From contig JACQWL010000623.1 of NCBI GenBank assembly GCA_016209255.1, forward strand, positions 1-36,265: 36,265 nucleotides of DNA. Direction: 5' to 3'. A program made the position numbers and the translations under genes. The DNA is from Verrucomicrobiota bacterium (lineage in GTDB: Bacteria; Verrucomicrobiota; Verrucomicrobiia; Opitutales; Opitutaceae). Of the stretch, positions 1 through 36,265 are shown one piece after another; the first letter of the stretch is position 1; each line of letters starts with the position of its first letter. Below the pieces are notes generated by a model that saw only the letters and a list, made by a program, of their open reading frames with translations, was not told the DNA's origin and ran no database searches.

Positions 1-276
1 CGCCCCTTTCAGGCCGCCGGCGATGAAGCACGTCGATGCGCCCATCCACGATCCGATCTCCACCACCTGCGCGTCGGCCGGCAGGTCGCTGGCGAGCTGA
101 AACAAATAGCCGCGCTCCGGGAAGCTGCCCATGTCGTCCGACTTGAAATGGCGCGCAATCCGCCGGAACTCGTCCCAGTCCAGGTCGGGCCGCCGCTTCC
201 GCGCCCCATGCAGGAAGCGGCCGCATTTCTGCGCAAAGCGCAGATCGCGAACGAGAGGCCAGTGCTTGAACGCCAT
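1..276 (-). CDS. Class I SAM-dependent methyltransferase, partial (C-terminus outside window)
   Basis: The first 92 codons of a minus-strand gene, starting at the ATG at 274-276 and running off the left edge. The frame reads MAFKHWPLVRDLRFAQK and reaches VVEIGSWMGASTCFIAGG near residues 72-89. That is the glycine-rich motif I (E-x-G-x-x-x-G-x-S) of class I methyltransferases that bind S-adenosylmethionine, closest in style to the Methyltransf_24 group often found beside glycosyltransferases. No transmembrane segment or signal peptide is visible, so it is probably cytoplasmic. A divergent GT2 gene lies 230 bases away, suggesting a polysaccharide-decorating role, which is inference. No Shine-Dalgarno sequence precedes the start. 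The acceptor-binding part is outside the window, so the substrate is unknown. Confidence 0.7.
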   Translation of the reverse strand, partial: MAFKHWPLVRDLRFAQKCGRFLHGARKRRPDLDWDEFRRIARHFKSDDMGSFPERGYLFQLASDLPADAQVVEIGSWMGASTCFIAGGLKGA

Positions 277-375
277 GGGTTTTCGCTGCGCGAAAACCTG
301 AGATTGTGAAGCAAAAAAAGACCCGCCTTGAAATTTTGCATGGCGCGGGGGGCTCTTTCTTCGTGGGTTTGTGTT

Positions 376-460
376 TGTCATTCTGAGCGCCAGCGAAGAA
401 TCCAACAGGATGTTCGCTTGCGGTCGCGCTGCTGGTTGCTTCGCTTCGCTCAGAATGACA
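376..460. repeat. Imperfect palindromic dispersed repeat (CATTCTGAGCG type)
   Basis: The left arm TGTCATTCTGAGCG (376-389) is the perfect reverse complement of CGCTCAGAATGACA (447-460). Pairing continues imperfectly inward through the GCGAAG block. The pattern 'CATTCTGAGC...GCGAAGAATC...GCTCAGAATGAC' is a widespread intergenic palindrome in many high-GC genomes. It sits between the divergent methyltransferase and GT2 genes. The GT2 reading frame happens to stay open through it, which makes the upstream ATG at 328 look like a start. Confidence 0.7.
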
Positions 461-507
461 GCTCTGATTCGGAGCGGGAGGCATTGCGCCCGCCGGGAGT
501 GCCAGTC

Positions 508-1494
508 GTGAGCGCACCGATGCCCTTGGCGCCCCTTCCAGGCCAGACTTCGGGCTTTTGCGGAGCAAAAACCCTCAAGGTCACCGTCGCGATTCCCACG
601 TACAACCGCGCGGACTTCCTGCGCCAGACGCTGGCCGGCATCGTCGCGCAAGAGTTCTCGCGCGATCACTTCGAGGTCCTCGTGATCGACAACAACTCGC
701 GCGATCACACGTGCGCCGTCGTCGCCGCTTTCGCGTCCGCCCACCCGGCGCCACGTTACGTGCCCGAGCCGCAGCAGGGGCTCGACTACGCGCGCAACCG
801 GGCCATCGCCGAGGCGCGCGGGGAAATCCTCCTGTTTGCCGACGACGACATCCTGGTGCAGCCCGACTGGATCGCGCAAATGGCCGTCCCGCTGCTGGCC
901 GATCCAGCGCGCAGAATCGGCGCCGTCGGGGGCGAGGTGATTCCGGTCTTTCCCGACGGACTGCCCGAGTGGGTGCGCGAATGGCATGCGCCGCTCGGCT
1001 TCCGCGCCGACACCGGCCCGCTCGAGCCGCGCCACTCGCCGATGGGCGCCAACCTCGCGTTTCCCAAATGGGTGTTCGGGCAACTTGGCGCGTTTCACAC
1101 CGGCCTCGACCGCGCGGCGGGCAACTACTTTTCGGGCGGCGACAGCGATATGATTCGCCGGGTCCGCGCGGCCGGGCTCGAGGTGTGGTTTGCGCCCGCC
1201 GCCGCGGTGCAGCACCAGCTGCCCGCGAGCCGCACCACGTTTCGCTACGCCGCGCGCCACGCCTTCGACTCGGCGCGCTCGCGGGTCATCGACCGCGCCG
1301 GACAGCCGGACGCCACCGGCTACCTGGCCGGAAGGTTGGTCGCCAACGCCCTGAAAGCGCCCGGGTTCGCGCTGCTCTCGCTGCTCAACGCCCTCGTCCT
1401 GCGCCCCGGCGCCGCGAAGAAAGGGCTCGTGCGCGCGTGGCGTTCCTGCGGCTATCTCTACCAGATTCCGCGCAGTTTTTTCGGCCGGATGTAG
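508..1494 (+). CDS. Family 2 glycosyltransferase (GT-A fold)
   Basis: About 328 residues from the GTG at 508. It transfers a sugar from a nucleotide donor, probably in capsule, O-antigen or exopolysaccharide assembly. The GT-A start LKVTVAIPTYNRADFL is at about residues 23-38, VLVIDNNSRD follows at 58-67, and the metal/nucleotide-binding triad DDD is at 112-114 in FADDDILV. The GNYFSGGDSDMIRR segment resembles the usual ED/GGD acceptor region. No membrane helix is evident, so it is likely cytoplasmic or peripheral. The frame stays open to 328, but that extension encodes a dispersed palindrome, so I prefer the GTG at 508 or ATG at 520. The acceptor cannot be inferred. Confidence 0.85.
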   Translation: MSAPMPLAPLPGQTSGFCGAKTLKVTVAIPTYNRADFLRQTLAGIVAQEFSRDHFEVLVIDNNSRDHTCAVVAAFASAHPAPRYVPEPQQGLDYARNRAIAEARGEILLFADDDILVQPDWIAQMAVPLLADPARRIGAVGGEVIPVFPDGLPEWVREWHAPLGFRADTGPLEPRHSPMGANLAFPKWVFGQLGAFHTGLDRAAGNYFSGGDSDMIRRVRAAGLEVWFAPAAAVQHQLPASRTTFRYAARHAFDSARSRVIDRAGQPDATGYLAGRLVANALKAPGFALLSLLNALVLRPGAAKKGLVRAWRSCGYLYQIPRSFFGRM

Positions 1495-1581
1495 GGCAGC
1501 CTGGCCACGGGGCGCCGTGACGCGCGAAAATGAAGGCGGATCCCCCGGGAAGTGGCACGGGCGCGCTGTTGTTAAGACAGA

Positions 1582-1648
1582 AGCCTGCTTGCAGGCGATT
1601 GGAGACCTTGGTCGTCGGCGCACGCCAAACATCGCCTGCAAGCAGGCT
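1582..1648. repeat. Dispersed palindrome, GCCTGCTTGCAGGCGAT family, copy 1
   Basis: An 18-nt arm AGCCTGCTTGCAGGCGAT (1582-1599) is perfectly complementary to ATCGCCTGCAAGCAGGCT (1631-1648), with a 31-nt spacer. Each arm is itself a near-palindrome (GCCTGC-TT-GCAGGC). The right arm continues into CCTAC, as in the second copy at 13313-13389. The organisation is REP/BIME-like: paired GC-rich hairpins in intergenic DNA. Confidence 0.85.
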
Positions 1649-2170
1649 CCTACCCCCGACCACCGTTGCCGAAACACGCCCGTCTGGCCGCCGGGTGGGT
1701 TTCAGTCACCGGCCGGGGTGCCGTCATGGCGGATCACGCGCATCTCCGCGCCGGAAACTTCGCCGCACGCGGCCGAGAAACCAGCCACGGTATTGGTGTG
1801 CCCAGCCTTGTCCTCCGCCGGGATGAGCACCGCCATTTGCCGGTGCCGCCGACGCAGGAACTGCCCCACCGCATGTCTGCTCAACGCGACGTAGTCCGTC
1901 CCCTTGGAAGGCAGCTTCATCCCGGGATGGCGCGCTCCGATCAACATGCAGGGCCAACTGCATCGTTACGGCTTCGCCAACGGAACGATCCAGTCGACCT
2001 CCACTTTGAATGTGAACCGACGAGCACCAACAAGTGGGCCGGTGACCTGCGGACGCCGCCTGCCTGTTTCCGCTGGAGAAACGCGCCCGGATGCGCCGGA
2101 GGCGCACCGGGGCTTGCTCGCCTCCGGCGGGTCGCGTTCCCACCTCGATCCAACTGAATTGTTGAGCAGG

Positions 2171-2298
2171 GGCGTCGCTTGTCGACGCCTGTTTCCACGT
2201 CGTATGACGGACGTCGGCAAGCGGCGCTCCTACACTCAGAAATTAGTTTGCACGGCTCAACGAGTGAACGCGATTCGACTGCATGGATACCGCTCAGG
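2171..2298 (+). repeat. Hairpin plus 65-nt dispersed repeat, copy A
   Basis: A 7-bp stem GGCGTCG (2171-2177) / CGACGCC (2183-2189) with a 5-nt loop is followed by a 65-nt element at 2234-2298. That element begins ACTCAGAAATTAGT and contains CTGCATGGATAC and GCTCAGG. It aligns without gaps to 33625-33689, with 52 of 65 positions identical by hand count. The same 7-5-7 hairpin precedes the second copy, but here about 45 extra bases separate hairpin and element. It lies just past the 3' end of the cytochrome gene that ends at 2310. Confidence 0.75.
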
Positions 2299-2309
2299 TC
2301 AAACCGTCG

Positions 2310-5300
2310 TTATCTTGGACGGGGACTGCGGAGGTAGGCGAAGAGGTCGCGCAACTGTTGAGCATCCATGTCATCGAGCAGGCCCTCGGGCATCAGGCTG
2401 CGGCCCACGGCTTGCAAGCTCTTGATTTCCGACTGCCGCAAAGTGATGTCCTCGCCTTCAAAACCGCGCACGACGACGATCTGCAGATCACGCTTCACCA
2501 AGAATCCGCTCAGGCTGCGGCCGTCATGGGTTGCGATCAGGTAATACTGGAATCCCTCGCGGATTTCCGCGCTCGGATTGATGATGCTGGGAAGCATGGT
2601 GCCCAGATTGTCACGCTGGTAGTCGGTCAAATCAGGTCCCAGGCGGCCGCCCTTGTGAAACAGCGTGTGGCAGTTCGCGCACCGCTGGGTGAACAACGCC
2701 CCGCCCGCCTTTGCGTTACCCGTGCCTTGTTTCAATCTGGCCTCCACCTCGGCGATACGCAGGTTCAAATGGGCCGCGCTGTTTCCCGCCACGGGTGGAA
2801 ACACCTTCGCCACCAACTCTGCCACGTCCACCGGTTGATGCCCGCGCATTCGATCCACGATGTCCGGCGGGATGTCGGCCGCCGCGATCTGTCCGGATTC
2901 AATCGAGCCCAGCAAGTGCCTGGCCCAGGCCGCGCGACTGGAAAGGAGCGCGAGGATCGCCGTGCGGATGTCGCCAGTCGTCTTGGGCAGGAGCGCCGCC
3001 GCCCATGGGCCGATTTCCGCCTGATCGAAGTGCATCAGTGAAACCACCGCCGTTCGGCGAAGCGTTGGCGGCTCCGGACCCGCCGCGACGGCGAACAATG
3101 CCGGAACCGCGAAGTCCCGCCTCACCTCACCAAAGGCCCGGGTGTAGAGCAGCCGTTCTTCGAGGGGGGCCTGCTTGTTTCGCACCGTGGCCATCGCCTC
3201 CTTGACGGCGGCGGCGTCTCCCTGCCGCACGCGCAGGATGAGCGGCGTCTGACCCGAAGCCGCCATCGCCTCGGATAATTCGTCCGGCAAATCCACCAAC
3301 TCACGCCCCCGATAAGCCTCCTCAAATCCCTTCATCAGGAAGACCGTGTGCTGCGGAGTCGGCGCCATCCGCAGCAATTGGGCGCACACGATCAGATCCT
3401 GCCGCCGACCTTCCAGGGCAAACCGCCGCATCAGCCGCGGTAGCAGATGCTGCTGAACCAGCGGGCGCTCCCACAATGCGGTCGTCCTGAAAAACGTCAC
3501 CACCCGTTCGCGATCCAGTCCCGCATGAGCTTCGAGCACCCACCAGACAAGCGGCGGAATATTGGGGTCGGTCACGTCGCCGTCATGGGCCGCCAACACG
3601 CCCACCAGCCGCAGCGCCTGCGCGGTTGCGAGGCGGCGCGCGGTCGAGGCGAACTGCGCCCGCACCTCCGCCTCCGGTTCGCGCGCGGCCTGCGCCAACA
3701 CCGCCCCCATGACATCGGCCGGCAAATCACCCGATTTCTTCGCGCCGGGGCCAGACCGCCCCAGCCCGCGGTTGACACCGTATTTGTCCCCCAGTAGCCG
3801 CACCGCCCACATTCGCACCGCCGGATACGGATGCCGCAGGGCCGATTGCGCCACGCGATCCTCCAGCGACCCCATCTGGTGCAGCGCCCACAGCGCGTTC
3901 AACGGCCCCAGGCCACGGTCCTGCGCGAGAGTGTGCTCCAGCGTCGCCACGGCGGACGGGTCCTTGCGCTCGCCCAGCAAGTGCACCGCCATCTGCCGGT
4001 GCCATTTGTTCGGATGCGCAAGCAGCGCCATGAGCTGGCCGGTCGATTTCTTTTCAAGGTTTGTATCGCGCTCGAACGCCGAATCCTTGCCGCGCAGCCG
4101 GTAGATTCGGCCCGTGTCCGGATCAATCTGACTTTGATAATGGTTCCGGTGTGCGGTGTAGTACTCGTACATGTCGGACACGAACAGTGAGCCGTCCGGC
4201 GCATTGACGATATGGAGCGGACGGAACGCGACATCGTCGCTCCACATCGGCCGGCCGACGTCCCGTGTCTCGAAGGTTGAGCGGAGCCCGCTGCGGTGGA
4301 CGTCGAGCACCTCGTTGTGCAGCGGATCGATCGCGAACAAGTGGCCCTGGTAGTTGGCCGGCAGCGCCGTGCCTTCCACAAACGCGCCGAAATGCGAAAA
4401 GCGCCGCACCGGCGTGAGCGTGCTCATATAGGGAAGCTGGCCGAAAGCGTACATCTCGTTCGGCCCCGGCCGCTGCAAGGTGAAGTAGCCGCCCTGCACG
4501 TAGTGGAACCCGCGCGTCTGGCCGCCATTGTGGCCCGAATAGAGGCGGCCCTGGCCGTCGAACTCGAGACCGAACGTATTGCCGCCGCCCTTGGCGAAAA
4601 TTTCGTACGCACGTGTTTCCGGGTGATAGCGCCACACCATGCTGCCATCAAAATAAACGCCCTCCACATCCGGCCCGTCCAGCCCGGGCCGCGTCACCCG
4701 GCTGGTTGTCGTGCTCCCCTGGCCGCCGTAAAGCCATCCGTCCGGTCCCCAAATCAGACCATTGGAGACAGCGTGGGTGTCCTCCAGACCAAATCCCTGC
4801 AAGTGCACTACGGGCGGGCCATCGGGAACGTCATCAAAATCCTGGTCTGGATAGAACATCACGTAGGGCGTGTTCATCACCCAGACGCCACCGCGTCCCC
4901 GCACCACTGAATTCGCCATGTTCAAGCCGTCCTGAAAAACCGTGTGCTTGTCGAACACCCCGTCGCCATCGGTGTCGTCGTGGATCGAGATGATATCCGC
5001 CCCCCGATCATGATGAGGCGGTGCCGGCGGCACGCGGTCGAAAATGGCTTCTATACCTGGCGACCGGCCTATAATCTCCAATCCGGCGGGATAGGGGTAT
5101 TGCCGGTACTGCGCGACCCAAAGCCGTCCACGGGCATCGAAACTCATGTGGGTCGGCTGTGCGATCAACGGCTCGCTCAGGACCAACTCCACCTTCAAGT
5201 CATCGGCCGAATTCATTTTCGCGAGGGAGTCTTGAGGCGAGAGCCGTGGCCCCGGATCCAACTGTGCCAGTCGTCCCAAGACAAAGTTCGACGCCTGGAA

Positions 5301-5867
5301 CTGGTCAAACGATGTGGCGGCGGGCCGGCTCGCCAGGGCGCGCCCCGGCCGGTATCCGTCGCCCGGGAAAAACTCCCAGCGCCCTTCCAATACGCATTCG
5401 TTCATTATATTCATGATGCGCGGCGCCCCGCCGAGAAAGCCGCCAGGGCCGGACTGGTTGTGAACCCGGATGGCGATCTCGTTCCACGCACCCTTCCCCA
5501 GTGTTCCCACCGGCACCCGGTGGCGATGGCCCACGTTGCGCCCGCTCTTGAAATCCGGCGGGAACTCGCCGCCCACGCCAATCCTCACCCCGTTGACGTA
5601 AACTTCGTGGGCGTCCGCCAAATCGCGGATGACCACGCCTACGGTTTCCGCATACTTGATCTCTTCGTATTTGTCGGTGTCCTTGAAGAAACTGTCCGGG
5701 ACTTTTACCCACGTCCGATACCAGGCGATGCCATCATAGCTATGCGCCGCCGCCGGACCGTTTTCCTCCCATGAGCCGGGCACCAGGACGGGGTACCACT
5801 CGGCGGCCCGAAGCGCACTCGTGAACAGGCCAAGAAATACAAAAATGGGCCGGGAGAGACGCTTCAT
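2310..5867 (-). CDS. PVC-type dehydrogenase with N-terminal galactose-binding-like domain, HEAT repeats and C-terminal cytochrome c module
   Basis: A secreted multidomain protein of 1185 residues. A signal peptide (MKRLSRPIFVFLGLFTSALRA) fixes the start at 5867; the longer frame to 5999 runs through intergenic repeat. Residues ~28-155 resemble the jelly-roll sugar-binding domain of GH2 enzymes. Residues ~215-600 are the beta-propeller of the TIGR02604 putative membrane-bound dehydrogenase family, with a calcium-loop-like DDTDGDGVFDKH. Helical HEAT-like repeats follow. The C-terminus is a TIGR02603-type module with the haem motif CANCH at about 1063-1067 and NPSAEIREGFQYY after it. Family knowledge suggests periplasmic sugar or alcohol oxidation coupled to electron transfer; the substrate is unknown. 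The sugar-binding front suggests carbohydrate targeting, which is inference. Confidence 0.88.
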   Translation of the reverse strand: MKRLSRPIFVFLGLFTSALRAAEWYPVLVPGSWEENGPAAAHSYDGIAWYRTWVKVPDSFFKDTDKYEEIKYAETVGVVIRDLADAHEVYVNGVRIGVGGEFPPDFKSGRNVGHRHRVPVGTLGKGAWNEIAIRVHNQSGPGGFLGGAPRIMNIMNECVLEGRWEFFPGDGYRPGRALASRPAATSFDQFQASNFVLGRLAQLDPGPRLSPQDSLAKMNSADDLKVELVLSEPLIAQPTHMSFDARGRLWVAQYRQYPYPAGLEIIGRSPGIEAIFDRVPPAPPHHDRGADIISIHDDTDGDGVFDKHTVFQDGLNMANSVVRGRGGVWVMNTPYVMFYPDQDFDDVPDGPPVVHLQGFGLEDTHAVSNGLIWGPDGWLYGGQGSTTTSRVTRPGLDGPDVEGVYFDGSMVWRYHPETRAYEIFAKGGGNTFGLEFDGQGRLYSGHNGGQTRGFHYVQGGYFTLQRPGPNEMYAFGQLPYMSTLTPVRRFSHFGAFVEGTALPANYQGHLFAIDPLHNEVLDVHRSGLRSTFETRDVGRPMWSDDVAFRPLHIVNAPDGSLFVSDMYEYYTAHRNHYQSQIDPDTGRIYRLRGKDSAFERDTNLEKKSTGQLMALLAHPNKWHRQMAVHLLGERKDPSAVATLEHTLAQDRGLGPLNALWALHQMGSLEDRVAQSALRHPYPAVRMWAVRLLGDKYGVNRGLGRSGPGAKKSGDLPADVMGAVLAQAAREPEAEVRAQFASTARRLATAQALRLVGVLAAHDGDVTDPNIPPLVWWVLEAHAGLDRERVVTFFRTTALWERPLVQQHLLPRLMRRFALEGRRQDLIVCAQLLRMAPTPQHTVFLMKGFEEAYRGRELVDLPDELSEAMAASGQTPLILRVRQGDAAAVKEAMATVRNKQAPLEERLLYTRAFGEVRRDFAVPALFAVAAGPEPPTLRRTAVVSLMHFDQAEIGPWAAALLPKTTGDIRTAILALLSSRAAWARHLLGSIESGQIAAADIPPDIVDRMRGHQPVDVAELVAKVFPPVAGNSAAHLNLRIAEVEARLKQGTGNAKAGGALFTQRCANCHTLFHKGGRLGPDLTDYQRDNLGTMLPSIINPSAEIREGFQYYLIATHDGRSLSGFLVKRDLQIVVVRGFEGEDITLRQSEIKSLQAVGRSLMPEGLLDDMDAQQLRDLFAYLRSPRPR

Positions 5868-5919
5868 GGGCAGACGAAGACAAGCCGGAGACTTCCAAGC
5901 CTTAACGATGCAGTTGCAG

Positions 5920-6012
5920 GTAGGGCCGCCACTGATAGCCTGCCCTGGGCGCAGCCGAAGGGGCGGGCCGCAACACGAACGAAGGCGGCCCGGCGGCAAG
6001 CGCCGGCCCTAC
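5920..6012. repeat. Dispersed inverted repeat, GTAGGGCCG family
   Basis: GTAGGGCCG at 5920-5928 is complementary to CGGCCCTAC at 6004-6012. Inside lie further GC-rich inverted segments, including CCGGCGGCAAGCGCCGG just before the right arm. It occupies the gap between the dehydrogenase/cytochrome gene and the oxidoreductase gene. It shares the outward GTAGG end with the GCCTGCTTGCAGGC family, suggesting related intergenic elements. Confidence 0.6.
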
Positions 6013-6071
6013 ATTCACCGGGTTTGGACATCATTTCAGTTGAGCGCGGTTTTCGACCGACTGGATACGGC

Positions 6072-7058
6072 CTAATTCGCGGGGATTTTCCTTCCCGCTT
6101 GATTCATGATTTCTGTAATTTTCACCGGTTGGCCGCCCCGCGCCTTGCTCAGTACATCGGCTTCCATGAAGGCCATGATCTCGATCGTTTCCGGTTCCGG
6201 CACCGGCGAGATCCCGGTCTGAAAGAACGTCACGATTGCCTGTACGAGGGGCCGGTAACCGTCCCACCGCCCCACCGTTGTCGACTCGCCCTTTTCTCCC
6301 ACCGCCTTGCCGGCGTTCCGGTTGCCTTCGCGGAAAATCCCGATGCGGCCGTCGGCCCACCGGCCTTCCGAGACGATCGCCCCCTTGGCGCTGCTCTTGC
6401 GCGTCACGGTCTCAATCCCCGGGCCCAGGACGGTGAAAAGGGATTCGACGCCGTGGACCCCATACCAGAACAACTCCGGATTCGTCGGTTCCAGGGTCGC
6501 GGCGCCATACATCTCCGCGCTCAACACCCTGCCGATCTTTCCATGGCGCACCGCCTGCATCTCCTTGCCGAATCGCGCGCCCGAGGCGCTCATCACCGCC
6601 GTCTTGTGTTTCTTCGCCAGTGCGAACAGGTCGATCGCATCCCGGGCCGAAAGGGTCATGGGCTTCTCGATGTAGACGGGCTTTCCGGCGAGGAGGACCT
6701 TGCGGGCCTGTGCCACGTGCCGCCGCGCATCGTTGTCCTCCATCAGGACCGCGTCGACGTTTTTCACGAGCTCCTCGATCGAGTCGTAGAATTTCACCCC
6801 AAAGTCCTTGCGGAGTTTTTCCGCGTTCCCGTCAACCCGCGACCAGGAACTCTGAATGTCGGGACTGCTCACCTTGTACGCGGCCACGACCCTCGCGCCA
6901 GGGATGTGATCTTTCGCCTTGGGATCGTTGAGCAGCTCGGTGAAATTAATCGAGTGCCCGGTATCCATGCCAATCATGCCGAGGCGAAGCTCCGCGGCGT
7001 TGGCCAGGGCGGCAAGAGCCAGGCTTAGAATCAGGGCCATTCCATTTTTGTGATGCAT
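6072..7058 (-). CDS. Secreted Gfo/Idh/MocA-family oxidoreductase
   Basis: About 328 residues from the ATG at 7058, chosen because it begins a signal-peptide-like stretch (MHHKNGMALILSLALAALANA). Family members are NAD(P)-dependent sugar or inositol oxidoreductases with an N-terminal Rossmann fold and a C-terminal alpha/beta domain. Visible here are AELRLGMIGMDTGHS at the first strand, VDAVLMEDNDARRH, and GKPVYIEKPMT with the conserved EKP motif whose Lys is usually catalytic. The first loop reads GMIGMDTGHS rather than a textbook G-x-G-x-x-G, as in a subgroup common in planctomycetes and verrucomicrobia, so cofactor use is uncertain. The export signal is also characteristic of PVC paralogues. 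It lies codirectional with the adjacent sulfatase. Confidence 0.82.
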   Translation of the reverse strand: MHHKNGMALILSLALAALANAAELRLGMIGMDTGHSINFTELLNDPKAKDHIPGARVVAAYKVSSPDIQSSWSRVDGNAEKLRKDFGVKFYDSIEELVKNVDAVLMEDNDARRHVAQARKVLLAGKPVYIEKPMTLSARDAIDLFALAKKHKTAVMSASGARFGKEMQAVRHGKIGRVLSAEMYGAATLEPTNPELFWYGVHGVESLFTVLGPGIETVTRKSSAKGAIVSEGRWADGRIGIFREGNRNAGKAVGEKGESTTVGRWDGYRPLVQAIVTFFQTGISPVPEPETIEIMAFMEADVLSKARGGQPVKITEIMNQAGRKIPAN

Positions 7059-7259
7059 AATTTGTGGGGTTAAATTTTTCGTCGCCGCGCGCAGAGCCAA
7101 TCTGAGTCCGGCCGCGCCAGGATAAGGGGGATCGTTGGCGGACCAATCGCCATCGGTCAGAGCGATCGCGCCCCCAACCGTTACGTGCGGGCGGGGCGGC
7201 GTCGAGCCCTTTTCCGGATGGCGCCGCCACCTTTGCCCCTTGTGCCGGCATCGAAGGAA

Positions 7260-8855
7260 TCACCGGGCCAGCGCACCGGTTTGTTCTGCCCATTGCGCCC
7301 AGTCGGCCGCCATCGCGACAACCCGGGCTGGATGTTCGCCGGCGAGATTTACGGTCTCCGAACGATCCTTCGCGAGATGGTACAGCTCCCATCGCTTGTC
7401 GCTGGCGCCCCAGACCAGTTTCCATTCCCCGTCACGAACCGCCCGATTGCCGTAGAGTTCCCAAAAAAGCGGCAACTGGCGCGGGCCGGCCGGCCTTCCC
7501 CGCACGGCCGGCATCAGGCTTCGCCCGTCCATGGGCAGGGTCGACCGGCCATTGACGTTGCTCGGATAACCGCCGCCCGCGATCTCCAGCAAGGTCGGCA
7601 TAAAATCCACCAGGTGCCCCGGCGCACTGGTAATCGCTCCCGCCGGCGCGACTCCGGGCCAGCGCACGATCATCGGCGTGCAGATTCCGCCCTCGTAGGT
7701 CCAGGTTTTGTGCCGCCGGAAAGGCGCGTTTTGCGCCCAGCCCCAGCCGGGCCCGACGAACTCGTACCCCCGCGCGTCGCCGACCGGCAGTCCCCGGTTG
7801 TGCGCGATAAACTCCGTCTCGTTTGCCGGCCAGGTCGCGCAGCCGCCATTGTCGGAAAGAAAAAAGACCACGGTGTTGTGGGCCGAGCCGGACCCCTCCA
7901 AGGCGGCGAGCACCTGGCCGATGCCTTGATCGAGGCGGTCAACCATCGCTGCATAGACTTCCATCCGCTCCTCCTCGCGCTTCCGCGTCGCCGCATCGAG
8001 CCGCTCCCAGGGTGTCACCTCGTACTCGTACCGAAAGGTTCCGGTCTTGCGATCCACCGGAGACAGCTTCGTCACCGCGGGATCGATGATGCCCAGTTCA
8101 ATCTGGCGCTGGAAGCGCCGGTACCGGAGCACGTCATACCCGTCCCGATATTTTCCCCGGTAGCGCGCGACATCCTCCGCCGGCGCCTGGAGCGGAAAAT
8201 GTGGCGCCGTGTAGCAGAGATTGAGGAAAAACGGCCGGCCGGCACGCGTCGTGCGGCGGATGAACTCCGCCGCGCGCGCGGAAAAGGCGTCGGTCGTGTA
8301 GAAATCGCGCGGAAACTCCGTGACCCGTTTGTCGTGGTGCGCGAACAGCCGCGTCGCGCCGCCGTTGTAGAACGTCGGATCCGGCTGGGCCGGATTGAAA
8401 TGATTGCTGCAGCCATCCAGCAATCCGTAGAACTCGTCAAACCCGCGATCGATCGGCCGCAGAGGCGCGGCACCGCCGAGGTGCCATTTGCCAATCAGCG
8501 ACGTGGCGTAACCGGCCTGCCGCATCACCTCGCCAATCGTGACCATGTTGTCCCGCAGCAGCCCGCCTTTGCCCTGCCGCGGGTAAAGGCCGGTTGTCAA
8601 TGCCGCGCGCGACGTCACGCACACGGCGCAATTGTAGAACTGGGTGAAGCGCAGGCCGTCCGCCGCCAGCCGATCGAGATTCGGCGTGCGAATCTCGCCG
8701 CCGTAGGCCCCGAGGTCGGAGAAGCCCAGGTCGTCCACGAGGATCAGCAACACATTCGGACGGGGCGCGACCGCGGATGGGGCGGCGCCGATCGGTCCTG
8801 CACCGACGGTGATGACAAACGCGAGGAGGGAGAAGTAAAGTCGGATGGCGCGCAT
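7260..8855 (-). CDS. Secreted arylsulfatase-like sulfatase (S1 type) with atypical CVTSR activation motif
   Basis: A 531-residue hydrolase of sulfate esters, exported by an N-terminal signal peptide (about residues 1-25). Visible: NVLLILVDDLGFSDLGAYGG with the Asp pair at 41-42 that binds Ca2+; the formylglycine motif region NCAVCVTSRAALTTG with C79-V-T-S-R83; GKWHLGG with K123/H125; and FFLSDNGG. The length suits the family. The canonical modification motif is C-x-P/A-x-R, and here the third position is Thr. A -35/-10-like pair lies about 70-95 bases upstream at 8923-8952. It is divergent from the sulfatase at 9029. The substrate is undetermined, but the locus suggests sulfated polysaccharide. 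Confidence 0.92.
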   Translation of the reverse strand: MRAIRLYFSLLAFVITVGAGPIGAAPSAVAPRPNVLLILVDDLGFSDLGAYGGEIRTPNLDRLAADGLRFTQFYNCAVCVTSRAALTTGLYPRQGKGGLLRDNMVTIGEVMRQAGYATSLIGKWHLGGAAPLRPIDRGFDEFYGLLDGCSNHFNPAQPDPTFYNGGATRLFAHHDKRVTEFPRDFYTTDAFSARAAEFIRRTTRAGRPFFLNLCYTAPHFPLQAPAEDVARYRGKYRDGYDVLRYRRFQRQIELGIIDPAVTKLSPVDRKTGTFRYEYEVTPWERLDAATRKREEERMEVYAAMVDRLDQGIGQVLAALEGSGSAHNTVVFFLSDNGGCATWPANETEFIAHNRGLPVGDARGYEFVGPGWGWAQNAPFRRHKTWTYEGGICTPMIVRWPGVAPAGAITSAPGHLVDFMPTLLEIAGGGYPSNVNGRSTLPMDGRSLMPAVRGRPAGPRQLPLFWELYGNRAVRDGEWKLVWGASDKRWELYHLAKDRSETVNLAGEHPARVVAMAADWAQWAEQTGALAR

Positions 8856-8922
8856 TTCCGCTGGTTGGACGTTGGGGGTTCGACGTCACATTCAAGGATT
8901 GGTTCGACGCAGGAGTTGACCA

Positions 8923-8952
8923 ATTAAATCGTCGAAAAACGCCCGATTTCAA
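8923..8952 (-). promoter_or_regulatory. Possible sigma-70-like promoter for the minus-strand sulfatase
   Basis: On the minus strand TTGAAA (8947-8952) and TTTAAT (8923-8928) are separated by 18 bases, each one mismatch from the E. coli consensus. The predicted transcript would have a leader of about 60 bases before the start at 8855. It stands out as AT-rich in otherwise GC-rich DNA. No equally good plus-strand pair was found for the gene at 9029. Whether this lineage uses such a consensus here is not shown. Confidence 0.35.
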
Positions 8953-9028
8953 TTTCTTTGCATCGGACAAAGGGTCATTTCTGCACGGCCGCGTTCGTAA
9001 CGCCTCGTCCATCAAACTAGAAGTCGCT

Positions 9029-10459
9029 ATGCGCATAAGATCCCATCCTGTTCGCCTGCCCCGGGTTTTTCTGGCCTGCATGTGCCTGCCGCTTTTCGGT
9101 CAGACCCAGAACACCGTCCGGCCGCCTAATATCATCTTGATCGTAAGCGATGATCAGGGCTTCGACCTGGGCGCCTTTGGGGCCAAAGAATTTGTCACTC
9201 CCAGCCTCGACCGGATGGCGGCGGAGGGGGTTCGGGCGACCAACTTCTATGTCACGGCTTCGGTCTGCACGCCTTCGCGCAGCGGACTCGTCACGGGGCG
9301 TTATCCCCAGCGCAACGGCACCTATGAGATGATTACGAATGTGAATTCCGCCTTTTCCCGGTCGGAATACGCCATTTCACCGGAAATGACCCTCGGCCTC
9401 GATGTCCGCGAAAAAACGTTTGGCGACGTGCTGAAGACCGCCGGTTACACCAACGCGGTGATTGGCAAGTGGGACATGGGCCAGGCCCGGCGTTTTCTGC
9501 CGCTCCAGCGCGGGTTCGATTTCTTCTACGGCCATGGCAACAACGGAATCGATTACTACACTCATGAACGCTACGGAACCCATTCGATGTTCCGGGACAA
9601 TGAATTGACGACCGTCGACCGGGGCACTTATGCCACCGATATTTTCCGGCGCGAGGCCGTCGGGTTCATCCGGCAAAACAAGGATCGTCATTTCTTCCTG
9701 TACCTCCCCTTCAACGCGCCGCATGGGGCTTCCACCCTCGACGTAAAGGATGGCGCGAAAGACAGTTTCCAGGTGCCGGCGTCATATTTGAAGAGATACT
9801 ACCCAGACCGGGATCCCATCAGCAATGAAACCAAGTATGCCGGCATGGTTTCAGCCATGGACGAGGCCATTGGCGCGGTTTTTGACACGGTTCGGGAACT
9901 CAACCTCGATCGCAGTACCCTCGTGATATTCTTCGCCGACAACGGCCGGAAAGGCGGCAGCGTTGACGGAGTCCCATTGCGCGGTGGCAAAGCCAGCGGA
10001 TTTGAGGGGGGCCTGCGCGTTCCCTTCATCGCCTGGTGGCCGGGAGTGATCCCCGCTGGCCGGGTCACCCACGAATTTCTCACCGCGCTTGAGATCCTGC
10101 CGACCTTCGCGGCCGTCGGCGATGCCTTTCCGCCCAACGTCCATCTGGACGGCTTCAACATGGTTCCCGTTCTTCAAGGCCTGGAAAAATCGCCGCGCCA
10201 GGAAATGTTTTGGGACTGGCCGAAGGCTTACCAGGCGGCACGCGTCGGCCGGTACAAGTGGGTGTCTTACGTTCCGATCGGGAACAAGGCAAACGTCGCA
10301 CCGCAGGAGGAACTCTTCGATCTGTCGGTCGATGCCGGTGAGCAACATAACCTCGTCGCGGAAACCCCGGAGGCGTTAAGTGCCGTCCGGGCGAGATTCG
10401 CGCGCTGGAGAACCGAGATGGACGCCGCGGAACCGCGGGGACCCTTCCGAAACTATTGA
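9029..10459 (+). CDS. Secreted sulfatase (S1 type) with CTPSR motif and Asp in place of the GKWH histidine
   Basis: A 476-residue sulfatase with signal peptide (residues ~1-25, ending near LFGQTQ). NIILIVSDDQGFDLGAFG carries the metal-binding Asp pair at 41-42. VCTPSRSGLVTG supplies a canonical formylglycine site, C80-T-P-S-R84. The usual GKWH motif reads GKWDMGQ (K147, D149), so the histidine that normally contacts the sulfate ester is replaced by Asp. FFADNGRKGG is the C-terminal metal-site motif. AGAAG lies about 10 bases before the ATG as a weak ribosome site. It ends three bases before the end of the convergent DUF6797-like gene. Activity is likely but altered specificity is possible (inference). 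Confidence 0.92.
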   Translation: MRIRSHPVRLPRVFLACMCLPLFGQTQNTVRPPNIILIVSDDQGFDLGAFGAKEFVTPSLDRMAAEGVRATNFYVTASVCTPSRSGLVTGRYPQRNGTYEMITNVNSAFSRSEYAISPEMTLGLDVREKTFGDVLKTAGYTNAVIGKWDMGQARRFLPLQRGFDFFYGHGNNGIDYYTHERYGTHSMFRDNELTTVDRGTYATDIFRREAVGFIRQNKDRHFFLYLPFNAPHGASTLDVKDGAKDSFQVPASYLKRYYPDRDPISNETKYAGMVSAMDEAIGAVFDTVRELNLDRSTLVIFFADNGRKGGSVDGVPLRGGKASGFEGGLRVPFIAWWPGVIPAGRVTHEFLTALEILPTFAAVGDAFPPNVHLDGFNMVPVLQGLEKSPRQEMFWDWPKAYQAARVGRYKWVSYVPIGNKANVAPQEELFDLSVDAGEQHNLVAETPEALSAVRARFARWRTEMDAAEPRGPFRNY

Positions 10460-10462
10460 ACC

Positions 10463-13099
10463 CTATCTGAGACTCTTGATGAAAAGGATGAGCGAGTCGA
10501 TTTGCGGATCAGTCAACACACCGGCGTAACTTGGCATGGCGTATTCGCTCTTCTGGTAGCCGGAGACAACCTTCGCGGACGGGTCGAGAATGGATTCCCG
10601 GAGGTAGGCTTCATCCGCCATCACCATCCGGGCTTTCGCCAGCGGACGTTGCGTGCCAAAAAGCCCCTTCCAGGTCGGGCCGATCGAGGCGTGCGAAGTA
10701 CCATCGAGCGAATGGCAGGCCGCACAGCCGAAAAGTTGATACAAGCGCCGGCCTTCCGCGAGGTTCACCGGAGCGGCGGCCTGCGCAATTGTCGCACGCG
10801 GCGTCAAATCCACTGTGATGTCTCCAAAACCCTCCGCTGGCGGATCGAATTTTGCCAGCTCGTACGGCGTGAGGTAGGCATTCTCCTCGAAGTTTGTGCC
10901 ATCTGCCGTGGTGAGGGACCAGCCGACACGCAATTGCATCACCGGCTTCAGATCGGGCACGCCGACGAAGACGCTGCGTCCATCCTTCGAGAGATACGCG
11001 CTGCTGGGGTTGAGCCAGTCCATGCCCGGCGTGCCGTCGGCCTTGAGCTGCGGCGAACCGTACTTGAACGTGCGCTGGTAATGCCAGCTCGCGAGCCGGT
11101 AGCTTTCCTTGGCGATCGCCTTCCCGGGGTCGAGCGCCACGTCAAAACGCAGGAGCACACCCTTGTCCATCGGCACGACCTCGCGCGGCAACAGGTTGAC
11201 GAATCCGGTGTGGCGCACCCGGGCGAGTCCGGCCGCGCGCGTGGCCGTCGTGCCCCAGCCGAGAATCTGAAAGCCGGCGACGTACAGCTGGCCGTCCACG
11301 GGATTCACCGCACCATTCAGCGGCGGAAATTCGAAATCCCGCGTGAGGCTCACCACGGCAGCCTGCGGCCTCGCGCCGCGGTTGTTCAGCAGCACGCGAA
11401 ACAACTCGGGTTTGTTGAACCCGATGTGAATCAGGGCGTCGTTGAGCGGCCCCATGCGCGCACCAACCAGCCAGACCTGCGAGATGGCGGAGGCGTTTAC
11501 CGCGTGCGGCAGCCAGGCGAGCGGTTCGGCGATCGGCGCGGGATATTCCTCGCGCGGTTGCAGGCTGCTCAGGAAACCATAGAACTGGCCGTCGCGCACA
11601 ATGTGCAGGGGCGTGGTCGGTATATACTGGCCCTGCTGATCGCTCGCGGTGACAAGACCCGTGCGCAGGTTCACCCCGATGTTCGGCTGGCGGAAGCCGT
11701 AGCCCAGCACGGTCGCACGGCGGCCGTCAGCCGAGACGCGGAGCACGCTGCCGTTGTGTTTGCCAAGGGTCGTCGCCTGCTGGCCGCCCTTGGCGATGAC
11801 GAATTCGCCGCCGGGTGCGAGCCGCAACCCGTTCGGAAACTCGCGCATGTCCGCCGTCTGGGCGAAGGCGTTGGAGAACAGCTCGTGGACATCGGCCTCG
11901 CCATCGCCGTTCGTGTCGCGGAGCCGCCAGATGCCGTTGCGATCGAAGACGTAGATCTGATCCTCGCGAATGGCGAGGGTCATCGGCTCGTGCAGGCCGG
12001 AGGCGAAACGCCGCCAGCGGACGGTGCCGCCAGTCTCGTGCAGACCGTGGATCGTCCAGACGTCGCCGTCCAGTGTCACCCCCACACCCGTCCCGTTCGA
12101 CAGGAATTGGATGTCGGCGAGGCGAACCTGGCGCCGCCAGGGGTTGTCAAGCGGAAGCGGGACGTCGTCCACCACGTAGGCGCTTTGCGCCGCCGAACGC
12201 GCGATCCTGGTTGCGACCGCCTGCGGCCAGCGCGGAGCCGCCGGCTCCGCGGGGATGCTCCGCGGTGCGACGGTCGGGGCGCCGCCGCCGTCCGTAAATG
12301 CGACACAGAAGGTGATGGGCTCTTCGTGTGCGGGCACGCGCACGATCCAGGTGGAATCGTCGTGCAATAATTCCATCCCGGGATTTTCGGGTGGAATACC
12401 GAGCGCAACGGCGGCCCCACTGCCGGCTGCGCCACCGTCGGGCTCCCTGCCGACAACGAGCAACAACGGCTGGAACGCGGGCTCGAGGTGGAAATGCCGC
12501 TCAATCACTCGCCGGCCGTCGTGCTCCGACTGTATCGTGAACTCGCGCACACCGGCGCCGTTCACGGAATATTCGAGCACGGTGCCGCCCCGGACCAGTC
12601 GGACCGCCTTGAATCGTCCCATGGACTCGGCCAGCGAGCCGCGCCCGATCTCCTCCGGGCTCGGCGCCGGTGCGCGGGGATCGTCGAACGCGGGGCGCGC
12701 GCCGGTCTGCCAGCCGGGGTAGATCCCATTGGCAACCCAAATTGCCCCGTCCGTCCGCGGCAGTTGCGTCTGACCGCCCGGAGTTGTCCGGGTTGGGTTG
12801 TGATACGATCCCGACGCCAAGGCCAGCGGGGTGACGCCTCGACCGCTCCAGATGGCCGAGACGCGCAGCAGGTCCGGGTCGAAGCACGCCCAGCAATCGC
12901 GGCCGAGATTCAACACGAGGCCGCGCGGTGTCAGATTATTGGCGAAGCGCTTGTCCCCAACGCTCCGCGCATCAACGACCGATGAGAAAAAAGGGAAGTC
13001 CGCTTCCACCCAATCCGCCCACGGCGATTGGGCGGCAGGCAGCAGAGCGGTGAGTTGGAGCGCGCAGCAGGCGGCGGCGGCACGAAGGCGGATTCGCAT
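10463..13099 (-). CDS. DUF6797-like, beta-propeller and cytochrome c fusion protein
   Basis: An 878-residue exported protein (signal peptide about 1-23). Residues ~27-110 resemble the DUF6797 domain (DFPFFSSVVDAR, GLVLNLGRDCWACFDPDLLRVSAIW). The middle, about 310-690, is a soluble sugar-dehydrogenase-like propeller, with FDRNGIWRLRDTNGDGEADV and PNGLRLAPGGEFVIAKGG. The C-terminus is a class I cytochrome c: CAACH haem motif at 792-796 and a likely distal Met at about 855 in EYAMPSYAG. It is probably a periplasmic sugar-oxidising or electron-transfer protein, as suggested for similar PVC proteins; the substrate is unknown. Its 3' end abuts the convergent sulfatase gene. Confidence 0.85.
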   Translation of the reverse strand: MRIRLRAAAACCALQLTALLPAAQSPWADWVEADFPFFSSVVDARSVGDKRFANNLTPRGLVLNLGRDCWACFDPDLLRVSAIWSGRGVTPLALASGSYHNPTRTTPGGQTQLPRTDGAIWVANGIYPGWQTGARPAFDDPRAPAPSPEEIGRGSLAESMGRFKAVRLVRGGTVLEYSVNGAGVREFTIQSEHDGRRVIERHFHLEPAFQPLLLVVGREPDGGAAGSGAAVALGIPPENPGMELLHDDSTWIVRVPAHEEPITFCVAFTDGGGAPTVAPRSIPAEPAAPRWPQAVATRIARSAAQSAYVVDDVPLPLDNPWRRQVRLADIQFLSNGTGVGVTLDGDVWTIHGLHETGGTVRWRRFASGLHEPMTLAIREDQIYVFDRNGIWRLRDTNGDGEADVHELFSNAFAQTADMREFPNGLRLAPGGEFVIAKGGQQATTLGKHNGSVLRVSADGRRATVLGYGFRQPNIGVNLRTGLVTASDQQGQYIPTTPLHIVRDGQFYGFLSSLQPREEYPAPIAEPLAWLPHAVNASAISQVWLVGARMGPLNDALIHIGFNKPELFRVLLNNRGARPQAAVVSLTRDFEFPPLNGAVNPVDGQLYVAGFQILGWGTTATRAAGLARVRHTGFVNLLPREVVPMDKGVLLRFDVALDPGKAIAKESYRLASWHYQRTFKYGSPQLKADGTPGMDWLNPSSAYLSKDGRSVFVGVPDLKPVMQLRVGWSLTTADGTNFEENAYLTPYELAKFDPPAEGFGDITVDLTPRATIAQAAAPVNLAEGRRLYQLFGCAACHSLDGTSHASIGPTWKGLFGTQRPLAKARMVMADEAYLRESILDPSAKVVSGYQKSEYAMPSYAGVLTDPQIDSLILFIKSLR

Positions 13100-13204
13100 T
13101 TTATGATATTCTAACGGGCCCCCTCACCAAAACAAGTCTCGGGACCGGTCGGAAGAACCAGGGTTTTCGTTCCCCTGCGCGTGAGCGCGACGATTCCCCG
13201 CAAT

Positions 13205-13224
13205 CCCGCTGCTCACGCAGCGGG
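13205..13224. repeat. Perfect 8-bp hairpin, CCCGCTGC family
   Basis: CCCGCTGC-TCAC-GCAGCGGG forms a perfect 8-bp stem with a 4-base loop, followed by CTACGA. It lies in the 307-base gap between the DUF6797-like gene (minus, start 13099) and the sulfatase ending at 13407. That gap otherwise holds only this hairpin and the longer palindrome at 13313-13389. Without a T-run it looks more like a REP unit than an intrinsic terminator. Confidence 0.6.
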
Positions 13225-13312
13225 CTACGACAGCGCTGTTTCTTAGCAACCGGTTCGGCGGCGCGTCGATTATTCCAAGTTGCATTCAAGATGAGACGAA
13301 CTTCGGGATTTT

Positions 13313-13389
13313 GTAGGAGCCTGCTTGCAGGCGATTTCAGCGTGTTCCTGGCGGGACCAGCGCCAAATCGCCTGCAAGCAGTCTCCTAC
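13313..13389. repeat. Dispersed palindrome, GTAGGAGCCTGCTTGCAGGC family, copy 2
   Basis: A 25-nt arm (13313-13337, starting GTAGGAGCCTGCTTGC) pairs with 13365-13389 (ending GTCTCCTAC) at 24 of 25 positions, across a 27-nt spacer. The core is identical to the arms of copy 1 at 1582-1648. The copies share the arms and not the spacer. It lies just downstream of the third sulfatase gene and could act as a 3' hairpin, without a clear T-run. Confidence 0.85.
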
Positions 13390-13406
13390 CGGCAGGCGAT
13401 TGAGCC

Positions 13407-14846
13407 TCATCGTGAAAGCGAGTTGGAATAAGGTTTTATTCGGGGCGCAAACCACTCGTTCGTTTTCCTCCGCAGACCAGCCCTGAGGCCCCCGTAATCC
13501 GGATGGGACGATAGATCCTTCAGTTCATGCGGATCGCTGGCGAGATCGAAGAGCTGATAGCGGTTCAGGTGCGAATAGTAGATGAGCTTCCAGCGTTCGG
13601 TTCTGACCATCCGCTGAATCGGCAGCTCGGCATTTTTCGTCGGTTTGTGCCAGTAGGCATAGACTTCCGGATAAATTTCCCGCGCGAGACCGGCCAGAAC
13701 CGGCACCACGCTCCTGCCTTCAACGGTTGCCGGGATGGGAATGCCCGCGAGTTCGCAGACCGTGGGATACAGGTCGCGCAAATAGATTTGGGCGGCGAAA
13801 CGTTGGTTACGGGGAATTCCGGGGCCGGCCATGATCAGCGGAACCCCGATCGTATGCTCGTACATGTTTTGCTTTCCCATGAGCCCGTGACTCCCGTTCG
13901 CCATCCCGTGGTCGCTGGTGAAGATCACGACTGTTTTCGAATGCTGGTTGGTCTCGCGCAGTGCCTGCAGCAGTCGTCCGACCTGCTCGTCCATGTGTGA
14001 AATCAAGGCATACGAGGCGGCGATGTTGGCTTTCACCTCGGCCGGGTCGCGGGGCAACGGCAGCAGTTGCTCGTCACCCCCCACGGTGTTGCCGTGGTCG
14101 AACGGGTGTTCCGGAAGGAAATTTCGCGGCAACGGAATCGCGGCCGGATCGTATTTTTTTTCGTAGCCCGGCGGAAAGTGCAGCGGAAAGTGGGGCGCCG
14201 TGAAGTTGACGTGCAGGAAGAAGGGCTTGTCCGGCCGGCGGTTGATGAACTCAAGCGCACCGTCGGCGATGTGCCGATCGGTGATCGGCGTCAGCCCGAC
14301 GCCCTTCTCGACCTCGGGTTTTCCGTCATTCGTCTTGAAGGTCCAGGACCCATAGCCGGTGGAAGGACGCCCGTGATACGCTGTGGGGTAAGTGATTTTG
14401 CCGGGGCCGCCGCCCCCGCCGCCGGAGTAGAGCCCGCGGGTTTCCTCGTAGCCGCGCGTCTTCGGCGTGCCGTCGTTCATCCACTTGCCCGAATACCAGG
14501 CATGATACGCCGCCTTTCGCATCGTTTCCGCCCAGAGCGCCATTTCGGGATCAATTGCCTTTCCGAAAGGCGGGGATCCGTTGCGAAACCCGGTTGCCCC
14601 CGTCATGATCTCAGCCCGGCTCGGAATGCAAACCGGGTTGCCCGTGATCGCCCGGACGAAGGAGGCGCCTTCGTTGACGAGGCGATCCAGGTTCGGCGTG
14701 TCGATATAGGTGTTGCCCAACGCCCGGATTGTATCCGGCGGCTGGTCGTCGCTCACAATCAACAAAATGTTGGGCGGCCGACGATCCGGGGCGGCGCCGA
14801 CGGAGGTCAGGATCGCGAACAGTATGACGGAGAGGCGCAGGATCAT
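13407..14846 (-). CDS. Secreted sulfatase (S1 type) with CIPSR motif and Met in place of the GKWH histidine
   Basis: A 479-residue sulfatase with signal peptide (about 1-19, MILRLSVILFAILTSVGA). NILLIVSDDQPPDTIRALGN is the N-terminal metal-site strand. NPVCIPSRAEIMTG gives the canonical formylglycine Cys at 73. SGKWMNDGTPKTRGYEE replaces the usual GKWHN of this subgroup with GKWMN (K121, M123). FTSDHGMANGSHGLMGKQNMYE is the conserved DH-x-x-x-G-x-H-G-x-x-GK region seen in choline-sulfatase/iduronate-sulfatase-like members. It is codirectional with the TonB receptor gene 63 bases upstream, so both may be cotranscribed. The substrate is unknown; probably a carbohydrate sulfate. Confidence 0.92.
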   Translation of the reverse strand: MILRLSVILFAILTSVGAAPDRRPPNILLIVSDDQPPDTIRALGNTYIDTPNLDRLVNEGASFVRAITGNPVCIPSRAEIMTGATGFRNGSPPFGKAIDPEMALWAETMRKAAYHAWYSGKWMNDGTPKTRGYEETRGLYSGGGGGGPGKITYPTAYHGRPSTGYGSWTFKTNDGKPEVEKGVGLTPITDRHIADGALEFINRRPDKPFFLHVNFTAPHFPLHFPPGYEKKYDPAAIPLPRNFLPEHPFDHGNTVGGDEQLLPLPRDPAEVKANIAASYALISHMDEQVGRLLQALRETNQHSKTVVIFTSDHGMANGSHGLMGKQNMYEHTIGVPLIMAGPGIPRNQRFAAQIYLRDLYPTVCELAGIPIPATVEGRSVVPVLAGLAREIYPEVYAYWHKPTKNAELPIQRMVRTERWKLIYYSHLNRYQLFDLASDPHELKDLSSHPDYGGLRAGLRRKTNEWFAPRIKPYSNSLSR

Positions 14847-14909
14847 TCGGTTTCGTGGTTGCGCAAACCGTTCTCGGAACGGAAGAGACCGCCCATCCGC
14901 CTCTCCGTT

Positions 14910-17645
14910 TCACAAATCGCTGCGAATCGCAAACCGGAAGCTCCGCGGTTCGCCCCACGCACCGGCACCCAGCGCAAACGCCCGATAGTAATATTTGTCG
15001 AAGACATTGCTGATCACGAGGTTCATATCGACCTTGCGCTTCCATAACTGGGTGCGGTATCCGAAGCTGAGATTTCCAAGGAAATATCCGGGCGAATACA
15101 GCTCCTCGGCCGTTCCGTTCCGGTCGAGGTCGAAATTACCCAGGTAGGACTTCTTGCGATATTGCATGCCTCCGCCCACGGACACGTTCTTGAGGAATCC
15201 TTCACTGAAGCGGTAATTGGTCACCAGGTTCGAACGAGCCTTCGTGAAACCCGTGACCGGAACGCCCTCGGGCACCGTCAGAAGATACGCATCGGTCTCG
15301 GGCGTCGGACTATTCTTCGCCTTCGCGGCGTCGCGATACTTTTTGGTCAAGGGCACGCGCTGCGAGAGAGCGAGCTTGTTGGTGGAATAATTCCAGATCA
15401 GCCGCCAATTCTTGGTGAGATTTGCAATCGTTTCAAATTCCACGCCTTCCGCCTTGGTGGCCTGCGTGTCGCTGCCGTTCAAATTGACCTCGGGAAAGAT
15501 GCCCTGCAATTCCGTCCTCGCCAACAGCGAGGCGGTGATGGAACTTCGGAGGACATTACTCCGATATTTGGTCCAGTTGGACTCGAGCCGGTCGCCAAAA
15601 AACGACCAGCGCAGGCCAAACTCGTCCCCGTCGCCGGTCGGTACGCCCCGGATTGTATTGTCGAACAAGGTGCCGGCGCCGATGCCCGAGGAGATCGCGA
15701 CGCTCTGCGCGTAATTGTAATACATGCTGACAAAAGGAACCGCGTTAAGCACCGCGCCATAGTTGATCGAATCCTGGCTGTTTTCTTCAAACTTGGAGAC
15801 ATCCGCCGACGCCTGCACCAGGCCCGGTTGCGCAAAGACATCTTTCCTCACATAATTATAGAAATCCCGGTGCAAATTCTGGTCAACCCCATCCCGGCGC
15901 CAGCCGGCCAAAGTGTGCAGCCGGTCTTTCAGGTAAGAACCGGACATTCCGGCCCCGTAGCTCGTGATGGAGAATATTCTGCTGATTGCCCGCCCGCCGG
16001 CACCGTCCTGGGCATTCCGCATGTAACCGCGGTCCAGCCGAGGACCAGTCCGATCCGATCCCGGTATGGGTTCGGCATTCGTATAGGCGTTGCTGTCGCC
16101 ATCTCGCAAGTAAAGCCGGCGGTAGAAATGGTTCTGATTTCTGATCAGGTTGTTGGCGTTATGCGCCGCCTGCGTGCTGGCAGGATCAAACGCACCACCT
16201 TTCCAGAGCGGGCCATTATAATCGACCGCCTCCGCATGGCCGTTGTTCGGTGACGGGTTGTCTCTGAAGTAGGTCCCTTTGACCAGAATTCGCTGGGTCA
16301 TGAATGGCAGCTTCAGATCGTAAACCGCCGCCAACTTAAAGTTGGCTTTTGGCTCACCGATATGAGACCTGATGCTTTGCCAGTAATGTTCGGTGTACAA
16401 TTCGTTGTAATAGGGGTTTGGTCTTCCGGAAGGCAGCGTCGGGTTGACGTCCCGGTAAATGCCCGCCGCCGAACTGCCGCCCCGGGCCGTCAATTGTCTG
16501 AACGTGTCGTTCAGATTGACATTGGCATTGAGATTCAGGTTTTCGCCGACTTTCTGATCTACATTCAAGGCGAGCGCCTTGTTTTGAAAGTTGAAAATAC
16601 TGTCCGGGCCTTGAATATTCCATCGGCGGGGCATGATCGCCTGACCAAACTGGAACGGCAGCAAGATATTCGTTCCCGACGAACGGCGAAGACCGACCGA
16701 ATCGTAGACCATGCCGTTGCCCGGAACATAAGTCCACCCGCCGATGGTATTGGTGATAAGCGTGGTCGCGCCGGTCCGGTCGGTGGTGGAAAATGCGTCC
16801 GCGTGGATTGCGCCCAATGACGTGCTGATATTTCTCTGGGTTTCCAAATCCAGCTTGATCGAGGTGGTTTTGAACGGCTGGTAGTTCGCCGAGAAGTACA
16901 CCGCCTTGAAATTCCGGTTGGCGTGATTCCGGAAGGAATCCTGCTCGTGAAAAACGGCGACGGCCCGGACGGCAAACTTGCTGTGCAGCCGGCGATTGAT
17001 GTCGAATTCCGAGCGGAAAAAATTGTCGGAACCAAAGAGGAGGTTGATCTTCTGGAAGTCATGACTCAACACCGCCTGTTTGGTGATTTGGTTCAGCATG
17101 CCGCCCGCCTGACCCTCTCCGTTGAGGAATGCGTTGGGACCACGCAGAAGCTCGACGCGATCGAGGTTATAGGAATCCAGCGGGGTCTGCCAGTTTGAGC
17201 CGTTGCGGAGCTGGATGTTGGCCACGATTCCGCGAAAGACGTGCGCTCCGCCTCCCGCCATGCCGCCACTCTGGCCCTCGGTGGCCGTGCCAACTTCGCC
17301 CGTAATGCCAAATTTGGAAATCTCGGCCACGTCCACTGCAATCAGGTCATCGATCAGTTCCCGGTTCATCACGGAGATCGACCCGGGGGTGTTTCTAATC
17401 GTCGTCAGGCTGTTGAAACCGGACGTCGTTGTCGTCGAGCGGTACCCCTCGTCTTTGTCGGCTCTGACTTCAAAGATCGAGAGGACCGTGGTATCCTTCG
17501 GCGTGCCGGCGCCGGCCGGCGCCGGCGCTTCCGCCGCCGGCGCGGCTGGCCGGAAAATTGCTTCTGTCACCAACAGGAGGCAAACCAACGAACAGCGGTT
17601 CGGAACGCGAACCGCAGACGACAAGCAGGATATGAATGAGGTCAT
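14910..17645 (-). CDS. TonB-dependent outer-membrane receptor, without an N-terminal carboxypeptidase-like domain
   Basis: A 911-residue receptor that would import an oligosaccharide or metal chelate across the outer membrane using TonB energy. The start at 17645 (MTSFISCLSSAV) gives an N-terminal hydrophobic export region; the frame is open to 17696. A TonB-box-like TTVLSIFEVRAD precedes the plug (about 80-200), which contains TPGSISVMNRELIDD and LDRVELLRGPNAFLNGEGQAGG. The rest is a beta-barrel rich in alternating aromatic strands, such as IWNYSTNKLAL. The C-terminus reads SFRFAIRSDL rather than ending in Phe. It is divergent from the propeller gene at 17833, and a possible operator at 17726-17745 lies between them. 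It may be cotranscribed with the downstream sulfatase. Confidence 0.92.
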   Translation of the reverse strand: MTSFISCLSSAVRVPNRCSLVCLLLVTEAIFRPAAPAAEAPAPAGAGTPKDTTVLSIFEVRADKDEGYRSTTTTSGFNSLTTIRNTPGSISVMNRELIDDLIAVDVAEISKFGITGEVGTATEGQSGGMAGGGAHVFRGIVANIQLRNGSNWQTPLDSYNLDRVELLRGPNAFLNGEGQAGGMLNQITKQAVLSHDFQKINLLFGSDNFFRSEFDINRRLHSKFAVRAVAVFHEQDSFRNHANRNFKAVYFSANYQPFKTTSIKLDLETQRNISTSLGAIHADAFSTTDRTGATTLITNTIGGWTYVPGNGMVYDSVGLRRSSGTNILLPFQFGQAIMPRRWNIQGPDSIFNFQNKALALNVDQKVGENLNLNANVNLNDTFRQLTARGGSSAAGIYRDVNPTLPSGRPNPYYNELYTEHYWQSIRSHIGEPKANFKLAAVYDLKLPFMTQRILVKGTYFRDNPSPNNGHAEAVDYNGPLWKGGAFDPASTQAAHNANNLIRNQNHFYRRLYLRDGDSNAYTNAEPIPGSDRTGPRLDRGYMRNAQDGAGGRAISRIFSITSYGAGMSGSYLKDRLHTLAGWRRDGVDQNLHRDFYNYVRKDVFAQPGLVQASADVSKFEENSQDSINYGAVLNAVPFVSMYYNYAQSVAISSGIGAGTLFDNTIRGVPTGDGDEFGLRWSFFGDRLESNWTKYRSNVLRSSITASLLARTELQGIFPEVNLNGSDTQATKAEGVEFETIANLTKNWRLIWNYSTNKLALSQRVPLTKKYRDAAKAKNSPTPETDAYLLTVPEGVPVTGFTKARSNLVTNYRFSEGFLKNVSVGGGMQYRKKSYLGNFDLDRNGTAEELYSPGYFLGNLSFGYRTQLWKRKVDMNLVISNVFDKYYYRAFALGAGAWGEPRSFRFAIRSDL

Positions 17646-17725
17646 GGTGGGTGGGGTCGGCCCCGCCGGATGCGGAACCGGTCCAATCATGGCCACCGAC
17701 GCGCCTTCTTCAAGTGCCGTCTGCT

Positions 17726-17745
17726 TGTTTTTTGTTAGACAAGCG
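17726..17745 (-). promoter_or_regulatory. Candidate FadR/GntR-type operator upstream of a TonB receptor gene (copy 1)
   Basis: On the minus strand, 81-100 bases before the receptor start, lies CGCTTGTCTAACAAAAAACA. It contains TTGTCTAACAA, which fits TNGTNNNACNA, the published consensus type for FadR-subfamily GntR regulators. It also shows a wider dyad, GCTTGT/ACAAGC. The first 12 bases recur exactly at 26763-26774 ahead of the other TonB receptor gene, in the same orientation. It lies between divergent genes and could control both. No regulator gene is in the window. Confidence 0.45.
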
Positions 17746-17832
17746 GTCGGTCATTGAGTGATGCCGGATGTCAGTCCATGGTGCCCCCATTCCCTCCCCG
17801 GCGCTGCATCCGGATCCCCAGAGCCCATCCCC

Positions 17833-18594
17833 ATGAAACATCTGCTGCTGGTTCTCGCCCTAAGCGGCTCCGCCCTCCCCGCGGTCGCCGCCGAAACCTT
17901 GCACAACGGCATTGTGCAGCCGGACAAGCGCTGGGAAAAAATCTACCAGAACCCGAAGACCGCGATGGCCTTCTCCGACGGCGTGTGGTGGGACCCGAAG
18001 GATCAAGTTTTCAAGATGTATCACAGCGGTCGCAGTGCAGGCCTCGATCAGACCGGCGTGGCGTTCCTGCGGCGGGATGGATTTGCCTCGATGGACGGGA
18101 CCGGCGCGCTAACCACCCGGGCGCTGCGCTTCCAGGGCAAGCACCTGTTCGTCAATGCGGCCGTGCCGCAGGGTGAGCTGCGGGCCGAGGTTCTCGGCCG
18201 GGACGGCAAGGTGATTTCGCCCTTCACAGCGGCGAACTGTGAACCGGTGACCGGCGACCGCACCAAAGCCGCCGTCAGATGGAAGGGCGCGGCCGATTTG
18301 TCCGCCCGCGCGGGGCAACCCGTGCGGATCCGCTTTCACGTAAAGAGCGGGAGTCTCTATGCCTTTTGGATTTGCCCGGATTCAAACGGCGCGAGCCACG
18401 GCTATGTTGCGGCAGGCGGACCGTTCCTTTCGAGGCAGAGGCCACCGGCTGGTGGGAACCAGCGAAGCAAAACATCAAATGGCTGCTCCTCCATTTCAGG
18501 GCATCGACCGATCGGCACTATTTCTTCGAAGCTGGAAAATCAGCCGCGCCAGCCAAGGGTGGCCCGATGGCGCGCGAGGCCGGCGGGGAAATGA
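17833..18594 (+). CDS. Internally deleted propeller glycosidase-like protein with out-of-frame tail
   Basis: The start at 17833 gives a good signal peptide (MKHLLLVLALSGSALPAVAA). The remainder is a condensed paralogue of the 556-residue protein at 20733. ETLHNGIVQP matches its N-terminus, then DKRWEK follows directly (about 68 residues missing, including the conserved RQLFVDDFLVE). After DPKDQVFKMYHSG it jumps to the C-terminal AFLRRDGFASMDG segment (about 268 residues missing). Both joins are in frame. The homologous part ends at GYVAAGGP near 18420. From there the frame runs through the out-of-frame start of the next gene to 18594, giving an unrelated tail. The C-terminal carbohydrate-binding-like module is retained but most of the catalytic propeller is gone. 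Activity is unlikely; probably a pseudogene. Confidence 0.7.
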   Translation: MKHLLLVLALSGSALPAVAAETLHNGIVQPDKRWEKIYQNPKTAMAFSDGVWWDPKDQVFKMYHSGRSAGLDQTGVAFLRRDGFASMDGTGALTTRALRFQGKHLFVNAAVPQGELRAEVLGRDGKVISPFTAANCEPVTGDRTKAAVRWKGAADLSARAGQPVRIRFHVKSGSLYAFWICPDSNGASHGYVAAGGPFLSRQRPPAGGNQRSKTSNGCSSISGHRPIGTISSKLENQPRQPRVARWRARPAGK

Positions 18595-20631
18595 TCGTGG
18601 ACACCGGTCCTTTACAGGTGCGCATGGATCCCGCGAAAGGCGGTCTGTTCCGGGACATCAGCCTGGCACGGAAGACCATTGCCTCCGTCGGAGCCGGCGA
18701 TCTGATCCTGGCGGTCGACGACGGCAGGCAACCGGTGCCGGTCAGGATTCATGATTGGAGGATGGCGATCGAAGAATCCACGCCTGCCCGTGCGTCGGTG
18801 AAGGCCACGGGATTCTGGCAGAACGCGAACGGCCGGCCAGTGGCGCGGGTGGACGTGCGCTGCAAATTTTTCAAAGGAGAAGCGTTCATCCGCATCTATC
18901 ACACGCTGACCTGGATGACGAAGGAAGGCAACGCCGGAAGGACCGCCGCCGAGTTGAACAGCGCCACCCAGCATCCAGTCGTGGTGCGGCAGGATCCAGT
19001 CCATGCGATGCGGGTTCCCTTCATGGGTTTCACGATCCTGCCCAGCGATGCGAAAAACTTTCCGGAGATTGAGCGGGCCGTCAACCAGATCGGCCGGATG
19101 GCCATGGGGCGGTGGGTGGGGACGCAGAATTTCGGCTTGCTTCGCTACGGGATGGTCCGTTGGGGCCGGCACGAGTCGATTGAAGATCCGAACGCCCATT
19201 TCTACCGCTGGATGGATAACGGGCAATATGGCCAGCAGTTGATCCCCTGGCTGCTTTTTCTCCGCGGGGACGACCGGCGGTTTTTCGACGATGCAGAGAT
19301 CGTCTCCCGTGGAAGAGGTGATTGCGGGCACGAAGGAGTTCACGCTGCAGTACGAGAATACCCTCCGCGCGAAGGAACCAGGCAAGGAATATTACAACCT
19401 CTCCAACGGCGGCCGCGAGATGTACAACATGAACGTCTTCTGGGCGAACGCGTGGGAGGAAACATGGGATCCCGAGATTTTGCGGCTGGCGGGGAACGGA
19501 CGCACCTCCACCATCCGCGGCCAGTACCGGCCCAACGACAACACGTTCAAGGAGCCCCCTGTTTACGTGTACGACGGCCTGGTCCTCCAACATCGGCTTT
19601 CGGGCGACCCGGCGACCCGGGAGGTGATGCTCCGCCATCTGGACGTCGCATCGCTTGCCACCCATGGCGGTGTTACACGTCATCAGGCGGAGGAAGACAG
19701 CATCGCCTACCCGTGGGCCTATGAACAAACCCAAAACCGTCGCTTTGCCGATGCCGCGTGGGACATCGCGCGGGGCATGGCGGATCTCGTGCCGGACATC
19801 GATTTTTCCGGCGCGGTGATTCCCGACTATTATCCGTACGAGTACACGGGCAATTCGCTCTACCGAATACATCTGATGCCGATCCTCACGGGAGCGAGCC
19901 TTGGCCAGCAATTGGGCTATGACTGGAATCGGCCGCACGTCTTCCGCGACAACTTTTTTCAGATGTGGCAGGCACCGGGACAGAAGGAATTTCGCGCGGA
20001 AGTTTTCGTCCGGGCCCGCCAGGGAGGAGCGCTCACGATCCGTTGCCTCGCCAAAGGTCATGCAAACAACACGCTGGCGGTGGATGTGGTGCGCGCGGAC
20101 GGAAATTCCGCGGCCAACGCCACCATCGCGTCGAAACCCATCGCGTCGCAGCCCGGTCAGTTCACGCTTTTTCAAGGCGATCTGGCGGTCGGAAACGCCA
20201 AAGCGGGAGAGGTGTTCAAGGTGACGATGCGAAAGGCGGACCGGGCGCCCGTCGCCGTGATCAGCGACGCGCAGATCGTACACCATCTGCCACCTGACTT
20301 GATGCATGCCCACGAACCCCTGAGCAGTGCGCAGGTCTTCACCCCGATCCGGATCGTATCCCGGACCACGAGCAAAACCATGAGTTACTTCAACCGCGTT
20401 CGCCGGCCTTACACCCTGCGTGACGCCAAAACGCTCGACTTGATTTTTCGTCCCAAGCTGTTCACCGAGGCGGAATCAGTCCGGCCGACCGGCGCGGGAC
20501 GCATGATCGTGCTGACCAGCAGCGGCTGCCGCGGTGCTGCCGAGTGGCGGATGAAAGGCGTGGAACCGTACTTCGCCGCCAGCCCGGACGATTGGTTTCA
20601 GCCGCACGAAGCGGGCTGGCCAAGATCATAG
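18420..20631 (+). pseudogene. PcRGLX/YetA-like (exo-rhamnogalacturonan lyase-like) gene, copy 1, broken
   Basis: Homologous to the copy at 23960-26705. It begins abruptly at VPFEAEATGWW (about 90 N-terminal residues and the signal peptide missing), fused to the preceding gene in a different frame. After RIYHTLTWM about 175 residues of the central sandwich are missing in frame, and it resumes at AAELNSATQHPVVVRQDP. The alpha/alpha-toroid part (MGRWVGTQNFGLLRYG, NGGREMYNMNVFWANAWEETWDP) and C-terminal domain (MKGVEPYFAASPDDWF) are present. The frame changes near 19300-19310 (upstream frame through FFDDAE, then VEEVIAGTKEF), consistent with a 2-base loss in CCCGTGGAAG. Family members cleave or process rhamnogalacturonan-type polymers (PL26-like); this copy should be inactive. 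Confidence 0.75.
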
Positions 20632-20732
20632 ACCCCGATTCTCGTTGCACGCGTTTGACCCTGCGCCCAGTCACTCCCACGGCGACAACCGGCATTTTCG
20701 ATTCGGATAAACCTCGGCCATTGCTCATCGAC

Positions 20733-22403
20733 ATGAAATCGCTCGCTCGCGTCACGATCCCGCTCCTCGCCGTTTCCGCCTGGGCTGCCGGCGGCGAAGT
20801 TCTTTACAACGGCATCGAACTTCCAGCCGTCTGGCCGCCACGGGTTTCGGTGGCGGAATTGAAAACCTTTGAGCCGATGCGGTTGCCTTACCTCGAGCGT
20901 CCGCCCGCGGTCATCCCAATTGACGTGGGCCGGCAGTTGTTCGTGGACGATTTCCTCGTCGAGCAGACCACGCTTACGCGGCGGTTCCACAAGGCGGAGC
21001 CTCACCCCGGCAACCCCGTGCTCAGACCTGACAAACGATGGGAAAAATTCGCGACCCCGCCCGCCAGCGCCATCGCCTTCAGCGACGGTTGTTTCTTCGA
21101 TCCGGCGGACAAGCTCTTCAAGATCTGGTACCGGCCCTCCCACGGCAGCGGCACGTGTTATGCGACGTCGACGGACGGCATTCATTGGAAAAAGCCGCCG
21201 CTCGACGTGCAGCCAGGTTCGAATGTGGTGCTCCTGGGCGGACAGCGCGATTCGAGCACGATCTGGTTGGACCACGATGCGAAGGACGCGGCCCAGCGGT
21301 TCAAGTTCTTCCAGTTTCAGCGGGATTCCTGGCGCGCGTCAGTGCACACGTCGCCCGACGGGATTCACTGGAGCGCGCCGATCTGGTGCGGCCCGGCCGG
21401 CGACCGTTCGACGATGTTTTACAATCCGTTCCGCAAGGTGTGGGTGTTCAGCATCCGCGCGTTTCTAAACAAGGGCCCGGGAAAGTACACCACCAAACCA
21501 TTCCATCAATATCATCGCGCGCGAAAATACGGGGAGGCGGGCGACTTCCTCGCCGGTTCGCAATGGAGCGGGGGCGAGTTGCACGAAGATTGGCCGGCTG
21601 GCGCGCCGCCGTTCTGGGTCGCCGCCGATCGGCTCGACTCCCCGGGCGTGGCGCCTGATGAGATAAAGTCGGAACTCTATAACCTCGATGCCGCGCCCTA
21701 TGAAAGCGTGATGCTGGGCCTGTTCAGTGTCTGGCATTCGAGCGGAAAGGGCGTTGATCAGCCGAAAATCAACGATATCATGCTCGGTTTCAGTCGCGAC
21801 GGCTTCCACTGGGACCGCCCGTTCCGCGAGGCGGTGATACCCGTCAGCAACGACCCGAGAACATGGAATTACGGCAACGTGCAGAGCGTGGGCGGGGGCT
21901 GTCTCGTCGTGGGCGATCGGCTTTTCATGTATGCAAGCGGCCGCAACGCCAGGGAAGATACGACCGGCCTCTTTTTCTTCCGCCGCGACGGTTTCGCCTC
22001 GATGGAAGCGGGCGAGCGTGAGGCGACCCTCACCACGCGCCCCGTGATGTTTTCGGGGCGCCACCTCTTCGTGAACCTCGCCGCCCCGCGGGGCGCGCTG
22101 CGCGTCGAGGCACTCGATCGGAATGGCAAGATCATCGCGCCGTTCACGAAGGATGACTGCGTCGCTTTGAGCGACGACAAGACGCGATTGAAGGTAAGTT
22201 GGAAAAAAGGGGACGACCTGTCGCGGCTTGCCGGCCAGCCGGTGCGGTTCCGTTTCCACCTCACGCGCGGCGCGCTCTACGCCTTTTGGGTCAGTTCCGA
22301 CGGGAGCGGCGCAAGCCAAGGCTACATTGGAGCCGGTGGACCGGGCTTCGCCGGCGCAATCGATACCGTCGGAAATGCGTTCATCCAAGCCTCCGCTCGA
22401 TAA
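20733..22403 (+). CDS. Secreted five-bladed-propeller glycosidase-like protein (GH32/GH43-like), intact
   Basis: 556 residues from the ATG at 20733, which opens a signal peptide (MKSLARVTIPLLAVSAWAAG). The frame is open upstream to 20544 without coding features. The body carries the signature GRQLFVDDFLVE (about 66-77), shared with the protein at 30176. Repeated propeller-blade motifs follow: YATSTDGIHWKKPPLD, VHTSPDGIHWSAPIW and LGFSRDGFHWDRP. The last ~150 residues (FFRRDGFASMEAG to YIGAGGPG) form a separate beta-sandwich-like end. Such proteins are often predicted glycosidases in PVC and Bacteroidota, but no activity is assured. It is the complete paralogue of the deleted gene at 17833 and lies ahead of two lyase-like genes, suggesting polysaccharide breakdown. 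Confidence 0.8.
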   Translation: MKSLARVTIPLLAVSAWAAGGEVLYNGIELPAVWPPRVSVAELKTFEPMRLPYLERPPAVIPIDVGRQLFVDDFLVEQTTLTRRFHKAEPHPGNPVLRPDKRWEKFATPPASAIAFSDGCFFDPADKLFKIWYRPSHGSGTCYATSTDGIHWKKPPLDVQPGSNVVLLGGQRDSSTIWLDHDAKDAAQRFKFFQFQRDSWRASVHTSPDGIHWSAPIWCGPAGDRSTMFYNPFRKVWVFSIRAFLNKGPGKYTTKPFHQYHRARKYGEAGDFLAGSQWSGGELHEDWPAGAPPFWVAADRLDSPGVAPDEIKSELYNLDAAPYESVMLGLFSVWHSSGKGVDQPKINDIMLGFSRDGFHWDRPFREAVIPVSNDPRTWNYGNVQSVGGGCLVVGDRLFMYASGRNAREDTTGLFFFRRDGFASMEAGEREATLTTRPVMFSGRHLFVNLAAPRGALRVEALDRNGKIIAPFTKDDCVALSDDKTRLKVSWKKGDDLSRLAGQPVRFRFHLTRGALYAFWVSSDGSGASQGYIGAGGPGFAGAIDTVGNAFIQASAR

Positions 22404-22576
22404 AGGTCTGAAGAATGAGAATTCGTCCAGAACTGAACCCCGCGAAGAAGCCCGGCCTCGGCGCCGGATGGGCGGTACTACAATCCATGAGAATCCGGTT
22501 TCCGATCAATCAACCGTTAGCTGGGGGGATCGCGTCATCGGTTTGCGTTGGACTCGCGGGTCAGGAGGGAGGGACA

Positions 22577-23521
22577 ATGAGTCAGAACGTGGCCAAGACG
22601 GAGTGGCTGGTGCGCTGGGAGGGGCGACCGGCGGCCGGTGAGGTCCAACTCGCCGAGGAGGTGCGCTTCGTCAAGCGGCCGGCGGCGGAGCAGGCGCAGG
22701 TGACGGCCGCTCTGGTCCTCGATCGCCACGTGTACCGCAATTCCGATGTCGACGCACGAGGCTTCGTCACAATCGTTCCCACAAAGACCCCCTTGGGACA
22801 ATTGGCCGTGGACCTAAGCTTGGCGCAGGGGGACACCGTCATCGCGCGCCAGTCGCTTGGCGCACCTGGGGAACAGATGGTTGCGTTTCTGCTTCCGATC
22901 AGAAACCTGGCTGAGGGCGACTACGCCCTCACGGCCACCGTGACCGGCGCGAACGAGTCGTCCACCGCCGCGTGGCGGTCCCGGAAGATCGCAGAGACGC
23001 GTCCCGCAGGAATCAAGGAGCACGGGCGATTGCGCCTGACGCTCCCCCGCCGCGACTTCCTCAAAGATACGTCCTGGCCAGTGCGAACGGGAGTGCCTTT
23101 CCCGAAGGGAGATCTCGCGGATGCCGCCCGAGTTCGTCTGCTGGCCGACGGACAGGAAGTGCCCTGCCAGGTGGATGTGCGCGCCCGCTGGTCGCCGCAC
23201 GGGAGCATCCGCTGGCTGGGGCTGGCGTTTGTGGCGGACGACCGCGGTGGGAAGAGCCCGACCTACAAATTGGAGTATGGGGTCGAGCCGCAGGCGGTAC
23301 CTGCGCAGCCGGTGGCCGTCCAGCAGGATGCCGACGCGATCACGGTGACGACCGGTCCACTCAAGTTTGTGATCCAAAAGAAGGCGTACGACGGCCTCCA
23401 CGCGGCCTTGCTGGACACGAACGGCGACGGCTCGTGGCCGGGCGATCTCGGCGACACATTAAGCGATGAGGAGGAACACAAGGACAATCGCATCTATATG
23501 TTCCTCTCGGCCCACACATGA
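22577..23521 (+). CDS. Fragment of a PcRGLX/YetA-like protein: N-terminal sandwich plus start of RIFT barrel
   Basis: Starts at ATG 22577 behind GGAGGGAGGG, the best Shine-Dalgarno in the window. In-frame ATGs at 22487 and 22415 are alternatives; the 22487 start would add a weak hydrophobic stretch that may be a poor signal peptide. The first ~120 residues look like a beta-sandwich (WLVRWEGRPAAGEV; VYRNSDVDARGFVTIVP). Then comes a RIFT-barrel-like region with RLTLPRRDFLKDTSWPV, TGVPFPKGDLAD and SIRWLGLAFVAD, then ITVTTGPLKFVIQKK. The frame stops at 23521, before the toroid domain that full-length members have, and recognisable coding continues in other frames. It differs from the two neighbouring lyase copies and is probably a 3'-truncated third type. 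Confidence 0.65.
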   Translation: MSQNVAKTEWLVRWEGRPAAGEVQLAEEVRFVKRPAAEQAQVTAALVLDRHVYRNSDVDARGFVTIVPTKTPLGQLAVDLSLAQGDTVIARQSLGAPGEQMVAFLLPIRNLAEGDYALTATVTGANESSTAAWRSRKIAETRPAGIKEHGRLRLTLPRRDFLKDTSWPVRTGVPFPKGDLADAARVRLLADGQEVPCQVDVRARWSPHGSIRWLGLAFVADDRGGKSPTYKLEYGVEPQAVPAQPVAVQQDADAITVTTGPLKFVIQKKAYDGLHAALLDTNGDGSWPGDLGDTLSDEEEHKDNRIYMFLSAHT

Positions 23522-23920
23522 AGGCCCTGAGCTGAATCTGAACCTCGCGCCGACGTATACGGAGAGATTCAAGGCCACCGTGCCGAAGAGCGACAGTGAG
23601 TCCTGGCGCATCCTCGCGAATCCGAACGGCATGAACGGCCAGGGCGGGAGGGCAGACCTCCAACGGCGGCCAGTTCAACATCTCGGCCCTCGATGTCGGC
23701 GCGCCGCTGACGCTCAAGGTCCGTGCCCCCAAGTTTCCGGGGTGTTTCGAACTTTTCGGCCCCGACGGGAAGGCGCTCTTCAGCAGAACCCCGCGGTTTC
23801 GGCGAGACCGACGACATTCCAATTCCCCCAGCCGGCGGACCGCATACCCGGTTGGTGACCCGAATCAGCTCTGTGACGCCAGACCACGACGCCAAGGCCG
23901 TGCCCTACGGCAAGCCATAG
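23522..23920 (+). pseudogene. Frameshifted C-terminal remnant downstream of the RIFT-barrel fragment
   Basis: Coding sense continues beyond the stop at 23521 but moves through three frames: GPELNLNLAPTYTERFKATV (from about 23523), then TSNGGQFNISALDVGAPLTL and CFELFGPDGKALFSRT (from about 23656), then GFGETDDIPIPPAGGPHTRL and VTPDHDAKAVPYGKP (ending with a stop at 23920). Each step moves the frame by one in the same direction. The text reads like the C-terminus of a secreted protein, but I do not recognise its family. It may be the end of the gene that starts at 22577 after an internal deletion, or a separate remnant. Confidence 0.5.
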
Positions 23921-23959
23921 GCGAGAAAACCATGCCACCCAGGAACCCACGGAAACACC

Positions 23960-26705
23960 ATGATACGGGAAAGTCCTTACCTCCCTCTTTTGGCCTCGCT
24001 TGTCGTCACGTTTCCCACCGGCGCCGGTGCCGCGGCGACCGCTAATCGCGACGGCACTGCCCTCAGCGCTGCCGACGTCGTCGCCCGTGCGCCACGCATT
24101 GGCATCGAGGTGCTGGCGGAGGGTGCGCTGGCCGTCCGCGATTTTCCAGCCGCGACCGGATTGGTTTTCCCCGAGGCCGAATTGACCTCCGTCCCCGGGG
24201 GCCGACTGGTCGACCGCCAGGGAAGGCCGGTGCCGTTCACGGCCGAAGCCACCGGCTGGTGGAACGTCGAAAAAACGGATGTCAAGTGGTTGCTGCTGCG
24301 GTTCAAGGCGAGCGCGGATGAACGGTATTTTTTCGAACCCGGCCAGAATCCGGTCACCCCAACCGGCCCCCCGATCGCCATGGTGCGGGACGGAAACGTT
24401 ACGGTCGACACCGGCCCGCTGCGGGTTGCCCTATCTGGGACCAAGCCGGTTCTCTTCGATCAGGCGCTGCTCAATGGACATCCGATGCTCGCCGAAGTGC
24501 AGCCCCCGTTCGTCCTGACCCTGGCCGATGGCAAAGGGGTCGTCCACACCGTAATCCACAACTGGCGCGTCACGCTGGAGGAGGCGACGCCGTTGTACGC
24601 CTCGGTGAAGGCGACGGCGTTTTTCCACAGTCATAGTGGTCTGTCGTATATGGAAAAGCCCGTGGCAAGGCTGGATGTGCGCTATGAGTTCTTCCAAGGG
24701 GAGAGTTTTGTCCGCGTGTTTCATACGCTAACGTGGATGGTCAACAACTACATGGTGGGCGGTCGGGAAATTTCACTTGGCCTTCGTCCGAACCTCGGTG
24801 AGACGGGAACCGCGCGGTTGGGGATGAGCGATGCCGCCGGCCTCCCATGGGAGACGCACTGGAATCCTGCCCGGCAGCTCACCGCCCAACAGGATGAGGC
24901 CGATCACTTTGCCGTAACCGCCGGCAACCAGAAGGCGACGGAGGGAAAACGCCTGGGCGGCTGGATCAATCTACAGGGTCAGGATGGACGGGGCATCAGT
25001 ATCGCGTTGCGCCACGCCTGGCAGATGTATCCGAATGCCTTTGAAGTCGGAGACGGACGCCTTCACGTCCAGCTGTGGCCGTCGCGCGGACCGAGCATGT
25101 CATTCACGCCCCGGGCCCTGATGACGCCAGAGTTCTTCCACCATCCGGTCTGGAAAGTCCACCCCTGGACGCGCGAGGAAGGCCATTTTGTCCACGAACG
25201 GGCGCGACACGAATTCTTTCAGTACACCGCCGAGGGTGCGGCGCGGACGCACGAATTGACTTTTTCCTTCCACGACCAGACGTCGCGGCGATCGCCGCCG
25301 GAGCTGAACGCGCTCACGCAGCGGCCGCTGGCATTGCGGCAGGATCCGGTAGGTGCATTTCCTTTCCTATTATTATCACCTGACCGGCCACAAGCGGGCC
25401 CGGGAAGTGATGCAGGAAATCATTGACGGAACCCTTGCCACCACCGCGAAGGATCCGAAGGAGCTGCCCGCCTGGTATCGCCGCACCGGCGGTCGCGAGG
25501 CCTATAACATGAACGTATTCTGGGTTAACGCCTACCAAGAAACCTGGAATCCGCAGGTGAAGCGGTTTGCGGAAGAATGGAGGAACCTCTCGGCCAACCG
25601 CGAATATGTTCCGACCATCAACGAGTTTCGCCCGCCGCGCATCTATCTTTACAATGGCCTGGTCCTCCAGCAACGGCTCTGGCGCGATCCTCGTTTACAG
25701 GACGTGATGTTGCGCAATCTAAAGGGTACGGTGCTGACCGACCCCGAGAGCGGCGTGGAGCGCCACGTCGAAAATATCATTGGCAGCCAGTGGGCCTACG
25801 AACAGACGCAGGACCGCAACTACGCCGAGATCGCCTCGGACATCGCGCACTCGTTGAGCGATGTGGTGCCCGAGATGGATTTCACGCTGCCGAAGCCGCC
25901 GCCTTACAGCATTCGGGGCAATGAGTTTTATCGCCTGTATCTGCTGCCCATTCTGGTCGGCGCCACTCTCGGCGATCAGGCCGGGGTCCCGCCAAATGCA
26001 GTTTTCCGACGCGACACGTTCTTCTCGCTGAACCCCGCCGCAAAGGCGGACAAGACGGCGGTGGGCACGGCCTATGTCCGGCCGCGGCGCGAAGGCGACC
26101 TGAACGTGTTCGTCCGGCTTTCGAAGACCGGCGAGAAACCGATCGCCCTGACGGTGTCGGATTCGGCCGGACGCACGGTCGCCAAGCGCGAGTTGGTCGG
26201 CGCCAAGCCCACCGTCGTGACGGCCGAGGGCGAGGGCTATGAGCTGCTCGCCGCCCACCCGGCGATGGCGAACATTTTGCTGCCGGGCGCAAGACCGTCG
26301 GAAACGTACAAACTGGAGTTCGAGGGCTTTGATCCCGTGACCTGCGCCTTGCTCCTGGCCGACGCACAAATCGTTCACCAGGCGCGGCGAGGTGGAACCC
26401 TGGGTGTCCACGACCTGGGCGGGCAGTACTACGCGGGCGCCCGTTTCTTTACGCAAATAACGGAGGATGTTGTGACCGTCCGCTCGAAGTTCCCCGCCCG
26501 CTCGCCCTATGCCATTCGCGATGCCGGGACTTGGGAACTTCTGTTTCGTTCGACGGCGGGCGACACGGCGGAACAGCGGCACCAACTGGGCAAAGGCCGG
26601 TTGATCGCCTTTATCGCCGCGGGCGACAGTCCCCACAGCGAGAAACTCATCTCCGGGGTGGAACCGTTTTTCTCCGCCACCCGCGAGGACTGGTTTGCGC
26701 CTTGA
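23960..26705 (+). pseudogene. PcRGLX/YetA-like (exo-rhamnogalacturonan lyase-like) gene, copy 2, with internal deletion and frameshift
   Basis: Starts with a signal peptide (MIRESPYLPLLASLVVTFPTGAGA). The first frame (23960-25426) covers the N-terminal RIFT barrel (VPFTAEATGWWNVEKTDVKW) and the complete central sandwich to NALTQRPLALRQDPV. At about 25345-25355 the sequence jumps, one frame over, to the toroid: HFLSYYYHLTGHKRAREVM. About 75-80 residues present in copy 1 (starting at HAMRVPFMGF) are missing. The second frame ends at 26705 with ISGVEPFFSATREDWFAP; GTG 25353 could start it but has no signal peptide. The family acts on rhamnogalacturonan-type polymers (PL26-like). As sequenced it would give two separate halves, so it is likely inactive unless the join is an error or the halves assemble. 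Confidence 0.75.
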
Positions 26706-26762
26706 ACGCCTTTCGGGCCCGGGACCCTGATTTGCGCCCCCGCCGGTAGCCCCCCCACCGCA

Positions 26763-26783
26763 CGCTTGTCTAACGAAAAGACA
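26763..26783 (+). promoter_or_regulatory. Candidate FadR/GntR-type operator upstream of a TonB receptor gene (copy 2)
   Basis: The box starts CGCTTGTCTAAC, identical over 12 bases to the site before the other receptor, followed by GAAAAGACA (AAAAAACA in copy 1). The core TTGTCTAACGA fits TNGTNNNACNA. ACTTG follows 18-19 bases after the identical block in both copies, so similarity may extend to about 35 bases. It is about 175-195 bases ahead of the receptor start at 26958, with the same orientation relative to transcription as copy 1. Confidence 0.45.
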
Positions 26784-26957
26784 GGTTCGTCGTACTTGTG
26801 TGATTTGGTCGGCGCGCCATTCTGGCCTCAGTTGCATCAGGGGCCCGCCGACCATGAAGCCACCGCGGATAGGTTTCGAACCGTGTTGCCGTCTTACCGG
26901 ATCGAGTCCTCGAATGCAGGCCCACAAATCAAAGCCCATCGATCGTCAAGCACAGCC

Positions 26958-29900
26958 ATGATAACGAAACCGACACACCTACCCCGGCATTCCTTGTCGT
27001 TCCTCGTTGCCGTCACCCTGGCAGTACTCATCCGCTCCGCATCGGCGGCCGCGGCGGGACCGGAGACCGGAAGTATCACCGGCCAGATCCAAAACGCCGC
27101 CACCGGCTCGTACCTGCAGGGCGCGGTGGTGGCCGTGGACGGCACGACCCGCACGGCGATAACCGACCGCGAGGGACGATACCGCCTCAGCGGGCTTTCT
27201 TCGGGGGCGGCCATCCTGGTGGTGAGCTTCAGCGGCTTGGATCCGCAGCGGATCCCGATCGGAATCGGCTCCGACGGGCCGGCCGTCCGCGACGTCGCCC
27301 TCACCTCGGAGATTTACAAGCTCGATAAGTTCATTGTGGCCGGTGACCGGGAGGGGACCGCCCGCTCGGAGGCGCTGCGGCGTCAGGCCCCCAACGTGGT
27401 CAATATCATATCCGCGGACACCTTTGGCAACCGGGCCGACGCGAACATCGCCAACCTGCTCGAGAACGTCGCCGGAATATCGGCCATCTACAACGACCTG
27501 GAGGCGCGCCAGATCAGCATCCGCGGAATCGACGGGAACCTGAATTCGGTTTCGATGGACGGCCAGCAGATGGCCTCCTCGGCGGGCAACACGGCGCGGA
27601 ATTTCCTCTTCGACCAGATGGGCGTGGGCAACGTCGAGAGCATCGAAGTGACGAAGGCGGCGACGCCCGACATGGAGGGGGCCTCGGTCGGCGGGGGGAT
27701 CAACCTCGTGACCAAAAGTGCGTTCGATCGGTCGGGCGGAAGGCAGATCACCTATTCCGCGGGTCTTACGACCCAGCCCACCTTCCATGCCTACTCGCCC
27801 AAGTGGAAGGAACCGATCGCGGGCTACGGGCCGTTCTTCAACTTCCAGTATCTGGACGTGCTGGGCGCGAAGAGAAACGTGGGCATCGCCGTGACGGCCG
27901 CCTGGACTAATTTCCAGCTCACCCACACCAAATCCGCCTTCTCCTACGGATTCAACAATCCCAATCCGGTGCCCACGCCGATCACCAACTACACCCGGAG
28001 GCCGTGGAGCGTGAACCGCACGAAATTCCTCACCGGCGTGAAGCTCGATTACCGGTGGAGCGAAAGCACGACCGTTTCCGCCGGCCTCACCTACAACTAT
28101 TCGCACATCCTGAACAGCAATCCGGGAGCCATCCTGTCCAACCCGGCAACGTTCGCCACGGTCGACGCCAGCGGCAACCGCACGGGCGGCGGGCAGGTCG
28201 CACCCAATTCCACGGGCGAGTTTACCCGCGTGTTTCCCGCCGCCAACACGACGATGACCCTGAATGATTTCCGACAGCCCCTTTACGCCCAGACCCTTGT
28301 TTTCCAGCCGCTCGTCCGCCATCGGCTGGACCGCCTGAACATTACCTACGGCCTGAGCTATTCCGATTCTTTGAACAACCGGGACCAGCCCTCGCGTATA
28401 TCGGGCAACACGTTCGCAACCCTCTCGAATATCGGTTGGACGATTGATCGCTCCAAGGATGCGACCTGGCCCGCGGTCACCCAGACCGCAGGGCCGGACA
28501 TGTATAATCTCAACAATTACACCACCCTGCGACTCGACGATACCGCCAACGATTTCAAATCCCGGATTTTCAACGCCAAGCTCGATGTGAAAAAGGATTT
28601 CGCCTTCCCGCTGCCTACCTACGTGAAAACCGGGCTCTCCTTCCAGGAGGAATCGCGCAAGCTTCGCCAAGTCTTCCGCCGGTGGTTCTATACCGGTCCG
28701 GACGGAGTCCTCGGCAACGCCGACGACAATCGCGACCTCGCCCAGTTCCGGGATACGATCGATCCCCGCAATTCCGATTCCGACTTCAGAAAATATCAGA
28801 CCGATCTGGGTGGGGCGATTCCCTATCCGAATTCGTACGCGGTGGCCCGGCATATCGAACAGAATCCCAGGCTGTGGTCCGAGGATCTGCCGTTCGGCCT
28901 CCAAAGTTCGCTGCTGTCACGCCGCCAGCTCGTCGAACGTATTTCCGCCGCCTATATCTTGGGGCATCTGCGTTTCGGCCGGGCCTCAGTGCTCGGTGGA
29001 ATGAGGGTGGAGGAAACCCGCGATGAGGGAGAGGGGCCACTAACCTACATCTCGCCCGAAGAGCGGGCGCGCCGGGCGGCATGGGCCGGAACCGTCACGC
29101 CGGAGGAGAACCTCCGGCGAGTGAACGCGCAGTACGGCGGACGGCAGTCGAACAAGGGCCTGTATCGGAACGTACTTCCCAGTGTGCACCTGCGATACGA
29201 ACCGATCGCGCGCCTGGTGACGCGGGCCAGCTGGGCGACCGGCATTGGCCGGCCGGCCTTCGGCACGATCATCCCCTCCGATACGGTGGTCGACGAGACT
29301 GCCCGGGTGACGCGCAACAACCCGAACCTGAAGCCGCAGTTCGTCCACAGCTACGATTTGGTGGCAGACTACTACTTCAAGTCCCAGGGTTCGATTTCGG
29401 CCGGAGCGTTCCGCAAGAACATCGGCGACTATATCTATACCGAAACCTCGATCATCGGTTCCGGTCGGGACAACGGTTTCCAGGGGGAATACGCCGGCTA
29501 CACCCTGACCACTCAGGCTAACCGCGGCACCGCCACCGTTGAAGGTCTCGAGTTCAGCTACCAACAGCAACTGACCTTCCTGCCCGGGTGGTCCAAGGGT
29601 TTCGGGGTGCATGCCACCTTCACCAAACTGAAAACCGAGGGCAACTATGGCGGAACGACCAACGTGACCTCTTCATCGCTGGCGGGTTTTGTGCCCGAAT
29701 CCGGCTCGCTCGGGCTGAGCTACCGCGGCTACGGTTTCGAACTGCGGCTGCAGGCCGTTGCCTACGGCGGACACGTGCTGGCTGCGAACGCCAATCCGGT
29801 ACTGGTCCAGTACCGTCGGTCGCGCATGATCTGGAACTGGAAATCGAAATACAATTTCTCCCGGAAGCTGAGCGTGTTTCTCGATGTCGACAACTTCACC

Positions 29901-30002
29901 TCCGCGCCCAGCGTCGAAACCTACATTGGATTCAAGGAGCGGCAAAACAACTGGTATACGTTTGATCCGAGGATTCAGGTGGGCATCGGCGGGCAATTCT
30001 AG
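26958..30002 (+). CDS. TonB-dependent receptor with carboxypeptidase-regulatory-like N-terminal domain (TonB-Xanth-Caul type)
   Basis: 1014 residues from the ATG at 26958, chosen because a signal peptide follows (MITKPTHLPRHSLSF...RSASA). Residues ~36-115 form a CarboxypepD_reg-like beta-sandwich (GSITGQIQNAATGSYLQGAV, TDREGRYRLSGL). The plug holds ADANIANLLENVAGISAIYN, QISIRGIDGNLNSVSMDGQQ and VESIEVTKAATPDMEGASVG, matching the TIGR01782 TonB-Xanth-Caul type usually linked to carbohydrate uptake. The barrel ends in the expected aromatic residue (VGIGGQF). It would take up oligosaccharides released by the surrounding hydrolases (inference). The frame is open upstream to 26766, but that part is the leader containing the candidate operator. 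Confidence 0.94.
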   Translation: MITKPTHLPRHSLSFLVAVTLAVLIRSASAAAAGPETGSITGQIQNAATGSYLQGAVVAVDGTTRTAITDREGRYRLSGLSSGAAILVVSFSGLDPQRIPIGIGSDGPAVRDVALTSEIYKLDKFIVAGDREGTARSEALRRQAPNVVNIISADTFGNRADANIANLLENVAGISAIYNDLEARQISIRGIDGNLNSVSMDGQQMASSAGNTARNFLFDQMGVGNVESIEVTKAATPDMEGASVGGGINLVTKSAFDRSGGRQITYSAGLTTQPTFHAYSPKWKEPIAGYGPFFNFQYLDVLGAKRNVGIAVTAAWTNFQLTHTKSAFSYGFNNPNPVPTPITNYTRRPWSVNRTKFLTGVKLDYRWSESTTVSAGLTYNYSHILNSNPGAILSNPATFATVDASGNRTGGGQVAPNSTGEFTRVFPAANTTMTLNDFRQPLYAQTLVFQPLVRHRLDRLNITYGLSYSDSLNNRDQPSRISGNTFATLSNIGWTIDRSKDATWPAVTQTAGPDMYNLNNYTTLRLDDTANDFKSRIFNAKLDVKKDFAFPLPTYVKTGLSFQEESRKLRQVFRRWFYTGPDGVLGNADDNRDLAQFRDTIDPRNSDSDFRKYQTDLGGAIPYPNSYAVARHIEQNPRLWSEDLPFGLQSSLLSRRQLVERISAAYILGHLRFGRASVLGGMRVEETRDEGEGPLTYISPEERARRAAWAGTVTPEENLRRVNAQYGGRQSNKGLYRNVLPSVHLRYEPIARLVTRASWATGIGRPAFGTIIPSDTVVDETARVTRNNPNLKPQFVHSYDLVADYYFKSQGSISAGAFRKNIGDYIYTETSIIGSGRDNGFQGEYAGYTLTTQANRGTATVEGLEFSYQQQLTFLPGWSKGFGVHATFTKLKTEGNYGGTTNVTSSSLAGFVPESGSLGLSYRGYGFELRLQAVAYGGHVLAANANPVLVQYRRSRMIWNWKSKYNFSRKLSVFLDVDNFTSAPSVETYIGFKERQNNWYTFDPRIQVGIGGQF

Positions 30003-30175
30003 AGCCCAATCAATCCACCGCGGCGTGCCACCGGTGTGCTCCGGGAATTGTTGACATCGTTCGATCGAAAAAAACCTCCCCGCGACGCGGTGGTTTGCGA
30101 ATCCCCGCAATCGCCCGTCCGGTTTGACGATGTCCGTCTCGAACGCCTTTCGATCGAAGCTCTCACCTCCGCACC

Positions 30176-31747
30176 ATGAAGAAATTAGCCCTCATCGCTT
30201 CCCTGATCATCAGCGCGCCCTCCGGGTTCCCTGTCGCGAGCGATCCTGCCGCCGCACCGATCCCCATCGGCACGCACCGTCAGCTCGTTCTTGACGACTA
30301 TCTGATCGAGAGCAGCACGCACCTCACCCGCCGCGTGCAACCGGTGACCAAACATCCGGCCAACCCGCTCATCCTGCGCACGAACAAATTCGAGGGTGTG
30401 GGCGTCACCTTCCCGTCGGTCATCTACGATGAGCAGGAGAAAATCTTCAAGGCCTGGGTCGACGCCCACGGCCGGGGCGTGTTTTACCTCACGAGCCAGG
30501 ACGGCATTCACTGGGACCGTCCGAAGCTCGGGCTCTTTCCGCAATTCGATCCCGAGCCCAACCATCGCGTGGTCCTGAGCGGATACGAATTCGCGATCAA
30601 GGACGCCCCCAAGGACAAGCTGGATTACCTGCGCTCGCGCGAGCGCGGCTGGACCTATTTCTGCAACCTCGGCGGCGTCGTGAAGGATCCGCGCGACGCC
30701 GATCCGCAGCGTCGCTACAAGATGTCGTATCTCTGGATCGACCGGAACTACGTGCGCCCCGGTGCCACCAAAGGCGGCAAGATGACCGGGCTCGGCGTGG
30801 CTTTCAGTCCGGATGGCATCAATTGGACGCCCGTCAATCAGCCGGTCTCGGACGCAGTTTACGACTGCCCGCTCCACATTACGTTCGACGAGTCCCGCCG
30901 TCGCTGGGTGGCGCTGGCCCGCGTCTTCGGGGTCATTACGCCGGAAAAGAAGGCAAAGTACGCCGGCAGCGAGAACTTTAAATACAACGGGGGGCGCGCG
31001 GTGATCCGGCTCGAAAGCGAAGACTTCCTGCACTGGACGCCCGCCAAGGGCGAGCTCGTGATGGCCAGCGATGAACACGACTCCGAGATCTCGGAGATCT
31101 ACAGCCTGCGGGCCATTCCCTACGAAGGCATCCAGATCGGCCTCGTACACTTCTTCCACAACGAACCCGGGGATGTGCGCCTCTATTTTCAACTGGCGGT
31201 CAGCCGCGACGGAAAAACGTGGCAGCGGCTGGGCGACCGCTCGCCGTTTATCCCGCTGGGCGGTCTTGGCGAGTGGGATCGCTCCACCCACATGCCGCCG
31301 AGCTCCGATCCGTTGATGATTGGAGACGAAATCTGGATCTACTACAGCGGACGCAACATCATCCATCCCACGCGGTGGAAGCTCGACGACGACTCCCCGG
31401 CGCTGAAAGAACTGCCGCCTTTCCGCGGCGGCATCGGGCTCGCCACGCTCAAGCGGGATCGCTTTGTCGCGATGGAAGCCAGCCTGCGCCCCGGCACGCT
31501 GCGCACGAAGCCCTTCATCCATCAGGGCCGGCAGCTGCACATAAATGCCGCGGTCAAATTCGGCGCCCTCACCATCAGCCTGCTCAACGCCGATGGCAGC
31601 GTAGAGCAGAAAGTCACCGTGCCGGGAACGGACGCAGTGGATATTCCGGTGCCGCAGTTGACCGCCCTTGCCGCCCGTTCCGGCCAGCCAACGCGGCTGG
31701 AGTTCAGCATGACGAACGGGCGGCTGTTTTCGTTCTGGATCAAATGA
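30176..31747 (+). CDS. Secreted five-bladed-propeller glycosidase-like protein, second intact paralogue
   Basis: 523 residues with a signal peptide (MKKLALIASLIISAPSGFPVA). It shares the RQLVLDDYLIES signature (35-46) and the blade motifs YLTSQDGIHWDRPKLGL, VAFSPDGINWTPVNQP and LAVSRDGKTWQRLGDRS with the protein at 20733. A C-terminal sandwich ends in GRLFSFWIK, like the ALYAFWV segment of that paralogue. Possible acidic active-site residues lie in VLDDYLIE and in SEISEIYSL, but I cannot assign them. Family members are predicted periplasmic or surface glycosidases (GH32/GH43-like fold). It starts 173 bases after the TonB receptor gene and may be cotranscribed. The specific sugar is unknown. 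Confidence 0.8.
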   Translation: MKKLALIASLIISAPSGFPVASDPAAAPIPIGTHRQLVLDDYLIESSTHLTRRVQPVTKHPANPLILRTNKFEGVGVTFPSVIYDEQEKIFKAWVDAHGRGVFYLTSQDGIHWDRPKLGLFPQFDPEPNHRVVLSGYEFAIKDAPKDKLDYLRSRERGWTYFCNLGGVVKDPRDADPQRRYKMSYLWIDRNYVRPGATKGGKMTGLGVAFSPDGINWTPVNQPVSDAVYDCPLHITFDESRRRWVALARVFGVITPEKKAKYAGSENFKYNGGRAVIRLESEDFLHWTPAKGELVMASDEHDSEISEIYSLRAIPYEGIQIGLVHFFHNEPGDVRLYFQLAVSRDGKTWQRLGDRSPFIPLGGLGEWDRSTHMPPSSDPLMIGDEIWIYYSGRNIIHPTRWKLDDDSPALKELPPFRGGIGLATLKRDRFVAMEASLRPGTLRTKPFIHQGRQLHINAAVKFGALTISLLNADGSVEQKVTVPGTDAVDIPVPQLTALAARSGQPTRLEFSMTNGRLFSFWIK

Positions 31748-31790
31748 GCTTCCCCCGCGAACCAACATCATCCTCCCCACCGTCGCCTTG

Positions 31791-31901
31791 ATGTTTGGCC
31801 CATTCCACCACCGCCACGCCGCCGCCGGGCTGGCCGCCGCCGGCCACGAAATCATTATTGAAGCTTCCCTCCGCTGGCTGGCTCAACAGGATGAACGGTA
31901 G
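31791..31901 (+). pseudogene. Short remnant, possibly of a Gfo/Idh/MocA-type gene
   Basis: A 36-codon frame reading MFGPFHHRHAAAGLAAAGHE and then IIIEASLRWLAQQDER. Sense text also precedes it (NIILPTVAL). The order H-x-x-H-A...GL-AAAGHEIIIE faintly resembles the second half of a Rossmann fold in Gfo/Idh/MocA proteins (nHa-x-a-l-aaGkhv-l-EK), but the EKP lysine is absent. It sits in the 250-base gap between the propeller gene and the ceramidase-like gene. It could be a chance frame in GC-rich DNA. Confidence 0.25.
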
Positions 31902-31997
31902 CCGGGCGAATCCAGCCTTGCCCGCGGTCCGCCCTCGTGAAGCTATTTGCTTCCGATCGGCAGGCTGCGAATCGCTCCCCCCTCGATCCTACAAATG

Positions 31998-33533
31998 ATG
32001 AAATTCCTCCTCACCCTTATCGCCTCCTGCCTGGTGGCAGGGGCAAACCTCGCCGCCAGCGACCCGAAGCCCGCGGCATCTGCGGCCGTTTTCAAAGCCG
32101 GTTTCGCCGAGCGCGACATCACCCCCGACATCGGCATGGAAGCGCCCGGCGGCTATGGCAAGAGCTACCACCGGACGTTTCACGACCCCTGCAAAGTCCG
32201 CGCCGTTGTCTTCGATGACGGCCGGAAGCGCGTGGCGCTGGTCGGTCTCGACCTTCTCTTCGTGACCCGCCACCTCGTGCAGGAAGCCCGCGCGGAGATT
32301 CAGAAACGGTGTGGCATTCCGGCCGACGCCGTGCTCATCGGCGCGTCGCACTCGCATTCGTCAGGGCCGATCGGCATGGGCGAACCAGGGGATTTCGACC
32401 GCGCCTCGCCGTTGGTGCAGGAACTGGTGCAGGACAAGAGCATCGTCTCCAATCCCGGCTACACCCAGCTACTCAAGAAGCAAATCATCGAGGCGGTGGT
32501 GCAGGCTGACGCGGCCCGCGCCGATGCAAAACTCGCGGTGGGCTTTGGCCACGAGGACAAGGTCGCCTTCAACCGGCGCCTGCGCATGAAGAGCGGGCTG
32601 TCCTTCTCGCATCCCGGCGCCGGCAATCCCGACATCCTCGGCTACGCCGGCCCGATCGATCCGCAAGTCGGCACGGTCGGCGTGTGGGATTTGAAGAACA
32701 ACCTGCTCGGCGTGATCGTGAACTTCTCCTGCCACGCCACGACCAGTCCGGGCGGCATCTCCGCCAACTGGATCTGGTCGATGGAAAAAACCCTGCGCGG
32801 CGCGACCGGCAACGCCGCGTTGCCCGTGGTCTTCATGCAGGGCGCGTGCGGCGACGTGACGCAGGTGGACAACCTGACGAAGTTTCAGAACCCCGGGGCG
32901 GAGGAGTGGTGCGAGCGGGTGGGCGGAAGGGTGGGCGCGGAGGCGTTCAAGACGCTGCTGCTCATCCGGCAGGGCGCGGGCCGCGACATCCCCGTGGATT
33001 CGCGGCAGAAGGTCTGGAAAATCAAGCGCCGCGTGCCGACGCCGGAAAAGGTCAAGCGGTCGCTCGAACTGGTGCAGCAGGGCCCGGCAAAAGCCGGCGC
33101 GACGGAGTGGACGTTTGCGAAGGAGATCCTGGTGCTCGACGCCATCCTGCAGGTGCGGCCCGAGGTGGAGGTCGAGGTCCAGGCCGTGCAGGTCGGTCCG
33201 GCGGTGTTCGTGTCCAACCCGGCGGAGTATTTCGTGCAATACGGCCTCGACATCAAACAGGGCAGCAAATTCCCGTTCACGTTTCCGGTGGAACTGGCCA
33301 ACGGCATCGTCGGCTACGTGCCGACCGAGGAGGCGATGGGCCCGAACGGCGGCGGCTATGAAACGCGTCTGAGTTCCTACAGTAACCTGGAAGTTTCCGC
33401 CGGCCGGCAGTTCGCCAATGCGGGCATCGAACTCGCGAACGAGCTGACGCCGGGCCCGATCCCGCTCCCGCCGCCCGCCCCGCCGTTCCGGTCGCCCTGG
33501 GCGTACGGCAACCTCCCGCCCGAGTTGAAGTGA
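31998..33533 (+). CDS. Neutral/alkaline ceramidase-like secreted hydrolase
   Basis: 511 residues from ATG 31998 (or 31995), opening a signal peptide (MKFLLTLIASCLVAGANLAA). The N-terminal part matches the neutral/alkaline non-lysosomal ceramidase domain: FKAGFAERDITPDIGMEAPG; VALVGLDLLFV; and IGASHSHSSGP at about 115-124, where the family uses a His-x-His motif for Zn2+. NFSCHATTSPG (H246) may supply another zinc ligand, and FMQGACGDVTQ is the conserved glycine-rich turn. The C-terminal ~100 residues (VQVGPAVFVSNPAEYFVQYG, NGIVGYVPTEEAM) also fit. Many PVC genomes carry such proteins beside carbohydrate genes, where the true substrate may be another amide or ester. True ceramide hydrolysis is not established. 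Confidence 0.82.
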   Translation: MKFLLTLIASCLVAGANLAASDPKPAASAAVFKAGFAERDITPDIGMEAPGGYGKSYHRTFHDPCKVRAVVFDDGRKRVALVGLDLLFVTRHLVQEARAEIQKRCGIPADAVLIGASHSHSSGPIGMGEPGDFDRASPLVQELVQDKSIVSNPGYTQLLKKQIIEAVVQADAARADAKLAVGFGHEDKVAFNRRLRMKSGLSFSHPGAGNPDILGYAGPIDPQVGTVGVWDLKNNLLGVIVNFSCHATTSPGGISANWIWSMEKTLRGATGNAALPVVFMQGACGDVTQVDNLTKFQNPGAEEWCERVGGRVGAEAFKTLLLIRQGAGRDIPVDSRQKVWKIKRRVPTPEKVKRSLELVQQGPAKAGATEWTFAKEILVLDAILQVRPEVEVEVQAVQVGPAVFVSNPAEYFVQYGLDIKQGSKFPFTFPVELANGIVGYVPTEEAMGPNGGGYETRLSSYSNLEVSAGRQFANAGIELANELTPGPIPLPPPAPPFRSPWAYGNLPPELK

Positions 33534-33600
33534 TGCCTTGCGCTGCCCGGAACACCCTGGATGCCGGGTGGACTTGGCTGTAACGATTCGGTCTAGATGG

Positions 33601-33689
33601 GGCGTCGCTCTCCGACGTCCCTGCACTCACCAATTAGTCTGCACGGTTCAACGGGCAAACGGGGTTCTGCTGCATGGACACGGCTCAGG
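33601..33689 (+). repeat. Hairpin plus 65-nt dispersed repeat, copy B
   Basis: A stem GGCGTCG (33601-33607) / CGACGTC (33613-33619, one G-T pair) with a 5-base loop is followed six bases later by a 65-nt element (33625-33689, starting ACTCACCAATTAGTC). The element is 80% identical, without gaps, to 2234-2298. It occupies the 352-base gap between the ceramidase-like gene (ends 33533) and the next gene (starts 33886). The rest of that gap shows no gene or clear promoter. Confidence 0.75.
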
Positions 33690-33885
33690 GGAAAGGGCAG
33701 CTGGTGACACCAGCCCCGCCGGCCAAGAATCTCGAATCGAAGGCGGACTCCACCCGGTCCGTCGGGACGGCCCAACCAAAGCGCCCTCTACCTGTCTATC
33801 CAAAATACAAGTGGACGATGATGGTAAAAGGCCGCGCGAACGTGCATGCTCACGTGGTCAAACCTTTAGCTGCAAAACCCCTGCC

Positions 33886-35280
33886 ATGATTAAGACATCA
33901 ATGTTCATGATTGTGCTGCTGGCCTTCCTTGCCCGCGAGGCCTGTGGCGGACAGACAAGGGCACAGCCGACGGAAACGCCGAGATTCTTCTCCAAGGGAG
34001 TATTGATGAGTGACACGACGATTCCCGGCGAGCAGAAGAAGGACAACGCCCAACCCAGCAACGCCGTGTGCTGGCCGCTGAGCAAGAACCGCTACATCTG
34101 GATTTATGTCATCACGACGTTCCAGGGGCCGGACTCCGTGCGTGCGATCGCTTATCAAATCCGCAAGGATACGCCGGATGGAAAGTTGCTGAATGAGGCC
34201 ATACTATCCCCCGCCTCGGATCAGTGGGATGCGTTCAACAACGGAGAAAAATACTTCAAGCAGCAGGGCCACGGCAAAGTCTTTGGCGTGCCCAAGGGGG
34301 CCGTCGGCGCGGACGGAAAACTGCTGCCCGGCAACAATGTGTTCTGTGCGACCTGGTATCAGGTGCCGAGGAGCATCGACCGGAAGACCGGCCGGCTGTT
34401 GATGACAAAGAATGCGGACGGAAGCATAAAGCACGAAGCGCACACGCGAATCGCGAGCATCCAGTTCAAACTCAATGCGGCCGAGGATAACATCGATTTC
34501 ATCACGCCGATTACCGTGCTGAGCCAGAATGGCTTCACGTCCGGCGAAAGTTTCTGCGCTCTCGGCACGGAGGTCACCGGCGTGAATCAATGGTACACCC
34601 CGTATGTGCCGTACAACGAAACGTGCACGCAGTGGGTGGATGTCCGGCATTTTTATCCCCGGGGAATCGCCGCCGCCATGATGGAGTTCAACTCGAAGAC
34701 CGGTCTCTACGAATGGGTCAGGACGGGAAGCATGACGAAGCTGGACCGAGGCGCATTGATCGAGTGCTTCATCAACCAGCTTGGAGCCGAATGGATCGTC
34801 GGTGCGAGGGCGTTCACCCCCCAGTTGGGAACCGAAACCGTCTGGTTCAAGACCCGCGACCTGTTCGGCGGACTCGGAGAACCATTCCTGACGCCCAGCC
34901 CGGGCGCCCCGCATGCGAATCGCTCGGCCTATCTTTGCGGCGACGGCGTGCTGAGAATATTTGGCGGGAATCTGGCCACCTCTCCCTTCAAGTGGTCCCG
35001 TAATCCCCAATACTGCTGGGATGTCGATCCCAACACCTTTGCCCTTTCAAACTGCAAGACGGTGCTCAGCACCGACGACATCGGCGTCACGGCGTCCAAT
35101 AGCGTGAAATTCAGGACATTCCTGTCGCCCGTGTTCCAAAACAAGCAGATCGTGACCATCACGGTCAGCAAGGAAATCACGGGCAAGCCGACCGCGGATG
35201 AACTGGAAAAATTCGGGGTGCATTACTGGTACGTAACGTACGATCGTGAGACCAGGGAGCCCTGGCGCTTTGCACCGTAA
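33886..35280 (+). CDS. Secreted protein of unknown function, possibly sialidase/BNR-propeller-like
   Basis: 464 residues from ATG 33886, where a signal peptide starts (MIKTSMFMIVLLAFLAREACGG); the frame is open upstream to 33538 but that part is the dispersed repeat. The body is rich in Trp/Tyr beta-strand motifs: NRYIWIYVITTFQGPDSVRA, VFCATWYQVPRSIDRKTGRL, WIVGARAFTPQLG and VHYWYVTYDRETREPW. These are spaced as in a sialidase-like beta-propeller, and similar proteins in PVC bacteria are often annotated as such. I cannot find a convincing set of Asp-box repeats or catalytic arginines, so the function stays open. Base composition looks slightly less GC-rich than its neighbours. Confidence 0.65.
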   Translation: MIKTSMFMIVLLAFLAREACGGQTRAQPTETPRFFSKGVLMSDTTIPGEQKKDNAQPSNAVCWPLSKNRYIWIYVITTFQGPDSVRAIAYQIRKDTPDGKLLNEAILSPASDQWDAFNNGEKYFKQQGHGKVFGVPKGAVGADGKLLPGNNVFCATWYQVPRSIDRKTGRLLMTKNADGSIKHEAHTRIASIQFKLNAAEDNIDFITPITVLSQNGFTSGESFCALGTEVTGVNQWYTPYVPYNETCTQWVDVRHFYPRGIAAAMMEFNSKTGLYEWVRTGSMTKLDRGALIECFINQLGAEWIVGARAFTPQLGTETVWFKTRDLFGGLGEPFLTPSPGAPHANRSAYLCGDGVLRIFGGNLATSPFKWSRNPQYCWDVDPNTFALSNCKTVLSTDDIGVTASNSVKFRTFLSPVFQNKQIVTITVSKEITGKPTADELEKFGVHYWYVTYDRETREPWRFAP

Positions 35281-35330
35281 TCACGATTGTCCGATCACCC
35301 AACACTGAATCAACCCTCATCCTGAATCCG

Positions 35331-36093
35331 ATGCCCGCCCCTCTTGTCCTGCCGGAAAAAACGCCCGTGTTTGGAGTTTGCATCGGATACCCCGGGCCCG
35401 GGGTGGTCGAACGCATCGGACTGGATTGAAATTGGATCTGGGTCGACGGCCAGCATGGCGAACTCGGTTATCAGGATATCCTCGGTCTGGTCCGCACAAG
35501 CGACCTCATCCGCCGCCCGGTCTTCGTGCGGGTTGCATCCCACGATTATGGCAAGATCGGCCGGGTTCTCGATATGGGCGCGACCGCGGTGATCGTTCCG
35601 TGTGTGGACACGGTCGAGCAGGCGAGGCAACTGGTCTTTGCCGCGAAATTCCCGCCCCTGGGCGGGCGGTCGTACGGCAGCCGGCGGAGCATCGACCTGT
35701 ACGGCCGCCGGTTTGTGGAGAAGGCCGACGTCGAAACCTTGCTCGTCGTCCAGATCGAGACGCCACTCGCAATTACGAACGCCGATGAGATCGCGGCACT
35801 TCCCGGGGGTGGACGCGTTGTTCCTGGGTCCGGATGACGTGATGCTGCGCCGCGGCTTCGCGATGAACACCCCGCGAAGTCCGGAGACCCTGGGTGACGA
35901 CATGCGCGCTGTGGCCGGCGCCTGCAAACGGCATGGAAAGAAAGCGGTCGCCGTCGGTGCCCATGCCGAAATGGCGGCCTTCGCGATGAAATGCGGGTAC
36001 GATCTAATCGTGGCCGGCGTCGACGTCGGCTTTCTCGCCAACGGTTCGGGCGCCGCCGCCGCCGAAATGAAGAAACTTGCAGCATCACGCTGA
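35331..36093 (+). pseudogene. HpcH/HpaI-family aldolase (2-keto-3-deoxy-sugar acid type), two lesions
   Basis: The family cleaves 2-keto-3-deoxy acids to pyruvate plus an aldehyde using a divalent metal. The reading from ATG 35331 (MPAPLVLPEKTPVFGVCIGY) meets TGA at 35427-35429, where relatives have an aromatic residue: LD-stop-NWIWVDGQHGE. The same frame continues through FVRVASHDYGKIGRVLD, AVIVPCVDTVEQA, the metal-binding Glu in VVQIETPLAI, to EIAALPG. A run of five G (35805-35809) then shifts the frame. With one G removed the text continues VDALFLGPDDVMLRRGFAMN to KKLAASR and stops at 36093. All key motifs are intact, so the lesions are either recent or sequencing errors. It resembles KDR/2-keto-3-deoxy-L-rhamnonate aldolases, but specificity is unproven. 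Confidence 0.82.
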
Positions 36094-36138
36094 GGGCGGG
36101 GGGTGCATCTCCAATGTGACGGTTCTCGGCGGATCGAG

Positions 36139-36158
36139 GGCGGGGGCTCTCACCCGCC
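36139..36158. repeat. GC-rich hairpin after the aldolase gene
   Basis: GGCGGG (36139-36144) pairs with CCCGCC (36153-36158) across an 8-base loop, 46 bases after the aldolase stop. A second intergenic palindrome-like segment follows at about 36214-36241: reversed, it reads TGTAGGCGAGGCCGCGCC, again with a GTAGG end. No T-run is present, so terminator function is uncertain. No gene is visible from 36094 to the window end. Confidence 0.45.
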
Positions 36159-36265
36159 ATCGGGCCATTGCGCGGTGAAGGCGCCGCGCCCCCAACACAT
36201 CCACCCTCAATCCACAGATGGACCAAGGCGCGGCCTCGCCTACATTTCGGTTTCCTCACCCGTGA

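Follow-up and report, generated by a model that had tools for sequence, protein, structure and literature searches.

The two lyase-like genes in the window, the 36,265-nucleotide stretch of DNA analysed here, are both broken, and we give a probability of about 55% to the reading that this reflects a very recent, deletion-dominated inactivation of lyase genes in a polysaccharide-utilisation locus. Two lyase paralogues, a third gene resembling PcRGLX (the Penicillium rhamnogalacturonan exolyase, PDB 5xq3) and one propeller-type gene would have been inactivated, for the most part through separate, clean deletions inside the genes, each removing about 0.2-0.8 kb. The losses would be present in living cells, and the lyase step would have been dropped, with the sulfatases and receptors retained. 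What emerges is a group of old paralogues that have been disrupted, nothing unusual in kind; the idea of reciprocal halves making up one enzyme, suggested in a preliminary description of this DNA, does not hold.

The locus and its intact relative

The window spans the entire contig C554 of the draft genome G000, a metagenome-assembled genome (MAG). Its gene content, with sulfatases, TonB receptors, PcRGLX-like genes and propeller-type genes that have no match in Pfam, is that of a polysaccharide-utilisation locus rich in sulfatases, from an Opitutus-like bacterium. The sulfatase neighbourhood suggests that the substrate is a sulfated glycan, and the lyase genes, judged from their sequences, probably encode polysaccharide-cutting enzymes. 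Six neighbours in the window (three sulfatase-type genes, a TonB receptor, the propeller-type gene at 30176 and the gene at 33709) are intact and align along their length to homologues in the genome G024 without an internal stop. The glycan locus also encodes a ceramidase-like protein (31947-33533), for which the PF04734 score of 22.3 bits lies below the cut-off of 32.1.

A search with the C-terminal lyase piece at E 1e-20 matched two of 142 genomes, G000 itself being one of them and G024, a MAG of the same genus named 'Opitutus sp. GAS368', the other. Scanning a public genome collection with the lyase piece returned a single locus, CAMDOF010000029.1 of MAG TrH-25oct19-122, which is taken as the same record as contig C29 of G024 (G024:C29). 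This one contig carries both lyase genes at full length, with stop-to-stop frames of 1194 aa (lyase 1) and 1122 aa (lyase 2), or 1054 aa and 1061 aa from the likely starts. Two sulfatase genes, a TonB receptor and a Laminin_G_3 gene are located between propeller 1 and lyase 1 in G024; the gene order of the window differs, since the orthologues of these two sulfatases sit upstream there.

Junctions and broken genes

Losses were measured by alignment to G024:C29, with split points judged against a relative and not against the true ancestor (Table 1). The pieces between the window junctions are 76-90% identical to G024 at the DNA level (blastn), and the transitions are sharp at five of the six junctions (J1, J2, J3, J5 and J6); thus, the truncations are not due to chance. 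The junctions listed in the preliminary description at ~18020, 18420, 18930, 19305 and 25350 were recovered as J2-J6, and J1 is additional. Three of the six (J3, J5 and J6) change the reading frame, so that, compared with the intact orthologues, the frames are disrupted by five losses, one gene fusion and three frame changes, as is usual for pseudogenes. Five of the joins could be placed, and under the best split they share about 1-4 bp; a single tolerated mismatch would raise this to as much as about 10 bp at J1. The stretch left between J1 and J2 measures just about 105 bp.

Base composition was considered as a cause of the losses and rejected, the G+C content being 0.57-0.65 in the six missing segments and 0.55-0.65 in the seven retained ones. 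A deletion of 11.9 kb was likewise rejected as a full account of J3, because the sulfatase orthologues that lie between the two genes in G024 sit upstream in the window.

Table 1. Positions of the propeller-type and PcRGLX-like genes, their remaining pieces and the junctions in the window. Residues are numbered in the 1194-aa (lyase 1) and 1122-aa (lyase 2) frames.
Feature	Position	Strand	Description
Propeller-type gene 1 remnant	17833..18420	+	Signal-like N-terminal end, ~105-bp middle (17915-18019), C-terminal ~400 bp (18019-18420)
Lyase copy 1, piece A	18420..18925	+	G024 lyase 1 residues 216-385; out-of-frame join to propeller remnant (J3)
Lyase copy 1, piece B	18933..19310	+	G024 lyase 1 residues 567-692; J4 before, J5 after
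Lyase copy 1, piece C	19310..20631	+	G024 lyase 1 residue 755 to end; 1321 bp aligned to G024 without gap
Propeller-type gene 2	20727..22403	+	Apparently intact; full-length alignment to G024 propeller 1 with 60% identity
Third PcRGLX-like gene, broken	22577..23970	+	PcRGLX_1st-type part to ~23467, then short C-terminal-looking part
Lyase copy 2, N-terminal part	23960..25350	+	Own start, signal-like N-terminus; to G024 lyase 2 residue ~523
Lyase copy 2, C-terminal part	25350..26705	+	G024 lyase 2 ~665 to 1115; other frame after J6
J1	~17915		204 bp lost, multiple of three; propeller gene 1
J2	~18019		801 bp lost, multiple of three; propeller gene 1
J3	~18420		Propeller gene 1 fused out of frame to lyase 1
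J4	~18923-18937		537 bp lost, multiple of three; placed only to about 15 bp
J5	~19310		188 bp lost, frameshift; lyase copy 1
J6	~25350		425 bp lost, frameshift; lyase copy 2

By its two losses relative to the G024 gene at C29 23872-25515 (blastn/tblastn), propeller gene 1 has been reduced to about 0.5 kb. A further propeller-type gene, at 30176-31747, is 37% identical to the one at 20727, and neither of these two proteins has a match in Pfam or NCBIfam. The label 'propeller' was taken over from the preliminary description; searching the PDB with a profile of three propeller-type sequences gave only weak matches to a mannooligosaccharide phosphorylase (E 0.019) and a hypothetical glycoside hydrolase (E 0.063).

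The third broken gene matches PF19501 with 30.7 bits (cut-off 22.1), and its start resembles PcRGLX_1st proteins of other genomes. Its tail is read in three successive frames, with switches near 23645 and 23797 (frame scan, three-frame translation). Four of 11 homologous loci align to the gene at E 1e-3 and none of them past ~23467, which is a weak test as the loci include only 1.5 kb of flank. The small frame changes look like ordinary decay, the one sign of it in this locus, base-calling error being possible.

Two old paralogues

Alignment to the intact G024 genes confirmed that there are two lyase-like copies and that neither is full length. The two G024 proteins are 43% identical over 1080 aligned residues, differing at 57% of the aligned positions. 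The pieces of copy 1 match their orthologue lyase 1, and those of copy 2 their orthologue lyase 2, with identities of 67-83%; in one of the alignments the ranges were 67-81% for copy 1 and 69-79% for copy 2. The window copies are therefore ancient paralogues and not the product of a fresh duplication, and the two lyases appear to have been inherited as separate full-length genes, as they still are in G024. The adjacency and homology of the copies might point to a recent tandem duplication followed by reciprocal loss; this scenario is refuted by the presence of two intact orthologues in G024, each far closer to its window copy than the two are to each other, and, the losses not being reciprocal either, we regard it as highly improbable.

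In copy 1 the N-terminus is indeed missing (75 residues if one counts from the likely start of the G024 orthologue), and the central loss, estimated earlier at about 175 residues, measures 537 bp or 179 residues; this copy keeps the segment from HAMRVPFMGF to DDRRFFDDAE. Copy 2 keeps its N-terminus, the retained part covering lyase 2 residues 104-523 by blastn and starting from 39 by tblastn, and the cut begins right after RQDPV, at 25349/25350, as had been described. The size given for this loss, 75-80 residues, did not stand, however: 425 bp are missing, corresponding to about 142 residues. The smaller figure probably arose from a comparison with copy 1, in which 188 bp (about 62 residues) of an overlapping stretch are gone as well. 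A location of the missing lyase 1 segments on another G000 contig was rejected, since a query with the whole G024 lyase 1 gave five matches in G000, all on the window contig; with an assembly that is 85% complete, this is a weak test of their absence elsewhere in the genome.

The preliminary description saw reciprocal deletions in the two copies, which would together cover one complete protein. This is not borne out, because 38 aligned residues, located within G024 lyase 2 626-664 (stop-to-stop frame) in the NHFNTRGYPTGY region, are missing from both window copies, so that together they cover no complete protein. A domain-level subdivision, with both truncated copies expressed and complementing each other as one enzyme, would fit the retention of the N-terminal half in copy 2 and of the segment after RQDPV in copy 1 as well as the low dN/dS of the retained pieces (see below), but this ratio carries the imprint of evolution in common with the intact orthologue and is hardly informative on the period since the break. 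Each copy is, moreover, split by an internal frameshift (J5 and J6), copy 1, fused out of frame to another gene, lacks both a start and a signal peptide of its own, and complementation would have to work between paralogues that are 57% different. The joint coverage and separate starts that mark a split gene were not found for this pair. Complementing halves are effectively excluded on these sequence grounds, with a probability that we would put near zero, and the lyase pieces are probably non-functional remnants. This removes a tempting claim, whether the losses are real or an artefact.

Age of the breaks

Over 1764 retained codons of the broken genes, dN was 0.114 and dS 0.807, with a dN/dS of 0.141 (95% 0.120-0.166). 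The three closest intact neighbours gave 0.146 (0.124-0.178) over 1477 codons and all six intact neighbours, more diverged genes included, 0.171 (0.154-0.189) over 3450 codons; single retained pieces ranged from 0.04 to 0.23. No stops or frameshifts were found within the retained lyase and propeller pieces. As 3.3% of single changes make a stop, the inactivation would date back at most about 0.017 neutral substitutions per site, which is little compared with the divergence from G024. Since the retained pieces are free of stops and their dN/dS is as in the intact neighbours, the breaks are either very recent or present only in the assembly.

The relaxed selection and accumulated small lesions by which pseudogenes are recognised were not seen in the broken genes, small frameshifts occurring only in the third gene. 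Judging by the retained codons, long neutral decay is excluded; if the decay is real, it has only just begun. Neutral decay after tandem duplication had been one of the explanations offered earlier, and its loss of both copies survives as one of two live readings, but neither the recent duplication nor the accumulated neutral change does.

Assembly error or recent loss

An assembly error is the other live reading: the contig would have been stitched from non-contiguous pieces where coverage was poor or strains varied, and in the living cells the lyase genes would be whole. We consider this a serious possibility, though at somewhat less than even odds. G000 is a fragmented MAG, its 6,775,947 bases being spread over 647 contigs, with a completeness of 85.2% and a contamination of 4.6%. 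Each of the six propeller and lyase lesions is large and clean, the pieces left are free of stops and frameshifts and show unchanged selection, and clean losses also affect unrelated G000 genes (the C150 locus and, by our reading, the C29 gene, both described below). However, overlap-based assemblers are not expected to produce such joins without junction-bearing reads, and the few shared bases at the joins together with the 105-bp piece would be hard for them. No N was found in 254,087 bases (the window and 19 further stretches), and the small frameshifts of the third gene look like real decay. In addition, 13.9 kb of contig C510 of G000 are collinear with G024 and show no losses inside genes. 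G024 has about 1.1 kb more in this region, with an extra reading frame of 433 aa, and the G000 frames are whole on both sides, so that the difference is the absence of a whole gene and not an internal loss.

RND-type genes also count against an assembly error: of the 15 in G000, nine are complete, one is broken and five are cut by contig ends, the end having been confirmed in two cases and read from coordinates close to base 1 in the other three; the 15 genes are our own grouping of 21 matches. A survey of sulfatases in G000 returned 97 matches in all, from which no count was drawn, as broken ones could hide among the weakest.

A loose frame-break scan gave 26 breaks in 621,511 bases of G000 and four in 351,678 bases of G024 (p=0.008), the stretches having been chosen partly for other reasons in both genomes and thus not being strictly random. 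A stricter filter, applied to G000, G024, G014 and G020 only, left eight and one, respectively (p=0.17). The scan is crude and is given little weight, many of the 26 loose hits looking like ordinary gene ends, and by the same loose scan three other genomes show more breaks than G000 (G008 with 14 in 107 kb, G017 with five in 62 kb, G014 with 12 in 53 kb); G020 had none in 77 kb, and the five strict hits of G014 look like wrong-strand readings. The window has two loose hits in 36 kb compared with eight strict ones in 621 kb of G000 (p=0.10), a comparison that mixes two filters; a looser first version of the scan had given six breaks for the window, compared with 19 for the remaining 218 kb. No indispensable gene was recognised among the 26 loose breaks in G000, a sample too small to count on. 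Similar breaks appear to affect what we take to be a dehydrogenase-like gene in stretch L123 and a tricorn-protease-like gene in L134.

Two of the disrupted loci elsewhere in G000 could be described more closely. On contig C150 (L016 9500-11850), a locus of TIR/WD40 type (the TIR label, unlike WD40, being our reading of the sequence) shows clean losses of 184 and 1084 bp relative to G024:C23, which fuse two genes; the second join shares up to 7 bp. On contig C29 of G000 (L073 3735-5100), a metal-efflux RND gene is reduced to positions 584-861 of a profile with 1021 positions. Its start presumably sits directly upstream, with frame changes on both sides, the gene apparently lacking most of its first half and its end, and it adjoins a gene that we take to be outer-membrane-factor-like.

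Real loss is favoured because of the few shared bases at the joins, the 105-bp piece enclosed by two joins and the small frameshifts in the third gene. The distribution of the lesions in the window is also in its favour, as they fall on lyase-type genes and one propeller gene and leave six neighbours whole. Against it stands the odd spectrum of six large lesions and no small one in the retained pieces. It might also be possible, if unlikely, that this lineage loses accessory genes by active deletion, with clean excisions of 0.2-1 kb, several per gene, outpacing point lesions. The lyase locus, the C150 locus and the C29 pump gene would then be cases of the same process, in which the homology at the joins would be the short one seen here and at the one C150 join.

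If the recent loss is real, the window catches a bacterium shortly after it gave up the lyase step of a glycan-degradation locus, with sulfatases and uptake genes still in place, and it bears on the question of shared foraging. If the losses are an artefact, draft genomes can hold clean internal losses that resemble biology.

Comparison with known systems

Recent pseudogenes of Sodalis-allied symbionts offer one comparison. As in those symbionts (PMC3499248), the window shows disrupted versions of genes that a relative has whole, with several hit in one locus; its lyase and propeller genes differ in showing only large clean losses and no stop or small frameshift. In the Sodalis-type symbionts of that study, genes are inactivated most often by small deletions that shift the frame, and nonsense mutations make up 16-19%; large deletions escape its counts, which makes the comparison with the window a loose one.

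The likeness to PcRGLX-like proteins (PF19501/PF21345/PF21346) is remote. The central beta-sandwich (PF21345, PcRGLX_2nd) reaches its cut-off of 23.5 bits in both G024 lyases (35.1 bits for lyase 1 and 37.4 bits for lyase 2) and, as a partial match, in both window fragments (27.4 bits for copy 1 and 37.2 bits for copy 2). The C-terminal alpha/alpha toroid (PF21346) reaches 30.3 bits in G024 lyase 1, above the cut-off of 23.8, with no match at E 0.001 in G024 lyase 2 or the window fragments. The N-terminal RIFT barrel (PF19501) was not matched at E 0.001 in either lyase, be it the window copies or those of G024, and NCBIfam returned no family for eight proteins. A two-sequence lyase profile found chains of PcRGLX as its best matches in the PDB, at a weak E of 0.035, and phmmer with lyase 2 alone gave no PDB match at E 0.1. 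The segment lost from copy 2 overlaps profile positions 429-585, the stretch that best matches the PcRGLX structure in this weak match.

Sulfatase-rich polysaccharide-utilisation loci of Verrucomicrobia cluster sulfatases, TonB receptors, propeller-type genes and lyase-type genes. The window clusters the same four kinds of gene, but it differs in that its gene order is unlike that of G024 and its lyase genes are broken.
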